Shown here: piece after piece, positions 1 through 64,000 of the stretch
Layout: each line of letters opens with the position of its first letter
Numbering within the stretch: position 1 is the first letter of the stretch
Source: Planctomycetota bacterium
Lineage (GTDB): Bacteria > Planctomycetota > B15-G4
Assembly (NCBI GenBank): GCA_029259745.1
Contig: JAJDEO010000063.1
Location: forward strand, 1-64,000
Direction: 5' to 3'
DNA: 64,000 nt
The notes under the pieces: generated by a model
Seen by the model: the letters and a program-made list of their open reading frames with translations, nothing else
What the model was told of the DNA's origin: nothing
The model's database searches: none
Made by a program: the position numbers and the translations under genes

Positions 1-54
1 AATCAGCGCCAACGCCGACGATCGGTTCACCGCACGTCGGCGTTGGCGCTGATT
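1..54 (-). terminator. Long perfect hairpin just beyond ppc
   Basis: Bases 1-20 are an exact reverse complement of 35-54, with a 14-nt loop. The hairpin begins 10 bp beyond the ppc stop codon, so it probably ends the ppc transcript. The window edge hides any T-run on the minus strand. The stem is symmetric and could also act on transcripts entering from the left. Confidence 0.7.
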
Positions 55-63
55 GTTCACGGG

Positions 64-2802
64 TCAGCCCGTGTTGCGTAGGCCGCGTGCGATGCCGCGC
101 ACGGTCTGCGCAAGCGCGCGCTCGAGCGTGACGTCCTCGCGGTCGCCGGCGCGCCAACGACGTAGCAAGTCGACCTGCAGGATGCTCATCGGGTCGACGT
201 AAGGATTGCGCAGCCGGATCGAACGTTGCAACGTCGGGTCGTGCTGGAGCAGCGTGTCGGCTTCGCGCAGGGCGAGGACGGCGGCCACCGTGCGCTCGTG
301 CTCGGCGCACAACGCGGGGAAGAGACGCGCGCCGACGTCGCCGGCGAGTTCCGCGTAGCGCGCGGCGATGTCGAGGTCGCTCTTCGCGAGCACCATCTCG
401 ACGTCAGCGATGAACGTCGCGAGGAAGGGCCAGTCGCGCGTGGCCGCTCGCACGGTGTCGATGCCGTGCTCGGCGATCGTCGCCTCGAGCCCCGCGCCGA
501 CGCCGTACCAACCCGACAGCCCCGCGCGACACTGCGTCCACGCGAACACCCACGGGATGGCGCGCAAGTCTTGCACGCCACGCATCTCACGTCGGCGCGC
601 GGGGCGCGAACCGATGGCGAGCCGCTCGATGACGTCGATCGGCGTCATGCCCTGGAAGAGCGCCGGGAAGTCGGGGTCGTCGTGGACGAGCGCACGGTAG
701 TGGGCGCGGCTCGACTCGGCCAGCGTCGCCGCGAGCGCGCGCTCGGTGTCCGTCGACGCGCGCGCCGGGTCGCCGCCCGCCGTCCGTTCGAGCAACGCGC
801 CGAGCGTCACCTCGAGCGTGCGCGTCGCGATGCCGCGCAACCCGAACTTCGCCCCGACGATCTCGCCCTGTTCCGTCGACCGCAGCACGCCGCCCAACGA
901 TCCGGGCGGCGCCGCGAGGACACCGTCGCGCGGCTTGGATCCACCGCGACTGATCGACCCGCCGCGACCGTGGAAGAGCACGAGCTTGAGGTCGAGCTCG
1001 GCGGCGACGGCGACGAGTCGCTCCTGGGCGCGCTGCAGACCGACGCGCGAGGCCGCGATGCCGCCGTCCTTGTTGGAATCGGAGTAGCCGAGCATGACGA
1101 CCTGCCGGCGCCCGCGCGCGTCGAGATGACGCGCGTAGGTCTCGTCGGCAGCCAGCAGACGCAGCACGTCGGGACCGGCTTCGAGGTCGTCGACGGTTTC
1201 GAAGAGCGGCGCGATGTCGAGCGGGACGTCAACCCCGTCGACACAACCCGCGACGCGCGCGAGATACAGCACGGCGAGTGCGTCGTCAGGGCCCTGGGCC
1301 ATCGAGATGATGTAGGGCCCGAGGGCGTGCGCGCCGTGTGCTGCGCGCGCTTCGGTGAGCGCCTCGAAGACTTCGAGCGTGGCCGCGACCTCGTCGTCGC
1401 GCGCCGCTGTCGGGCTCGGTGCCGCGCCGTCGGTCAGCGCCGCGGCGAGCCTCGATGTACGCTCGGCGGGCGTGCGATCCATGAACTCGCCGTCGCCCAG
1501 AAGGCGTCCCACGACGCGCCGGTGGACCTCGGCATCCTGACGCACGTCGAGCGACGTGAGATGAAAGCCGAACACCGCGATGCGTCGCAACGTGCGCTCG
1601 ACGAGGGCGAGCCCGGCGCGCGTGCCGCCGTTGTGCCTCAAGCTCACCGCAATGGCGTCGAGGTCGGCGTAGAACTCGTCGGGCGGCCCGTAGCCGTGGA
1701 CTTCGTCGCGACCCTTGCGCTCGAGCTTCGCCGACATCATCCAGAGCATGCGGCGATACGGCATGTCGCCATACGGCGCGGGGATGCTCGCCGCGTCCTC
1801 GGGAAGCAACGCCTCGAGCGCGGCGAGGCGTTCGCTCAGCGCCTCGTCGACAGCGACGCGCGAGGACGACTGCGAGAGGTGCTCGTGCAGGCCGCGGAGC
1901 TCGTCACCGTACAGGCGCAGGGCCATCTCGAGGTGACGACCGAGCGTCGCGCGGATCGTATCCGCACCGACGTTGGGGTTGCCGTCCATGTCGCCGCCCA
2001 CCCACGAGGCGAAGCGAACGACGGGCTGGTCGACAGCAATGCGCTCGCCGTACGCCGCCTCCAGCGCGCGCTCGAGTTCCTCATGCACGGCCGGCACCAC
2101 GCGGAACAACACATCCGCGACGAAGAACAGCACGTGCTCGACCTCCTCGGCCACCGTCGGCCGGCCGGGACGCTGCTCCTCCGTCTGCCAAGCGGCCGCC
2201 ATCTCGAGCACGATGCGGTCGTGCAGCGTCTCTTGGGCCACGGGGTCGAGCGCACCGGCCGTGAAACGCTCCACGAGCGCGCGCGCGAGGCGCTGGTCTT
2301 TCTTCAACAGCGTGCGTCGCACCGACTCCGTCGGATGTGCCGTGAAGACGGGTTCGAGCAGCAGCGATTGCAGCGCCGTGGAGGCCTCGGCCGCCGTCGT
2401 CCCGCGTGCGGCAAGAGCCTCGGCCGCGGCGCGCAAACTTCCCGGCTGCGGCGTGCCGGAGCGCAGGTAGTCGATGCTGCGGCGCAGACGGTGAACTTGC
2501 TCGGCCATGTTGACGACGCCGAAGTACGCGCTGAATGCGCGCGCGACTTCGAGCGCTCGCTCGGGCGTCAGCACACCGAGCAGAGCTTCGAGCGAGTCGC
2601 CGGCGCGCGGATCACCGCGGCGGCGGGCGCGCGCGAGCAAGCGCGCGGCTTCGACGGTTTCGTAGACACCGTTCGGCGCGAGTTCACGCAAGAGCTCACC
2701 GAGCAGCGCGCCGAGCTCGCCGACATCACGCCGGAGCGGTCGGTCCTTCTTGTGAAAGAGGACGGGTTCGGCGTTCGGGCGTGCGGGCAGCTTGGCAGTC
2801 AT
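64..2802 (-). CDS. ppc: Phosphoenolpyruvate carboxylase
   Basis: Carboxylates PEP with bicarbonate to oxaloacetate, the anaplerotic feed of the TCA cycle; cytosolic tetramer. The 912-residue length is normal for the bacterial enzyme. Diagnostic motifs are visible in order: VFTAHPTES near residue 155 (catalytic His), GGDMDGNPNV near 270, GYSDSNKDGG near 575, and the glycine-rich FHGRGGSISRGG near 610. The C-terminus ends R-N-T-G, close to the family's conserved Q-N-T-G. The start is ATG. The gene stands alone between a strong 3' hairpin and about 400 bp of upstream DNA. No truncation or missing catalytic residue is seen. Identification is secure. Confidence 0.98.
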   Translation of the reverse strand: MTAKLPARPNAEPVLFHKKDRPLRRDVGELGALLGELLRELAPNGVYETVEAARLLARARRRGDPRAGDSLEALLGVLTPERALEVARAFSAYFGVVNMAEQVHRLRRSIDYLRSGTPQPGSLRAAAEALAARGTTAAEASTALQSLLLEPVFTAHPTESVRRTLLKKDQRLARALVERFTAGALDPVAQETLHDRIVLEMAAAWQTEEQRPGRPTVAEEVEHVLFFVADVLFRVVPAVHEELERALEAAYGERIAVDQPVVRFASWVGGDMDGNPNVGADTIRATLGRHLEMALRLYGDELRGLHEHLSQSSSRVAVDEALSERLAALEALLPEDAASIPAPYGDMPYRRMLWMMSAKLERKGRDEVHGYGPPDEFYADLDAIAVSLRHNGGTRAGLALVERTLRRIAVFGFHLTSLDVRQDAEVHRRVVGRLLGDGEFMDRTPAERTSRLAAALTDGAAPSPTAARDDEVAATLEVFEALTEARAAHGAHALGPYIISMAQGPDDALAVLYLARVAGCVDGVDVPLDIAPLFETVDDLEAGPDVLRLLAADETYARHLDARGRRQVVMLGYSDSNKDGGIAASRVGLQRAQERLVAVAAELDLKLVLFHGRGGSISRGGSKPRDGVLAAPPGSLGGVLRSTEQGEIVGAKFGLRGIATRTLEVTLGALLERTAGGDPARASTDTERALAATLAESSRAHYRALVHDDPDFPALFQGMTPIDVIERLAIGSRPARRREMRGVQDLRAIPWVFAWTQCRAGLSGWYGVGAGLEATIAEHGIDTVRAATRDWPFLATFIADVEMVLAKSDLDIAARYAELAGDVGARLFPALCAEHERTVAAVLALREADTLLQHDPTLQRSIRLRNPYVDPMSILQVDLLRRWRAGDREDVTLERALAQTVRGIARGLRNTG

Positions 2803-2870
2803 GCGCGCATCGTGCGGACCGAGCGCCGTCGAGGAAAGCCCGCGACTCCGACATCACGCCCGGTCGTGAC

Positions 2871-3071
2871 TCAGGCGCGATACACGCTGAGCGGAGCGTG
2901 GCCCGTGATCGTGCGCTCGACGAAGACGATCGAGCTGCTGCGGAGCTCGATGCGCTCGTCGACACCGGGGCCGACGATGAGCCAACGTTCGCGGCGTCGC
3001 TGGGCAAACCGCACGCGTTGGCGCAGGTTGACCGGGTTCGAGCCTCGGAGCATGGAGCGTGATCGGATCAT
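2871..3071 (-). CDS. Possible small basic protein upstream of ppc
   Basis: A 66-codon ATG frame lies 68 bp upstream of ppc on the same strand. Its codons are overwhelmingly G/C-ending, especially in the second half (around IVGPGVDERIELRSSS), like real genes here and unlike most shadow frames. The product is Arg-rich (NLRQRVRFAQRRRERW) followed by a beta-like hydrophobic stretch. I recognise no family. It could be co-transcribed with ppc or be a chance frame in the leader. The remaining 3072-3219, up to murJ, shows nothing clear. Confidence 0.4.
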   Translation of the reverse strand: MIRSRSMLRGSNPVNLRQRVRFAQRRRERWLIVGPGVDERIELRSSSIVFVERTITGHAPLSVYRA

Positions 3072-3219
3072 CGTCTTCCACCAGGGGCGCACACCGCAGC
3101 ATCGGCAGTTCGGGGGAACAGCTGATGCACCGGAGCCAAGTATTGCACGCCTTTTCCACGGTGCCCACCGGCCGGCCGGACTTCTCATCGAGGGATGCTC
3201 GGCGCCCTCGTCGAAACGG

Positions 3220-4818
3220 TCAGTCGGCCTTGCGTCGGCGTGAGACGAGCGACGTGATCTCGCCCCACTCGCGCGGGCAGAAGCGCGACGCCAGCACCGC
3301 GTAGCTCACCAGCCCGACGCCCGCTCCGACGCCCACACGCAGCCACGTCGTCGAGCGCGCCGCCTCGTCCACGGCGCGCAAGACGCCCGTATCCGCCGCC
3401 CAGACGATGGCTGTCATCGTGAGAGAGATCCCGATCACGGCGCCGAAGCCGCCGAGCAGGTGCTCACCTTCGGCAAGATCGAGCCGTGATCGGAAGCCGC
3501 GCAGAAGCAGAACGGCCGTGAGGATCGACGTGATGGACGTCGCCAGACCGAGACCGAACTCACCCAGCGGCCCGACGAGCGCGATGTCGAGCCCGGCGTT
3601 CACGAGCACGAGCGAGAGCCCGACGAGCATCGGCGTGCGCGTGTCGCCGGTGGCGTAGAAGACGCGGTTGAGGAGGATGACGAGGCCGGCCGACGGGATA
3701 CCGAGCGCGTAGCCGACGAGCGCCGAGGAGGTGTGGGTGACGGCCGCAGCGCCGTACTCGCCGCGCCCGAAGAGCAGCGCGACGATCGGCTCGGCGAGCA
3801 CGACGAGTCCGAAGGCGGCCGGCAGACACATGACGAGATTCGTGCGCAGCGCCTGGCTCGCCGTCGTCGCGACGGCGCGGTCTTCCCTGCGCGTCGCGAG
3901 GCGCAGCAGCGTCGGGTAGACGGCCGTCCCCAGCGCCACGGCCACGAGCCCGAGCGGAAACTGCATGACGCGCAGGCCGTAGTAGATGTGCGTCGTGCCG
4001 CCCTCGGGCAGCATGGCCAGCGCCACGTTGCGGTCGACGATCACGTTGATCTGTCCCGCGCCCATGCCGAGCAGCATCGGGACGAAGAGCGTGCCGACCT
4101 CGCGCAGCTCGGGCGTCAGCCTTGGACGCACGAGGCGGAAACCCATGCCCCAGCGCGCCAAGAACGGAAGGTGCCAGGCGAACTGCAGCACGGCCGCGAG
4201 AAGGATGCCCCAGGCGATCCAGCGCACCTGCACCTGCGGGTCGTCAGAGCGTGTGGCAGCCATGACGACGGCAGCGATCCAGACGACGTTGAGGATCAGC
4301 GGCGCGATGGCCGGCACGGCGAAGCGCCCGAGCGCGTTCAGCACGCCCATGAACTGCGCGATCACGCAGATCACGGCGAGGTAGGGCAGCAGCACCTGGA
4401 GCAACCAGAGGACGAGCCCGGCCTGGCGCATGTCGATGCGATCCGACCAGCCGGCCAGCGTCGCGGGCGAGATGAACGTCACCGCGGCGACGAGCGCGCC
4501 CGCGAGCAGCGCGAGGAACAGCCCGACCGACGAGATCACGCCGTTGGCGACTTCGCGCGCGCGCTTCTCGCCTTCGTTCTCGAGCGTCCGCGTGAAGACG
4601 GGCACGAACGCGCTGCCGAGGGCGCCCTCACCGAACAGCCGTCGGAAGGCGTTCGGGATCGTCCAGGCGTAGGACAGCGCGTCGTTGACCCAGCCGGCGC
4701 CGAGCAGCTGCGCCGTCAGCGCGTCACGCACGAGCCCGAGGACACGCGAGACCAACGTGAGGGCGGACACCGTCCGCGCCGACTTGAGCATGTGGTTCTC
4801 GCGCGTCACGCGCGCCAC
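3220..4818 (-). CDS. murJ: Lipid II flippase MurJ (MviN)
   Basis: Flips lipid-linked peptidoglycan precursor across the inner membrane. At 532 residues with about 14 hydrophobic segments it matches the MOP-superfamily MurJ. The typical N-terminal signature ARTVSALTLVSRVLGLVRDA is present, followed by NAFRRLFGEGALGSAFVPVF and the NVIVDRNVA region. The frame opens at GTG 4818, but an ATG at 4791 (MLKSARTV) is preceded by GAGAA and fits the family start better, so the true protein may be nine residues shorter. No other cell-wall gene is adjacent. Confidence 0.95.
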   Translation of the reverse strand: MARVTRENHMLKSARTVSALTLVSRVLGLVRDALTAQLLGAGWVNDALSYAWTIPNAFRRLFGEGALGSAFVPVFTRTLENEGEKRAREVANGVISSVGLFLALLAGALVAAVTFISPATLAGWSDRIDMRQAGLVLWLLQVLLPYLAVICVIAQFMGVLNALGRFAVPAIAPLILNVVWIAAVVMAATRSDDPQVQVRWIAWGILLAAVLQFAWHLPFLARWGMGFRLVRPRLTPELREVGTLFVPMLLGMGAGQINVIVDRNVALAMLPEGGTTHIYYGLRVMQFPLGLVAVALGTAVYPTLLRLATRREDRAVATTASQALRTNLVMCLPAAFGLVVLAEPIVALLFGRGEYGAAAVTHTSSALVGYALGIPSAGLVILLNRVFYATGDTRTPMLVGLSLVLVNAGLDIALVGPLGEFGLGLATSITSILTAVLLLRGFRSRLDLAEGEHLLGGFGAVIGISLTMTAIVWAADTGVLRAVDEAARSTTWLRVGVGAGVGLVSYAVLASRFCPREWGEITSLVSRRRKAD

Positions 4819-4846
4819 GTTACCTCAGCCGAGGCCGTCCTCAACG

Positions 4847-4884
4847 CCACGAGCCCTCGCGATGTTCAGCGCGAGGGCTCGTGG
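4847..4884. terminator. Perfect 15-bp hairpin between murJ and the amino-acid dehydrogenase
   Basis: CCACGAGCCCTCGCG (4847-4861) is exactly complementary to 4870-4884 across an 8-nt loop. It lies 26 bp past the dehydrogenase stop on the minus strand and before the murJ start. No T-run follows on either strand. It is probably a terminator or transcript-stabilising hairpin for the dehydrogenase gene. Confidence 0.6.
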
Positions 4885-4910
4885 GATCCGACGACGACGA
4901 ACGGGTCAGC

Positions 4911-5966
4911 TCAGGCGCCGACGCCCTCCGCCGCGAGGTTCGCCTCGGCAACCTGCTGGGCTGCGTCGTGCGTGGTGATGTCCTTGTCGCGCGCCGTGGC
5001 GTAGATCTCGGTCAGCGCCTCGTCGATGTTGTGGATCTTCTTGAGCGCCACGTCTTCGTTGTAGCCACCCTCGTGGAACTCGACGGAGACGTTGATGATC
5101 CCACCCGCGTTGATGACGTAATCGGGCGCGTAGACGATGCCGCGATCCTTGAGCATCTTGGCGTGCACGTTCTCGTCGGCGAGCTGGTTGTTCGCAGCGC
5201 CGGCGACGGCCTTGCACGTGAGCAGCGGGATCGTCTTGTCGTTCAGCGTCGCACCGAGCGCGCAGGGCGCGTAGATGTCACATTCGACGGCGTAGATGTC
5301 GTCGGGGGCGACGACGTCTGCGCCGAGCTCCTTCTCGGCGCGGTCGATGTTCGGCTGGTAGACGTCGGACACGATGATCTTCGCGCCCACGTCCTTGCAC
5401 ATCCGCGCCAGGTCGTAGCCGACCGAGCCGGGGCCCTGCACCGCGATGACCTTGCCGGTGAGGTCCTTGCTTCCGAAGGCTTCGAGCGCCGTGGCCTTGA
5501 GGCCTTCGAAGCAGCCCAGCGCCGTGTAGGGGCTCGGGTTGCCGCTGCCGCCCATCTCGCGCGAGAGGCCCGAGACGAACTTCGTGTGCTTGCTGACGGA
5601 GACGAGGTCGTCGATGCCGACGTTTACGTCCTCGGCCGTCGTGTAGAGCCCCTCGAAGGAGTCGACGAAGCGGCCCATGGCTTCGAACAGCGCGGGCGTC
5701 TTGTCTTCCTTCTTGGCCACGATCACCGACTTGCCGCCGCCCAGGCCCGTGCGGGCCACGGAACTCTTGAACGTCATCCCCCGCGCGAGGCGCAGCGCGT
5801 CGGTCAATGCGTCGTCGTGGCTGTCGTAGTTCCACAGACGAAGGCCGCCGAGGGCCGGGCCGAGCGTCGTGTTGTGGACTGCGATGAAGGCGACCAGCCC
5901 GCTGTCCGGGTCTTCAGCCTTCGCCACGCGCTCGTAGCCGTCCACGGGGATGAGGGTGATGTTCAT
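4911..5966 (-). CDS. Glu/Leu/Phe/Val dehydrogenase, leucine dehydrogenase-like
   Basis: NAD-dependent oxidative deamination of an amino acid, probably branched-chain or aromatic, to its 2-oxo acid. At 351 residues it is the short form typical of leucine and phenylalanine dehydrogenases. The N-terminal half carries TTLGPALGGLRLW and GMTFKSSVARTGLGGGKSV, which supply the substrate and catalytic lysines. The C-terminal Rossmann fold has GPGSVGYDLARM. The asparagine-rich stretch AGAANNQLAD matches the family. Substrate specificity cannot be read with certainty. It is monocistronic, with hairpins or palindromes on both sides. Confidence 0.9.
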   Translation of the reverse strand: MNITLIPVDGYERVAKAEDPDSGLVAFIAVHNTTLGPALGGLRLWNYDSHDDALTDALRLARGMTFKSSVARTGLGGGKSVIVAKKEDKTPALFEAMGRFVDSFEGLYTTAEDVNVGIDDLVSVSKHTKFVSGLSREMGGSGNPSPYTALGCFEGLKATALEAFGSKDLTGKVIAVQGPGSVGYDLARMCKDVGAKIIVSDVYQPNIDRAEKELGADVVAPDDIYAVECDIYAPCALGATLNDKTIPLLTCKAVAGAANNQLADENVHAKMLKDRGIVYAPDYVINAGGIINVSVEFHEGGYNEDVALKKIHNIDEALTEIYATARDKDITTHDAAQQVAEANLAAEGVGA

Positions 5967-6351
5967 GCGGGCTCTCGAGGGGCCTGGGGAGGTAGGCGCC
6001 TGTCCAAATCGACGCCGGAGAGTGGCCGCTCAACGTAGGCCAAACGGGTGCGCATGTCCATATCCCCGATCGCTGCGCTTTTCGTGGAGAGTGATATTTC
6101 AAAGTGAAACAGCGCGTTTCACGGCATGTTGGTGGGGAACGCCGTGTGAGCGCCACGGGCGACTCGTCGGCGTCCGCAGGCGCTTCGGCGGGACGCCGCG
6201 GTCGCTCGGAGGAGTCAGGGCGCGAGAGCTCACTGGGGACCCGCCTGGCGTCGGCGAGGCTTCGCGGGCCAGAACCACGATTCTCAACTGAGATCCACGT
6301 CCGCTGAGCGGCGCCCCGCCTCGACGGACCAACAGCCTGCTCACTCCGTCC
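5967..6351. promoter_or_regulatory. Divergent intergenic region with a 7-bp inverted repeat
   Basis: This region separates the dehydrogenase (minus) from the lipoprotein gene (plus). The stretch 6060-6122 is visibly AT-richer than its surroundings. It contains GTGAAAC (6104-6110) and its exact complement GTTTCAC (6116-6122), spaced by 5 nt, about 140 bp upstream of the dehydrogenase start. This resembles a dimeric repressor operator. No convincing coding frame is seen. Confidence 0.4.
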
Positions 6352-7335
6352 GTGAACCCAGCCATGAGAGCCGCGCTGATCGCCGTCTTGCTGGCCTGCG
6401 CCGTGAGCGCCTGCCAACGCGCCCGTGAGCCCGACCTCTGGCAGGCGTTCGACCTGCTCGTGCTGGCCGACGACGCCGCGGACCGGCCGACGCTCTTTCG
6501 CTGCCCCGTCGACGACGACTGGGAGACCTGGGGGCCGCCCGAGCCCGTACTCGCCGACCCGCGCTGGGCGGGCGCCGTGTCGCTGACCGCGGGGGCCGAC
6601 GGCGACGCGTACGTCGTCACGAACAGCGCCGTCTTCGCCGTCACGCCGAGCGGCGACGTCACGTCGGTCTGGAGCCACGAGCGTGCCGGTGACCTCGTGC
6701 ACCTCGCCTTCGACCCCGCCGGACGAAGAGCCTTCGTCACCGACCGCAGCGCGCGAGCGATCCACGTCGTCGACGTCTCAACAGGTGAGTGGCGCGACGA
6801 ACGCACCATCCGGAGCAACGCCCTCTCGACGCCGATCGCGACACGCGTGGTCGATGGCAACACGCTTGAGATCCTCGACCGCGAGTCCGACGCCCTGTTC
6901 TCCGTGACGCTCTGTCACGGCGACGCAGTCTCGAGCGGTCGCCGAGTCCCGCGCGACGCCGACCCGGTCGGGCTCGTGGGCACCGGCGCCGTGCTCGACG
7001 CGAACCCAGAGCACGCAGGCATCGCGACCGTCCGACGACTCACCGGGACGCTGCCCGGCTATCCCATCGACCTCTACTACGACCCCGAGTCCGGCGCGAT
7101 GTCACATCGACGGCGTGCTCTCGTCGGCGGCGGACTCTCGGCTCCCGGCGTCTCGCCCGTTGCGGGCACTGAGCTCGTCGCGCACGCTGTTGCCGTCCTC
7201 GGCACCTCCGCCGACGGCGCATGCCTCGTCTTCAGCGCCCGCATGACAGACGCCAGTCGCGAAGCCACCGTCACCCAGACGCTCGTCCCCTGCCCCGATC
7301 TCGGACGTCCGCTCGGCATCGCGCTCGTCGAGTGA
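6352..7335 (+). CDS. Lipoprotein, beta-propeller-like, paralogue A
   Basis: A 327-residue exported protein. Its N-terminus has a short hydrophobic stretch ending in a lipobox (AVSAC), so it should be lipid-anchored. The body has NHL/propeller-like strands such as AGDLVHLAFDPAGRRAFVTD, and is similar along its length to the gene at 8352 (shared DLLVL, EPEP/PEPV, HLAFD/HLAYD, TDRSA segments). GTG 6352 and ATG 6364 are both possible starts; ATG 6364 (MRAALIAVLL) gives a cleaner signal peptide. No enzymatic residues are recognised. It lies upstream of a shared-C-terminal-domain protein and its own paralogue, probably as one operon. Confidence 0.75.
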   Translation: MNPAMRAALIAVLLACAVSACQRAREPDLWQAFDLLVLADDAADRPTLFRCPVDDDWETWGPPEPVLADPRWAGAVSLTAGADGDAYVVTNSAVFAVTPSGDVTSVWSHERAGDLVHLAFDPAGRRAFVTDRSARAIHVVDVSTGEWRDERTIRSNALSTPIATRVVDGNTLEILDRESDALFSVTLCHGDAVSSGRRVPRDADPVGLVGTGAVLDANPEHAGIATVRRLTGTLPGYPIDLYYDPESGAMSHRRRALVGGGLSAPGVSPVAGTELVAHAVAVLGTSADGACLVFSARMTDASREATVTQTLVPCPDLGRPLGIALVE

Positions 7336-7412
7336 CGATGCGCGGCCCGCTGCGCCCCGAATCGCTGACCGATGCTATCGTCGCGCAGACACGCGAGGAG
7401 TTGGACAGTCCC

Positions 7413-8345
7413 ATGCACACACTCACACGAGCGCTCGTTGCCGGCATCATCATGTCGGCGCCCATGTTCGCCGGTGACCTCATCAACGGTGACGCCGAAG
7501 CCGGCACGCTCACACCGTGGGTGGCCGATCTCAGCGGCGCGTCATCCGGCAGCTCGCCGATCATCGGCGTGGTGCCCTCGCAGTTGCAGACAGGCCCAAC
7601 CGTCTTGCCCGCGTCGGGGAGCGCGTTCTTCACCTTTGGGGTGAATGCGACGGGCGCGAGCGGGAGCTTCGTCGAGATGTCGCAGACGCAGCCCGTCGAC
7701 GCGAGCGCCATGTCGGTTTGCCTCACGGGCAAGGTGCAAACCGAGCTCGACGATTTCGGCACGGCAACGATCGAGTTTCGCGACGTCGTGGGGACGTTGC
7801 TCTCGTCCGTTGCGCTCGACTTCCTGAACACACAAGCGACGTACGAGTGGACGGACTTCTCGGTGACGGCGTTCGTTCCCCCAGGTGCGCACGACTGCAC
7901 AGTCCGCCTCCGCGGCACGGTGCTTTCCGGCTCGTTCACGAACGTCTTCTGGGACGACCTCGACCTCGACACATCCACGTGGACCGACCTCGGCAACGGC
8001 CTCGCGGGCATCGGCGGCATGCCGCGCCTGACAGGCGCTGGGTGTCTGCTCCCCGACAGCGCCATGGAACTCCGGCTCGACAACGCGCTGCCCATGAGCC
8101 CGGCGTTCCTCGTCGTCGGCTTCTCCGAGATCAACGTGCCCTTCAAGGGCGGCACGCTCGTCCCGTCCGTCGACCTCGATCCCTTTGCGTTCCAAACCAG
8201 CGCCCTGGGTTCGCTCGTCATCCCGGCGACGTGGCCAACGGGCGTGCCATCGGGCTTGTCGTTCTTCATGCAGTTCTGGATTCTCGACGCCCCGCCACCG
8301 CCGACCTTCGCGGCGAGCAACGGCATCCGCGCAACGACACCCTGA
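7413..8345 (+). CDS. Secreted protein with lineage-specific C-terminal domain (copy 1)
   Basis: A 310-residue product starting at ATG 7413, with GAGGAG 12 nt upstream. An N-terminal signal peptide (LTRALVAGIIMSAPMFAG) is followed by a beta-rich domain resembling a carbohydrate-binding or choice-of-anchor fold (GDAEAGTLTPW, VRLRGTVLSGSFTNVFWDD). The last ~115 residues match the C-terminal regions of the proteins at 15855 and 28381: a P-x-L-x-G-x-G-like entry, LVVGFSEINVPFKGGTLVP, and an exact end in SNGIRATTP. The function is unknown; surface attachment is plausible. It sits between two paralogous lipoprotein genes, with only 6 bp to the second. Confidence 0.8.
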   Translation: MHTLTRALVAGIIMSAPMFAGDLINGDAEAGTLTPWVADLSGASSGSSPIIGVVPSQLQTGPTVLPASGSAFFTFGVNATGASGSFVEMSQTQPVDASAMSVCLTGKVQTELDDFGTATIEFRDVVGTLLSSVALDFLNTQATYEWTDFSVTAFVPPGAHDCTVRLRGTVLSGSFTNVFWDDLDLDTSTWTDLGNGLAGIGGMPRLTGAGCLLPDSAMELRLDNALPMSPAFLVVGFSEINVPFKGGTLVPSVDLDPFAFQTSALGSLVIPATWPTGVPSGLSFFMQFWILDAPPPPTFAASNGIRATTP

Positions 8346-8351
8346 CTGCCC

Positions 8352-9482
8352 GTGAGCCGCAACGCATCCCGCGCCAACGTCGTCCGTCACGTCGCGATCG
8401 CCCTCGCGCTGACGCTCGTGAGCGCGTGCGGGTCCTCGTCGGCCGCGACACCGCTTTGGAACGCCGACGACCTGCTCGTGCTCGACGCCGATGCCGGTGA
8501 CGTCGATGCCTATGGTGAGCCGCGCAGCGTCGTCTTCCGGTGTGCGGCGACGGGCGACGGCACGTGGGGCGAGCCCGAGCCGATCGTGCGCGACGGGCGT
8601 TGGCGCGATGCCGTTTCGATGGCTTACGGACCGGGGGACGCGCTGTACGTCGTCGAGTCGAAGGGCATGCATCGCGGTGCCGACAGCGCCTCGCGCGGAG
8701 CCGTCTTCCGCGTGGATCGTAACGGTGACGTCACGCTGGTCTGGACGCACGAGCAGGCGCGCCAGCCTGTGCACCTGGCCTACGACGCAGCAACCTCGCG
8801 CGTCTACATCACCGACCGTTCGGCCGACCCGCGCGGCCTCCGTCGCGCGACCGGCGCCGTGTTCGTCCTCGACATCGACGACGACGGCACGTGGCCGGAC
8901 GGACGCATCGTCACCGACGAGCGCTTCGTCACGCCGGCTTCCGTGCTTCCCGCCGGCGACACCGCGTTCCTCCTCGAAGCCGACGCGAACCCCGACGGAC
9001 ACCCCGGCACGCCCGGCATGCTCTTCGCGATCTCGGCAACCGGCGACGTCAGCGAAGTGTGGCGCTTCACGACGACGACGAGCCCGATCGCCTTCGCCGG
9101 CCCGTGGATCGTCGACGCGAACTTCGTGCGCGACGGCGTGCGCATCGGATCGGGCGCGCTGATCGGCACGGGCACGGCGCCGTGGTCGGACGCCAGCGTT
9201 GCGTGGAGCGAGGACGTCGCCGTGACGCACGCGCACTTCCCGCCGCGCACCTTCGTCGACCCGACGTCCGGCGTGGCCTTGCCCGACGACCGCCTGGCCT
9301 TCGCCGACGCGAACGCCGACCCGCGCAACTTCGGCTACGATCAGCTCGGTCGCGGCGTCTACGGCTCGGGCCGCGGCTGCGTCCTCGCGCTCGACCTGCA
9401 CGCCGACCCTCCGCGCGGCGAAGTGCTCGCCGCCTCGCAGCTCTTCGTCACGCCGATCGCCGTCGTCAGCGCGCGTGATTGA
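8352..9482 (+). CDS. Lipoprotein, beta-propeller-like, paralogue B
   Basis: A 376-residue protein with a GTG start 6 bp after the preceding gene. The signal peptide ends in a lipobox (LTLVSACGSS). It is a paralogue of 6352-7335 with the same order of segments: DLLVLDAD, WGEPEPIV, WRDAVSMAYG, VHLAYDAATSRVYITD. It is longer, with inserts such as DIDDDGTWPDG. It could be a propeller that binds a ligand or partner at the cell surface. Its last 17 bp overlap the convergent reductase gene. Nothing catalytic is recognised. Confidence 0.75.
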   Translation: MSRNASRANVVRHVAIALALTLVSACGSSSAATPLWNADDLLVLDADAGDVDAYGEPRSVVFRCAATGDGTWGEPEPIVRDGRWRDAVSMAYGPGDALYVVESKGMHRGADSASRGAVFRVDRNGDVTLVWTHEQARQPVHLAYDAATSRVYITDRSADPRGLRRATGAVFVLDIDDDGTWPDGRIVTDERFVTPASVLPAGDTAFLLEADANPDGHPGTPGMLFAISATGDVSEVWRFTTTTSPIAFAGPWIVDANFVRDGVRIGSGALIGTGTAPWSDASVAWSEDVAVTHAHFPPRTFVDPTSGVALPDDRLAFADANADPRNFGYDQLGRGVYGSGRGCVLALDLHADPPRGEVLAASQLFVTPIAVVSARD

Positions 9483-10008
9483 TGCGGTAGTGGTGCTGCA
9501 CGAAGCCGAAGTCGAAGGCGCGCGTGTTGACGTGTTCGAGCGGGACGTCGCGCGGGTTGCCACCGAAGAGCGGCAGGCCGTCGCCGAGCAGCAACGGGAT
9601 GACGGTGACGGTGACGTCGTCGATGAGATCGGCGGCGAGGAAGCTGCGGATCGTCGCGCCGCCGTCGACGTAGAGGTGTGCGCAGCCTTCCTTGCCGAGG
9701 CGCGCGACGAGCTGCGCGGGCGCGTCGTTCGACAACGTGACGCCGGACGGTGCGCCGTCAGCGAGTGACGTGAGCGTGCGACTCATGACGACGACGGGAA
9801 GCTCGTAGGACCAGTTGCCGAAGGTCAGCACCTGCTCGTACGTCTTGCGGCCCATGATGAGCGTGTCGACGGTCGACGTGAACGCGGCGTAGCCACAGTC
9901 TTCGCCCGCCGGGACGCGCGCGCTGGCCTCGTCGAGCCAGTCGATCGACCCATCGCGGCGCGCGATGAAGCCATCGAGACTCGTGGCGATGTAGACGGAG
10001 CAGCGCAT
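9466..10008 (-). CDS. RibD C-terminal/DHFR-like family reductase
   Basis: A 180-residue protein of the RibD_C fold, which uses NADPH to reduce pteridine- or flavin-like or other small substrates. Signatures are SLDGFIARRDGSIDWL at the N-terminus, LIMGRKTYEQVL for the nucleotide site, and LYVDGGATI. A TTG at 10020 keeps the frame open, but ATG 10008 has a GAGG Shine-Dalgarno sequence a few bases upstream and is the likely start. The actual substrate is unknown and no riboflavin or folate genes are nearby. The 3' end overlaps the convergent lipoprotein gene by 17 bp. Confidence 0.85.
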   Translation of the reverse strand: MRCSVYIATSLDGFIARRDGSIDWLDEASARVPAGEDCGYAAFTSTVDTLIMGRKTYEQVLTFGNWSYELPVVVMSRTLTSLADGAPSGVTLSNDAPAQLVARLGKEGCAHLYVDGGATIRSFLAADLIDDVTVTVIPLLLGDGLPLFGGNPRDVPLEHVNTRAFDFGFVQHHYRINHAR

Positions 10009-10140
10009 GACGATCCTCAAACCTGCGGGCAGGGCGCAGTAGGATACGACTCCCCTCGCCGCGAGACCCGAACGATCAGCGCCGCATCGCCCCCCGCCGC
10101 AGCCCCTCGTCGAAAGCGTCGCTCGCGTGGCCTGCTCGTC

Positions 10141-11190
10141 GTGGTCGCGTTGGTCGCGCTCGTCGGTGCCGGTGAGATCGTCGCGCGCTTGGCGGGGCTC
10201 GGCGCCGTGTCCTCAGGAACCCGCACGCCGGCGCAGGCAGCGTTCAACGATGCCGACATGTTCGAGGCGCTACCCGGAGAGGCACGCCGCTACCGCAACC
10301 GGCCCGGCGCCGCGGTGCTCGTCGGCGACGTCGAGTATCGCCACGACGCACTCGGGCTGCGCGTGACGGGCGAGACCTCGCCACCGGAAGACGACCGCCC
10401 GCGCGTGCTCTTCGTCGGTGACTCGACGACGTACGGCTGGGGCGTCGCGGCCGACGATGCGCTCCCGCGGCGCGTCGCCCGGACGCTCGGCGAACGCATC
10501 GTGGCCCTGAACGCCGGCACGTCCGGCTACACGACGGGCCAGGAGCTCGCCGCCTACCGCGCCCTCGCGCCGGAGCTGCGCCCCGACCTCGTCGTGCTCG
10601 TCGTCTATCCCAACGACGTCACGGACGGCGCCCTGCGCTGGGATCCCGGCCTCGATGTCCTCTACCTCGACGAGACGCCGACGCCCGACGCGCTCAAACC
10701 GCTGCTCTGGCGCTCGGCCCTCTACCGCGCTGCCGTCGCCGCCCACACGCGCGTTCTTGCCGCCGACGGCGCCACGTCGCCGGACAACCTCGACAACGTC
10801 GCCTTCGTCGTCGAGCCACTGCGCGAACTCGCCGCCGAGGTCGCGGCCACGGGGTCCGAGCTCGTCGTCGCGCTGCTCCCCGCGCTCGAGACCCTCGACC
10901 CCTATCTCTTCGCCGCCCAGCACGCCGCCATCAGCCAAGCCGCGCGCGCCGAAGGCCTGGCGACGGTGGACCTGCTCGACTCCTTTCTCGCCGAGCGCGA
11001 GACAGTCGTGGCGGCGTACGAGATTCGCAGCGGGAAGCCGGCCCCGGCCACCGCGCGCCGTGACTTCCTCCACCAGTACTGGGTCGCGGAAAGCGACCAT
11101 CACCTCAATTCGATCGGCAATGAGATCGCTGCCCGCGGAATGGCCCAGACCGTCGCCGAAGCCCTTGATCTGCCCTTCGAGCGCCCCTGA
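10141..11190 (+). CDS. SGNH/GDSL hydrolase family protein, membrane-anchored
   Basis: Contains VLFVGDSTTYGWGV, the block I GDS motif with nucleophile Ser, then the G/N-containing blocks LNAGTSGYTTGQE and VYPNDVTDG, and near the C-terminus SDHHLNSIGNEIAA with the catalytic Asp-His pair. It is thus an esterase or acetylhydrolase of the SGNH type, possibly acting on envelope polysaccharide. The hydrophobic segment VVALVALVGAGEIVARL is an N-terminal anchor. GTG 10141 cuts into this segment. The frame is open upstream with a basic run (RRKRRSRGLLVVVALV) but offers no ATG, GTG or TTG there, so the true start is uncertain. Confidence 0.8.
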   Translation: MVALVALVGAGEIVARLAGLGAVSSGTRTPAQAAFNDADMFEALPGEARRYRNRPGAAVLVGDVEYRHDALGLRVTGETSPPEDDRPRVLFVGDSTTYGWGVAADDALPRRVARTLGERIVALNAGTSGYTTGQELAAYRALAPELRPDLVVLVVYPNDVTDGALRWDPGLDVLYLDETPTPDALKPLLWRSALYRAAVAAHTRVLAADGATSPDNLDNVAFVVEPLRELAAEVAATGSELVVALLPALETLDPYLFAAQHAAISQAARAEGLATVDLLDSFLAERETVVAAYEIRSGKPAPATARRDFLHQYWVAESDHHLNSIGNEIAARGMAQTVAEALDLPFERP

Positions 11191-11245
11191 TCAGGCCCCG
11201 CGCGGACGCCCGTCGAGCGCGATTCCGAAGGCGCGCTCCTTGACC

Positions 11246-11285
11246 GCCCCGTGCCCCGGCGATATGGATGCCGGGCACCCGGGGC
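11246..11285. terminator. GC-rich hairpin after the SGNH hydrolase gene
   Basis: The arms 11246-11260 and 11270-11285 (around GTGCCC-CGGC and GCCGGGCAC-CC) pair almost fully with small bulges, 55 bp after the stop codon. There is no clear T-run. It could be a terminator or part of the topA leader. Confidence 0.4.
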
Positions 11286-11379
11286 TCGGCGAGCCGCTTT
11301 CTGCGACCGCTATCTCCCGGACTTCTCAGGCGTCTGAGGCCCGTTTTTCGGGGTGTCGCGCCGCCGATCCGGAGTTCCC

Positions 11380-14103
11380 GTGGCCAAGCAGGTCGTCATC
11401 GTCGAGTCGCCCGCCAAGGCGCGCACGATCGGAAAGTTCCTCGGGGATGACTTTGTCGTCGAGTCGTCCATCGGCCATATCCGCGACCTTCCAGGCAACG
11501 CCGACGAAGTCCCGGCGGAGTGGAAGAAGAAGGACCGCGAGGCGGGTCGGCTCGGGATCGACATCGAGAACGACTTCGCGCCGATCTACGTGGTTCCGCC
11601 GGACAAGAAGGCGCACATCCGCGCCCTGAAGAAGCTCGTCGAGGGCGCCGAGACGCTCTACCTCGCAACAGATGAAGACCGCGAGGGGGAGGCGATTTCC
11701 TGGCATCTTCTGGAGGTTCTCAAGCCGAAGAACGCCGAGGTCAAGCGGCTTGTCTTCCACGAGATCACGAAGGACGCCATCCAGCGCGCGCTCGACAACC
11801 CACGGGCGATCAACACCGAACTCGTCGAGGCCCAGGAAACGCGCCGCCTCGTCGACCGGCTCTACGGCTACGTCCTCTCGCCGCTGCTCTGGAAGAAGGT
11901 GCGCCCGCGCCTGTCCGCCGGACGGGTCCAGAGCGTGGCCGTGCGGCTCGTCGTCGAGCGTGAGCGCGAACGCATGGCGTTCAAGACGGCAAACTTCTGG
12001 GATATTCTCGGTAAGTTCGCGCCAGATGGCGGCTCGCCATTCGACGCTCGCCTCTCGACGCTCGGCGGGAAGAAGCTCGCGACAGGCGCTCACTTTGACC
12101 CCGATACGGGTAAGTTGAAGGACAGTGCCAAGGAAGTCGTCCACCTCGACGAGGCTGGCGCACGAGCCCTCGTCGAACGCCTCACGGGTCAGCAGGCGGC
12201 GGTCTCGTCGCTCGAAGCCAAGCCGATCACCGAGCGTCCCTCGCCGCCGTTCACGACGAGCACGCTGCAGCAGGCCGCCGGGCGGCGCCTCGGCTTCACG
12301 GCCAAGCGCACCATGCGGGCCGCCCAGTCGCTGTACCAGAACGGTTACATCACCTACATGCGTACCGACTCGACGGCCCTGAGCCAGGAGTCGCTGACGG
12401 CGTCGCGCAAGCTCATCGCCGCGAAGTACGGCGAGCAGTATCTGCCCGACCAACCGCGCGTCTACAAGACGAAGGTCAAGAACGCCCAGGAGGCGCACGA
12501 GGCCATTCGTCCGGCCGGCTCGGAGTTCCAGGACGTCGCGGCGCTAGGTCGTGACGTCGGTTCGGACGAGCGACGCGTCTATGAGCTGATCTGGCAGCGC
12601 ACCGTGGCTTGTCAGATGGCCGACGCCAAGGGCATGCGCACGACGCTCACCGTCGACATCGACGACGCGCGCTTCGCCGTGTCCGGCAAGACGATCACGT
12701 TCCCCGGGTTCCGCCTGGCCTACGCGGCCGAGAAGTCGTCGAAGGATGAAAAGGCCGAGGCGCTGCTGCCCGACGTGAAGGTCGGCGATCTGCTCGAGAC
12801 GAAGGCGCTCGACCCCGAGGGTCACACGACCAAGCCGCCGGCGCGACTCACCGAGGCCACGATCGTGAAGGAGCTCGAAGCGCGCGGCATCGGCCGCCCG
12901 AGTACCTACGCGGACATCATCGAGAAGATCCAGGCGCGCGACTACTGCTTCAAGAAGGGCCAGGCGCTCGTCCCGACGATCACGTCTTTCGCCGTCACCG
13001 ATCTGCTCGACCAGCACATGGGTCACCTGATCGACTACGAGTTCACGGCCAAGATGGAGAACGACCTCGACGAGATCAGCCACGGCCGCAAGCAGCGCAA
13101 CGCGTACCTCGGCGCCTTCTATCACGGCAACGGAACGCTCGGGCTGAAGACCCTCGTCGACACCGGTGTCGAGAAGATCGACCCGCGTGAGGCGTGCAGC
13201 GTCCACGGCTTCTCGCTCGGCGAGCACGACGGCGACGTCATCGAACTTCGGGTCGGGCGCTATGCCGCGTTCCTCGCCAACGGTGAGAAGCTGCGCGTCA
13301 GCCTGCCCGAGGAACTCGCACCCGACGAGCTCACGCACGAGATGGCGGTCGCGTTGCTCGAGAAGGCTGCCCAGGGCGACATCCCGCTCGGCCAGGACCC
13401 CGACACGGGCCTCGACGTCTACAAGAAGACCGGCCGCTTCGGGACGTACATCCAGCTCGGCGATGCGCGCGATCTGCCCGAGGGCGACAAGCCCAAGACG
13501 TCGTCGCTGCTGCCGAACATGGACCCCGACACGCTCACGATCGAGCAGGCGCTCGCGCTGTTGTCGCTGCCGCGCATCCTCGGCACGGTCAAGACGCCGG
13601 ACACCGACGACAAACCCGGCGTGGATGCCGAGGTCGTTGCCCAGAACGGTCGCTACGGCCCGTACCTCAAGTGGGGCAAGGAGACGCGCAGCATCCCGCC
13701 GGACCAGGACGTGCTGACGATCCCGCTCGACAAGGCGATGGAGATCCTGCGCACGCCGAAGCAGCGGCGCGGCCAGGCGGCAGCCAAGGCGATCAAGGAA
13801 CTGGGCGAGCACCCCGAGTCGGGTGCCAACGTGCGCGTGCTCGAGGGGCGCTACGGTCCGTACGTCACCGACGGTGACGTGAACGCGACGGTGCCGAAGG
13901 ACATGGACCCGGCGACGCTCGAGATGCCCACGGCCGTCGAGCTGCTTGCCGCGCGCGCGGCGAAGGCCGGCAAGAAGAAGCCGAAGAAGAAGGCCGCCAA
14001 GAAGAAGACCGCGAAAAAGAAGACAACCAAGAAGAAGACTGCGGCGAAGAAGAAGACCGCCAAGAAGAAGACGACGAAGAAGAAGGCGTCCACGAAGGAG
14101 TAG
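11380..14103 (+). CDS. topA: DNA topoisomerase I
   Basis: A type IA topoisomerase that relaxes negative supercoils. The start is GTG 11380, with GGAG five bases upstream; a GTG at 11353 is in frame but lacks this site. The TOPRIM domain begins at residue 3 (QVVIVESPAKARTIGKFLG, then DEDREGEAISWH). The catalytic tyrosine is Y326 in YITYMRTDST. After the cleavage core come three GRF/GRYGxY repeats (GRFGTYIQLG, GRYGPYLKWG, GRYGPYVTDG) instead of Cys4 zinc ribbons. The last ~40 residues are a histone-H1-like run of Lys-Lys-Lys-Thr/Ala repeats. The total of 907 residues is normal for the long bacterial form. Confidence 0.97.
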   Translation: MAKQVVIVESPAKARTIGKFLGDDFVVESSIGHIRDLPGNADEVPAEWKKKDREAGRLGIDIENDFAPIYVVPPDKKAHIRALKKLVEGAETLYLATDEDREGEAISWHLLEVLKPKNAEVKRLVFHEITKDAIQRALDNPRAINTELVEAQETRRLVDRLYGYVLSPLLWKKVRPRLSAGRVQSVAVRLVVERERERMAFKTANFWDILGKFAPDGGSPFDARLSTLGGKKLATGAHFDPDTGKLKDSAKEVVHLDEAGARALVERLTGQQAAVSSLEAKPITERPSPPFTTSTLQQAAGRRLGFTAKRTMRAAQSLYQNGYITYMRTDSTALSQESLTASRKLIAAKYGEQYLPDQPRVYKTKVKNAQEAHEAIRPAGSEFQDVAALGRDVGSDERRVYELIWQRTVACQMADAKGMRTTLTVDIDDARFAVSGKTITFPGFRLAYAAEKSSKDEKAEALLPDVKVGDLLETKALDPEGHTTKPPARLTEATIVKELEARGIGRPSTYADIIEKIQARDYCFKKGQALVPTITSFAVTDLLDQHMGHLIDYEFTAKMENDLDEISHGRKQRNAYLGAFYHGNGTLGLKTLVDTGVEKIDPREACSVHGFSLGEHDGDVIELRVGRYAAFLANGEKLRVSLPEELAPDELTHEMAVALLEKAAQGDIPLGQDPDTGLDVYKKTGRFGTYIQLGDARDLPEGDKPKTSSLLPNMDPDTLTIEQALALLSLPRILGTVKTPDTDDKPGVDAEVVAQNGRYGPYLKWGKETRSIPPDQDVLTIPLDKAMEILRTPKQRRGQAAAKAIKELGEHPESGANVRVLEGRYGPYVTDGDVNATVPKDMDPATLEMPTAVELLAARAAKAGKKKPKKKAAKKKTAKKKTTKKKTAAKKKTAKKKTTKKKASTKE

Positions 14104-14149
14104 GACGAGCGCGAAGCATCCACTAGAAACTCCTGCGGCCGCGGCGCCT

Positions 14150-14596
14150 GTGAACCCCGAACTCGAAGGCTTCATCCAAGACCTCACCATCGCGGTCCTC
14201 ACGACCGTGGTGCTGCTCGCGCTCGCTGTCTGGTCGGGTGTCCGCCGCAAGCGCAGCGCCCACTACGCGTTGGTGACGTTGACGTTCATCGCGCTCGGCA
14301 TCGCGATCTTCGTGGCCCGACGGCTCTCGCCGTACATGAGCTACGACGAGACGGGCCTGTGGATCCAGCGCATCCACTTCACGTTCGTCGGGGTCACGGT
14401 CCTGCTCGTGCCCGTCGTCGTCGTGAGTGGCGCGAAGCTCGGCAAGGCGCTCATGTTGGCCGACCGGGGCGAAGAGGGTCACGACGCGGCGCGCCATCGC
14501 GCGTCGCACAGGAAGGTCGCGTGGTGGACCGTGGCGGTGCTCGTGATCACGTGCGTGCTCGGCACGGCGATGACGGTGGCCGGGTTGCCGGCGTAG
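14150..14596 (+). CDS. Small four-helix membrane protein, possibly DUF420-like
   Basis: A 148-residue protein starting at GTG 14150 (VNPELEGFIQ). Four hydrophobic segments are evident: LTIAVLTTVVLLALAV, YALVTLTFIALGIAIFV, FTFVGVTVLLVPVVVV and WWTVAVLVITCVLGTAM. Histidines lie at membrane borders (AHYAL, IQRIHF, RHRASHRK), recalling DUF420/cytochrome b561-like proteins, but I cannot prove haem binding. It ends 1 bp before the next gene, so the two are probably co-transcribed. Confidence 0.7.
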   Translation: MNPELEGFIQDLTIAVLTTVVLLALAVWSGVRRKRSAHYALVTLTFIALGIAIFVARRLSPYMSYDETGLWIQRIHFTFVGVTVLLVPVVVVSGAKLGKALMLADRGEEGHDAARHRASHRKVAWWTVAVLVITCVLGTAMTVAGLPA

Positions 14597-14597
14597 C

Positions 14598-15587
14598 GTG
14601 TCGGGCGCGATCACAATGCGCTGGTTGCCTGTCGCTCTGTGCCTGATGTCGTGTCGTGAACCCGCAACTCCTGCAACGTGGGCAGACATCGTCATCGACG
14701 AAGTCGCCACTGGGCTGAACGGGATGGTCATCGGCCTCGATTTCGACGACGGAGCAATCGGGCTTGCTGTCGGTGGAACAACCGAGCGCGGACCCAGCCT
14801 CGTCGCTCGCAGCGACGATGGCGGACATCACTGGCACCCCGTCGATGTCCGCGCAACTGGGCGGCTCTACGACGTCGCATTCGCGTCGGCGAACGTCGCG
14901 TGCGCCGTGGGTTATGGCGTCGTGCTCCGGAGCGAGAATGCTGGTGCGACCTGGATGTCCGCAACGCTTCCCGAGGGCGACGTGCCATGGTTCGGCGGCA
15001 TCGCATTCGCTGACGCCAAGCGGGGTTTCGCCGTGGGAGGCGGCGAGCATCCCGTCGTGTGGGAGACGCGCGACGCGGGTGCAACGTGGAGCGACGTCTC
15101 GCAGCGCATCCCCGCGGAAGCGACGGGCAGCGGTCTCCGCGCGATCGCGTTCTTCGACACCGTGAACGGTGTCGCAACGGGGCAAGACGGCATCATCCTC
15201 CGCACGTCCAGCGCCGGGCAGGACTGGCGTCTCGCAAACGTCGAACTCCCATCAGCCTGGCTCAAGGGATTGAGCACTCTCGGATCCGACACGGGACTTG
15301 TCGTGGGCACGGAAGGGGTCGTACTACGCACGGACGACGTGGGCACATCGTGGCGACGACTTGCCTTTCCCACGACGGAGAAGCTCAACGCCGCAGGGTT
15401 CCTCGACGAGACGACGGCATGCGTCGGGTCGATGGAGGGCCGCATCTTCATCAGCGATGGACAAGGCTCGCCGTGGGAACTTGCCGCCGAAACGAACGAA
15501 CGTCCGATCATCGGCATGGCGCAACGCAGTCGCGAGCTGTGGTGCTCGTGCGACGCAGGCACACTCCTCCGCGTTCACCGACGTTGA
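14598..15587 (+). CDS. Ycf48-like/BNR-repeat lipoprotein
   Basis: A 329-residue exported beta-propeller protein. The N-terminus MRWLPVALCLMSC (ATG 14616, in frame with GTG 14598) is a lipoprotein signal ending at Cys. BNR/Asp-box-type repeats follow: SDDGGHHWHPV, SENAGATWMSA, TRDAGATWSDV, SSAGQDWR, DDVGTSWRRL, alternating with VGYG/AVGGG/ATGQDG strands. This is the Ycf48 photosystem-assembly-like fold, common in non-photosynthetic bacteria, where its role is unknown. GTG 14598 is separated by 1 bp from the upstream membrane-protein gene. Confidence 0.8.
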   Translation: MSGAITMRWLPVALCLMSCREPATPATWADIVIDEVATGLNGMVIGLDFDDGAIGLAVGGTTERGPSLVARSDDGGHHWHPVDVRATGRLYDVAFASANVACAVGYGVVLRSENAGATWMSATLPEGDVPWFGGIAFADAKRGFAVGGGEHPVVWETRDAGATWSDVSQRIPAEATGSGLRAIAFFDTVNGVATGQDGIILRTSSAGQDWRLANVELPSAWLKGLSTLGSDTGLVVGTEGVVLRTDDVGTSWRRLAFPTTEKLNAAGFLDETTACVGSMEGRIFISDGQGSPWELAAETNERPIIGMAQRSRELWCSCDAGTLLRVHRR

Positions 15588-15854
15588 CCCGGACGTCTCA
15601 TCAGCGCCTCCTCGGACGGACCTGAGGCAGCACGCCTGCAACGAGCGCATGTCGATGCGCGTGCTCTCGTTCCCTGCGGCGCCGTCGCGCATTCTTTCGA
15701 TCTCTCGGCCGCGTGGAGTGGGGCGCGACGTCTCCGGTGCGTCCTGCGGTTTGGTGAAACTCTGCGCCCCCAACGGACGCCGACAAGATCACGCCCCGCG
15801 AGCTCCAGTGCGGAGTTCCTCCCGGAGGCGCGCTCCCACCTGTAGAGAACCACG

Positions 15855-16832
15855 ATGAAAGCCATCTCCAGGATCTGCTGCATCGCAGCGATCGCACTCG
15901 TTTCCCGCGACGCGCTCGCCGGCGGCAAGGTCGGCATCACGAACAGCGGTCCGACGACGGCGACGCTCTCGTCGATCACACTCGCCGGGAACATCCAAGA
16001 GTCAGCGGCTGAGACCACCAACTTCTCACGCGCAAGTGCAATCGCTGCGGGCGCGACACTCGAGCTCGAGTCCTCGATGTACGACGACCCGCGTGTCACC
16101 CAAACGGTGTGGGAGATCCCCGGCAAGGGCGGCGCGCCGTCGCGTCAGGTGGTGATGCAGTCCGACGAAGTACCCACGACGCTTCCGCTCTACTCGGGCA
16201 ACTCGGAGACTCCGACGACGCTTCCCCGGCACGTCGAGGGTTCGGTGATGGCGAGCCCGACGTTCAACGTGCGCTACACGATGACTCCCGACGAAACGGC
16301 TGCCGCGCCGGTGCTCCCGCTCTTTTCGACGATCACGGTCGTGAACGGAGTCGACACCACGGGCACGTTCCCGTCGACGGTGATCTTCATGAACGACACG
16401 ACGGACGCACCGGCCAACGGCACGCTCGTCTGCCGTGCGACGATCGCGACGACCGTCATGTGGAGTCACACGGACGTCGACGGCAAGCCCGGAACCGGCG
16501 GGCTCGTTCCCGCGCTCAGCGGTTGCGGCCTACTCGCCGCGAACCAGACGGTCAGCCTCGCACTGACCAACGCAGCGCCGAACGTCTCGACGTTCCTCGT
16601 CGTCGGCTTCGCGGAAGTCAACGCATCGCTGCCCGAAGGTATTCTCGTCCCGTCCCCCGACATCGTCCTCACTGGCATCGTCACGGATGGCAACGGCGAG
16701 GCCACCACGCCATTCACGTTTGGCAGCGCCTTCCCGAGCGGCGTCGAGCTCTACGTGCAGCAATGGGTTCTCGATACTGGCGCGGCGCAGGGCGTCTCGC
16801 ACACGAACGGCCTGCGCGGTATGTCGCCGTAG
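15855..16832 (+). CDS. Secreted protein with lineage-specific C-terminal domain (copy 2)
   Basis: A 325-residue product with a signal peptide (ISRICCIAAIALVSRDALAG). The N-terminal ~200 residues are a beta-rich, Thr/Ser-rich domain of unknown family (GGKVGITNSGPTTATLSS, RQVVMQSDEVPTTLP). From about 16491 to the end it carries the domain shared with copies at 7413 and 28381: GTGGLVPALSGCGLL, LVVGFAEVNASLPEGILVPSP, VQQWVLDTGAAQG, ending NGLRGMSP. It is monocistronic and followed by a clear hairpin. It is probably exported and surface-associated. Confidence 0.75.
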   Translation: MKAISRICCIAAIALVSRDALAGGKVGITNSGPTTATLSSITLAGNIQESAAETTNFSRASAIAAGATLELESSMYDDPRVTQTVWEIPGKGGAPSRQVVMQSDEVPTTLPLYSGNSETPTTLPRHVEGSVMASPTFNVRYTMTPDETAAAPVLPLFSTITVVNGVDTTGTFPSTVIFMNDTTDAPANGTLVCRATIATTVMWSHTDVDGKPGTGGLVPALSGCGLLAANQTVSLALTNAAPNVSTFLVVGFAEVNASLPEGILVPSPDIVLTGIVTDGNGEATTPFTFGSAFPSGVELYVQQWVLDTGAAQGVSHTNGLRGMSP

Positions 16833-16865
16833 ACCTGTTCGAGCACGTTCGTCACACGAGCTATT

Positions 16866-16902
16866 GAAGGCCACGCGGCAGCGAGCATGTCGCGTGGCCT
16901 TC
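16866..16902 (+). terminator. Hairpin terminator after shared-domain gene
   Basis: GAAGGCCACGCG (16866-16877) pairs perfectly with 16891-16902 over a 13-nt loop, 34 bp after the stop codon. A short CTTCG tract follows rather than a T-run. The rest of 16903-17277 shows no convincing gene on either strand. Confidence 0.65.
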
Positions 16903-17277
16903 CTTCGTCGACGACCAAGGGTCCCGACGCATCACATCGCGTCTACCTGCGGGGAACGAGACGGCCTGGAAGCAGAGGTCAGGATGAGTCGGCGAGAGCG
17001 TGAGGAACACATGATCGAGCGTCCCATGCGAGGCGCACGGTCGTGCGGTAGGCGATCGGGTTCGCGACCGGGCCCGGGGCGGGCCCGCTCGTGAGGCTGG
17101 GAAGGACCACGTTCGGCTTCGCGGGGCGTGCCGAGGGGGCTGTCTCGCCGGAGAAGGGTGAGTAGGTTCTGTTCTCGTCGAGACCGGCCGCGAAGCCGAG
17201 ACGCTCGACGTCCGCTTCGACCGGAAACGCGACGCTGCGTCGTGCGTCTCAACGCGGCCGCGCGCCCCGTCCGAACG

Positions 17278-17316
17278 CACACGAGGCGCGATGACTCTCG
17301 CATCGCGCCTCGTGTG
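17278..17316 (-). terminator. Terminator hairpin at the end of the nuo operon
   Basis: CACACGAGGCGCGATG (17278-17293) and 17301-17316 form a perfect 16-bp stem with a 7-nt loop, 28 bp beyond the nuoN stop. It is the obvious 3' boundary of the complex I transcript, although no T-run is seen on the minus strand. Confidence 0.7.
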
Positions 17317-17344
17317 TTGCTCGTTCGAGCTGTCGCCCGCCGCC

Positions 17345-18853
17345 TTACATCACGGCTTCGCTGACCCACTCCATGATGCCGTCCCACATCAGCCCGAAGT
17401 ACACGGTGAAGATGGCGAGGACGATCAGCGAAAGGTGGGCCAGGCCGGGGATCACGCCCTTGCTGGCGAGACCTTCCTGGTAGTCGGTGTCACCACGCAG
17501 GAAGAGCGCGCGGGCGATCTTGAAGTAGTAGAAGAGCGCGACGGCGGCGTTGAGTGCTGCGATGACGGCGAGCCAGTCGAGGCCGACGCTGAGCGTGGCC
17601 TTGAAGAGCAGCCACTTGCCGATGAGGCCGATCGCCGGCGGCAGACCCACGAGCGATGTCAGGAAGATGATGAAGCAGGCGCCGATCCAGGGCGACGACC
17701 AGCCGAGGCCTTCGTAGTCCTCGAGCGTCTCGGCACCGAAGCGGTTGGCGAAGGCCATCGCGCAGCCGAACGCGCCAAGCGTCGCGATGTAGTACGAGAC
17801 GAGGTAGAAGAGGATCGACTCCATGCCGATCCCGACGGCCGCGCGATTGTCGACCGTGGCCGTTGTCATCACCGCCACGCCCATGAGCAAGTAGCCCGCG
17901 TGAGCGATCGACGAGTAGGCCAGCAGACGCTTGATGTTGTTCTGCTTGACGGCCGTGACGTTGCCGTACGTCATCGTGATGGCGGCGAGCACCGCGATCA
18001 CGTAGCCGAAGCGGCCAAGCCAATCCTCGGCGATCGTGAGGTCGAGGTAGACCGTGTCGACGAAGCGGATGAGCACGCCGAAGCCGGCGGTCTTCGAGGC
18101 CACGGCGAGCATCGACGTGACGGGCGTCGGCGAGCCTTCGTAGACGTCCGGCGCCCAGAAGTGGAACGGGAAGGCCGAGATCTTGAAGCCGAAGCCCACG
18201 AACACGAGCGTCGACGCGATGACGACGATCATGTGCTGGCCCGCGTCACCGAGCGACCAGGCCTCCGACACGGCCAGGGCGATCTCCGGCATCCACATCG
18301 ACCCCGAGAGACCGTAGAGCAGACTGAAGCCGAACAGCATCAAGCCCGACGCCATCGCACCGTAGACGAGGTACTTCAGACCCGCCTCCGCCGAGCGGCG
18401 CTCTTTCTTCTGCCAGCCCGCCATGACGTACGAGCAGAGCGACAGCAGCTCCATGCCGACGAGCAGCATGATGAGGTTGTCGGTGGAGACCAGCAGGCAG
18501 GCGCCGAGCGCCGCGCCGACGAGCATCGGCCCGAACTCGGCGCGCGTTTCATCTTCGATGCCACGGAAGACCATCCCGTGCAACATCACGATGCCGGTTG
18601 CCGAGATGATCAGCGCGCGGAAGAAGATCGAGTACGTGTCGATGCTGATGAGGCCGAAGGCCCGCACCGGCACGCTGGACTGATTCATCAGCGCCCACAT
18701 CGCCCCGCCGATACCGATCAGCCCGAAGACGCCCACGGTACGCGCCGAGCGCTTACCGACGAGCAGGTCGAGCACGAGCATGACGAGGATCGTTCCCGTC
18801 AGCCAGATCTCCGGCTTCAGCGCCGTCAGATGCGATGCGAGTGTCTCGGACAT
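17345..18853 (-). CDS. nuoN: NADH-quinone oxidoreductase subunit N
   Basis: A membrane-arm proton-pumping subunit of complex I and an antiporter-like protein. The 502 residues from ATG 18853 (MSETLASHLTALKP) give about 14 transmembrane helices. Conserved charged residues are in place: MELLSLCSYVMAGW (helix 5 Glu) and GFKISAFPFHFWAPDVYEG (Lys and the discontinuous-helix signature). The frame extends upstream to 18910, but MSETL lies after the nuoM stop with 19 bp between. It is the last gene of the nuo operon and is followed by a strong hairpin. Confidence 0.96.
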   Translation of the reverse strand: MSETLASHLTALKPEIWLTGTILVMLVLDLLVGKRSARTVGVFGLIGIGGAMWALMNQSSVPVRAFGLISIDTYSIFFRALIISATGIVMLHGMVFRGIEDETRAEFGPMLVGAALGACLLVSTDNLIMLLVGMELLSLCSYVMAGWQKKERRSAEAGLKYLVYGAMASGLMLFGFSLLYGLSGSMWMPEIALAVSEAWSLGDAGQHMIVVIASTLVFVGFGFKISAFPFHFWAPDVYEGSPTPVTSMLAVASKTAGFGVLIRFVDTVYLDLTIAEDWLGRFGYVIAVLAAITMTYGNVTAVKQNNIKRLLAYSSIAHAGYLLMGVAVMTTATVDNRAAVGIGMESILFYLVSYYIATLGAFGCAMAFANRFGAETLEDYEGLGWSSPWIGACFIIFLTSLVGLPPAIGLIGKWLLFKATLSVGLDWLAVIAALNAAVALFYYFKIARALFLRGDTDYQEGLASKGVIPGLAHLSLIVLAIFTVYFGLMWDGIMEWVSEAVM

Positions 18854-18872
18854 CGTCGCGATTCCCTGTCGG

Positions 18873-20399
<1,527 letters not shown>

Positions 20400-20504
20400 G
20401 GTTCCAGTGACCGGAGGTCGACGGGGTCGCTGAGCGTCAGCTCAGCTCTGGACGGATATGTGGGTGTGCGGTTGTGGCGCGAACGCCCTACGGCCTGAAG
20501 ACCG

Positions 20505-22616
20505 TCAGTTTCCTGCGAGGACGAAGGCGAGGACGAGGACACCGACGAGTGTCCAGGTCAGGTAGCTCTGGGCGTTGCCCGTCTGGATGAGACGGAAGAT
20601 GCTCGACAGGCTCTGCGTGAACCAACGCCAGAAGTTCACGAGCCCGTCGATGACGTACTTGTCGAAGAGGCCGGCGATGAATGCGACGAAGCGGACGGTC
20701 AGACCGACGGTGTTCACGATGCGATCGATGATGTTGCGATCGAACCAGTACAGCGAACGGTTCAGCTTGTGGAGGCCGCCGATGATCACGCCGTTGTAGA
20801 ACTCGTCGAAGTAGTACTTGTTCGACACGACGGTGTGCACCGGTCCGAAGCGCTGACGCCAGGCTTCAGCATCAGCGCTCTTCTTGAGGTAGAAGGCGCG
20901 CGCCATGAAGAAGCCGATGATGATCGCGAGCAGCGAGACGACCAGCGCGGGGTAGTGCGCCGCGTGGACGTTGTGCTCGAAGTGGTCGAGGTGCAGGTCG
21001 AGGCCGAGACCCGCTGCGGCGGCCGACGCCGGCGTCGGCATCAACTCGTTGAACCACAGGTGCTCGATGTGTGGCAGCGGGTTGATCGAGCCGCCGGCAA
21101 AGATCGCGAATGCCGCGAGGATCACCAGCGGAAGCGCCATGACCGCCGGCGACTCGTGGGCGTGGCTGTACTTGTGTTCGTCGGCCGGCTTACCGTGGAA
21201 GGTCAAGAAGATCAGGCGGAACATGTAGAACGTCGTCATGAACGCGCCGACGGCCGCGAACACGAACGGCGTCCACGCCGCGGCGCCGTGGGTCATGCCC
21301 CAGGCCATGGCCGTCGCGACGATCTGATCCTTCGAGTAGTAACCCGCGAAGCACGGCACACCGGCCAGAGCCAGCGTGGCGATCAGGAAGGTCCAGTACG
21401 TGACTGGCATCTTCTTCTTGAGGCCGCCCATGTCGCGCATGTCCTGGCTGTGCACGGCGTGGATCACCGAGCCGGAGCCGAGGAACAGGCAGGCCTTGAA
21501 GAAGGCGTGTGTGACGAGGTGGAACAGACCGGCCGTGTACCCGCCGACGCCGAGCGCCAGCATCATGTAGCCGAGCTGCGACATCGTGGAGTAGGCGAGG
21601 ACCTTCTTGATGTCCCACATCACGATGCCCATCGTCGCGCCGACGAGGGCCGTGAGCGCGCCGATGCCGGCGATGAAGGCCAGGGCGTCGGGCGTGAAGA
21701 AGGGGTACATGCGCCCGACCATGAACACGCCAGCCGCGACCATCGTGGCCGCGTGGATCAGGGCCGAGACGGGCGTCGGGCCCGCCATGGCGTCGGGCAG
21801 CCAGACGTGCAGCGGCACCTGGGCCGACTTCGAGATCGCGCCGCAGAAGATCAGGATGCCCGACAGCGTGAGCATCCCGTGGTTCGTCAGGCCGAGCCAC
21901 GTGTAGACGGCGTGCGTCTCGAGGCCGCCGGCGGTTTCGGCCACCGGGAAGGCGCCCGAGGCGATCACCTCGAACATCTCGCGGTAGCTGAGCGTGCCGG
22001 TGAGCTGCCAGGCGAGCACGAGGCCGAGCATGAAGAGCACGTCACCGACGCGGTTCGTCATGAAGGCCTTCATCGCGGCGATCGGCGGCGTCTCCTCGTA
22101 GAAGAAGAAGCCGATCAGCAGGTACGAGCCGACACCCACGAGCTCCCAGAAGACGAACAGGAAGAGCAGGTTGTCGACCACGATCAGGCCGAGCATCGCG
22201 AAGCAGAAGTAGCAGAGGTACGCGAAGAACCGCGAGTAGTAGCGGTCGCCCTTCATGTACCCGGCGCTGAAGAAGAAGATGCAGCTCGCGATGATCGTGA
22301 CCATCGCGAGCATCGTGACCGACAGGTTGTCGAACAGGATGCCGACGGTGATGTCGACGTCGAACAGCTTGATCCACGTCCACGACAGGCCGTGATCGAC
22401 GGAGTGGAACGCGAAGTTCGGGTCCCATGGGCCGGCGACGAGCTTGACGAACAACGTGATCGAGAGGATCGCACTCGTGACGATGCAAGCCTGGGCGAGC
22501 CAGTCGCCGCCCTTCGGCAACTTGCGCCCGACGAAGATCTGCGTAATCGCTCCGAGGAGCGGCACGAGCACGATCGCCAGGGCCATCGTCACGAGGGTCT
22601 GAGGTTCGAAGGCCAT
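20505..22616 (-). CDS. nuoL: NADH-quinone oxidoreductase subunit L
   Basis: The distal antiporter-like subunit of complex I with the long C-terminal amphipathic helix that runs along the membrane arm; 703 residues. Conserved features are FWELVGVGSYLLIGFFFYEE, GAISKSAQVPLHVWLPDAM and AYSTMSQLGYMMLALGVGG. The C-terminal third contains the extra helices (ALVVSLLAIIIGFFMARAFY) and a final anchor (LTWTLVGVLVLAFVLAGN). The gap to nuoK is 6 bp. Confidence 0.97.
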   Translation of the reverse strand: MAFEPQTLVTMALAIVLVPLLGAITQIFVGRKLPKGGDWLAQACIVTSAILSITLFVKLVAGPWDPNFAFHSVDHGLSWTWIKLFDVDITVGILFDNLSVTMLAMVTIIASCIFFFSAGYMKGDRYYSRFFAYLCYFCFAMLGLIVVDNLLFLFVFWELVGVGSYLLIGFFFYEETPPIAAMKAFMTNRVGDVLFMLGLVLAWQLTGTLSYREMFEVIASGAFPVAETAGGLETHAVYTWLGLTNHGMLTLSGILIFCGAISKSAQVPLHVWLPDAMAGPTPVSALIHAATMVAAGVFMVGRMYPFFTPDALAFIAGIGALTALVGATMGIVMWDIKKVLAYSTMSQLGYMMLALGVGGYTAGLFHLVTHAFFKACLFLGSGSVIHAVHSQDMRDMGGLKKKMPVTYWTFLIATLALAGVPCFAGYYSKDQIVATAMAWGMTHGAAAWTPFVFAAVGAFMTTFYMFRLIFLTFHGKPADEHKYSHAHESPAVMALPLVILAAFAIFAGGSINPLPHIEHLWFNELMPTPASAAAAGLGLDLHLDHFEHNVHAAHYPALVVSLLAIIIGFFMARAFYLKKSADAEAWRQRFGPVHTVVSNKYYFDEFYNGVIIGGLHKLNRSLYWFDRNIIDRIVNTVGLTVRFVAFIAGLFDKYVIDGLVNFWRWFTQSLSSIFRLIQTGNAQSYLTWTLVGVLVLAFVLAGN

Positions 22617-22622
22617 CTCGGC

Positions 22623-23030
22623 TCAGTCTCGCAGGCTGTCGGTGCGGGTGATGTCGATGCTGCCGAAATCGTTGAAGATCCGGAGCACGATTGCCAGGGC
22701 GATGGCGGCTTCGGCCGCGGCGAGGACGATGACGAAGAGCGCCATGACCTGACCGTCGAGACCGTAGTTGCCGAATCGCGCAAACGCGACGAAGTTCAGG
22801 TTCGCGGAGTTGAGGATCAACTCGACGCCCATGAGGACGTACAGCGAGTTGCGCCGCGTGAGGATCGCCGCCAGGCCGAGCAGGAACAGCGCGCCCGACA
22901 CGATGAGGTAGGCGTAGAGATTGCCGGCGAACGTCGAGTTCGCGATGTCGACGGCCGTGGCCGAGACGACGGCTGTGTCAGCGGCGACCTCGGTGGCCGC
23001 GTCGGCGGCGTCTTGCAGGAACAGCATCAT
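22623..23030 (-). CDS. nuoK: NADH-quinone oxidoreductase subunit K
   Basis: A small three-helix membrane subunit with the two buried glutamates of the proton path, seen in LMGVELILNSANLNF and LAAAEAAIALAIVL. At 135 residues it is longer than the usual ~100. The excess is an Ala/Asp/Thr-rich N-terminal extension (FLQDAADAATEVAADTAVV) before the first helix. Its ATG overlaps the nuoJ stop by 4 bp, so translation is coupled. An internal start that removes the extension cannot be excluded. Confidence 0.95.
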   Translation of the reverse strand: MMLFLQDAADAATEVAADTAVVSATAVDIANSTFAGNLYAYLIVSGALFLLGLAAILTRRNSLYVLMGVELILNSANLNFVAFARFGNYGLDGQVMALFVIVLAAAEAAIALAIVLRIFNDFGSIDITRTDSLRD

Positions 23031-23536
23031 GCCGCGTCCTCCTCACCGCGCCGTGCGAGCGTGATCGCGCCGACGAGCACGACCAGCAGCAGCACGGCCA
23101 GGATCTCGAAGGGGAGCATGAACGCGGTCGGATCCATGAAGAGATTGCCGATCTTCTCGGTGGTGGGCTCGGTGGGTCCGAGGGCGCCGCCGGCAGCCCG
23201 CACGATCGGAACCAGCGCCTTGCCGGTCGTGACGAGGAACGCCCCGAGCAGCCCGACGATCGGCGCCATCAGCGCGTAGCGTGCGATCGATATCCGCGCG
23301 GCATCGCGCGTGGACAGCATCACCGCGAACAGCAGCAGCACCGTGATGCCGCCGACGTACAGCAGCACCTGCGTCGCCCCGAGGAAGTCGGCGCCGAGCG
23401 TCCAGTAGAGCCCGGCGACGCCGAACAGCGCGGCCACCAGCGCGAACGCCGAGTGGACGATGTTCGGATGGAACGCCATCAAGAGCCCGCCGAGGAGGGC
23501 CAGTGAGGCGAAGAAGATGAACATGAAGTCGAGCAT
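23027..23536 (-). CDS. nuoJ: NADH-quinone oxidoreductase subunit J
   Basis: A membrane subunit of complex I; 169 residues with five hydrophobic segments. It has the family N-terminal pattern (FFASLALLGGLLMAFHPNIVHSAFALV) and the LGATQVLLYVGGITVLLLFAVML segment containing the helix-3 pi-bulge region. It lies between nuoI (6 bp) and nuoK (4-bp overlap). Confidence 0.95.
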   Translation of the reverse strand: MLDFMFIFFASLALLGGLLMAFHPNIVHSAFALVAALFGVAGLYWTLGADFLGATQVLLYVGGITVLLLFAVMLSTRDAARISIARYALMAPIVGLLGAFLVTTGKALVPIVRAAGGALGPTEPTTEKIGNLFMDPTAFMLPFEILAVLLLVVLVGAITLARRGEEDAA

Positions 23537-23542
23537 CGGCTC

Positions 23543-24124
23543 TCAGCTCTTCTTGGCCATGCGGGCCTTGATGGCTGCGATCTTCGCAGCCTTGTCGTCG
23601 TCGTCGCCACCACCCTCGGGCGCTGCGGTCGCGGCCTTCGTCGGCGCGGCTTTACCGGCCTTCTTGGCCTCGGACGCCTCGATCGCGAACTGGTCCTCGG
23701 GGCGCAGGCCCGTCCAGGACAGCAGGTCTTCGGTCATGTCGTCGACGTTGTCGGTGGCGAGCTCGTACTCGGTGGTCATGTGGATGCAGTCGACCGGGCA
23801 CGGCGGGATGCAGAACTCGCAGAAGATGCACTTCTTGTAGTCGATCGTGAACTTCTTCCACTCGAGCGTACGCCCGTGGTGGATGGCCTCGATCTCGATG
23901 CAGTCGACCGGGCACGCCTTGGCGCACAGGTGGCAGTCGATGCACTTGTCCTGTTCGAGGATGTGCAGACCGCGGTAACGGTCCGGGATGTTCATCCGCT
24001 CGAACGGGTATTGAACGGTGATCGGCGGCTCGTTGCGGAAGTGATGCAACGTCACGCTCATGCCCTTGGCCGTGGTGGTCAAGGCACTGGCGATGTTGCC
24101 GAAGTAGTCGCGAACGGCACCCAT
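23543..24124 (-). CDS. nuoI: NADH-quinone oxidoreductase subunit I
   Basis: The peripheral subunit carrying the two [4Fe-4S] clusters N6a and N6b. Both CxxCxxCxxxCP motifs are intact: CIDCHLCAKACPVDCIEIE and CIFCEFCIPPCPVDCIHMT. The 193 residues include a low-complexity C-terminal tail (KAGKAAPTKAATAAPEGGG, then Asp- and Lys-rich) beyond the conserved core. It transfers electrons toward NuoB, although the upstream electron-input module is not encoded here. Confidence 0.97.
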   Translation of the reverse strand: MGAVRDYFGNIASALTTTAKGMSVTLHHFRNEPPITVQYPFERMNIPDRYRGLHILEQDKCIDCHLCAKACPVDCIEIEAIHHGRTLEWKKFTIDYKKCIFCEFCIPPCPVDCIHMTTEYELATDNVDDMTEDLLSWTGLRPEDQFAIEASEAKKAGKAAPTKAATAAPEGGGDDDDKAAKIAAIKARMAKKS

Positions 24125-24136
24125 GATGTTTGTCCC

Positions 24137-25243
24137 TCAGTTAGGGAACCAACCCCAGCCGTAGTACTTGAAGATGGCGGTCATGACGAGCGCCACGAAA
24201 CCCCAGGGGACGAGGTACTTGTATCCAAGCGTCATCACCTGGTCGACGCGCAGGCGTGGCAGTGTCCAGCGCAGCCACATCTGCACGAAGATGAAGAAGA
24301 ACGTCTTGGCCAGCAAGACGACGATGCCGATCGAAGTGACGGCGACGTCGGAGAGGCCGAAGCTATCGGGGTCCGTCCAGGTCGACATGTCGACGAACGG
24401 GATCGTCCAGCCACCGAACCAGAGCGTGGCCATGACCGCCGAGGCGACGAACATCGACGCGTACTCCTCCAGGAAGAAGAAGGAGAAGCGCATGCCCGAG
24501 TACTCGGTGTGGAAGCCCGACACGAGCTCCGACTCGGCCTCCGGAAGGTCGAACGGCGCGCGCTTGCAGCCCGCCAGCGACGAGATGAAGAAGACGAGCC
24601 CGGCCAGCATCATCCACGGGCTGTGGAAGATCAGCCAACCGTTCGCTTCCTGCCAGAGGTTGAAATCGTCGAGGCGGAACGAGCCGACGACGAGGATCGG
24701 CACGAGCAGCGCCGTGGCCGTCGGGATCTCGTAGGAGACGACTTGCGCCGCCTCGCGGATCGCACCGAAGAGGCTGTACTTACTGTTCGACGCCCAGCCG
24801 GCCATGATCACGCCGATCACCTCGATCGAGGCGATGGAGATCAGGAAGAAGATGCCGAGGTTCAGGTCGGCGATCTGCAGGCCGAGCGCGAACGGGATGA
24901 CGATGAACCCCGCGAACACGCCGCAGAACACGACGGCGGGCGCGATCCAGAACATCACCTTGTTCGACTGCGACGGGATGATGTCCTCTTTGAAGAGGAG
25001 TTTCACGGCGTCGGCGATCGACTGCGCCCAGCCATGCCATGCGCCCGTCTCCATCGGACCCATGCGCACCTGCATGTGCGCCGCGACCTTGCGTTCCATC
25101 CAGATCGCGAACATCGCGTACACGGTGATGAAGCCCAGCAGACTGCCGATGCACACCGAGTAGGCGGCCGACAATGCCCAGACACCCTCGAGGCCGAGCT
25201 GCTGTTCGAAGACTCCGATCAGTGTTTCCATGGAGCCATCCAT
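24137..25243 (-). CDS. nuoH: NADH-quinone oxidoreductase subunit H
   Basis: The heel subunit that forms the quinone chamber and links the redox and membrane arms; 368 residues with about eight helices. Signatures are VRMGPMETGAWHGWAQSIAD, FDLPEAESELVSGFHTEYSG and FSFFFLEEY. The start at 25243 is followed by another in-frame ATG four codons later. The 98 bp separating it from nuoD is where nuoE, nuoF and nuoG sit in 14-gene operons. Confidence 0.97.
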   Translation of the reverse strand: MDGSMETLIGVFEQQLGLEGVWALSAAYSVCIGSLLGFITVYAMFAIWMERKVAAHMQVRMGPMETGAWHGWAQSIADAVKLLFKEDIIPSQSNKVMFWIAPAVVFCGVFAGFIVIPFALGLQIADLNLGIFFLISIASIEVIGVIMAGWASNSKYSLFGAIREAAQVVSYEIPTATALLVPILVVGSFRLDDFNLWQEANGWLIFHSPWMMLAGLVFFISSLAGCKRAPFDLPEAESELVSGFHTEYSGMRFSFFFLEEYASMFVASAVMATLWFGGWTIPFVDMSTWTDPDSFGLSDVAVTSIGIVVLLAKTFFFIFVQMWLRWTLPRLRVDQVMTLGYKYLVPWGFVALVMTAIFKYYGWGWFPN

Positions 25244-25341
25244 GACGGAGGAGCTTGCGTGCAGCGTGGTGCCCAGCGATCCGAGATCAAGGCGTCAGTC
25301 GCTGGATGCTGCGATGTGCGGAAGATCATTCTCATGGCTGG

Positions 25342-26511
25342 CTAGCGGTCAACCTCGCCGAGGACGATGTCGAGTGAACCGATGACGGCGACGCCGTCGG
25401 CGAGCATCGTGCCCGGAAGCAGCTTGTCGAGCACGGACAGGTTGCAGAAGCTCGGGGCGCGCGCGCGACAGCGGATCGGCGACTTGCCGCCTTCCGAGAC
25501 CGCGTAGAACGCCAGCTCCCCGCGCGGGTTCTCGCAACGCATGTAAGCCTCGCCTGGCTCGGGAGTGAGCGGCGTCTTGTACATGCGCTCCATCTTCTTT
25601 TCCATGTGGACGCCGTCGGGGATCGCGGCGATCGCTTGGCGAATGATGCTCGTGCACTCGCGCATCTCGCGCATGCGCACCCAGTAGCGGTCCCAGCAGT
25701 CGCCGAGCGTTCCGTGCGTGCCCATGCCGACGGGCACGTCGAACTCGATCTCGTCGTACGGCTTCAGGTACGGGATGTCGCGACGCAGATCCCACTTGAC
25801 GCCCGAGGCGCGCAGCACCGGTCCGGTGCAGCCGTACGCGAGCGCCATCTCCTTCGTGAGGATGCCGATGTTGGCTGTCCGCTTGATGAAGATGTGGTTG
25901 TTCGTGAGGATCCGGTTGTACTCGTCCCAGCGCTTGTCGAAGTCGTCGCAGAAGGCGAGCACCTCGTCCATCCAGGCATCGTCGATGTCGTTCGCGACAC
26001 CACCGGGGCGGATGAAGTTGTAGAGCATGCGCGCGCCGGAGATCTTCTCGAGCAGCGCCATGATCGACTCGCGTTCGCGGAACGCGTAGAAGAACGGCGT
26101 GTTCGCGCCGAGATCGATGCCGTACGTGCCGAACGCGATGAGATGGCTCGCGATGCGGTTCAGCTCGACCACGAGCACGCGGATCCACTGGGATCGCTCG
26201 GGCGCCTCGATGTCGAGCAGCTTCTCGACCGTGAGGCTCCACGCGAGGTTGTTGTTCATGGACGCGAGATAGTCCATGCGATCCGTGTACGGCGTGTACT
26301 GCAAGTACGTCACGTTCTCGCCGATCTTCTCGGCGCAGCGGTGCAGGTACCCGATGTCGGAGCGCGCGGCGGTGATGATCTCACCGTCCATCTGCAGCTC
26401 GACGCGCAGGACACCGTGCGTCGATGGGTGCTGCGGCCCGAGGTTCAGGCGCAGCTCCTCGGTGTAGACATCCGAGGTCCGGTCGACCGTGTACATCTCG
26501 AGAGCTTCCAT
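25342..26511 (-). CDS. nuoD: NADH-quinone oxidoreductase subunit D
   Basis: The 49-kDa-type subunit, related to hydrogenase large subunits, lining the quinone site. At 389 residues it is a stand-alone NuoD, not fused to NuoC. The quinone-site loop LGPQHPSTHGVLRV is near residue 25; ARMLYNFIRPGGVAND and GYLHRCAEKIGENVTY follow. GGAG-like bases precede the ATG at 26511. The gap to nuoC is 14 bp. Confidence 0.97.
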   Translation of the reverse strand: MEALEMYTVDRTSDVYTEELRLNLGPQHPSTHGVLRVELQMDGEIITAARSDIGYLHRCAEKIGENVTYLQYTPYTDRMDYLASMNNNLAWSLTVEKLLDIEAPERSQWIRVLVVELNRIASHLIAFGTYGIDLGANTPFFYAFRERESIMALLEKISGARMLYNFIRPGGVANDIDDAWMDEVLAFCDDFDKRWDEYNRILTNNHIFIKRTANIGILTKEMALAYGCTGPVLRASGVKWDLRRDIPYLKPYDEIEFDVPVGMGTHGTLGDCWDRYWVRMREMRECTSIIRQAIAAIPDGVHMEKKMERMYKTPLTPEPGEAYMRCENPRGELAFYAVSEGGKSPIRCRARAPSFCNLSVLDKLLPGTMLADGVAVIGSLDIVLGEVDR

Positions 26512-26525
26512 GGCTCGCTGCTCTC

Positions 26526-27203
26526 CTAGTGCGCGCTGTCGCGCGAGTTGTTGACCTTGCCTTCCGACGATTCGGGGGCCTTACCCCCAGCGTCGGGACG
26601 CGCCGAGTACTTGGACGGCGGTTGGTTCAGCGGCTCGCCTGCGGGGCGCTCTGCCTTCTTCGCCGCGACTGCCTCCTCGCCGCCTTCCATGTACAGCGGG
26701 ATGGCGTCGAGCTCGAGCGGGATGCCGCCGTGCTCGGACGGGTAGATGTAGTCTTTGCGCAGCGGATGACCGATCCACTCTTGGGGCAGGAGAATGCGCC
26801 GGAAGTCGGGGTGATCGGTGAAGATCACGCCGAGCAGGTCGTACTGCTCGCGCTCATGCCAGTTGGCCGCCGCGTAAATGTCGGCAACCGTCGGAACCGC
26901 GGGGCGCCAGTTGTCGTGCGTGCCGCCCTCGGGGCGCTCGCAGATGACCTTCACCGTGAGCGAGTGGTGATGCTCGTAGCTACAGAGGTGGTAGACGACC
27001 TCGATCGACGCCTTGCGCTCGGTGGCGGTGACGCAGTGCATCATCTCCATCGCACAGGCCTCGTCGTCGCGCAGGAACAGCATCGCGGCGCGCAGGCTGT
27101 CGGCTTCGATGACGACAAAGGGATCGGCGGCCGACGTGTCGAGCTCGCCCACCCCACCGAGACCAGCCTCACGCATGCGGCTGATGATCTCTGACTCGTT
27201 CAC
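26526..27203 (-). CDS. nuoC: NADH-quinone oxidoreductase subunit C
   Basis: The 30-kDa subunit of the connecting arm; 225 residues. The family signature is present: NWHEREQYDLLGVIFTDHPD followed by RILLPQEWIGHPLRKDY. The start is GTG 27203, sharing a GTGA overlap with the nuoB stop. The frame is open further upstream, but only as a shadow of nuoB. The last ~60 residues form a polar tail (EEAVAAKKAERPAGEPLNQP) not present in minimal NuoC. Confidence 0.95.
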   Translation of the reverse strand: MNESEIISRMREAGLGGVGELDTSAADPFVVIEADSLRAAMLFLRDDEACAMEMMHCVTATERKASIEVVYHLCSYEHHHSLTVKVICERPEGGTHDNWRPAVPTVADIYAAANWHEREQYDLLGVIFTDHPDFRRILLPQEWIGHPLRKDYIYPSEHGGIPLELDAIPLYMEGGEEAVAAKKAERPAGEPLNQPPSKYSARPDAGGKAPESSEGKVNNSRDSAH

Positions 27204-27733
27204 TTGATCATCCCGTAGCGGCGCTCGAGATCCTTGGCCGTGTCGGACCGGCGGCGGAAGACCTCGTCCTGGCCGACCTTGTCGCGCAGCTTCAGGATGC
27301 CGTCCATGAGGGCCTCGGGACGCGGCGGGCAACCCGGCACGAAGATGTCGACCGGGATGATCTTGTGCACGCCCTTGACCGTGTTGTAGCCCCACTTCAC
27401 GTAGGGCCCGCCGCCGCAGACGCAGGCGCCCATGGCGATCACGTAACGCGGCTCGGCCATCTGGTCGTACAGCCGACGCACGCGCACGGCCATCTTGGCG
27501 TTCACCGTGCCGGGCACGATGATGAGGTCGCTCTGGCGCGGTGTCGCGCGCGGGACACCAGCACCGAAGCGGTCGAGATCGAACGTCGCCGCATAGACGG
27601 CCATCATCTCGATGGCGCAGCACGCGATGCCGAAAGTCATCGGCCAGATCGACGATTTACGCCCCCAGCCAATCACGCCGTCGACGGCGTCGGTGGCGAT
27701 GTTGCTCGGAAGCGTGTTGTTCAGGATGCCCAT
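27200..27733 (-). CDS. nuoB: NADH-quinone oxidoreductase subunit B
   Basis: Holds cluster N2, the final electron donor to quinone; 177 residues. The tandem cysteines are in FGIACCAIEMMA, and the further ligands in GACVCGGGPYVKWGYN and VPGCPPRPEALMDGI. It overlaps nuoC by GTGA and follows nuoA by 33 bp. Confidence 0.97.
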   Translation of the reverse strand: MGILNNTLPSNIATDAVDGVIGWGRKSSIWPMTFGIACCAIEMMAVYAATFDLDRFGAGVPRATPRQSDLIIVPGTVNAKMAVRVRRLYDQMAEPRYVIAMGACVCGGGPYVKWGYNTVKGVHKIIPVDIFVPGCPPRPEALMDGILKLRDKVGQDEVFRRRSDTAKDLERRYGMIK

Positions 27734-27766
27734 GGCAGGATCGACTCGTGGGGGTCAGGGCGGGAA

Positions 27767-28213
27767 TCAGCCCTGGACCCGGCGCTTGTTGCGGAAGCTC
27801 TTGACCCAGTCCAGGTCGCCCTTGGCCCAGTCGTAGATCAGACCGAAGAAAACGATCGTGACGAACACGAGCCCTGCGACGAGCGCGAGGCCCTGCTCGG
27901 GATGATGCGCGAAGACGTGGGCCCAAGGGAAGATCAGGACGATCTCTGCATCGAAAACGATGAAGATCAACGCCGTCGTGTAGAAGCGCATATCGAAACG
28001 AATCTGCGCTCCACCGATCGGATCTTCGCCGCACTCGTACGGCATGTCCTTCTCTTTGTACGAGTTCCTCGGACGGAACAGCATACCGAGCACCATTGGC
28101 GTCGACACCATCATCACACCGGTGATGAGGAAGACGAGAACGGCGTGGAAGTCGAGATACACGCGCGTGGTTTCCGGGCGGGGACTGGACAACTCCGACG
28201 ACACTATAGGCAT
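27767..28213 (-). CDS. nuoA: NADH-quinone oxidoreductase subunit A
   Basis: A three-helix membrane subunit and the first gene of the operon; 148 residues. The signature loop YECGEDPIGGAQIRFDMRFY is followed by TALIFIVFDAEIVLIFPWA. The N-terminus has an extra ~15 polar residues before the first helix. The promoter should lie in 28214-28317. Confidence 0.96.
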   Translation of the reverse strand: MPIVSSELSSPRPETTRVYLDFHAVLVFLITGVMMVSTPMVLGMLFRPRNSYKEKDMPYECGEDPIGGAQIRFDMRFYTTALIFIVFDAEIVLIFPWAHVFAHHPEQGLALVAGLVFVTIVFFGLIYDWAKGDLDWVKSFRNKRRVQG

Positions 28214-28317
28214 TCGCCGATGCCAGGCAAAGATGCCCGGGCCCCCTGATCGCGACGCATTCGACGTTGCCTCGAAACGGACCCGCGATCACACCGATCC
28301 AGCACCCTGACATGCAA

Positions 28318-28354
28318 GAGGCCCGCCCCCACGACGTGCGTGGAGACGGGCCTC
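28318..28354 (-). terminator. Two-part hairpin after the matrixin-like gene
   Basis: GAGGCCCG (28318-28325) pairs with 28347-28354, and inside it CCACG (28329-28333) pairs with 28339-28343. The hairpin begins 27 bp past the stop codon of the minus-strand gene and lies upstream of nuoA on the same strand, so it should insulate the two transcripts. Confidence 0.6.
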
Positions 28355-28380
28355 GAAGGCTCAGAAGAGCAGGGTGACGA

Positions 28381-30276
28381 CTACGGAATCTGGAGAACCA
28401 GACCGTTGGTCATCGAGATCCCGTTCGACGCACCCGCGTCGCCGAAGATCTGCTGGAGCACGAACGACGATCCGCCCGGGATCGTGACGTCGATCACACC
28501 CGGAATCGTGACGAGACCGAGGAAGTTCGCCTGCACGTTGATCTGGAGCGCGATCGGGAACGTGTAGAGTGTGCCACCCTTGAAGGGGAGCGACGCCTGA
28601 GCGAGCGAGACGAACATCACACCCGACGCGTTCGGCTGGATGCCGAACGAGTTGAGCGAGAAGCCCGAACCGCCGGGCGACAGATCGCCCGTACCCGTGA
28701 GCGACGGGATGATACCGCCGGTACCCGGATGACCCGGCTCGAGCGGCACGAACGCGCCGTCCGACGTGTACGTGAAGCCGTCCGCGATTACCGACGGAGC
28801 GCCCGTCGAACCTGACATCGCGACGTTCACATCACCCGCGCTGGACCCGGCCGGCGTGGTCACCCGCGCCGACGTTTGCGACAGGATCTGGACACTCGTG
28901 CCCGGAACTCCGTCGAAGGTCACGCCCGTGTTGCCGACCACGTTGCCACCGCTCACCGTCACGACCGTTCCACCTGTGATCGGGCCCTCATCGGGCGAGA
29001 CCGAGGTGATGTTCGGCGAGAGGTTGAAGCTGTAGAAAAGCGAGTTCGGCAGCGTCGAGGTTCCCTCGGCGTCCGTCACAGTGACGTCCACGGTCGAGAA
29101 CTGCACGCCCGGAGGTGCCTCGGCGACGATCGACGAACCCGAGATGACGTTGAACGAAAGCACGTCAACACCACCGAACTCGACGTCCGTCGTGCCCGCG
29201 AAGCCGAAGCCCGAGATCGTGATCTCCGTCCAACCACCCGTCTGCGAGACGGACGGGTTGATCGACGTCACGTTCGGCGGATCACCGCCCGGGCCGCCAC
29301 CACCGATGTCGAAGGGCCACACGTCCGAGAGACTCGTGTTCCCGGAGGCGTTCTTCTTCACCAAGATCGAGCCATCGACGGCCCCATTCGGCACATTGAC
29401 GACGATCTGGGTTCCACCGCCGGTGCTCGAGAGACCGAGTACCTTCAGCGCGGTACCGGTTGCTGCGCTGTTGGTGAACCAGACCTCGTTGTTCGACGTG
29501 GAGAAGTTCGATCCGTTGATCGTGATCGCACTGCCGATCGTCTGCGTGCCCGAGATGCCATTGATCTGCGGCTTGGAGCCGGAAATGACACCGTAGACAG
29601 CCTGAGCACCCGCACGGTCGTCGTTCGTCGTTGAACGAGCTGACTCCTGACCGTTACCGATGCTCGGGAACATAGTCGCGCCACCCGAGCCACTGTGGCC
29701 GAGGCCAAGCGCGTGGCCGTACTCGTGGCAGGCCACGCCCTGGAGATCGAACTGACTGCCACCGATCGTGCCGGGGCCGTCCGCCCAGGTGATGCTGGGG
29801 CAGAAGCGGATCGTCCAGCCGTCGCTGATCGGGCCCTGCATGTAGGCGAGCGTGCCGCCGCCACAGCCCGAGCCATTGGCCTGGAACGACATACCGTTGC
29901 CGTTCGTGCCGCCGTTCGCCGTCAGCGTGCCCTGGAAATGGGCGTCGAAGTTGGCACCCGAGTCACCGAGGATGTTGCCACCCACCGGGTCACCGGCACC
30001 TGTGCCGCCGTAGGGCACCGAGGCCCATTCGGCGACACCCTTCCAGAGTGCCATCACGGCGCCTGTCTGACCGGGGAACTGTGCGTCAGGCGTGGTGTTG
30101 TTGTTCGCCGCACTGTTCGTGAAGTTGTTCCAGACGCGGAAGTCGCGCTGGCCGGTTCCGAGGCTGCCACCAATGAGCGTGTACGCGGTGGTCGACGCGG
30201 GCGCCGACATCATGCTCACGGCCGTGACCGCCACTGCGAGTCCGGATGCTGCGAGGATCTTCTTACCGTTCATCAT
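28381..30276 (-). CDS. Secreted matrixin-like zinc metalloprotease with TIG repeats
   Basis: A 631-residue exported protein. ATG 30276 is preferred because AGGA lies five bases upstream; GTG 30288 is the frame's upstream limit. The signal peptide is followed by a metzincin domain whose zinc site HEYGHALGLGHS (HExxHxxGxxH, near residue 190) and Met-turn-like region (GGATMFPSIG) fit the M10A/matrixin group. Three IPT/TIG immunoglobulin-like domains follow, with starts at KPQINGISGTQTIG, PPNVTSINPSVSQTGG and SPNITSVSPDEGPITGG. The final ~115 residues are the shared C-terminal domain (GIIPSLTGTGDLSPGG, PFKGGTLYTFP, end TNGLVLQIP). It probably acts outside the cell. The upstream gene ends within the GTG overlap, suggesting one operon. 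Confidence 0.85.
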   Translation of the reverse strand: MMNGKKILAASGLAVAVTAVSMMSAPASTTAYTLIGGSLGTGQRDFRVWNNFTNSAANNNTTPDAQFPGQTGAVMALWKGVAEWASVPYGGTGAGDPVGGNILGDSGANFDAHFQGTLTANGGTNGNGMSFQANGSGCGGGTLAYMQGPISDGWTIRFCPSITWADGPGTIGGSQFDLQGVACHEYGHALGLGHSGSGGATMFPSIGNGQESARSTTNDDRAGAQAVYGVISGSKPQINGISGTQTIGSAITINGSNFSTSNNEVWFTNSAATGTALKVLGLSSTGGGTQIVVNVPNGAVDGSILVKKNASGNTSLSDVWPFDIGGGGPGGDPPNVTSINPSVSQTGGWTEITISGFGFAGTTDVEFGGVDVLSFNVISGSSIVAEAPPGVQFSTVDVTVTDAEGTSTLPNSLFYSFNLSPNITSVSPDEGPITGGTVVTVSGGNVVGNTGVTFDGVPGTSVQILSQTSARVTTPAGSSAGDVNVAMSGSTGAPSVIADGFTYTSDGAFVPLEPGHPGTGGIIPSLTGTGDLSPGGSGFSLNSFGIQPNASGVMFVSLAQASLPFKGGTLYTFPIALQINVQANFLGLVTIPGVIDVTIPGGSSFVLQQIFGDAGASNGISMTNGLVLQIP

Positions 30277-30284
30277 CGTGTTCC

Positions 30285-30872
30285 TCACTTTCCGTCGTTC
30301 GAGGGATTGGCGGCGGCCTTCTCGGCCTCGAGCGTAGCCTTGGCGGCTTCGAGCTGAATGTGCAGATCACGCACCGTGGTGCGCATATCGCTCAGCTTTG
30401 CGTTCGTCGACACAGCCATGCCTTCGCCCTTGCCGATGACGACCTTCGTCCCGAAGGCGTTCTCGACGCGGAATGCGTTGGCGAGGTTGTGAACGACGGG
30501 CATGCCGTCGAAGAACTCCACATTGCCATCCGTGAACAGGACGACCTCGGCACCGACGCGAACGTCCTGGGCCTCGGGCATCTCGGACATCATGAAGTTG
30601 TCCGCCGGATCATGGCTGCCCATGTAGACGACGTTCATCGACACGGGCTCGTTGCGGCGCATCGATTCACCGATGACCGTGAGCTTCGTGTAGACGACTT
30701 CTTCGCCGTCGATGGTCTTGCTGTGGACCGAACGTTCGACCACTTGCGCGTGAATCGTGTCGGTTGTGATCTCCATGAGCTGGGCAAGGTTCATGGCCTT
30801 GATACCGGCATGGAGGGGAACGGCGATGATCGCAAGGGCGACCAGGATGCCGAGAGATCTATGCAGGCGCAT
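30285..30872 (-). CDS. Exported protein of unknown function upstream of the protease
   Basis: A 195-residue product from ATG 30872, with GGAG about eight bases upstream. The signal peptide is LHRSLGILVALAIIAVPLHAG. The body is a single beta-rich domain (TIHAQVVERSVHSKTIDGEE, YTKLTVIGES) of a kind often annotated only as hypothetical and co-located with matrixin-like proteases. The C-terminus is an Ala/Glu/Lys-rich helix (LHIQLEAAKATLEAEKAAAN). The stop overlaps the possible GTG start of the protease, so the two are translationally linked. It could be a partner, chaperone or inhibitor of the protease; that is inference from position only. Confidence 0.65.
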   Translation of the reverse strand: MRLHRSLGILVALAIIAVPLHAGIKAMNLAQLMEITTDTIHAQVVERSVHSKTIDGEEVVYTKLTVIGESMRRNEPVSMNVVYMGSHDPADNFMMSEMPEAQDVRVGAEVVLFTDGNVEFFDGMPVVHNLANAFRVENAFGTKVVIGKGEGMAVSTNAKLSDMRTTVRDLHIQLEAAKATLEAEKAAANPSNDGK

Positions 30873-31171
30873 AGTGAGCTCCAGAGGACTGACTGGGGGG
30901 TTCCAGGAAAACGCGGAGAGACACCACCTGCGTCCGCAGAGCTCGGGGGGCTCGGCAAGGTGCTGAGTTCGGGGGAAGAGAGCCTGTCCGGGAGAGACGG
31001 CCGCAGGGGAGCCAAAAGTATAGGCGCAGTCTGGAGAACTGCCTAGGTCGAGTGACGACTCCGTGACAGTCACGTGAGGAAAGAGCGCGGGAACGGGGCC
31101 TATGGGTCCGGACGGACCTCGATTTGAGACCTCACGCCCCAGCAGAATCCAGAAAATCCGTTCCGAGTGCC
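30873..31171. promoter_or_regulatory. Leader region with two inverted repeats
   Basis: This is the upstream region of the protease operon. It contains AGGC-CAGT/ACTG-CCT arms in 31021-31045 with a one-base bulge, and GTGACAGTCAC (31063-31073), a perfect 5-bp inverted repeat around a central A. Either could be an operator. No gene is seen. Confidence 0.3.
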
Positions 31172-31558
31172 TCAGGCGCCGGTCGACGAGGGCGTCGCGC
31201 GGCGCAGATCGTCGAGGACGTCCGAACACCGCCGCACCGCGCGCGTGAAGTGAATCGCGAGGGTCCCGACCAGGATCAGCACGATCACTTGCCACCAGGA
31301 GGTCAGCCACGTGCGCCACCAGACCTGATCTTCGCGGGTCTCGAGGTAGATGATCAACGTGGTTTGCACGAGGCGCCAAACGAAGAACGCCACGGCCAGG
31401 AGCTGATACGTGCGCACACGCTTCTTCAGCGCCAGGAAGAGGCCGAGGTAGTCACCGCCTTCGAGACGCTTCTTGTCGGAATAACGGAGCTGGTGCCGCT
31501 CGGCCTCCGCGCGTGCACGCGCCTCGGCGGCGAGGGTCGGCTCGGTGCCGCTGGTCAC
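31172..31558 (-). CDS. Small membrane protein coupled to dsbD
   Basis: A 128-residue protein starting at GTG 31558, which overlaps the dsbD stop (GTGA). A polar, Ala/Glu/Arg-rich N-terminus leads into two transmembrane helices (YQLLAVAFFVWRLVQTTLIIYL and WWQVIVLILVGTLAIHF) separated by the Trp-rich loop DQVWWRTWLTSWW, and ends in a short charged tail. No family is recognised. The coupling suggests a role beside DsbD, or just polycistronic convenience. Confidence 0.65.
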   Translation of the reverse strand: MTSGTEPTLAAEARARAEAERHQLRYSDKKRLEGGDYLGLFLALKKRVRTYQLLAVAFFVWRLVQTTLIIYLETREDQVWWRTWLTSWWQVIVLILVGTLAIHFTRAVRRCSDVLDDLRRATPSSTGA

Positions 31559-34047
31559 TCGGCGACGAACCTCTCGAACGTCTCGACGGCGATCGCGTCG
31601 GGCTTCGGCATCGACATGCGGCGCACGATCTCGAAGTCGTCGTCGCCCTTCGGCTTGACGAGCGCGTAGAGCGGCAGCGTCACGGTGCTGAAGCGCGCGC
31701 TCATGAGATCCTTGTTGGCCTCGTCGCCCGCGCGGTGCTCGTCCGTGCGGCGATCGGTGTAGAGCTTCGCGAAGACGACGTCCTTGCTCAGCGCCGCAAA
31801 CTCCGGCAGCTCGAAGACGCTCTTCTCGACGATGCGGCAGTTCACGCACGTCACGCCCGTGAAGTCGACGAATACGGGCTTGCCCGTCGCGCGCGATTCG
31901 GCCAAGGCCGCGTCGAAGTCGCCGATCCAAGGCACGTTGCTCTTCTGCTTCTGGTCGTCCGCGACGCCATAGTCGCTCGGCGGCAGATACGACTCGAGCG
32001 CTCCGCCGAGGCTCTTGCCCGTCATGCCCGTGGACAGGAACAGGACGAGCGCCGTGACGAGCAGGGCCGAGACTCCGCGACCACCCTTGAAGGACAGCTT
32101 CGGCGCCTCGTAGTCGTGCGGCAGCTTGTACGTGCCGTAGAGATACAGCGCCAGCGCGGCCATGAGCATGATCGCCGCGAGCAGCATCGTCGGGCGCGGC
32201 ATGAGCTCGAGGCCCCAGACGATGTCGGCGTTCGAGAAGAACTTCAGCGCCGCGACGAGCTCGATGAAGCCCATCGCTGCTTTCACCGTCAGCATCCACC
32301 CGCCGGCACTCGGCAAGCTCGACAGCGCGTTCGGGAACATGGCGAGCAGCACGAACGGCAGCGCGAACATCGTCGAGAAGGAAAGCATCCCGATGACGAT
32401 CAGCAGCGGCGAGTCGGCCGTCGAGAAGCCCGCGAGCAGCGTGCCGACGACAGGCGCCGTGCACGTGAACGCCGTGATCGTGAAGACGAAGCCCATCGCC
32501 ATGACGGGCATGTAGCCCGAGTCGGCCGAGGAGTCGCCCTTGCCCTGCGCCATGTTCGTGAGGAACGCGGGCGGCTGCAGGTCGTAGAAGCCGAGCAGCG
32601 ACAGACCGAAGAAGACGAACAGCACGCCCACGGCGATGTTCACCCAAGGATTCGTCGCGAAACTCGCCGCGGCGCCCGCCGACACGAGCGCGAGCAGCAG
32701 CCCGAAGCCCGTGTACGTACCGATGATTCCACCGCCGTAAGCCAGCGCGTACTTCGTGGCGCCCTTGCCGCCGGTGGCCTCGGCGCGCTTCGTGAAGAAG
32801 GACACCGTGATCGGGATCATCGGGAAGACGCAGGGCGTCAGCAGCGCGAAGAGCGCCGCGAGCATCGAGAGCCCGATGACGGAGATGAGGTTCCCCTCGC
32901 CGAGCGCGCTCAGGAGGCGCGACTCGATGTCGTCGCTTGGGCCGGACGCCGAGCTCGCGTTCGTCTCCGTCTCGGACGACTCCGTGGCGTCGACGTCGTC
33001 GGAGCTTGTGGGCGGCTCGGCCGAACCGCGAGCGTTGACGGCGAGCTGGTCGCGGCTTGGCTCGCCACCGGCCGTCACGTTCAGCGTGAACATCTCTTCG
33101 ACAGGCGGGTAGCAGACTTCGTCGCACGCCTGGAACTCGACGGTGACCTCGAGCGGGACGTCCCCGGAAACGTCGGCGGCGAGCGTGATCGGCACCGTGA
33201 TGTCGAACTCGCCCGACCAGACCTGATACGTCTCCTCGCCGAACTGGCCGTACTCGACCGTGAGGTCGTGATCGATGTCCTTCGGATAGTTGGCAGCGCC
33301 GATCGTGACACCATCGACGGGCGACGTCACCGACACGCGCGTACGAATCGGGTCGAGCATCGGCCCGTTGTCACTGTCGGACGTGTAGACGTGATACGGC
33401 GACTCGATGTCGAAGGCCACGCGCAACGTGGACGTCGCGCCGGGGGGCACCGTCGCGAGCGACGATGTCGTCACGGTGACGGGCCCGTCCGAGATCTCGC
33501 GCGAGACCGTGTTGCCGAGCGCCACGTCGTCGCCACCCGTCGCCGGGATCACGGTGAGCTTGAAGGCGATGGGCTCGTCGTACTGCGGCGGCAGGCACGA
33601 GGCGTCGTCGCAGGCCTGACTGTTGACGAGCAGCGCGCCAGACACCTCGCCGGCGGCGCTGGCCGCGATGGCCACGTCGACCTCGACGGTGAAGACACCG
33701 CCCATGACGAGGAAGCGTTCGACCTCCCCCGTGCCGTAGTCGACGACGAGCTCTTCGGCGATGTCGGGGAAGCGCGTCTCGACGAGCGTGAATGCCTCGT
33801 CGTCCTCCGCGATCGACACGGCCGTGCGGATGATGAAGTCACCCGGCGAGTTGGGCGCGTAGAGGTGGTAGGGCTTCTCGATCTCGAAGCGCAGCGGCAG
33901 GGTCACGGTCGACCCGGCGGCCACCGGCGTGCTGGGTGCCTCGACCGAGATCGAGACCGGGTTGTCCTGGGCGCTGGCCGGCGTCGGCAGCAACGCACAG
34001 AGCGCAAGGACAGCGAGCCACGCAACGCGGGCGGTCGGACGGGTCAT
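31555..34047 (-). CDS. dsbD: Thiol:disulfide interchange protein DsbD, with duplicated N-terminal redox domain
   Basis: Carries electrons from cytosolic thioredoxin across the inner membrane to periplasmic reductants. The 830 residues start at ATG 34047 with a signal peptide (VAWLAVLALCALLPTPASAQ). Two DsbD-alpha-like domains follow, each with a Cys pair: CDDASCLPPQ, then CDEVCYPPVEE. E. coli DsbD has one. The central eight-helix domain begins LLTPCVFPMIPITVSFF. The C-terminal thioredoxin-like domain has VDFTGVTCVNCRIVEKSVF, a CxxC site. It is followed by a coupled small membrane gene. A natural client would be the TlpA-like protein at 40873-41961. Confidence 0.93.
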   Translation of the reverse strand: MTRPTARVAWLAVLALCALLPTPASAQDNPVSISVEAPSTPVAAGSTVTLPLRFEIEKPYHLYAPNSPGDFIIRTAVSIAEDDEAFTLVETRFPDIAEELVVDYGTGEVERFLVMGGVFTVEVDVAIAASAAGEVSGALLVNSQACDDASCLPPQYDEPIAFKLTVIPATGGDDVALGNTVSREISDGPVTVTTSSLATVPPGATSTLRVAFDIESPYHVYTSDSDNGPMLDPIRTRVSVTSPVDGVTIGAANYPKDIDHDLTVEYGQFGEETYQVWSGEFDITVPITLAADVSGDVPLEVTVEFQACDEVCYPPVEEMFTLNVTAGGEPSRDQLAVNARGSAEPPTSSDDVDATESSETETNASSASGPSDDIESRLLSALGEGNLISVIGLSMLAALFALLTPCVFPMIPITVSFFTKRAEATGGKGATKYALAYGGGIIGTYTGFGLLLALVSAGAAASFATNPWVNIAVGVLFVFFGLSLLGFYDLQPPAFLTNMAQGKGDSSADSGYMPVMAMGFVFTITAFTCTAPVVGTLLAGFSTADSPLLIVIGMLSFSTMFALPFVLLAMFPNALSSLPSAGGWMLTVKAAMGFIELVAALKFFSNADIVWGLELMPRPTMLLAAIMLMAALALYLYGTYKLPHDYEAPKLSFKGGRGVSALLVTALVLFLSTGMTGKSLGGALESYLPPSDYGVADDQKQKSNVPWIGDFDAALAESRATGKPVFVDFTGVTCVNCRIVEKSVFELPEFAALSKDVVFAKLYTDRRTDEHRAGDEANKDLMSARFSTVTLPLYALVKPKGDDDFEIVRRMSMPKPDAIAVETFERFVAE

Positions 34048-34258
34048 GGAGACTTCTCGGGCAGGCACTGTCGACGGGCAAGTGGATACGGATGCGGGCC
34101 ACGGCCGTTGGCGCACGACGCGGGTCCCTCCTCAGATCGATGCCAGAGGAGTCTGTATGTCTCAGCGAACAACCGATCATGCACGATCGGCGCTGATGCA
34201 GCAGCCCGCAGCGAGGTCATTCCCACCCGTGGCAGCACTGATCCACGGGAGCTTCTGG

Positions 34259-35350
34259 TCAGTCGGACGCCGCCAGAGCCGCGGCGGCTTCGGCCTCCAT
34301 GACTCGGATCTCCTCGACGAGGGCGTCGACGATCTCGTCCTCACGCACCTTCCGGACGACCTCACCCTTGCGGAACAGCAGCCCCTCGCCCTTTCCGCCC
34401 GCGATCCCGATGTCGGCCTCGCGGGCCTCGCCGGGGCCGTTCACGGCACAGCCGAGCACCGAGATGCGCACCGGCAGCGTGCAGCGGTCCAGGCGACGCT
34501 TGGCCTCGGCGACGATGGCTTCGAGGTCGATCTCGATGCGTCCGCAGGTCGGGCAGGCGATGACCTCCGGCGAGGTGACGCGCACGCCGGTGGCCTTGAG
34601 GATGTCGTATGCGACGGGGATCTCGCGCGCCGGGTCGATCGTGGTCAGCGAGACGCGGATCGTGTCGCCGATGCCCTTGAGCAGGATCGCGCCGATGCCA
34701 GCGGCCGACTTGATCGCGCCGTAGACGGGGTCACCGGCCTCGGTGATCCCGACGTGCAGCGGGACGTCGCTCTGCTCGGCGAAGGCCGTGTTCGCGGCCA
34801 CGGCCGACTGCACATCCGTCGACTTGATCGACACGATGATCTTCTCGACACCCACGTCGCGCGCAAAGGCCACGTGCCGCAGCGCCGACTCGACGAGCGC
34901 GTCCGGCGAGGGCCAACCGTGCTTCTCGAGCAGATCCTTCTCCAGCGACCCACTGTTCACGCCGATCCGGATCGCCGTGCCCTTGATGCGGGCGGCTTCG
35001 AGCACCTCGCGCACCTTCTTCTCCGAGCCGATGTTGCCCGGGTTGATGCGGACTTTGTGGGCGCCGTTGGCGATGGCGGCCAGGGCCATGACGTGGTTGA
35101 AGTGGATGTCAGCGATGAACGGGACACTCATCGCCTTCACCCAGAAGGGAATGTTGTCGGCCGCCGCCTTCGTCGGGATCGTGACGCGCACGAGCTCGCA
35201 GCCGGCGTCTTGCAGTGCGCGGATCTGGCGCAGCGTGGCCTGGGCGTCGTCGCTGTCGGACGTGGTCATCGACTGGACGAAGACGGGCTGGTCGCTGCCG
35301 ATGACGAGGTCACCGACGGGCACCTGGATGGTCGGACGACGCGTGATCAT
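34259..35350 (-). CDS. ispG: 4-hydroxy-3-methylbut-2-enyl diphosphate synthase (GcpE)
   Basis: Penultimate enzyme of the MEP isoprenoid pathway, converting MEcPP to HMBPP with a [4Fe-4S] cluster. The 363 residues match the two-domain bacterial form. The N-terminal TIM barrel begins RRPTIQVPVGDLVIGSDQPV and includes ADIHFNHVMALAA and KVRINPGNIG. The cluster ligands are in IACPTCGRIEID and SVLGCAVNGPGEA. The start is ATG 35350. It is monocistronic. Confidence 0.97.
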   Translation of the reverse strand: MITRRPTIQVPVGDLVIGSDQPVFVQSMTTSDSDDAQATLRQIRALQDAGCELVRVTIPTKAAADNIPFWVKAMSVPFIADIHFNHVMALAAIANGAHKVRINPGNIGSEKKVREVLEAARIKGTAIRIGVNSGSLEKDLLEKHGWPSPDALVESALRHVAFARDVGVEKIIVSIKSTDVQSAVAANTAFAEQSDVPLHVGITEAGDPVYGAIKSAAGIGAILLKGIGDTIRVSLTTIDPAREIPVAYDILKATGVRVTSPEVIACPTCGRIEIDLEAIVAEAKRRLDRCTLPVRISVLGCAVNGPGEAREADIGIAGGKGEGLLFRKGEVVRKVREDEIVDALVEEIRVMEAEAAAALAASD

Positions 35351-35472
35351 GGGGCGGGCTGCGCTGGGGAGGTGCGGCGAGAACTCGAAAGCCAGGCATC
35401 AGTGATAGCCGACGAGCCGGGCGACCTGCACCAGGATATTGCGCGGGCGCGCACGGCGGCGCGGCGCGCGAC

Positions 35473-36420
35473 CTACTCGTCCCAGAGCGAGGCCACCGAG
35501 TACGGGCTTCCTGCGGGGGCCCAGAAGGTGCCGTCGACGTAGCGGCGGCGGCGGTCGAGGCCGTCGATGGCAGCCATCGCGTCGGCGGGCAGCTCGAGGC
35601 TCGCGGCGGCAAAGTTCTGCTCAAGCCGCTCGGGATTGACGGACTTCGGGATCACGCTCGTGCCGCGCTGCAGTCCCCAGGCGAGGAGCACCTGGGCCGG
35701 CGTGGCGCCGAGGTCGGCGGCGATCGACGCAATCGCCGCGTCTTCGAGGAGCACCGGATCGTCGTCGCCGCGCATGACGTCGGGACGGTCGCCCGAACCC
35801 AGCGGGGAGTAGGCCGTGACGTGGATGCCGTGCTCCTTGCCGAACGCGACGAGCTCGGGCTGCCGGAGATAGGGGTGCATCTCGACCTGGTCCATCTCGG
35901 GGCGGATGCGCGCGTCGAGATGCGCCTCGAGCTTCGCGACGGAGTAGTTCGAGACGCCGATGTGCTTGACGAGCCCGGCGTCGACGAGCGCCTCCATCGC
36001 GCCCCATGTCTCCGCCAGCGGGATCTCGTCGAGCGAGACGAGGTCGGCCGGCTCGAGCGGGCTGTGAGGTTCGCGCACGAGGGCCACGGGCCAGTGCACG
36101 AGGTAGAGGTCGAGGTGCTCGAGGCCGAGATCGGACAGCGTCTGCTCGGCACCCGCGCGCACGTCGGCCGCGCGGTGATGCGTGCACCAGAGCTTCGACG
36201 TCACCCAGAGATCGTCGCGGGCGACGCCGTCACCCATGCCCTTTGCCAGGGCCGCTCCGACTTCCTGCTCGTTGCCGTAGATCGCCGCACAGTCGATGTG
36301 GCGGTAGCCGATACGCAGCGCTTCGCGGACGGCCGCGCCGACCTCGCCGGGGGCTGACTTCCACGTGCCGAGGCCGAGGGCGGGCATCGTGTCGTCGTTG
36401 CGGAAGGTGAGAGTGCGCAT
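35473..36420 (-). CDS. Aldo/keto reductase
   Basis: A 315-residue NADPH-dependent AKR-superfamily oxidoreductase. The catalytic tetrad is visible: Asp and Tyr in HIDCAAIYGNE, Lys in LWVTSKLWCTHH, His in YLVHWPVAL. VIPKSVNPERLEQNF is the cofactor-binding signature. It resembles AKR enzymes that act on aldehydes or sugars; the substrate is not predictable. ATG 36420 begins MRTLTFRNDDTMPALGLGTW, the usual N-terminal pattern. The 277 bp upstream to the desulfurase gene contains only weak coding-like frames. Confidence 0.93.
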   Translation of the reverse strand: MRTLTFRNDDTMPALGLGTWKSAPGEVGAAVREALRIGYRHIDCAAIYGNEQEVGAALAKGMGDGVARDDLWVTSKLWCTHHRAADVRAGAEQTLSDLGLEHLDLYLVHWPVALVREPHSPLEPADLVSLDEIPLAETWGAMEALVDAGLVKHIGVSNYSVAKLEAHLDARIRPEMDQVEMHPYLRQPELVAFGKEHGIHVTAYSPLGSGDRPDVMRGDDDPVLLEDAAIASIAADLGATPAQVLLAWGLQRGTSVIPKSVNPERLEQNFAAASLELPADAMAAIDGLDRRRRYVDGTFWAPAGSPYSVASLWDE

Positions 36421-36697
36421 CGCGTCGTCGTCTCCGGGGGATGAAGGTCGGGGCCACGAAGAGTGACGCGTCGCACGCCCCGACGTCCAGCGCGCGTCGG
36501 GGAAGCGCTGCCGTCCGCGTCGGCGCCGACGCGCATCGCATGACCCCCGCCGACCTCGATTCCACCCGTGAAGCCCGTCATGGCCTGCGCGACGAAGATC
36601 TCCCACGGCGGTGTGCCGGCGGCCGCGCAGCTCAGGGCGCTTGCGCCTCCTCGGTGGTGTTCGACGAAGCCGGCCGCGGTCACCCGCGTCGCAGGGC

Positions 36698-37927
36698 TCA
36701 CGCCGGCTTGCCGGCGAGGCGCGCGGCCTCGGCCGCCTCGGGGAGGGCTGCGAGCAGGGCGTCGATCTCGCGCTCCGACGTGTAGGCCGCGATGCTGGCA
36801 CGCACGGTCGGGCCGCCGAGGAGACGCTCGAGGAGTGGTTCGGCGCAGTGGAATCCCGCGCGCACCGCGATGCCGGACATGTCGAGCACCATCGCCGCGA
36901 CGTGTGGGTCGCCGTCGAGAACGTCGATCGACACGGCGCCGCTGCGGCTCGCCGCGTCGGGTGGGCCGATGACGCGCACACCCTCGATCGCGGCGAGGCC
37001 TGCGAGCAGGCGCTCGAGCAGCGCGATCTCGTGGGCGCGGATGTTGGCCGCCCCGAGCTCCTCGATCAGATCCAGCGCCGGGACGAACCCGATCGCCTGC
37101 GTGATCGGCGGCGTGCCAGCCTCGAAGCGATGCGGGACGTCGGCCCAGCTCGGACCTTCTTCCCAGCTCACCCGCGCGACCATCTCCCCGCCGAACGTCA
37201 CGGGCTCCATCTCGGCGAGCAGCTCGGCACGCCCGACGAGGACGCCGAGACCCGTCGGCCCGAAAGACTTATGCGCGGACGTTACAAGGAAGTCCGATGC
37301 CTGAAGCGAGTTATCTACGGGAAGGTGGGCGACCGCCTGCGTGGCATCGATCAGGACCGGAACGCCGCGCGCGTGGGCCGCATCCGCGATCGCGGCCGTG
37401 TCGACGATGGTCCCGACGGCATTCGAGACCCGCGTCGTGGCCACGAAGGCCGTGTTTGCAGGCAGCTCAAAGGATTCCAAGAGACCATCATCCGACACCG
37501 GAGCCACCGTCAACGTCGCACCTGTGCGTCGACAGACCTCCATCCACGGGACGAGATTGCTGTGGTGCTCGAGCGCCGTGACGACGATCCGATCGCCGAG
37601 ACCGATGCGCGGCTCGAGCCACCCGCGCGCGACGAGGTTCACGGCCTCCGTCGCGTTGCGCGTGAAGACGACCTCCCCGGCCTGGGCACCGAGAAACCGC
37701 GCGACCCGCTGGCGTGCGCCCTCGAACGCCTCGGTCGCCGCGCGGGCGCGTCGGTGCGTGGCGCGGTGGACGTTGGCGTTGTCGCGCTCGGCGAAGCGTG
37801 TCATGGCGTCGAGCACGGCCTGCGGGCGGTGCGTCGTGGCGGCGTTGTCGAGCGCGGCCTCGTGGGGCTCGGATGCCACGAGCGCCGGGAAACGAGCCCG
37901 CAAGGCCTCGACGTCGTAGCCCGTCAT
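36698..37927 (-). CDS. SufS/CsdA-type cysteine desulfurase
   Basis: A PLP enzyme that takes sulfur from cysteine for Fe-S clusters or other thiolation; 409 residues. ALDNAATTHRP at the N-terminus, FTRNATEAVNLVARGW, VVTALEHHSNLVPW, and TSAHKSFGPTGLGVL with the PLP lysine mark the class-V aminotransferase family, group II. The active-site cysteine is C361 in AGFHCAEPLLERL. No suf scaffold genes are adjacent, so it may be a stand-alone desulfurase. If the Sec call at 41200 is right, a desulfurase of this family could also supply selenium, but nothing here proves that. Confidence 0.92.
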   Translation of the reverse strand: MTGYDVEALRARFPALVASEPHEAALDNAATTHRPQAVLDAMTRFAERDNANVHRATHRRARAATEAFEGARQRVARFLGAQAGEVVFTRNATEAVNLVARGWLEPRIGLGDRIVVTALEHHSNLVPWMEVCRRTGATLTVAPVSDDGLLESFELPANTAFVATTRVSNAVGTIVDTAAIADAAHARGVPVLIDATQAVAHLPVDNSLQASDFLVTSAHKSFGPTGLGVLVGRAELLAEMEPVTFGGEMVARVSWEEGPSWADVPHRFEAGTPPITQAIGFVPALDLIEELGAANIRAHEIALLERLLAGLAAIEGVRVIGPPDAASRSGAVSIDVLDGDPHVAAMVLDMSGIAVRAGFHCAEPLLERLLGGPTVRASIAAYTSEREIDALLAALPEAAEAARLAGKPA

Positions 37928-38032
37928 CCGACAACCCTCAGCCGACGGTGGTTGAAGCGCTTCCCAACGACGTGATCGGCGCAGCGGGTGCTGCCACGGA
38001 CTGCGCGACGGTCGTCCGGCAGACTCATGCCG

Positions 38033-38488
38033 TCACGACAGGCGCGCGTTGACGATCGGCGAGATGCGCCGTCCGTCGGCGCGTCCCTCGACCCTGGCCA
38101 TGACGCCCTTCATGACGGCGCCCATCGCCGACTTGTCGCTCGCCCCGACCTCGAGGATCACCGAATCGACGATCACCTCGAGCTCGGCGTCAGACATGTC
38201 CGCGGGTAGATACTGCTGGATGACGCCGATCTGGAACTCTTCCTTGGCCACCAGGTCATCGCGCTTGCCCTGCTTGTAGAGCTCGATCGACTCGCGACGC
38301 GACTTCACGCCCTTGCGGATGACCTTCATCATCACCTCGTCGGGGATCCCGCCGCGGTCGAGGCCCGCGTCGATCGCCACGTTCTTGGCGTCGGACAGCA
38401 GCGTGCGCAACACCTCGAGTTCGTCCTTCTTACCGGCCTTCATGGCGGTCTTGACGTCGTCCTGAAGGCGCTCCTGCAGCGTGGTCAT
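38033..38488 (-). CDS. GatB/YqeY domain protein
   Basis: A 151-residue YqeY-family protein. It has TLQERLQDDVKTAMKAGKKD at the N-terminus, LRTLLSDAKN, the helix SRRESIELYKQGKRDDLVAKE, and QQYLPADMSDAELEVIV. The fold matches the tRNA-binding tail of GatB, but the stand-alone proteins have no established enzymatic role. It is transcribed toward the desulfurase gene, about 105 bp away, and divergently from the HEAT/cyclophilin gene. Confidence 0.92.
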   Translation of the reverse strand: MTTLQERLQDDVKTAMKAGKKDELEVLRTLLSDAKNVAIDAGLDRGGIPDEVMMKVIRKGVKSRRESIELYKQGKRDDLVAKEEFQIGVIQQYLPADMSDAELEVIVDSVILEVGASDKSAMGAVMKGVMARVEGRADGRRISPIVNARLS

Positions 38489-38685
38489 CGATCTTCAACT
38501 CGGGTGAGGAAGGTTGCGGCTCAGTGTGGGAAACAGCCGAAGATTAACAGCGACAGCGGTCTGTGCGCGACGAGCTTGTGCCGGTCACCCGCGTCGGGAT
38601 CGAGATGGTCTCGCCGGGACGACGGCCGCTCGGTGCAGAATGAACGCTGCGCCACCCGCTGTGCCCCTTCCCACGGAGCCCGCCG

Positions 38686-40755
38686 ATGCCCGCCCGCCGC
38701 CACTTCATGCGGATGACTGTCCTGACGATCGCTGCCGCTCTGGCGCTTGCCGCCTTGCCCGGCTGCGCAAGCGGATCGGAAGCCAAGTCCGACATCGGCG
38801 CCACGAAGCCGGCACTTCCGAGCCTGCCCTCGACGCCGACACCTTCCGACGTGCAAGCGCGCCCGCCGCAGCGCACCGTTCCGGCCCGTCCCCCGCACGA
38901 TCACCTCGTGGCGTTCGAGGACGACGGCTCGCTCATGGCAGGGCTGGCATCGAACGACGCCCGCACGCGCTGGCTCGCCGCGCGGGCTCTGGGTCAACTC
39001 GACGCCTCCGACTCGGCGCACGTGCTCGCGCAGCGCGCGGCGGCCGAACGCGACCCCGAAGTGCTCGCGATGATGCTCTTCTCGCTCGGGCAGTCGGGCA
39101 ACAAGAACGTCGCGAACATCTTCATCCCGATGATCAGTCATGGCGACGCGCGCGTTCGCGCCGCGGCCGTCGAAGGACTCGGCAAGACGCACGACGACAT
39201 GCACACGAGCCGCGTCATCGCGATGCTCGACGACCCGGATGCCAACGTGCGCGGCCAAGCCGCACTCGCGCTCTTCCGCTTCGACGGCCGGCGCTTCGAC
39301 CACTCGCGCCGCGCGAGCGCCTCGACGAACAAGCAGCGCGACGAAGCACTGATTCGCGTCGTGTTGCAGGACAAGGACGAGGGCGTGCGTTGGCGCGCGG
39401 CGTACACGCTCGCGAACGTGCCGATGCACGGCGTCGGGATGCACACGGCGCTGCAGCTCGCCATGAAGAACGCGTCGACGGAGACGCGCGTCTTCGCGCT
39501 CGCGGCGCTGGGACAGATCGCGGCCGATGGACACGTCAGTCAGCCGTCCGTCGATGAGTGGCTCGCGAGCAGCGACGTCGCCGTGGCAACGGCGGCCGCT
39601 GGTGCACTCGGTGCCTATGCGCCGGCCGCGCGCCTGTCGTCGATCGCACTCGAGCACGGCGTGCCGCAGGTCCGTCACCGCGCGGCCCACGAGTTGGCGA
39701 CGCGCATCGCCCCCGACAGCTCGCAGCGGCGCGGGATGGTCGACGGGCGCAACGAAGCGATCGTCGCGCTGAGCACGATCGTCGAGCGCGCGCCCGGTGG
39801 CGTCGTCGAACGGATCGCGCTCGACGCGTTGGCACGCGACGCCGGTGCGCCCGTTGCCCTCGAACGTCTTGCTACATCGGGAGACCCGCTGCATCGCGAA
39901 GCCGCGGCCATGATCCTCGCCGATGAAGACGTGTCGCTCGAGAACGCCGAGCTGCTCGACCGACTCGCGCGCGACTCGTCCGCCCGCGTGCGCGCGGCGG
40001 CCTACCCCGCGCTGACGAACCCCGACGACGTCGACGGCGAGATCCAGCGCGGCCTCGCCGACGCGCTGCGGAGTCGTGACCCGGCGCTCGTTGCCGGCGC
40101 GGCGAAGGCGGCCGCGGCACACAGCGCCAAGGGGCGTGCACATCCCGAGGTCATGCGCGCGATCGCCGACGCCGTCGCACTCACCGATGTCGACGCGTCG
40201 TTCTCGGAAGCGCGCGCCGACGTGCGCGCCGCGATGGGCCTCGAGCCGGCCACGGACGAACCCGGCGCACCGCCCGTCAGCGGCACGCGTCTCATCGATC
40301 ACATCGTCGCGCTCGATCGCGAGGCTCGCAGCGACCCCAACCCGACCGTCACCCTGTCGACGAACAAGGGCTCGGTGACGCTGCAGCTCGACCGCGTCGC
40401 CGCGCCGCTGCACGTGCGAAGCTTCCTCGAGCAAGCACGCGCGGGCGACTACGACGGCACGACGTTCCATCGCATCTTCCCCGGCTTCGTCGCCCAGGGC
40501 CTCGACCCGCTCGGCCACGGCTGGGGCACGAACGGTCGCCGCCTGCCCGACGAGTTCAACACGCGGCCCTTCGAGACCGGCACGCTCGGCATGCCGAACA
40601 ACGGCACACCTCACAGCGGCGGATGCCAGATCTTCGTGACGCACGTCCCGACGCCGCACCTCGACGGCAAGTACACGGTGTTCGGCCGCGTCACGAGCGG
40701 CATGGACGTCATCCAACGCCTCGAGACCGGCGACCGCGTGAGCAGCGTGCGGTGA
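38686..40755 (+). CDS. Lipoprotein with HEAT repeats and C-terminal cyclophilin domain
   Basis: A 689-residue fusion. A lipoprotein signal (LTIAAALALAALPGCASG) is followed by a Pro/Thr linker, then about 430 residues of HEAT-like repeats with alternating Asp-Ala-x-x-Arg-x-x-Ala patterns (SNDARTRWLAARALGQL, HGDARVRAAAVEGLGK, DPDANVRGQAALALFRF). The C-terminal ~150 residues are a cyclophilin peptidyl-prolyl isomerase: FHRIFPGFVAQGLDPLGHGW, GTLGMPNNGTPHSGGCQIFV, HLDGKYTVFGRVTSGMDVI. The catalytic Arg of FHRxxxxF is present. It probably acts as an envelope folding factor with its own protein-binding scaffold. Confidence 0.92.
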   Translation: MPARRHFMRMTVLTIAAALALAALPGCASGSEAKSDIGATKPALPSLPSTPTPSDVQARPPQRTVPARPPHDHLVAFEDDGSLMAGLASNDARTRWLAARALGQLDASDSAHVLAQRAAAERDPEVLAMMLFSLGQSGNKNVANIFIPMISHGDARVRAAAVEGLGKTHDDMHTSRVIAMLDDPDANVRGQAALALFRFDGRRFDHSRRASASTNKQRDEALIRVVLQDKDEGVRWRAAYTLANVPMHGVGMHTALQLAMKNASTETRVFALAALGQIAADGHVSQPSVDEWLASSDVAVATAAAGALGAYAPAARLSSIALEHGVPQVRHRAAHELATRIAPDSSQRRGMVDGRNEAIVALSTIVERAPGGVVERIALDALARDAGAPVALERLATSGDPLHREAAAMILADEDVSLENAELLDRLARDSSARVRAAAYPALTNPDDVDGEIQRGLADALRSRDPALVAGAAKAAAAHSAKGRAHPEVMRAIADAVALTDVDASFSEARADVRAAMGLEPATDEPGAPPVSGTRLIDHIVALDREARSDPNPTVTLSTNKGSVTLQLDRVAAPLHVRSFLEQARAGDYDGTTFHRIFPGFVAQGLDPLGHGWGTNGRRLPDEFNTRPFETGTLGMPNNGTPHSGGCQIFVTHVPTPHLDGKYTVFGRVTSGMDVIQRLETGDRVSSVR

Positions 40756-40818
40756 GCCGGGCTGGGGCGGCCAGGCACTGTGCTCGACGACGCTGCACCT
40801 CGAGCATCGACACCGCAA

Positions 40819-40837
40819 CTCGTCCCTCTCGGACGAG
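40819..40837. terminator. 7-bp hairpin between convergent genes
   Basis: CTCGTCC (40819-40825) pairs with GGACGAG (40831-40837). It lies between the stops of the cyclophilin gene and the convergent TlpA-like gene. A weak bidirectional terminator candidate; no T-run. Confidence 0.35.
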
Positions 40838-40872
40838 CGACGGCGCCAGGTCACCTCAACAAAACCGCCGCA

Positions 40873-41961
40873 CTAATCCAGCTCGGAGAGCTTCTCTTCG
40901 AGCAGCTCGAGCGAGCCGCCTCGGACGACGTTGCCTTCCGGGTCGATCAGCGCAAGCGTCGGGAACGCTTGGATGCCGAAGGTCTTGATCGTCTCGCCCG
41001 TGGCGTCGAGCAGGACGGGGAAGGGGAGATCGCGCCCGCCCCAGGCGGTCTTCGTGATGTCGACGAGCTTGGCATCGAGCTCTTCGAATGTCTTCGCGGT
41101 TCCGTCGTGGAACGCGACGATCTCGAAGTGGTCACGCTTGTCGGCGTTGGCTTCGTAGAAGTCGATCATGTGCGGCAAACTGCCGCGCGTGCAGGGGCCT
41201 CACCAGAAGCCCCAGAACTCGATGAGCAACCACTTGCCCCGGAAGTCGCCGAGTGCTGGCTTCGTGTTCCCGCCGGTGTTGCGGGCGTCGGTGACGGTCC
41301 AAGCCGGCGGCGCCTTGCCGTAGTGCTGCGCAAGGACGGTCGGTGTCATCGCGATGACGCCGCCATCGTTGTGCGCCTCGCGCTCGTCGAGCGAAATGCT
41401 CTCGAACTTGATCTGCAGATCGGACGAGTAGAGGAAGAGTTCGTAGTCACCCGTCGGACCGGCGAAACCGATCTCACCGTTGTCGCCGACCTCGAGGCGA
41501 TAGACGTCGGCGCTCGGCACGTCCCTCGAAACGGACGCGGAGAACGAGGGCTTTGTCGCGAGCCCCTCCCACGTGAGCGTTGCCGTCCACTGGATCGACT
41601 TGCGCAGCGTGACTTCGGCAGGGCGCCGTTCATCGTCGTCACTCGCGGGCGCACCCACTGCAATGCCGGTGAAGGCGCCGTTGGCCGAGCGAGCGAGGAC
41701 GCCGACTTCGCGTCCGGCGAAGTAAGACGGAACGTCGAGCGCGAACGTGCCGTCGTCGCCGGTGACGACGGGGTTCTGCGGCGTCATCGACGTCGGTGAG
41801 GACGTCCATGATCGTGCGACGGTGGCGCCCTTGATGGGACGTCCCGCCGAGTCGATCACGATGCCTGTGAGAGTGACGGGCGCGGCGGGCTCCTGCCCGA
41901 ACGCACCGGGTGAAAACCCGACGGTCGTGGCGAGGGCGGCGGCGAGGACGAGGGGTCTCAT
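40873..41961 (-). CDS. Candidate selenoprotein: exported TlpA/thioredoxin-fold protein with in-frame UGA at the first active-site Cys
   Basis: Read through one TGA (41200-41202), this frame gives 362 residues from ATG 41961. A signal peptide (LAAALATTVGFSPGAFGQ) is followed by a carboxypeptidase-regulatory-like beta domain (VTLTGIVIDSAGRPIKGATV), then a TlpA-type thioredoxin domain (~215-362). There GKWLLIEFWGFW is followed by UGA, then GPCTRGSLPHMIDFYE. Residue 254 is where TlpA proteins carry the first Cys of CxxC, and C257 is intact. Downstream the fold continues without frameshift (FPVLLDATGETIKTFG, the cis-Pro QAFPTLALIDPEG) to a TAG stop. A hairpin fitting a bacterial SECIS follows the UGA. 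I infer a selenocysteine oxidoreductase. The alternative is a nonsense mutation or base error at a Cys codon (TGC/TGT to TGA), which would make it a pseudogene. Confidence 0.75.
41172..41186 (-). promoter_or_regulatory. Putative bacterial SECIS hairpin downstream of the UGA
   Basis: On the mRNA strand, after UGA (41200-41202) there are 13 bases and then GCGGCA (41181-41186), loop GUU (41178-41180) and UGCCGC (41172-41177): a perfect 6-bp stem. The loop starts 19 nt after the UGA, with G in its first position. As I recall, bacterial SECIS elements need a short apical loop with G in the first two positions about 16-37 nt from the UGA. The stem is short, and GC-rich DNA makes chance hairpins common. 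Confidence 0.5.
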
Positions 41962-41995
41962 GGCGAGCCTCCGGTGTGTGGGGACGTCCAACGTA

Positions 41996-42571
41996 TCACG
42001 CGCGCGGAGAACGGTCGCCGAGCACGGGCACGTAGTCCTTCCACGGACCGACATCCTCGGCGTAGCGCTTCGCCATCACGCGCGCGATCTGTGCAACGTG
42101 CCCCAAGTCGTGCACGACCCACGTCGCAAGGAGCTGCGCGAGGGTGGCAGGCCCGAGCTCCGGGTGCCGTCCGCGCAGCGCGAGCTGAGCGTCCGACAGA
42201 TTCCAATCGCGCACGGTGGCGATGTTCGCGCGACGCAGCGCAGAGAACTCGTCGAGCAGCTCATCGATCGTTCGGCCCACGTTGCGCTCGCGGTGCGTGA
42301 AGCGATCGAACGTCTCGAAGGAACCCTCGTTCCCGGCGAGGATGATCCGCGCGCGCGGCACCCAGTCGGTTTCCTCACCATCGATGAGGTGTCCGACGAC
42401 ATCGAACGCGCTGAACGAAGTGCCACCTTCGTTGCGCCGCGTCCACTCGTCATCGAGCCCCGCGAGGAGCGTGCTGAGCGCGGGCGGCGTGCGCGTGAGG
42501 ACATCGAGCGACGAGGCGAGGTCGAAGGTCATGGTGCGGCGAATCGTGAGAACCGGAGAATCGTCGATCAT
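41996..42571 (-). CDS. DinB-like four-helix protein
   Basis: A 191-residue member of the DinB/YfiT metal-binding superfamily. Histidines typical of the fold are in DVVGHLIDGEETDWVPR and the C-terminal VVHDLGHVAQIARVMAKRY. These proteins include thiol-dependent S-transferases, but many have no known substrate. ATG 42571 (MIDDSPVLT) is preferred because GAGGGTGAG lies just upstream; the inner ATG at 42532 lacks such a site. It lies 34 bp upstream of the thioredoxin-fold gene on the same strand and may be co-transcribed with it. Confidence 0.85.
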   Translation of the reverse strand: MIDDSPVLTIRRTMTFDLASSLDVLTRTPPALSTLLAGLDDEWTRRNEGGTSFSAFDVVGHLIDGEETDWVPRARIILAGNEGSFETFDRFTHRERNVGRTIDELLDEFSALRRANIATVRDWNLSDAQLALRGRHPELGPATLAQLLATWVVHDLGHVAQIARVMAKRYAEDVGPWKDYVPVLGDRSPRA

Positions 42572-43108
42572 ACTCACCCTCACCGGATGATCTGCCGCGT
42601 GCGCCGAAGGCAACGATCGGCACCGTTCTCATAACTCCTTCACGTGCGTCAGAGCCCCCATGGCCATTCTCTTCGCTCTGTTGCTCACCTACGCGAAGCT
42701 CACGACGTGGGCCTGGTTGAAGGTCGGCTTGAACTTCAGGACGAGGTGACACGCCCACTGAAGGAACAGGGCTCCGGTGAGGCTCCGAAAGGCATTCTTC
42801 ACCGCGCCCTTCCCGATCAGAATCGCGAACGCAACGACGACGTCCCACGCGCGGCCGGTGATCACTTTGCACGCCCCTGCAGGCAACGAGAACCCGGCGT
42901 CTTCTCCCCGAAAACAGCCGCTCACAGCATAACGGCACACAGGCGTCGCGAAGGCTGGGACGATCTTTTCGATTTCCGTCAGAGATCTTCCCGCCAGACC
43001 GCAATCAACACCACACGTTCGGCGTGGGAGACGCGCCGCGGTGATGGAGAGACCACCGCGCTGCGGTCGCCGGACATGGCAGCTGGAGAGACTGCCCGTG
43101 GGACCGCT
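42572..43108. other. Non-coding or degenerate stretch ahead of an orphan terminator
   Basis: No convincing gene. Base composition is slightly less GC-rich than in the neighbours. On the minus strand a frame around 42689-42985 reads a hydrophobic sequence (WDVVVAFAILIGKGAVKNAF, then FLQWACHLVLKFKPTFNQAH) without a clear start. It could be a remnant. The strong plus-strand terminator that follows implies that something in this stretch is transcribed rightward. Confidence 0.3.
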
Positions 43109-43145
43109 GGGCCGCGCCACCCGATGGGCGCGGCCCGGCTTTTTT
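43109..43145 (+). terminator. Classic rho-independent terminator
   Basis: GGGCCGCGCC (43109-43118) pairs perfectly with GGCGCGGCCC (43127-43136) over an 8-nt loop, followed by GGC and six T residues. The T-run fixes the plus strand. No plus-strand gene ends within 2 kb upstream, so the transcript it ends is unidentified. Confidence 0.85.
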
Positions 43146-43285
43146 CGTTGCCGTGCACACATGCACACGTCGCCATGCACTGTCCCTTCCCCCGATCGCG
43201 CTTCTCGCGCTACTCTGTCGGGTCTTCCACGACTCGACACTTTCCGCGTGCTCCCTACGCGCGGAGACCCCTCGGAGACGCCGCA

Positions 43286-44062
43286 ATGGTGAAGGCCAAG
43301 ACCAACGATCCGTTCCGCCTCGACGACAAGGTCGCACTGATCACCGGTGCCGGTCGCGGGCTCGGACGCGCGATGGCCATCGCGTTGGCCCATGCCGGAG
43401 CCGACTCCGTCTTGGTGGCACGCCGGAAGGACGACCTCGACGAGACAGCCAAGGCCGTCAAGAAGGCGGGGCGCAAGGCGATCGTCGCTCCGGGTGACGT
43501 CACGGACGCTTCGGTCGCGCCTCAGGCCGTTGCCGCTGCGATCCGCGAGTTCGGACGCATCGACATCCTCATCAACAACGCCGGCATGTATCACATGCAA
43601 GCCATCGAGGAGACCGACGCCGACAACTGGCGCGCCGTGCTCGAGGTCAACCTGATGGGCCCGTTCCGCTTCGCCAAGGCCTGCGGCGAGCACTTCAAGG
43701 CGCAGAAGAGCGGCAAGGTCATCAACATCGCGTCGGTGCTCGGCACCTTCGGCGTCGCCGAGGCGACGTCGTACTGCACCGCGAAGGCCGGCGTCATGGG
43801 CTTCACGCGCAGCCTCGCCGTCGAGTGGGCGCCGCACGGCGTCCAGGTGAACTGCATCGCGCCGGGCCTCTTCAACACCGACATGTCGGCCGGTGTGTTC
43901 GAGAACCAGGAGTTCTACGACAACGTCGTGGCGGGCATCCCGCGCGGCAAGCACGGCGAACCCGAGGAGATCGCGGGCACGGTCGTGTACCTCTGCAGCC
44001 AGGCGTCGAACCACGTCGTGGGCCAGGTGATCCACGTCGACGGCGGGGCGACGATCGCCTAG
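43286..44062 (+). CDS. SDR-family NAD(P)-dependent oxidoreductase
   Basis: A 258-residue classical short-chain dehydrogenase. The start is ATG 43286 with GGAG eight bases upstream. Cofactor motif GAGRGLGRA (TGxxxGxG type) is near residue 20. NNAG is in DILINNAGMYHM, the catalytic Ser is in INIASVLGTFG, and Y163-xxx-K167 is in SYCTAKAG. The C-terminal VIHVDGGATIA is typical of 3-oxoacyl-ACP reductase or gluconate 5-dehydrogenase-like SDRs. The substrate cannot be assigned. It lies 179 bp upstream of the tetR-efflux operon on the same strand. Confidence 0.93.
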   Translation: MVKAKTNDPFRLDDKVALITGAGRGLGRAMAIALAHAGADSVLVARRKDDLDETAKAVKKAGRKAIVAPGDVTDASVAPQAVAAAIREFGRIDILINNAGMYHMQAIEETDADNWRAVLEVNLMGPFRFAKACGEHFKAQKSGKVINIASVLGTFGVAEATSYCTAKAGVMGFTRSLAVEWAPHGVQVNCIAPGLFNTDMSAGVFENQEFYDNVVAGIPRGKHGEPEEIAGTVVYLCSQASNHVVGQVIHVDGGATIA

Positions 44063-44184
44063 CCCGGCGAGCCCGACGCGTCAGGCACCGCCCGTCCGGA
44101 GGAGTGCGTTGCCATAGCGCGCATCCGGACCCTTGCGTTGGCGTCAAACACCCCATTGAGGCCCGTGTTCGGGTGATCTGGACG

Positions 44185-44227
44185 TAATCGGCCGATTTGT
44201 TCGTTGCCGATTAGGACACGTGTCCTA
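44185..44227 (+). promoter_or_regulatory. Nested palindromic operator(s) upstream of tetR
   Basis: Three overlapping symmetric elements end 14 bp before the tetR ATG. These are a perfect 16-bp palindrome TAGGACACGTGTCCTA (44212-44227), a perfect 12-bp palindrome AATCGGCCGATT (44186-44197), and an 8-bp inverted repeat TAATCGGC/GCCGATTA (44185-44192 and 44206-44213) that bridges them. The position just before the regulator is classic for TetR autoregulation. Confidence 0.7.
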
Positions 44228-44241
44228 GATACTCTGCCGCC

Positions 44242-44877
44242 ATGTCACCCGCCACCGGCACACGCGCGCGCCTCGTTGACGCGGCGCGCGAGGAGTTCCT
44301 CGAGCACGGCTATGCCGGCACGACGTTGCGCGCTGTCGCCAAGCGTGCGGGCGTGTCGCTGAACCTCATCCACTACCACTTCGATGGCAAGGCCGCGCTG
44401 CTCGCAGACGCCGTCGTGCAGCTCATGCACGCCGGCCACAACGTCCCGGCGCGCCCCGACGACGCGCCCGACGACCCCGAAGACCTCCTGCACGCGTTCA
44501 TCGTCCGACAGGTGACGCACATGCTCGCGCAGCAGTCGGCCAGCATCATGCAGCTCGTCCTGCACGAGCTGCAGAACCCCTCGCCGATCATCGACAAGAT
44601 CGTCGAACTCGGAGCCCGACCCACCGTCGCGGCCCTCGCGAAGCTCGTCGCCGCGATCCTCCCCGACGGCACGCGCGACGACGTCGTGCGTCGCTGTTGC
44701 ATGACGATCATCGGCCAGATCACGCACTACAAGCACGGCTGGCCGATCATCAGCCGCGTGTATCCCGACCTCGAACTCGACGCGAACGAGATCGACGGCA
44801 TCGCACAGCACATCGCGCGTTTCTCCCTGGCAGGCATCCGCGCCGAACGCGATCGCCTCCTCGAGGAGGCGTCATGA
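44242..44877 (+). CDS. TetR-family transcriptional repressor of the efflux operon
   Basis: 211 residues. The N-terminal helix-turn-helix is clear: ARLVDAAREEFLEHGYAGTT, then LRAVAKRAGVSLNLIHYHFD. The larger C-terminal ligand-binding part (CCMTIIGQITHYKHGWPI) resembles the CecR/DUF1956-type regulators that control efflux genes. Its stop overlaps the ATG of the outer-membrane factor gene (ATGA), so the regulator and pump are translated together. The palindromes at 44185-44227 are the likely operator. The inducer is unknown. Confidence 0.93.
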   Translation: MSPATGTRARLVDAAREEFLEHGYAGTTLRAVAKRAGVSLNLIHYHFDGKAALLADAVVQLMHAGHNVPARPDDAPDDPEDLLHAFIVRQVTHMLAQQSASIMQLVLHELQNPSPIIDKIVELGARPTVAALAKLVAAILPDGTRDDVVRRCCMTIIGQITHYKHGWPIISRVYPDLELDANEIDGIAQHIARFSLAGIRAERDRLLEEAS

Positions 44878-46328
44878 CGACGACGATGATGTCCTGTTCG
44901 AAGGCCGCCGCTCTCGTCGCGCTGCTGCTCGCATCCTGCACGCAGGTCGGCCCGACCTACGAGCGCCCCGCAACCGACGCCGACGACGCGGTCTTCGTGC
45001 GCGGCGACAACCCGGCCGCGGCCTCGCTCGATCGCTGGTGGCTCGCCTTCGAGGATGCCACGCTGAACGACCTCGTCGAGACGGCGCTCAACCACAACCT
45101 CGACCTCGAGATCGTCGGCGCGAACCTGCTCGAAGCCGAAGCGCTCCTCCGCTCGGCGCACGGCGCGCGCCTACCGACACTCGGCGCGACGTTCGGCGCC
45201 ACGCGCTCGACGGCCCCGGGCGGCAACGGCCCCTTCGCGAGCGGCAACCGCACCTACGCCACGGCGTTCGAGCCCGGGCTCGTCGTCGGCTGGGAAGCCG
45301 ATCTCTTCGGACAACTGCGTCGCTCGGAACGCGCGGCCTTCGCCGAAGTGCTCGCGAGCGCCAACGATCGCGACGCTGTCGTCCACGCCACCGTCGCCGC
45401 TGTCGCCCGTGCGCGCATCGTGATCTCGACGACGCTGCGCCGCATCGCGCTCTTCGACGATCTCATCCGCAGCCGCACCGACACGCTCAGCATCGTCGAA
45501 CGCCGCTTCGACCGCGGCCTGCGCAACACGTCTTCACTCGACGTCTACTCCGCGCGTGAAAATCTCTCCGCCGCGCGTGCAAATCACACGGCTCTCTTGC
45601 GCGAACTCGAGCTCGCACACAACGCGCTCTCGGTCCTCCTTGGCCGCGCACCCAGCGAGAACGTCGGCGGCATCACGCCGCTCGGACTCGTCCCACCGCA
45701 GCCGCTTCCCAGCGAAGGCACGCCGCTCGCCCTGCTCGATCGGCGCCCCGACCTGCGCGCCTCCGAGCTCAGGCTCGCCGCCGCCAACGAGCGCATCGGC
45801 ATCGCCCTCGCCGACCTCTATCCCTCGCTTCGGCTGAGCGCCGCGGCAGCATGGAGCGAGGACGAGCTGAGCGACCTCTTCAACATCAACGAAGTCTTCG
45901 CGAACATCGCCGGCGATCTCTTCTGGCGTCTCTACGAAGGCGGACGTCTCGACGCAGCCGTCGACGTCGCCGAGGCGCGCTTCGCCGCACTGACCGCCGA
46001 CTACCGCCAACGCGTGCTGCGCGCGATGCGTGATGTCGGAGATGCGCTCGTTGCCGAACGCCGCACGTCCGAACGCGTCGCACAGCTGGAGACGCGTACC
46101 GAAGCGGCACGGATCGCCGAGTCACTCGCCCGCGAGCGCTATGCGAAGGGACTCGAAAGCGTGCTCTTCGTGCTCGAGAGCGAACGGTTGCGTCAGGTCG
46201 CTGAAGATCTCCTCATCCTCGAGCGCGGAGCCCTCTGGACTTCGCACGTCGACCTCGCCCTGGCACTCGGCGGCAGTTGGATCGACGACAGCGTCGAACC
46301 GAACGCCGAATCGGAAGGTGCACCATGA
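44874..46328 (+). CDS. NodT-family outer-membrane efflux lipoprotein
   Basis: The TolC-like exit duct of a tripartite RND pump. 484 residues from ATG 44874, which has GAGGAGG just upstream. The lipoprotein signal ends at LLLASCTQVGPTYERP, the usual NodT/OprM pattern where a Cys is followed by xxVGPxYxxP. Two OEP repeats of long helices and short strands follow; LDRRPDLRASELRLAAANERIG is the standard repeat-2 signature. The gene overlaps tetR and the adaptor gene by 4 bp each. Confidence 0.94.
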   Translation: MTTTMMSCSKAAALVALLLASCTQVGPTYERPATDADDAVFVRGDNPAAASLDRWWLAFEDATLNDLVETALNHNLDLEIVGANLLEAEALLRSAHGARLPTLGATFGATRSTAPGGNGPFASGNRTYATAFEPGLVVGWEADLFGQLRRSERAAFAEVLASANDRDAVVHATVAAVARARIVISTTLRRIALFDDLIRSRTDTLSIVERRFDRGLRNTSSLDVYSARENLSAARANHTALLRELELAHNALSVLLGRAPSENVGGITPLGLVPPQPLPSEGTPLALLDRRPDLRASELRLAAANERIGIALADLYPSLRLSAAAAWSEDELSDLFNINEVFANIAGDLFWRLYEGGRLDAAVDVAEARFAALTADYRQRVLRAMRDVGDALVAERRTSERVAQLETRTEAARIAESLARERYAKGLESVLFVLESERLRQVAEDLLILERGALWTSHVDLALALGGSWIDDSVEPNAESEGAP

Positions 46329-47473
46329 AGCGTTTCGCCAGCGGGCTCTTTGGTTGGGTGATCCAACCGCTGCTCGTCATCGCCATCCTCGCCGCCGGCG
46401 TCTGGGTGGCGTTCAACCTCGCCGTCGAGGAAAACTCCGCACCTCCCGAGGAATCGGCCGCGATCGCACCGCTCGTCCAGGTCGAGACCTACAGCACGGA
46501 ACCTGCACGCGTCGAAGTGCAGGGCTTCGGAACCATCGAGGCACGCACGCGCGTCACGCTCGTTCCGCAGGTGTCGGGACGTGTCGTCTGGATTCATCCG
46601 GCGCTGCGCGCTGGCGGCGACTTCTCTGCCGACGACGATCTGCTGCGGCTCGAGGAGAGCGACTACGTGCTCGCCGTGCGCATGGCGGACGCGAGCCTCG
46701 ACTCGGCGCGCGCGACGTACGAACTCGAACTCGCGGACGCCGAGTCGAATGTCGCGGAGTGGACGGCGATGCATCAGGGCGACGACCCGCCTCCGCTCGT
46801 CTCGCGTGAGCCGCAGTTGCTCCAGGCGCGCGCGGCGATCGCATCGGCCGAAGCGTCGCTCGACATGGCGAAGTTGTCGCTCGAGCGCACGCGGGTGCGG
46901 TTGCCCTTCGCGGGCCGCATCATCAGCGAGCAGGTCGACCTCGGTCAGTACGTGACAGGCGGACAGCAGCTCGCCACCGCCTATGCCACGGACTCGTTCG
47001 AAGTCCGCGTGCCGATCGAGCCGAGCGAGCTGCGCTGGGTGCGCTGGAACGCCGACCCCGAACGTGCCAGCGAAGTGACGATTCGCGACGAGTCCGACGT
47101 CCTCGCCGCGCCGCTCACTGGGCGTGTCGCGCGCATCGAGAGCGAGCTCGACCCACAGAGCCGCATGGCGATCATCGTCGTCGACGTCACACCTCAGAGC
47201 GACGTCTTGCTGCTGCCGGGGACGTTCGTCGCCGTGGTCATCGCGAGCGATGTGATCGACGACGTCGTCACCGTGCCGCGCTCGGCGCTACGCGTCGACG
47301 GCGCCGTCTGGCTCGAACACGAAGGCACGTTGCGCATCGTGCATCCAACGATCATCCGCGACCAAGGTGAGGTCGTCTTCGTCGACGCGTTGCCCGCGGG
47401 ACGTCTCGTCACCACCGACCTCGAGATCGCCGTCGACGGCATGGCCGTCCGCGCCGTCGAGCCCAAGCCATGA
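46325..47473 (+). CDS. RND efflux periplasmic adaptor (membrane fusion protein)
   Basis: Links the inner-membrane pump to the outer-membrane duct; 382 residues from ATG 46325. The N-terminal membrane anchor is WVIQPLLVIAILAAGVWVAF. The lipoyl/barrel-sandwich half-motifs follow (VQGFGTIEARTRVTLVPQVS and LERTRVRLPFAGRIISEQVD) around a short helical hairpin. It ends in a beta-barrel with LPGTFVAVVI and the DDVVTVPRSALRVDG segment. ATGA overlaps join it to both neighbours. Confidence 0.94.
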   Translation: MKRFASGLFGWVIQPLLVIAILAAGVWVAFNLAVEENSAPPEESAAIAPLVQVETYSTEPARVEVQGFGTIEARTRVTLVPQVSGRVVWIHPALRAGGDFSADDDLLRLEESDYVLAVRMADASLDSARATYELELADAESNVAEWTAMHQGDDPPPLVSREPQLLQARAAIASAEASLDMAKLSLERTRVRLPFAGRIISEQVDLGQYVTGGQQLATAYATDSFEVRVPIEPSELRWVRWNADPERASEVTIRDESDVLAAPLTGRVARIESELDPQSRMAIIVVDVTPQSDVLLLPGTFVAVVIASDVIDDVVTVPRSALRVDGAVWLEHEGTLRIVHPTIIRDQGEVVFVDALPAGRLVTTDLEIAVDGMAVRAVEPKP

Positions 47474-50400
47474 GCACTCCCGACGACCCGGACAGGCGCG
47501 GCCTGATCGCTTGGTTTGCCGACAATCACGTCGCGGCCAACCTGCTCATGCTGCTGTTGGTCCTCGGCGGTTTCGTCGCGCTCAGCGTCGCGCGCGTGCA
47601 GGTCTTCCCCGACATCGACCCGCGCTCGATCAGCGTCTCCGTGCCGTACCCGGGCGCCACGCCTTACGAGGTCGAGGAGAGCATCAACCGCCGCGTCGAG
47701 GAGGCGATCAACGGCATCGAGGGCATCAAGCGCGTGCGCTCGGTGGCCTCCGAAGGCTCGGGCAACGTCACCGCCGAGCTCGAGGACAACGCCGACGAAC
47801 GCGAAGTGCTTGACGACATCAAGTCGGCCGTCGAGCGCATCACCGACTTCCCGCCCGAAGATGCCGAGGACGCGAACATCGCGGCAGCCAAGGTGCGGAG
47901 CAACGTCATCTCGGTGGCGATCAGCGGCGACGTCTCCGAACGCACGCTCCGCGCAGCCGCACAGCGCGTGCGCGACGACCTCGCAGCGAAAGCCGGCGTC
48001 ACCGTCGTGAACATCGCGGGCGCGCGGCGCTACGAAGTCGGCATCGAAGTCTCGGAGTCAGCGCTGCGCAAGTACGGATTGACGCTGCGCGAAGTCGCCG
48101 ACACCGTTTCGCGCTTCAGCGTCAACCTCGGCGGCGGACTCATCCGCACGACCGGCGGCGAGATCCTCCTGCGCGCCGATGGCCAGGCCTACATCGGCTC
48201 CGACTTCGAGCAGATCGTGCTGCGCCGCAACCCCGACGGCACGCAGATCCGTGTGGCTGACGTTGCCACAGTGGTCGACGGCTTCGAAGACGTCGAACTC
48301 GAGAACCGTTTCAACGGTGTCCCGGCTGTGTTCGTGAATGTCTTGCGTGTCGGCGACCAGAGTGCACTCGCGATCGAGAAGTCGGTCATGGACTACGTCG
48401 CGACCTCGCCGCTCCCTGAAGGCCTCTCGCTCCAACTCTGGAACAACTCGGCCGACTCACTGCGCAGCCGCCTGAACCTGCTGCTGCGTAACGCCGTGCT
48501 GGGCCTCGTGCTCGTCTTCGGGTGCCTGGTGTTGTTCCTCGACCTGCGCGTCGCCTTCTGGACGACGATGGGCATCCCGATCGCATTCCTCGGCGCGTTC
48601 CTCTTCCTGCCCGTGTCCGACGTGTCGATCAACATGCTGTCGCTCTTCGGCCTCATCGTCGTGCTCGGTGTCGTCGTCGACGACGCGATCGTGGTGGGCG
48701 AGTCCGTCTATCAAGAGCGACAATCCGGAAGCCCGCCGCTGCAGGCCGCCGTGCGTGGGGCACGCGCCGTCTCGACACCCGTCGCGATCGGCGTCATCAC
48801 GAGCATCGCCGCCTTTGCGCCTTTGCTCTGGACGTCCGGCACGATCGGCCAGATCGTTTTTCCGATCCCCGTGGTGGTCATCGCGGTGCTGTTCATCTCG
48901 CTCGTCGAGTCGCTGCTGGTCCTTCCCTCGCACCTCTCGAGCGGACACACCGAACCAAGGCGCGGCTTGCTCACGACGGTTCAGTCGGTGTTTCGACGCG
49001 GGCTCGACGGCATGATCGCCTCCGTCTACCTGCCCATCCTGCGCACGGCGCTGCGCTTTCGGTACGTCTCGGTGGCGTCCGCCGTCTCGCTGCTGATCCT
49101 GCTCGGCGGACTCATCGCCGGCGGACGACTCCAGTTCACATTCTTCACGCCGATCGACTCCGACTCGATGACGGCGCAGCTCACGATGCCGCAGGGCACA
49201 CCGGCCGAGATCACGCGCCGAGCCATCGACCGCATCGAGAGCGCCGCCGTCACGGCCCGCGACGAGTTCGACGGGCAAACACCCGACGACGCCGATTCCA
49301 TCTTCGTCAACATGTCGGCGACACTCGGCGCGCGTCCCTTTGCCGCGGGCGGACCCGGCGCCCAGGCCGACACGAGCAGCGGCGCGAACATCGGCGAGGT
49401 GCGCGTCGAGCTCTCGTCCGGTGAGACGCGCGGGTTCTCGTCGGAGGCCATCGAATCGCGCTGGCGTGAGCTCGTCGGTGAGATCCCCGGCGCCACGGCA
49501 TTGTCGTTCCGCTCGTCGGCACTGTCGACGGGCGACGACGTCAACGTCGAACTCGCCCACAGCGACTTCGAGGTGCTCCTGGCCAGCGTCGACGCCGTGA
49601 AGGCCGCGCTCAAGCGCATCCCCGGCGCGTCCGACATCCAAGACTCCTTCGAGGTCGGCAAGCGCGAGCTGCGGCTCGGCCTCACGCCGCTCGGCGTGTC
49701 GTCGGGCATGACGCTCGAACAGCTCGCGCGCCAGGTGCGTCAAGCGTTCTACGGCGCGGAATCACAACGCGTCCAACGCGGCAGCGACAACCTCAAGGTG
49801 CTCGTGCGGTTCCCCGAGTCGGAACGCCGTAGCCTCGCCGACATCTACGCCATGCGCGTGCGCCTGCCCGACGGGACGGAAGTCCCGTTCCGTTCCGTCG
49901 CCGACGTCACCGAGGCGCGCGGCTACGCGACGATCGAGCGCACGGATCGCCGCCGCGTCGTCAGCGTGAGCGCGAAGGTCGACGAGGCCGTCGGCAACGC
50001 CACGGCGGCGAACGCGAGGTTGCGCGACGAGATCATGCCGCAGATCGCAGGCTCATACCCCGGCCTCGCGTACACGTTCGAAGGCGAGGAGAAGGAGCGC
50101 CAAGAGAGCATGGTGAGCCTGCTGCGCAACTTCGGCGTCGCGCTCGTGCTGATCGTCGGGTTGCTCGGCGTGCAGCTGCGCAGCTACGTCCAGCCGTTGA
50201 TCATCGTGTCCGTGATCCCGTTCGGCCTCATCGGCGCCGGCGTCGGACACCTGGCGATGGGCTACCCGCTGAGCTTCCTCTCGATGTTCGGACTCGTGGC
50301 GCTGACGGGCGTCGTCGTGAACGACTCACTGATCCTCGTCGACTTCGTGAACACCCAGCGCGCGAACGGCATGAGTCTGCACGAGTCGGTCATCCACGCG

Positions 50401-50658
50401 GCGCGCACGCGCTTCCGGCCGATCATCTTCACGACGCTCACGACGTTCCTCGGCCTCGCGCCACTGCTGACCGAGAAGAGCGTCCAAGCGCAGTTCCTGA
50501 TCCCGATGGCGATCAGCCTCGCCTACGGACTCGTCTTCGCGACGGCGATCACGCTGGTCCTCGTGCCCTGCCTCTGTCGTGTCTACGACGACGTGCTCGG
50601 ACTCTTCGGCGCGCGCTCGTTGTCGGCGCCGGTTGAAGACGCCGCCGAACCCGCCTGA
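47470..50658 (+). CDS. RND-family efflux permease
   Basis: A proton-driven inner-membrane transporter; 1062 residues with the duplicated 12-helix RND layout. The N-terminus NHVAANLLMLLLVLGGFVAL and VSVPYPGATPYEVEESI fit the hydrophobe/amphiphile exporter group. Helix 4 has the paired Asp residues of the proton relay in LGVVVDDAIVVGES. Helix 10 reads LTGVVVNDSLILVDF, with Asn-Asp where AcrB has a lysine. So it belongs to a branch different from AcrB, and substrates cannot be assigned. It is the last gene of the operon. Confidence 0.95.
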   Translation: MSTPDDPDRRGLIAWFADNHVAANLLMLLLVLGGFVALSVARVQVFPDIDPRSISVSVPYPGATPYEVEESINRRVEEAINGIEGIKRVRSVASEGSGNVTAELEDNADEREVLDDIKSAVERITDFPPEDAEDANIAAAKVRSNVISVAISGDVSERTLRAAAQRVRDDLAAKAGVTVVNIAGARRYEVGIEVSESALRKYGLTLREVADTVSRFSVNLGGGLIRTTGGEILLRADGQAYIGSDFEQIVLRRNPDGTQIRVADVATVVDGFEDVELENRFNGVPAVFVNVLRVGDQSALAIEKSVMDYVATSPLPEGLSLQLWNNSADSLRSRLNLLLRNAVLGLVLVFGCLVLFLDLRVAFWTTMGIPIAFLGAFLFLPVSDVSINMLSLFGLIVVLGVVVDDAIVVGESVYQERQSGSPPLQAAVRGARAVSTPVAIGVITSIAAFAPLLWTSGTIGQIVFPIPVVVIAVLFISLVESLLVLPSHLSSGHTEPRRGLLTTVQSVFRRGLDGMIASVYLPILRTALRFRYVSVASAVSLLILLGGLIAGGRLQFTFFTPIDSDSMTAQLTMPQGTPAEITRRAIDRIESAAVTARDEFDGQTPDDADSIFVNMSATLGARPFAAGGPGAQADTSSGANIGEVRVELSSGETRGFSSEAIESRWRELVGEIPGATALSFRSSALSTGDDVNVELAHSDFEVLLASVDAVKAALKRIPGASDIQDSFEVGKRELRLGLTPLGVSSGMTLEQLARQVRQAFYGAESQRVQRGSDNLKVLVRFPESERRSLADIYAMRVRLPDGTEVPFRSVADVTEARGYATIERTDRRRVVSVSAKVDEAVGNATAANARLRDEIMPQIAGSYPGLAYTFEGEEKERQESMVSLLRNFGVALVLIVGLLGVQLRSYVQPLIIVSVIPFGLIGAGVGHLAMGYPLSFLSMFGLVALTGVVVNDSLILVDFVNTQRANGMSLHESVIHAARTRFRPIIFTTLTTFLGLAPLLTEKSVQAQFLIPMAISLAYGLVFATAITLVLVPCLCRVYDDVLGLFGARSLSAPVEDAAEPA

Positions 50659-50664
50659 GCTCGG

Positions 50665-51075
50665 AACGACGCCGCGTCGACCCGCCCGGCGAAGAGGCGC
50701 GCGTCCGTCCGGCGACCGCTCGTCGCCGGGGGGCTCTCGTTGCTCGCAGCGAGGCGGCCTGCCTTCTCGCGCAATCACCCACATCTGCAGCAAGCGGGAC
50801 TCGCCGTCACGGCCGTTGAACTCGCAGTGCGTGGCGTTCGTCCCCGCCGACATGAGCTGCACTTTGCCGGGATGCGTCTGAGCCGCCGGTGCCCGTCAAG
50901 GCGGCGTGCTCGACCACGCCGTCGAGGACGACCGTGCTCGTCGAAACCTTGCCCCACCGCGACACGCTCTTGAAACGGTGTGATCGCCGCCGTGATCGGT
51001 GTGGTCGCGCTCGGAAGAACGACGTGGGGTGGTTCAGGTTGCTTCGATACCGCTGCACGACGATCGGCACGCCAT
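50665..51075 (-). pseudogene. Decayed pirin-family remnant
   Basis: Pirin motifs are scattered over different frames on the minus strand. One frame reads STSTVVLDGVVEHAALTGTGG (the pirin VLxGxxEHxDSxGxGG block), and an adjacent frame GQGFDEH. After a one-base shift comes HPGKVQLMSAGTNATHCEFN, then SRLLQMWVIAREG. A third frame has TDARLFAGRVDA, like the C-terminal cupin. The order is right but frames change, and the whole is about half the normal length, so it is a pseudogene rather than a single sequencing error. Pirins are cupin-fold proteins, some with quercetinase activity. Confidence 0.55.
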
Positions 51076-51083
51076 CAAGAAGA

Positions 51084-51117
51084 GGGCGCCCCGGCCATCG
51101 CGATGACCGGAGCGCCC
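51084..51117 (-). terminator. Hairpin after the CSLREA-type surface protein gene
   Basis: GGGCGC (51084-51089) pairs with 51112-51117, followed inward by CCGG/CCGG and the self-complementary ATCGCGAT top. It lies about 35 bp beyond the stop codon at 51152. The long GC-rich imperfect hairpin is a probable terminator. Confidence 0.55.
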
Positions 51118-51151
51118 ATCCAGCTCGCCGTGTGAGGGAGGAGGAGCTGGT

Positions 51152-52927
51152 CTACTCGTCGTCGCTGGCGATGTCTTCGCCATCGACCGTGAACGTCCCG
51201 CCGTCGTTGAAGAAGTCGGGGCCGGTGGGCGCGTCGTTGCTCTTGACCTTCACGTCATTGACGATCATCGTGCCGGTCGCCGAGTTCCAGAGCGCGCCGC
51301 CTTCGTTCGCGGCTTCGTTCTTGCTCGCGTCGCCGCCTTCGACGGTGACGAGGCCAGCACCCGTGAGGTGCACAGCACCGCCGTTGCCCGGACTCGGACC
51401 CGTCGAGTTCTTCTGGAAGCGCACGTCTTCGAGCGTCGTCGTGCCGATGTTCGCCTCGATGCCGCCGCCCGCGCGCTGCGATAGGTTGGCGATGAAGCGC
51501 GTGTCCGTCACGAACAGCGTGCCGTCGTTGTTGAGGAGACCGCCGCCGGAACCCGATGCGCCGTCCGCGACGTTGTCGCGAATCTGCGAGCGCGCAACCG
51601 TCATCAGGCCGCCGTCGTTGAAGAGCCCGCCGCCACCCTGGTCGGCATCGGCGCCGCCCGCCGCGTTCCCGCGCAGGAGCGATCCCTGCACGACCATGGT
51701 CCCGGTGGACGAGTTCCAAAGACCGCCGCCTTCGGCCGACGCGGTGTTGTCCTGGATCTTGCAGTTCTCGACCGTCACCGCGCCCTCACCCGTGAGGTGC
51801 AGAGCGCCACCGTTGCCCGGCGTCGGACCGGCCGCGTTCTCGATGAGTTGCGACTTGATGAGCGTCGTGGAGCCAGCGTTGGCTTCGATACCGCCACCGG
51901 CGCGCTGAGCCGAGTTGCCCTCCAGGAGCGTGCGGTCGAGGCCGAGCGTGCCGCCGTTGTTGAAGATGCCGCCACCCGAGCCCGAGCCGGTCGGCGCGGT
52001 GTTCGTGATGATCTTGCAACGCGTAACGCTCATGTCGCCGCCGTCGTTGAAGAGGCCGCCACCACCGTTGTCGGCATCCGCGCCGTCGGCCGTGTTGTTC
52101 GTGACGTCCGTGCGGTCGACGACCATCGAGCCCGTCGCCGAGTTCCAGAGACCGCCGCCTTCACTCGCCGCGGAGTTGAAGTCGAAGACGCTCTTCGTGA
52201 CGTGGACGATGCCCGTGCCCGTGAGGTGCAATCCGCCACCGTTGCCCGGCGTCGGGCCCGCGGCGTTGGAGAGCACATCGGTGCGGGCGATCACGGTGAG
52301 CCCGCCGTTGGCCTCGACAGCACCGCCGGCGCGTTCGGCTTCGTTGTCCGTGAGCGTCGAGCGGTCGATCTCGGCGATGCCACCGTCGTTGAAGATGGCC
52401 CCGCCCGAAGCACCGGCGCCCGTGGCGTCGTTCGACATCAGCGTGGACCGTTGGACCGACAGGTTGCCGGCGCTGCGGATCGCTCCGCCGCTGGCCGCGT
52501 CGACGAGTCCGTTCATGATCGTCACGCGATCGACGAGCAGACGTCCACCACTCGCGACATCGAAGGCGCGGTCGAGCTGCATCGCGTCGATCGTCGCGTT
52601 GTTGCCCTGCAAGACGATGTTCGTCGTGACGTCGAGGTCGCCCGTGGCGCCTTCATCCTCGTCGGCGCCGGCCAGCGTCAGCTGGTACGTCGCGTTCTTG
52701 TCGAGCTTGATGATGGCGGCCACGCGCGATGCGTTCGCTTCCTGGATGGCGGCGCGCAGCGAGCACTCGCCCTCGACGTCGGCGCAGATGCCGTCGCCGG
52801 GGTTGTTGTCGACCGTGTCGTCGGTGGTGGTGACTGTGTAGGTCACCTGACCGGCGGCGAGGGGCGTCATGGCGAGGGCGAGCAGCGATGTCATGCCGAA
52901 CATTCGTCGGCGAGGAATGAGATTCAT
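51152..52927 (-). CDS. Secreted CSLREA-type right-handed beta-helix protein with long tandem repeats
   Basis: 591 residues from ATG 52927. Signal peptide: FGMTSLLALAMTPLAAGQ. Near residue 52 is GECSLRAAIQEAN, a CSLREA-like box that opens many bacterial polymorphic outer-membrane and adhesin-like proteins. The rest (from residue ~174) is three copies of a 143-residue Gly/Asn-rich unit containing GGxIFNxGG, AERAGGAVEANGG, GPTPGNGGGLHLTGTG and EGGGLWNSATG, expected to stack as a parallel beta-helix. Function is probably surface display or adhesion; no catalytic residues are recognised. It is monocistronic. Confidence 0.85.
   Translation of the reverse strand: MNLIPRRRMFGMTSLLALAMTPLAAGQVTYTVTTTDDTVDNNPGDGICADVEGECSLRAAIQEANASRVAAIIKLDKNATYQLTLAGADEDEGATGDLDVTTNIVLQGNNATIDAMQLDRAFDVASGGRLLVDRVTIMNGLVDAASGGAIRSAGNLSVQRSTLMSNDATGAGASGGAIFNDGGIAEIDRSTLTDNEAERAGGAVEANGGLTVIARTDVLSNAAGPTPGNGGGLHLTGTGIVHVTKSVFDFNSAASEGGGLWNSATGSMVVDRTDVTNNTADGADADNGGGGLFNDGGDMSVTRCKIITNTAPTGSGSGGGIFNNGGTLGLDRTLLEGNSAQRAGGGIEANAGSTTLIKSQLIENAAGPTPGNGGALHLTGEGAVTVENCKIQDNTASAEGGGLWNSSTGTMVVQGSLLRGNAAGGADADQGGGGLFNDGGLMTVARSQIRDNVADGASGSGGGLLNNDGTLFVTDTRFIANLSQRAGGGIEANIGTTTLEDVRFQKNSTGPSPGNGGAVHLTGAGLVTVEGGDASKNEAANEGGALWNSATGTMIVNDVKVKSNDAPTGPDFFNDGGTFTVDGEDIASDDE
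51155..52408 (-). repeat. Three in-frame tandem repeats of 429 bp
   Basis: Units run about 52408-51980, 51979-51551 and 51550-51155, the last slightly short. The marker CGTTGCCCGG occurs at 51382, 51811 and 52240, exactly 429 bp apart each time. The sequence between markers is diverged but collinear, showing old duplication or ongoing homogenisation in one gene. Confidence 0.85.
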
Positions 52928-53229
52928 GATGTGACTCCGTGGGGAAGCGTGGGGAAGGGGGAAGTGAGGTGCGTTCTTCTCGGACGCACCTCCTCGTGGC
53001 GTGGGTGACGGGCATGCATCCGTGGGGGCTGTACCCGTCGCAGAGAGACGGCTGATGAAACGCCGAGACCTCTCCACTGCAAATCGCGGACCGTGACGCG
53101 CGATCGGCGGGGGTCGTCCTACCGATGGGCACGACCCATTCGCGCCGGTCGTCTCAGCCCGCCGTCAGCGGCTCTACGGAGCCCTCGACGTTCTGGATTC
53201 CGAGAAATCCTGCGTCGGAAGAATGCACA
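52928..53229. promoter_or_regulatory. Divergent promoter region, no gene seen
   Basis: This lies between the surface-protein gene (minus) and a small plus-strand gene. I see neither a strong palindrome nor a coding frame. It presumably contains both promoters. Confidence 0.4.
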
Positions 53230-53610
53230 ATGATCTACGTCTCTTCGTCTGCTCCGAGGGCCTCCATGGCGTCCCACACGATCCGCCTCGACGGCGTCCC
53301 GGTGAAGTTCACCTGCACGATCGGTCGCCATCGCACCGACATCGACGCCGGGCACGCGCACGGGAACGGCCAGGCCCGCGGCAGCGTGCTCGAAGGCGCG
53401 CTCGTTCAACGCGGCCCGCTTTCGCTCTGGCTCGAGCACGTCGTGGACAGCAAGACGAACATGCGCGGCTACTGGCTGATGTGGTACCGCAGCGGTAAAC
53501 CGGCGGTGTCGATGACGCCGATGCTCGACGCCGACGAGCTCGCGCAGCTCGGCACGACGCTCATCCGCGTGGGCGCATCAAACGAGCTTGTCGATCAGGA
53601 CGGACGCTGA
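53230..53610 (+). CDS. Hypothetical small protein
   Basis: A 126-residue frame from ATG 53230. A second in-frame ATG at 53266 has GAGGG six bases upstream and gives a 114-residue protein (MASHTIRLDGVPVKF) that may be the true product. Composition is globular, with His and Trp in SLWLEHVVDSKTNMRGYWLM and no signal peptide. No family is recognised. The last 33 bp overlap the convergent mgtE gene tail to tail. Confidence 0.6.
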   Translation: MIYVSSSAPRASMASHTIRLDGVPVKFTCTIGRHRTDIDAGHAHGNGQARGSVLEGALVQRGPLSLWLEHVVDSKTNMRGYWLMWYRSGKPAVSMTPMLDADELAQLGTTLIRVGASNELVDQDGR

Positions 53611-54990
53611 GCCGAGCACGAGCAAGAAGCCGCACATGTCCGTGAGCGTCGTGAGCACCGGGCCCGACGCGAGTGCCGGGTCCATGCCGAAACGCTTCAA
53701 GAGCAACGGCACCGTGCCGCCGATCGCGACAGCCACGAGCGTGTTCAGCGCGAGCGCACCGCCGACGACAAGCCCCAGGTAGGCATTGCCCTTCCAAAGC
53801 GTTGCAACGAGGAAGATCAGGAGCCCCAGCGCAATGCCGTTGATGACGCCGACGGCGAGCTCTTTGAGCAGCACGGAGAAGGCGTCGGCCGGGCGCGCAA
53901 CGCCGAGTGCCATCTCGCGCATGCTCACGGCGACGGCCTGGTTGCCCGAGCAACCGCTCATGTCGGAGATGATCGGGAGGAAGACCGCGAGGGCGATGAC
54001 TTCCTGCAAGATGTCTTGGTGCGCCGCGATGATGCTGGCCGCGAGCACGTTGAGGACGACGTTCGTCGAGAGCCACGCGAGGCGCCGCTTGGCGCGAAAG
54101 ACGACCGGCATCGTGCGCAGCTCTTCACCGCCGACGATACCCTGGCTCGCGCGGTAGGCCTCGTCGGCTTCATCGTGCAGCTGGTGCTCGACGGCCTCAC
54201 GGTCCAGCACACCGACGAGTCGCAACTCGCGGTCGACGACTGGAACGCTGATGATCGACGCGTCGCGGAAGACGGCCGCGATGTCGGGCACCGTCGCGTC
54301 GTCGGCGATGGTCAGCGTCACGGGGATCATGAGCTTCGAGACGACGCGACCACGCGGCGCGAGGAGCATGTCACGCAGCGGGAGGACACCGAGGAGGCGC
54401 CCGTCGTCATCCACGACGTAGGTGTGCTGGATGTCGATGTCGACATCCTCCTCGGCCTGGGCCGAGAGGTCCGTGAACACGTGCCCGAGGCTGTCCGTGG
54501 GCGAGTACATGAGAAACTCGGTGGCCATCAGACCACCCGCGACATCGTCCTCGTAGGCCGCGAGGCGTCGAACCGAGTCGGCCTCCTCGGCGTTCAGCTC
54601 GTGGAGGATCTTCTCGGCGTCCTCGGCATCGAGGTCGCCGATGAAGTCGGCCGCCTCGTCGCTGGGGAGCTCTTCGAGGATGCGCGCGGCCGTGGCCGGT
54701 TCGATGCCCTCCATGGCCTCGATGGCCTGGGGCTCGGGCATCGACTCGAGCGCGTCGGCGGCGTCGGCCGGTTCCAGCAGCTCGAGCAGGAGTTCGCGAT
54801 CGTCGCTCGTGAGACGCGAGAGGACGCGCACCGTCTCGGCCGCCTGGGTGCCTTCGAGCCACCTCGTGCAGCCTTCCGCGTCCTCGGCGGCGACGAGCGT
54901 CGACAGCTCCGGGCCCGGATCTGCGGCTTCCTCGGGTGGTCGGTTCTCCTCGACGTCAACGTCGGGTTCGGGGTCGGTGCTGACGGACAC
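53578..54990 (-). CDS. mgtE: Magnesium transporter MgtE
   Basis: A gated Mg2+ channel of the inner membrane; 470 residues. The frame opens at GTG 54999, but that codon lies inside the Shine-Dalgarno sequence AAGGAG (54999-55004). GTG 54990 sits 8 nt after it and is the likely start. The N-terminal acidic superhelical domain (MPEPQAIEAMEGIEPATAAR, LPSDEAADFIGDLDAEDAEK) is followed by two CBS domains (HTYVVDDDGRLLGVLPLRDM, ISVPVVDRELRLVGVLDREA). Then comes the five-helix pore with DMSGCSGNQAVAV, the family's selectivity region. Its leader holds a large structured RNA. Confidence 0.95.
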   Translation of the reverse strand: MSVSTDPEPDVDVEENRPPEEAADPGPELSTLVAAEDAEGCTRWLEGTQAAETVRVLSRLTSDDRELLLELLEPADAADALESMPEPQAIEAMEGIEPATAARILEELPSDEAADFIGDLDAEDAEKILHELNAEEADSVRRLAAYEDDVAGGLMATEFLMYSPTDSLGHVFTDLSAQAEEDVDIDIQHTYVVDDDGRLLGVLPLRDMLLAPRGRVVSKLMIPVTLTIADDATVPDIAAVFRDASIISVPVVDRELRLVGVLDREAVEHQLHDEADEAYRASQGIVGGEELRTMPVVFRAKRRLAWLSTNVVLNVLAASIIAAHQDILQEVIALAVFLPIISDMSGCSGNQAVAVSMREMALGVARPADAFSVLLKELAVGVINGIALGLLIFLVATLWKGNAYLGLVVGGALALNTLVAVAIGGTVPLLLKRFGMDPALASGPVLTTLTDMCGFLLVLGSASVLIDKLV

Positions 54991-55551
54991 GAGACTCACT
55001 CCTTGTCGTACACGAGCTGCCGGCGCGGGCCGCCCTCGAGCCCGATCATCCCACGGCAGAGATGGAAACCTAGCTCGGGTTGTTCACGGCGACCTGCACG
55101 GTCGCATCTGAATCCTTGCTGGCGGAGTTTAGGCGACGCCACCTCGCCTCGCCTTGCCAGCAAGGCCCAGCTGCGACCTCGCGACGATCCCCGTGAACAA
55201 CCCAGGCTAGCAGCACGTCGGTTGAGTTCTTTCAACGCGCTGCGAACTCATGATCGCGGAGGCAGCCGACAGGAGCTGGTCACGCCCTGCGGTCCCGCGC
55301 GGACAGACGTTGGCGGCTCGGAAACCAGGCGAACACGGAGTCGTTCGGACCCACACGGGAGCCTCGACGAATCCACCGATTCGCCTGCGTTCCCACACTC
55401 GCGCAAACACACTCGGTCACACACGGCGCACTCGAAGCAGGTCTTCAACAGGCTGTCAGGCCATCGAATCGTCGCGCAAGCGGCGGGCCGGACCGACACT
55501 CACAGCCTCAATCCTCGCCCCGCTCGTACCCCGCCCTCCCGGAGCTCCCCC
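54991..55551. other. 561-bp region without genes, with the mgtE leader RNA at its left
   Basis: 55070-55210 is the structured element described separately. 55211-55551 shows only GC-rich DNA with no credible frame; it should contain the mgtE promoter on the minus strand and the promoter of the lipoprotein gene on the plus strand. Confidence 0.4.
55070..55210 (-). promoter_or_regulatory. Large nested RNA structure in the mgtE 5' leader, riboswitch candidate
   Basis: A 141-bp element about 80 bp upstream of mgtE. The outer helix P1 pairs 55070-55089 with 55191-55210, 18 of 20 positions identical in complement, including 13 contiguous. Inside, CCTTGCTGGC (55114-55123) pairs perfectly with 55156-55165, and AGGCGA (55131-55136) with 55144-55149 at its tip. 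GGTCG (55100-55104) can pair either locally with 55090-55094 or at longer range with 55174-55178; the latter extends to 7 bp. Mutually exclusive pairings are typical of switching leaders. I do not recognise the M-box or another known class in it. Strand is inferred from mgtE. Confidence 0.6.
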
Positions 55552-56208
55552 GTGACGTCGCTCGTGCTACGCCTCGCCTTCGCGTCACTCGTCTCACTCG
55601 CGCTCACCGGCTGCGGGGTCGCTGGCGGCGACGACGGACTCGGGACGTTCAGCTCCGGCATGCGCACCGGCGTCGTCGTGAAGCTCTCCGAGAAGGCCAC
55701 GGCCGTCAAGTCGTACGAAGGTCAGCTCGTGCTCGGCGGCTTGCCGCTGCAAACCACACGCAACGGCGATGGACGCTCACAGACGCGTGTCGTCTCGCCG
55801 CTGTGGGCGTTCAGCGTCGGCGGCGACGGGGCCGATGCGATCTATGAAGACCTTATCGAGGTCCTGCGGTCGGGCGAACGCATCGTGCTTCACTACCGGC
55901 AGGCGCGCGTGCGCGGACTGACCGACACCGACGACGACGTCGAGCGCGTCGAACGGCTGGACGACCGGCTGTCGACCGCTGACCGCAGCGGATCGCTCCG
56001 TCACTCCGGCGTACGGAGCTTCCCGATGTTCACGACCGGGTCGCCGCCATACACGACGGGGTTGTTCGCACGACCGATCACGAGTCCGCGGAACGGTGCA
56101 CGCAGGTCGCTCGCATCGGCCCCGAAAGGGTCCGAAACCGTGCCGATGCGCTGGCCGTCTTCCACGATATCGCCTTCCGCCACATCCAGACGCGCGAGCC
56201 CGCCGTAG
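55552..56208 (+). CDS. Small lipoprotein with an antisense-overlapping 3' end
   Basis: GTG 55552 follows GGAG by seven bases. The lipoprotein signal is FASLVSLALTGCGVAGGDD. A beta-rich core of about 130 residues (MRTGVVVKLSEKATAVKSYE, GERIVLHYRQARVRGL) is of unknown family and has a normal codon pattern. From about 56001 to the stop at 56208 the frame is only the antisense of the convergent gene and has Ser/Pro/Arg-rich shadow character. The real protein may therefore have lost its original stop, or the overlap is genuine. Confidence 0.65.
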   Translation: MTSLVLRLAFASLVSLALTGCGVAGGDDGLGTFSSGMRTGVVVKLSEKATAVKSYEGQLVLGGLPLQTTRNGDGRSQTRVVSPLWAFSVGGDGADAIYEDLIEVLRSGERIVLHYRQARVRGLTDTDDDVERVERLDDRLSTADRSGSLRHSGVRSFPMFTTGSPPYTTGLFARPITSPRNGARRSLASAPKGSETVPMRWPSSTISPSATSRRASPP

Positions 56209-56981
56209 CGCGCGCGCACCCATGACGTCTTCTCGATGAGCACCGGCTTGGTGCGTTGACGCGGCGAACGAGCCACCATCTTGAGTTCATGCATGACGCG
56301 CAGGATGCCGCGCACACCCATCGCGATGGCGTCCTCGTTGAAACGCAGCGCTTCGCCGCCTTCGAAGACCACCGCCGGGATGCCGAATCGCGACGCCGAG
56401 GCGCGCAGCGAACCACCGCGGATCGGTGAGTTGACCATCGCCGGTGCGCCGAACGCCTTCGCGATCGCGAGCACCTTCGGGTCGTCCATGTTGCCGCGCA
56501 TCTGCGGCAGGTTCGTGCGCTCGGACGTCGCCGTGTGCAGATCGATGCCGTGTGTGCTGTTCGCGACGATCTCGTCCATGAACAGCTTCGCGATGCGCGA
56601 GGCGAGCGAACCTTTCAACGAGCCCGGGAACGAGCGGTTGAGGTCGCGTCGGTCGGGCAGGTAGCGCGATTGGCCGATGAAGCCGAAGACGTTCACGACC
56701 GGGACGGCGATCACCGAGCCGCGGTTCAGCGTCTCGGGGATCTCCTCGAGCACGCGTCGGATGATCTCGACGCCGTTGAGTTCATCACCGTGAACGGCTG
56801 CACTGATCCAGAGTCGCGGACCCGGCTTGCGACCGTGCACGACCGTGACGGGGATATGGAGCTGTGTGTGCGTCGGGAGCTGCGCGACGGGCATGTCGAA
56901 GCGCAGTCGTTCCCCCGGCTTCACGGAGTGGCCGCCGATGTCGAGCGGCTCGGCCTTCGGCTTAACCTTTGATGCGGTCAC
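56001..56981 (-). CDS. Succinylglutamate desuccinylase/aspartoacylase-family zinc hydrolase
   Basis: An AstE/AspA-type zinc carboxypeptidase-like amidase; 326 residues from GTG 56981 ([18 protein letters not shown]). The frame reaches back to 57044, but only as a shadow of rimK. Zinc ligands are in [10 protein letters not shown] (HxxE) and HGIDLHTAT (His). [16 protein letters not shown] is the substrate-loop signature. The C-terminal ~80 residues form a beta domain ([20 protein letters not shown]). It is third in an operon with rimB and rimK and overlaps rimK by 20 bp. It presumably cleaves an amide on a product linked to RimK, which is inference. Confidence 0.88.
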
Positions 56982-57864
56982 GGGTCTTGCTCGGTGAGGC
57001 GTTGGTTTCGATGTACTTGATGATCGCACCTGCGATGTCGACACCCGAGGCGTTCTCGATTCCTTCGAGACCGGGCGACGAGTTCACCTCCATGACGACC
57101 GGACCGTGGTTCGCGCGAAGCATGTCGACGCCGCAGACGCGCAGCCCCATGGCCTTCGCAGCCCGCACGGCCGTGCTGCGCTCTTCCGGCGTGAGTTTGA
57201 TCTTCGCCGCCGAGCCGCCGCGGTGCAGGTTCGAGCGGAACTCGCCCTCGGCGCCCTGGCGACGCATCGCCGCCACGACCTTCCCGCCGATCACGAACGC
57301 GCGCAGGTCAGCGCCGCCCGACTCCTTGATGAACTCCTGCACGAGGATGTTCGCGTTGAGTCCGCGGAACGCCTCGATCACCGACTCGGCCGCGTTCTTC
57401 GTCTCGCACAGCACGACGCCGATGCCTTGCGTGCCTTCAAGCAGCTTCACGACGAGCGGCGCACCGCCCACGAGCTGGATCACTCCCTCGACGTCCTTCG
57501 TCGAGTGCGCGAAGCCCGTCACCGGAAGACCGATGCCTCGGCGTGCGAGAAGCTGCAGGCAGCGGAGCTTGTCGCGCGAGCGCGAAATCGCTTGTGACTC
57601 GTTGAGCGGGAAGACGTCCATCATCTCGAACTGCCGCACGACAGCCGTGCCATAGAACGTGTTCGAGGCGCCGATGCGTGGAATCACGGCGTCGAACTCG
57701 AGTTGTTCGCCCTGATACAGGATCGACGGGCGATGCGACGCGATGTTCATGTAGCAACGCAGGTAGTCGATGACGCGCGCTTCGTGTCCGGCCGCCTCCG
57801 CAGCATCCTTGAGACGCGCCGTGGAGTAGAGACTCGCCTTGCGCGAGAGAATCGCGATCTTCAT
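56962..57864 (-). CDS. rimK: RimK-type ATP-grasp glutamate ligase
   Basis: Adds glutamate residues to the C-terminus of ribosomal protein S6 in E. coli and Pseudomonas; 300 residues. [20 protein letters not shown] at the N-terminus is typical of RimK. ATP-grasp features are [39 protein letters not shown] and [18 protein letters not shown] (metal-binding Asn). It overlaps rimB (ATGA) and the downstream hydrolase gene, so the three are tightly coupled. Confidence 0.93.
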
Positions 57865-58451
57865 GACTTCTTTCCTTTGCGACGCTTGAGCCGCTTGGTC
57901 CCTTTCACGCGTCGTCCGTTGAGGAACGAGGCGTGTGGATCAACGAGAAAGCGCTTACGCATCGCTCGTCGACCGAGCAGCATGCGGAAACCCATCTGGT
58001 CTCTGCTTGTGATCGTGAGTTCGACCATCCAGCGCTGGCCCATCAGCTCGATCTCCGTCGCGATGACGGGTCGGAGCTCGGCATGACCAGAGGACGGTCG
58101 GACGTTGCGGCGATCCACGAGCGGCGCCTCCACGCGGACGGCGCCTTTCGACGAGCGCTGCTCGGGGTGGATTCCGAAGCTCACCATCGGGACGCCACCT
58201 CTGCCCGTGAACTCCTCGATGTCGAAGCCGTGCAACGACGACGTGCGCGCCCCGGTGTCGACCTTCGCCTTCAGCGAGGCGACACCCAAGTTCGGCAACG
58301 CCACCCACTCACGCCAGCCGATGACGACGAGTTCATGTCGAGCGCTGCGGCGTGGAGCGTGCTCGCCGGCTCTCGCCTTCTTCGTCGACAGCTTCTTTGT
58401 CGGCGCCCTCTTCTTCGTCTTCGTCGTCTTCGTCGTCTTCTTCGTCGTCAT
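57861..58451 (-). CDS. rimB: RimB-like retropepsin-fold peptidase (formerly 'ATP-dependent zinc protease')
   Basis: 196 residues from ATG 58451. A Lys/Thr-rich N-terminus ([20 protein letters not shown]) precedes the PF05618-type domain: [20 protein letters not shown], then [13 protein letters not shown], whose Asp-Thr-Gly-Ala is the retropepsin-like catalytic motif, and [19 protein letters not shown]. In Pseudomonas the homologue RimB works with RimK in S6 modification. It is the first gene of the rimB-rimK-AstE-like operon. The basic N-terminal tail is similar in style to the TopA tail. Confidence 0.88.
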
Positions 58452-58927
58452 CGATCCGGCATGGCGGAGCGGAGGTTGCGCGAACCGTGGGGGTTCATGC
58501 CCGGCACACACTGACACAACACCAGCGATTGTCGATAGCCATGGCGAGAGATCCCGAAGCCCCCGGCCGGCACTCACGGCGCCGGAGGCCATGCTCGCCG
58601 AAAGCCACACGGCGATCGAGATTCGAGGCCGGGGTGCATGCCTTCTCGCACCCCGGGGAGAGTTCGAGAACGCTCACGTAGCACTCGGATACGTCGCCGC
58701 GCTCGCAGTGTCATCGCTGCCACGCTCTGGCGAGGTGCGTCACCTCGACCACCTCTCGTCTCGGCCAAGCACGCTTGCAGCCCCTGCGAATCGAGCAATT
58801 CATCTACGTTCTCGGGACTCGGTGGGGGAAGCTCGTGCACGTCGCTCGGATGCGTCGACACGCGGCGGACCCCCATCGACGAGTGTTCAAATCCGCGGCG
58901 ACGATGCCGCCGACCCACGAGACCGGA
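58452..58927. other. Divergent intergenic region with a 9-bp hairpin
   Basis: Between rimB (minus) and the channel gene (plus). CCGGGGTGC (58629-58637) pairs exactly with 58648-58656. No convincing coding frame is seen on either strand, although the region is long for this compact genome. Confidence 0.4.
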
Positions 58928-60004
58928 ATGCGCATGGCGTGGATCTTGACTCGAACCTGGCTGCTGCTTTTCCTCGTCACTCCTTGCACAGCGCAGGAGG
59001 CCGAGACGCTCGTCGTCGGCACGAAGCAGGCGGCTCCCTTCTCGTTCCGCAGCGACGATGGTCTGTGGCGTGGAATCAGCATCGACCTGTGGCGCGGGAT
59101 CGCCGATGACCTCGGCCTGCAGTTCGAGCTTCGTGAAGCCTCGATCCAAGACCTCATCGAAGGCCTCGAGGACGGTCGCTTCGACGCGTCCGTCGCGGCG
59201 CTCACCGTCACGTCCGAACGCGAGCAGCGCGTCGACTTCACGCATCCCTTCCACCCCTCCGGCCTCGGCATCGCCGTTCCTGCAGAACACAGCAAGAGCC
59301 TCTGGGCGACCCTCACGGGGCTGCTGTCGGTGAGGTTCTTCCAGGCTGTCGCGTCCCTGGCGTTCGTGCTGTTCCTCGGCGGTTTCCTTCTGTGGTTCTT
59401 CGAGCGCAAGCGCAACCCCGAGCAGTTCGGCGGCACGCTGTCGAAGGGGCTCGGCGCGGCTTTCTGGTGGTCGGCGGTGACGATGACCACCGTGGGATAC
59501 GGCGACAAGTCTCCGACGACGGTGCCGGGCCGACTCGTCGCGATCATCTGGATGTTCGCCAGCATCATCATGATCTCTGGACTGACCGCCGCGATCGCAT
59601 CGACGCTCACGGTTTCGCAGCTCGGTGCCTCGGTGAACGGGCCGCGTGACCTCGCGACACTCGGACGCGTCGGGTGCGTGAGTGGCTCGACGGGTGAGCA
59701 GTACCTGCGCAAGCAACGCCTGCCGTCCATGCCCTTCGAAACGGCCGCGCGCGCTCTCGAAGCACTCGGCGAACGCCGGATGAAAGCCGTCGTCTACGAC
59801 GCGCCGATCCTCCGCTACCTCGCGCTCACGGAGTTCGAGGACAGCGTCACCGTCCTTCCCGTCACGTTCGAACGACAGGACTACGCCATCGCCCTCCCAC
59901 TCGACAGCTCGCTGAGGAAGGCCATCAACAAGGCGCTCCTCGAACGCGTCAGTAGCGAGTCCTGGCAGGACGTCCTCTACACGTACCTCGGAACGCAACA
60001 GTGA
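58928..60004 (+). CDS. GluR0-like ligand-gated potassium channel
   Basis: 358 residues, ATG 58928. A signal peptide ends at VTPCTAQ. The periplasmic-binding half S1 (LVVGTKQAAPFSFRSDDGLW, ASVAALTVTSEREQRVDFTH) has the amino-acid-binding SBP pattern. A transmembrane helix (VASLAFVLFLGGFLLWFF), a pore loop with T188-VGYGD (the K+ filter) and a second helix (FASIIMISGLTAAIAST) interrupt it. The S2 half then completes the binding domain (VGCVSGSTGEQYLRKQR, MKAVVYDAPILRYLAL). This is the prokaryotic ionotropic glutamate-receptor layout. The ligand is unknown. The stop overlaps the next gene's GTG. Confidence 0.92.
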   Translation: MRMAWILTRTWLLLFLVTPCTAQEAETLVVGTKQAAPFSFRSDDGLWRGISIDLWRGIADDLGLQFELREASIQDLIEGLEDGRFDASVAALTVTSEREQRVDFTHPFHPSGLGIAVPAEHSKSLWATLTGLLSVRFFQAVASLAFVLFLGGFLLWFFERKRNPEQFGGTLSKGLGAAFWWSAVTMTTVGYGDKSPTTVPGRLVAIIWMFASIIMISGLTAAIASTLTVSQLGASVNGPRDLATLGRVGCVSGSTGEQYLRKQRLPSMPFETAARALEALGERRMKAVVYDAPILRYLALTEFEDSVTVLPVTFERQDYAIALPLDSSLRKAINKALLERVSSESWQDVLYTYLGTQQ

Positions 60005-61956
60005 CCTCGTCGCAGCACGGACTCCTCCGCCGCGCGCAGTTCCTCCTCGAGCGTTGGGTCCAGCGCGGAGTCGTCGCGCAGCTCATCTTGATGACAGACC
60101 TCGTGGCCGTCGTCGCCGTTCTCGGGGGCATCGCCGCGTGGGCCCTCACGGCCGACTTCGATTCAGTCCCGACGGCGATCTGGTGGGCCTTCCTGCGTTT
60201 GACAGACCCCGGGTACCTCGGCGACGACGAAGGCGTGACGCTGCGCGTGGTGTCCACGGCTGTCACGGTGCTCGGATACGTGCTCTTCATGGGCTCGCTC
60301 ATCGCCATCATGACGCAGTGGTTGGCGCGCACGATCCGCAACCTCGAAAGCGGCTTGACCCCGATCGCGATGCAGAACCACTTCGTGATCCTGGGGTGGA
60401 CGAACCGCACGTCGGAGATCATCAAGAAGCTCCTGACGGCGGGCGGGCGACTCGAGCGCTTCTTCGCGCAGCGCAACGGCTCCGAGAAGCTGCGCATCGT
60501 CATCCTCGCCGAACACGTCGACGCCGAGCGCCGGCTCCAGCTGCGTGACGACCTCGGCGCGGACTGGAAGGAGAACCAGATCTTCCTGCGCTCGGGTTCG
60601 TCCCTGCAGCGCGAACACTTGGCGCGCCTCGATCTCACGCGAGCTGCGGTCGTCATCATCCCCGGTGCGGACTTCGAACTCGGCGGTTCCGAACTCAACG
60701 ACACGCGCGTCGTGAAGACGCTGCTCAACGTCGACGCGTTGTTCGCCGACTCGCCGGGGGACAACGTGCCGTGCGTGGTTGCCGAGCTGTTCGATCCGCG
60801 CAAGGTGTCGGTCGCGCGCAACTCGATCCACACGCGCTCGGAGATCATCGCCGGCGACCGACTCGTCAGCCGCTTGCTCTCGCAGAGCCTTCGACACTCG
60901 GGCGTCGGTACGGTGCTGTTGAGTCTGCTCACACACCGTGAAGGCAACGGCCTCTACCTGCGTTCGTTCGACGAGCTCGCCGGGAAGTCCACGCGCGACC
61001 TCATCGATGTCTTCCCCGAGGCTGTCGTGCTCGGCGTCGTCTCGGGACACGAAACGCCGACCGTGCACCTCGATCCGAAGTCGGACGTGATCCTTGCGCA
61101 GGGCGATCGCCTGATTCTCCTCTCCGAGCGCTACAGCAAATGTGAGCCGTCCGGGAACTCGACCGCCCACGTGCCGCCTCCGGTCACGCGCCAACTCCCT
61201 CCGCAGCCCATGCTCGAGCGACGCCGGATCCTCGTGCTCGGCTGGAGCTACAAGATCGCAACGCTGTTGACAGAGCTGCTCGAAGCCGACGACGGGCGTT
61301 TCGACGTCACGATCATGTCGCGCGTCAGCGAGGGCAAGCGCGCCCGCGTCCTCGCGCACATCCCCGTCAGCGAGCGCCTCGCGATCTCGCACGTCGTCGG
61401 CGACTACTCGCTGGAGCAGGATCTCGGCAAGGTCGAGCTGACGGCCTTCGACGATATCCTCTTCCTCGCCAGCGGCTGGCTCGCGACGTCGGAGGAGGCG
61501 GACGCGCGCACCGTCCTCGGGCTCGTCTTGTTGCGCTCGCTGCTCGAGGGACACGAGAACCCGCCGGAGGTCCTCGCCGAGCTACTCGACCCCGACAGTG
61601 CGCGGATCCTCGGGTCGGCGGCCGACGTCGTGTTTGTCAGCCCGCGCATGTTGAGTCACCTCCTTGCACACGTCGGGCTCCTGCCCGAGCTCAACGCCGT
61701 CTTCGACGCGCTGATCTGCTCGGGCGGGACGGAGGTCGTCCTTCGTACGGCAGCCGACCTCGACCTCGATCCGCAAGGCGTGACATTCGCAGGCGTCCAG
61801 CACGCCGCGGCGGCAGCGGGCTGCGTGGCGCTCGGCCTCTACGTGCGAACCGAACACACGCCCGAGCGCCAGATCGCGCTGAACCCCGACCGCACCCAAC
61901 GCTGGACCCTCGCCCGCGACGACCTCGTCGTCCTCCTGAGCTGCGACGGCACGTGA
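60001..61956 (+). CDS. CASTOR/POLLUX-like ion channel with RCK-type domains
   Basis: 651 residues, start GTG 60001 overlapping the preceding stop (GTGA). Two N-terminal hydrophobic helices (LMTDLVAVVAVLGGIAAWAL, VVSTAVTVLGYVLFMGSLIA) flank the pore-like segment FLRLTDPGYLGDDEG, resembling the DPGxxGGD sequence of CASTOR/POLLUX. Two cytosolic Rossmann/RCK-like domains follow (NHFVILGWTNRTSEIIKKLL and RRILVLGWSYKIATLLTELL) with intervening TrkA-C-like parts. Plant homologues are nuclear-envelope cation channels. Coupling to the GluR0-like gene implies joint expression. Confidence 0.88.
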   Translation: MTSSQHGLLRRAQFLLERWVQRGVVAQLILMTDLVAVVAVLGGIAAWALTADFDSVPTAIWWAFLRLTDPGYLGDDEGVTLRVVSTAVTVLGYVLFMGSLIAIMTQWLARTIRNLESGLTPIAMQNHFVILGWTNRTSEIIKKLLTAGGRLERFFAQRNGSEKLRIVILAEHVDAERRLQLRDDLGADWKENQIFLRSGSSLQREHLARLDLTRAAVVIIPGADFELGGSELNDTRVVKTLLNVDALFADSPGDNVPCVVAELFDPRKVSVARNSIHTRSEIIAGDRLVSRLLSQSLRHSGVGTVLLSLLTHREGNGLYLRSFDELAGKSTRDLIDVFPEAVVLGVVSGHETPTVHLDPKSDVILAQGDRLILLSERYSKCEPSGNSTAHVPPPVTRQLPPQPMLERRRILVLGWSYKIATLLTELLEADDGRFDVTIMSRVSEGKRARVLAHIPVSERLAISHVVGDYSLEQDLGKVELTAFDDILFLASGWLATSEEADARTVLGLVLLRSLLEGHENPPEVLAELLDPDSARILGSAADVVFVSPRMLSHLLAHVGLLPELNAVFDALICSGGTEVVLRTAADLDLDPQGVTFAGVQHAAAAAGCVALGLYVRTEHTPERQIALNPDRTQRWTLARDDLVVLLSCDGT

Positions 61957-62087
61957 GCCGGCGGACCGCGTCGGCACGGCCAAGAACGCGACGCGGGAAG
62001 GCGGGAATCAAGGCGAGACTGCCCAGGACGACCCCGAATCGGCGCATTGCCGCGATGGTTGCCTGACGCCAGATGGATGCCAAACTG

Positions 62088-62132
62088 TGAATAACCTAGC
62101 CACACAGCACCCACCAACGGCTAGATTATTCA
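62088..62132 (+). promoter_or_regulatory. Inverted repeat operator upstream of the Fic gene
   Basis: TGAATAACCTAGCC (62088-62101) and GGCTAGATTATTCA (62119-62132) are complementary at 13 of 14 positions, with a 17-bp spacer, ending 35 bp before the Fic start. The patch is AT-rich against a GC-rich background, as expected for a promoter/operator. GTTAGCC at 62135-62141 is a partial third copy of one arm. Confidence 0.6.
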
Positions 62133-62167
62133 TCGTTAGCCATCGATTGTCCGATGAAGATTGAGCC

Positions 62168-63577
62168 ATGAAGCTCCCGCAGAGACCACGCCCCACCGCC
62201 GACCTCTTGCGTGACGTCTTTGCCGACCCCAAGCGACTCGCGGTGGTCGTGCGCGCCATGTCCGACGACAGACTGCACGGGCGCTACCTCCACTGGGACG
62301 ACGTCCGACGCAGAACCCCACCCGAAGGCCTGACGCTCGAAGAGTGGTGGGCGAGCCTCAAGCTCGCCCGAAAGGCGATCAGCAAACCGTTCCCACTGCG
62401 CGATGTGAGCGGAGCGCCGTTCGTTCTCGCAACCCCGGATGCGCTCCGGCGTGAGCTCCACGAGGCGGATCGCGATCTGAGCGGGCGTATGGAAATGCCC
62501 AGCCAGCTCACGACCGAAGGCATTCGCGATCGCTACCAGATGAGCGCCCTCGTCGAAGAGGCGATCACGTCGAGCCAGCTCGAAGGAGCAGCGACCACGC
62601 GTCGGGTCGCCAACGACATGCTGCGCTCGGGTCGCGCGCCGCGAACGCACGATGAGCGGATGATCTTCAACAACTTCCAGGCCATGGCCTTCGTGCGCTC
62701 GGTTCGCGAGGAGCCGATGACGCCCGAGCTCGTGCTGGAAGTCCACCGCATCGTGGCGGACGACACCTTCGAGGACACCTCGGCGGTGGGACGCCTTCGC
62801 AACGACAGCGAGTCGTCGAGCACGTGGGGAGTCTATGCCGCCGACAACACGCTCGTTCACCGACCGCCGCCGGCAGAACAGCTCGCCGAGCGTCTCGACC
62901 GCTTCTGCTCGTTCGCGAATGAGCAGAAGTCCACCCACTTCATCCATCCGATCGTTCGCTCGATCCTCCTGCATTTCTGGATCGGGTACGACCACCCCTT
63001 CGTCGACGGCAACGGGCGAACGGCTCGCGCGCTCTTCTACTGGTCGATGTTGCATCACGGCTATTGGCTCGCCGAGTACCTCTCAGTGTCCCACATCCTT
63101 CGAGGCGCGTCGGCGCAGTATGCGCGCTCGTATCTCCTCTCGGAGACGGACGACAATGACGCGACGTACTTCGTCCTCCAGCAGATGACGGTACTTCGAC
63201 AATCGATCGAAGCTCTGCTCGAGTACGTTCAGCACAAGGCGTCGGATGTCCGCAAGACACAGGCTCTCGTGGAGCGTTCCGGGCTCAACCATCGCCAAGT
63301 CGCGCTCCTTGGCCACGCCCTGGGCAACCGCGATGCGGAGTACACCGCGACGCGCCACGGCAACAGTCACCGAGTCACTCGACAGACCGCGCGCACGGAT
63401 CTCAAAGAGCTCGCGACGCTCGGCTTGTTGAACGACACGCAGCGCGGAAGGGCGTTCGTCTTCAGGGTGCCGCCCGACCTCGCGAAGCGCGTCGAAGAGC
63501 TCGAGGCAAGCGCGAGCGACGAACCTCGCGGCCCGGGTCGTCCGCCGCGCGTCACGAACAGAAAGCCGCCGACATAA
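62168..63577 (+). CDS. Fic-domain protein (AMPylase type) with N-terminal inhibitory helix and C-terminal winged helix
   Basis: 469 residues, ATG 62168. The Fic core motif H276-PFVDGNGR is complete, so it should transfer AMP or another NMP to a target hydroxyl. The class II inhibitory motif is present upstream as S135-SQLEG140 in a helix, so the enzyme is probably auto-inhibited. The N-terminal ~110 residues match the Fic_N type (ELHEADRDLSGRMEMPSQLT). The C-terminus carries a winged-helix region (SGLNHRQVALLGHALGNRDA, TRQTARTDLKELATLGLLND) suited to DNA binding, perhaps autoregulation at the upstream inverted repeat. Codons are slightly less GC-biased than in the neighbours, and it sits beside a tRNA gene, so horizontal transfer is possible. 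Confidence 0.93.
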   Translation: MKLPQRPRPTADLLRDVFADPKRLAVVVRAMSDDRLHGRYLHWDDVRRRTPPEGLTLEEWWASLKLARKAISKPFPLRDVSGAPFVLATPDALRRELHEADRDLSGRMEMPSQLTTEGIRDRYQMSALVEEAITSSQLEGAATTRRVANDMLRSGRAPRTHDERMIFNNFQAMAFVRSVREEPMTPELVLEVHRIVADDTFEDTSAVGRLRNDSESSSTWGVYAADNTLVHRPPPAEQLAERLDRFCSFANEQKSTHFIHPIVRSILLHFWIGYDHPFVDGNGRTARALFYWSMLHHGYWLAEYLSVSHILRGASAQYARSYLLSETDDNDATYFVLQQMTVLRQSIEALLEYVQHKASDVRKTQALVERSGLNHRQVALLGHALGNRDAEYTATRHGNSHRVTRQTARTDLKELATLGLLNDTQRGRAFVFRVPPDLAKRVEELEASASDEPRGPGRPPRVTNRKPPT

Positions 63578-63625
63578 GCGGAAGGGACTCCGCATTGGGC
63601 GGTCGTGGAACAACACCACGCACTC

Positions 63626-63702
63626 TGGTACGCCCGGAGGGGTTCGAACCCACGACAACCGGTTTAGGAAACCGGTGCTCTATCCACCTGAGCTACGGGC
63701 GC
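63626..63702 (-). tRNA. tRNA-Arg (anticodon CCU)
   Basis: On the minus strand the acceptor GCGCCCG pairs with CGGGCGT (G1-U72 wobble). The D arm is GCTC-AGGTGGATA-GAGC and the anticodon arm is CCGGT-TTCCTAA-ACCGG with anticodon CCT. The T arm contains GGTTCGAACCC. Discriminator A and an encoded CCA (63626-63628) complete it; without CCA it runs 63629-63702. It reads AGG arginine codons. Confidence 0.95.
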
Positions 63703-63744
63703 ATGCGATCGGTGATCGGGCGGTGATGCTACCAAGCGCGGGCG

Positions 63745-64000
63745 TCACGTGGGACCGGGCCAGGGTTCGGCCGTGGGGACGACCTGGGACTGGATCATCG
63801 CGATGGTCGTCGCGCGGGCCTTGATCGACTCGGCGTGGGGACCGGCCCAGCGCTGGTCGATGGTGTCGTGGAAGAGGGACACCCAGCGGGCGAACTGCTC
63901 GGCGCGGAAGGGTTCTTCGGCCGAGAGCTTCCTGTGCTTCTGCGTGGGCGCGCCGTGGAAGCCCTCGATGCCGAGTTCGAGCTGACACCAGAAGGCCGTG
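63745..64000 (-). CDS. Group III truncated haemoglobin, C-terminal part
   Basis: The frame enters from the right edge and ends at TGA 63745-63747, giving about 84 residues. FWCQLELGIEGFHGAPTQKH, FRAEQFARWVSLFHDTID and AESIKARATTIAMIQSQ follow the group III trHb pattern: a conserved Phe/Gly-x-Pro stretch before the proximal His, then the FxxWxxLFxxT helix. It binds haem and possibly O2 or NO; group III function is unsettled. The N-terminal half lies outside the window. Confidence 0.8.
   Translation of the reverse strand, partial: TAFWCQLELGIEGFHGAPTQKHRKLSAEEPFRAEQFARWVSLFHDTIDQRWAGPHAESIKARATTIAMIQSQVVPTAEPWPGPT

Follow-up and report, generated by a model that had tools for sequence, protein, structure and literature searches.

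Selenoproteins that combine a UxxC motif with a TlpA-like thioredoxin fold have been predicted before. A thiol-disulfide isomerase-like selenoprotein of this kind (cd02966, TlpA-like) was first listed from the Sargasso Sea in 2005 (PMC1088965) and was listed again in Table 1 of PMC13188914, which also contains Prx-like thiol:disulfide oxidoreductases and Redoxin-family UxxC selenoproteins, assigned in that table by domain only. In cultured Planctomycetes, a complete selenocysteine (Sec) machinery and several putative selenoproteins were described in 2016 (PMC4807772); the main text of that study names fdhA and fmdB, and the family described here may be in its S9 Table. Here we describe a gene in a 64,000-nucleotide stretch of planctomycetotal DNA (the whole stretch analysed, hereafter the window). 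The gene appears broken by an in-frame TGA codon, and automatic annotation would label it truncated or a pseudogene. From comparative sequence analysis, however, the gene is almost certainly intact, with the TGA being read as selenocysteine at the active site of its product.

The predicted protein shares with the Sargasso Sea entry the TlpA-like thioredoxin fold, Sec as the first residue of UxxC, and its status as a computational prediction. The two entries for that protein (PMC1088965 and PMC13188914), compared by description, make no mention of an N-terminal beta region or of this Planctomycetota family. With the Prx-like and Redoxin-family entries it has in common the PF00578/PF08534 match and the UxxC motif, and with the cultured Planctomycetes the presence, at the level of the phylum, of Sec machinery and putative selenoproteins. 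By profile and by fold it is closest to 4nmu, 1su9 and 1st9, which places it near ResA, TlpA and DsbE (CcmG), with which it shares the FWxxWCxPC motif and the cis-Pro. Unlike these proteins, it has Sec for the first Cys and carries some 180 additional residues at its N-terminus. Its score against the NCBIfam ResA subfamily NF002854 (59.2 bits) does not reach the cut-off of 170 bits, and therefore it is not a ResA orthologue. Given the UxxC TlpA-like selenoproteins listed in 2005 and the Sec use reported from Planctomycetes in 2016, this kind of selenoprotein is already known. An architecture with beta domains, numerous Sec/Cys exchanges, Sec and Cys copies in tandem and the occurrence of Sec in further TlpA clades of the class all appear, supplementary tables aside, to be missing from the published main-text descriptions.

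Gene structure and predicted product

The features of the gene, all on the minus strand, are as follows.

40873-41961, minus strand: whole predicted selenoprotein gene, ATG at 41961 to TAG at 40873, 362 residues with Sec at 254
41896-41961, minus strand: probable Sec-type signal peptide (MRPLVLAAALATTVGFSPGAFG), judged by eye; the structure model has a tail of low confidence at residues 1-20
41347-41877, minus strand: N-terminal beta region, residues 29-205, first part CarboxypepD_reg-like (Pfam PF13620; AlphaFold strands 29-205)
40885-41319, minus strand: TlpA/ResA-like thioredoxin-fold domain, residues 215-359 (Pfam AhpC-TSA/Redoxin; ResA best by profile and fold)
41200-41202, minus strand: in-frame TGA, predicted selenocysteine codon for residue 254, which opens the UGPC redox motif
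41191-41193, minus strand: TGC codon of the predicted resolving cysteine, C257 (sequence and alignment)
41172-41186, minus strand: candidate bacterial SECIS upper stem-loop, GCGGCA-GUU-UGCCGC (covariation, slide control, AGT bias and the model of PMC13188914)

As read from the sequence, the frame runs through 362 codons before the TAG, its sole internal TGA is codon 254, and a GGAGG lies about 8 nt upstream of the start ATG, at a normal distance. The TGA stands in the context FWGFW-TGA-GPC, which is the active site of the TlpA-like domain. It is followed in the same frame by the second active-site Cys (C257) and by the cis-Pro loop FPT (333-335). The first-pass annotation had described a frame broken solely by this TGA, with the UGA at the first redox position, C257 kept and no frame shift, and reading the frame and its codons bore this out. 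One TlpA-like domain was also said to span both sides of the TGA. Indeed, when the TGA was read through, Pfam matches to AhpC-TSA (46.5 bits), Redoxin and Thioredoxin_8 all crossed it. In an AlphaFold model (pLDDT 88.7), beta structure at residues 29-205 is followed by a thioredoxin fold, and residue 254 is located between a strand (244-250) and a helix (255-271), as in thioredoxins. A 17-sequence alignment shows no variation at F249, W250, position 254 or P334 and very little at W253 and C257. The thioredoxin fold, the W-[CU]-x-x-C motif and the cis-Pro of a TlpA/ResA-like protein were thus all found.

The N-terminal region had been called carboxypeptidase-regulatory-like. The match to PF13620 is below the cut-off of 32.3 bits in the protein itself (26.1 bits) and above it (37.0 bits) in a homologue from the Planctomycetota genome OFTM9 (G002; record L061). 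The protein is probably exported.

Selenocysteine machinery and homologues

The source genome is a draft of 5.88 Mb that is 91% complete, and the window is part of its contig C60. On the first-pass reading, the genome should hold selA, selB, selD and tRNA-Sec, and all four are present: tRNA-Sec (71 bits; ARAGORN type SeC, anticodon TCA), selA (424 bits, sharing a contig with tRNA-Sec), selB (332 bits, including the winged helix and beta-barrel specific to SelB) and selD (303 bits). A Sec-containing formate dehydrogenase was not found in the source genome, which has only uninterrupted relatives scoring below the cut-off. In record L020 (400-2550), selD appears by eye to be fused in one long frame behind an FAD/NAD-dependent dehydrogenase-like domain, and this SelD has Cys (CAGCGAK), not Sec.

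The homologue in G002, a genome of the same family as the source genome and of another genus, is full-length, 47% identical, and has TGA at the same codon. A profile built from these two sequences was run on 392 genomes of the phylum. It matched in 28 genomes, of which 19, including the source genome, contain a form with exactly one in-frame TGA; translation placed this TGA at the first redox position in all members examined. A Sec set of 20 sequences was compiled from the gene and 19 homologues, namely 18 sequences from other genomes of the phylum search and one from the Phycisphaerae record L065; the set excludes G135 (L160), whose match is short and covers TlpA alone. The TGA is kept throughout this set, and other homologues have Cys at the aligned redox position. 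The comparison envisaged in the first-pass annotation therefore yielded TGA or Cys codons at the site, with the sequence beyond it conserved.

Bacterial selenoprotein families are known to exchange Sec and Cys at redox positions (PMC1794560). Here, a maximum-likelihood tree was built from 58 members, some of which, though labelled Cys, have lost the redox motif entirely. On this tree the Sec/Cys labels require about 7 changes against 16 in shuffles (0 of 500 shuffles as low), and at least three of these changes are forced by well-supported branches. The gene selA was over the cut-off in 17 of the 19 genomes with the UGA form and in none of the seven near-complete genomes with only Cys forms, all of which belong to family f26. 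The two genomes with the UGA form in which selA was not over the cut-off, G002 (84% complete) and G177 (77%), both have selB over the cut-off. Neither selA nor a clear tRNA-Sec was found in G002, the nearest relative, which we ascribe to the incompleteness of this genome. G031 and G212 have selA and no UGA form among their matches, which is compatible with the Sec reading.

Sec and Cys paralogues of this family lie side by side at L168 and L176 (G233 C170) and also in L065 (about 7073-9020), where the match of the Sec copy is confined to the C-terminal half of the profile. Other paralogues (L169, L155, L170, L173, L157, L171, L174 and L175) have no CxxC motif or have CNTS/CPTS instead, suggesting non-catalytic or single-Cys relatives. 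Most of these paralogues sit in genomes that also have a Sec form.

The SECIS hairpin and alternative readings

The hairpin 3′ of the UGA, which is as the first-pass annotation had it, has six pairs (GCGGCA/UGCCGC) and a GUU loop, with 19 nt from UGA to loop and a folding energy of -10.6 to -11.3 kcal/mol. It agrees with every listed condition of the bSECIS model in PMC13188914: a loop of 3-9 nt, a stem of 4-16 bp, G then G/U first in the loop, 16-37 nt from the UGA, and an energy of -7.5 or lower. In single-sequence folding it was no more stable than shuffled sequence (z -0.05). As this was not significant, single-sequence stability was dropped as evidence, and comparison across homologues was used instead.

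The loop GU is part of a serine codon, and the 19 Sec members that have a serine at this position all encode it as AGT. Elsewhere in the Sec-member genes AGT accounts for 12 of 293 serine codons, and it is used by two of the eight Cys homologues with serine at the loop position (Fisher’s exact test against 19/19: p = 9e-5). One Sec member (L167) has glycine at this position, coded GGT, so that the RNA retains its GU although the amino acid differs. In the 20-sequence alignment, 88% of cells in stem columns 17-22 and 26-31 pair, with nine double changes, and the covariation score is 0.224 versus 0.084 in shuffles (0 of 500) and at most 0.112 in slid controls, the codon and pair counts alike coming from related sequences that are not independent events. 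A SECIS structure is thus conserved across the homologues, and these data support its selection at the RNA level. For the SECIS-like hairpin proposed earlier, the fit to the model, the AGT bias and the covariation count in favour, and single-sequence stability does not. The AGT codon is a simple and strong marker of the SECIS in this family. A remnant SECIS may persist in two Cys homologues, L067 and L080, whose loop codon is still AGT.

The window comes from a draft assembly and single nonsense changes are generally common, so the gene might be taken for a pseudogene or the TGA for a sequencing error in a sense codon. However, the same TGA is present in 19 separately assembled homologues, many of them far diverged. 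Compared with the G002 protein, the part before the TGA is 39% identical and the part after it 65%, the opposite of the pattern from a dead 3′ end. This conservation indicates that the TGA is not a matter of chance. The Sec machinery is present in the genome, and the AGT codon and the stem go together with the TGA. We therefore regard decay or error as highly improbable, and the conservation of the TGA appears to refute it in practice.

Termination at the TGA would instead give two proteins, a 253-residue beta-domain N-terminal product and a fragment started internally at TTG 41178, for which a mechanical ORF (41178-40873) does exist. However, neither the strand of the active site nor its motif would be part of this fragment, the break would fall within the active site of the thioredoxin domain, and the Cys homologues are one continuous protein; two separate products are just as improbable as decay. 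In some bacteria TGA is read as Trp, and a suppressor or an altered code might place Trp or another residue at codon 254. Yet TGA is the commonest stop among the neighbouring ORFs checked, ending 9 of 11, and is therefore a real stop elsewhere in the genome; just one W-TGA-GPC site, that of this gene, was found in the source genome; and homologues have Cys, not Trp, at the site. Such decoding is the least probable of these alternatives. By contrast, the Sec machinery, the conserved UGA, the Sec/Cys exchange, the selection on the SECIS and the thioredoxin geometry together support the selenoprotein reading. Very probably the product is an exported selenoprotein that acts as a TlpA/ResA-like thiol oxidoreductase, its Sec254 being inserted via SelB and the hairpin.

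Proposed mechanism and other TlpA clades with UGA

In the selenoprotein reading, SelA would make Sec-tRNA(Sec) from the selenophosphate of SelD. SelB carrying Sec-tRNA(Sec) would bind the hairpin just 3′ of the UGA, and selenocysteine would be inserted at residue 254. The signal peptide would carry the product across the inner membrane, and the protein, once extracytoplasmic, would serve as a thiol oxidoreductase of the TlpA/ResA-like kind, presumably in the reductase direction. From thioredoxin chemistry, the Sec254 selenolate would be the attacking nucleophile and the Cys257 thiol the resolving residue. The N-terminal beta domains probably position the TlpA domain or its partner. A possible electron donor is encoded about 7 kb away:

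31555-34116, minus strand: DsbD-like transmembrane electron carrier, conjectural partner (Pfam DsbD_N in two stretches, DsbD_TM and Thioredoxin_7)

The DsbD with two N-terminal domains that the first-pass annotation placed at 31555 thus exists. Its two DsbD_N domains and C-terminal thioredoxin domain make it a possible donor to the selenoprotein, which we offer as a conjecture.

No conserved neighbours were found among the Sec-form loci except for a cysteine-desulfurase-like gene in two sister genomes; antisense matches at these loci were rejected as mirror frames of the selenoprotein gene. In the window, a cysteine-desulfurase-like gene (36698-37927, minus strand) is located 3 kb from the selenoprotein gene, and L195 and L196 have a similar gene close to their Sec form. 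Cysteine-desulfurase-like enzymes can act on selenocysteine, and this proximity may be due to chance.

A search for the W-TGA-GPC pattern gave clear TlpA matches in most members of the class. Some matches in other genomes (e.g. L200, L201 and L212) were outside TlpA frames and were discarded as chance. In several other TlpA clades of the same class, UGA is at the first redox position in L043, L044, L045, L046, L049 and L052, and also in L036, L026, L035 and the W-TGA-GPC loci L204-L223. Many of these loci have different hairpins, with GU or GGUC in the loops (e.g. GAGCGGTCGCTC).

Tentatively, and with somewhat less than even confidence, we propose that the gene belongs to an undescribed, phylum-wide Planctomycetota family of exported beta-domain/TlpA selenoproteins with repeated Sec/Cys exchange, alongside several other Sec-using TlpA clades in the class. 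The 19 Sec homologues and the many Cys homologues, which in some genomes lie in tandem, offer a good natural comparison for studying the timing and causes of Sec/Cys swaps. If the phylum-wide reading is true, much of the extracytoplasmic thiol chemistry of this lineage would depend on selenium.
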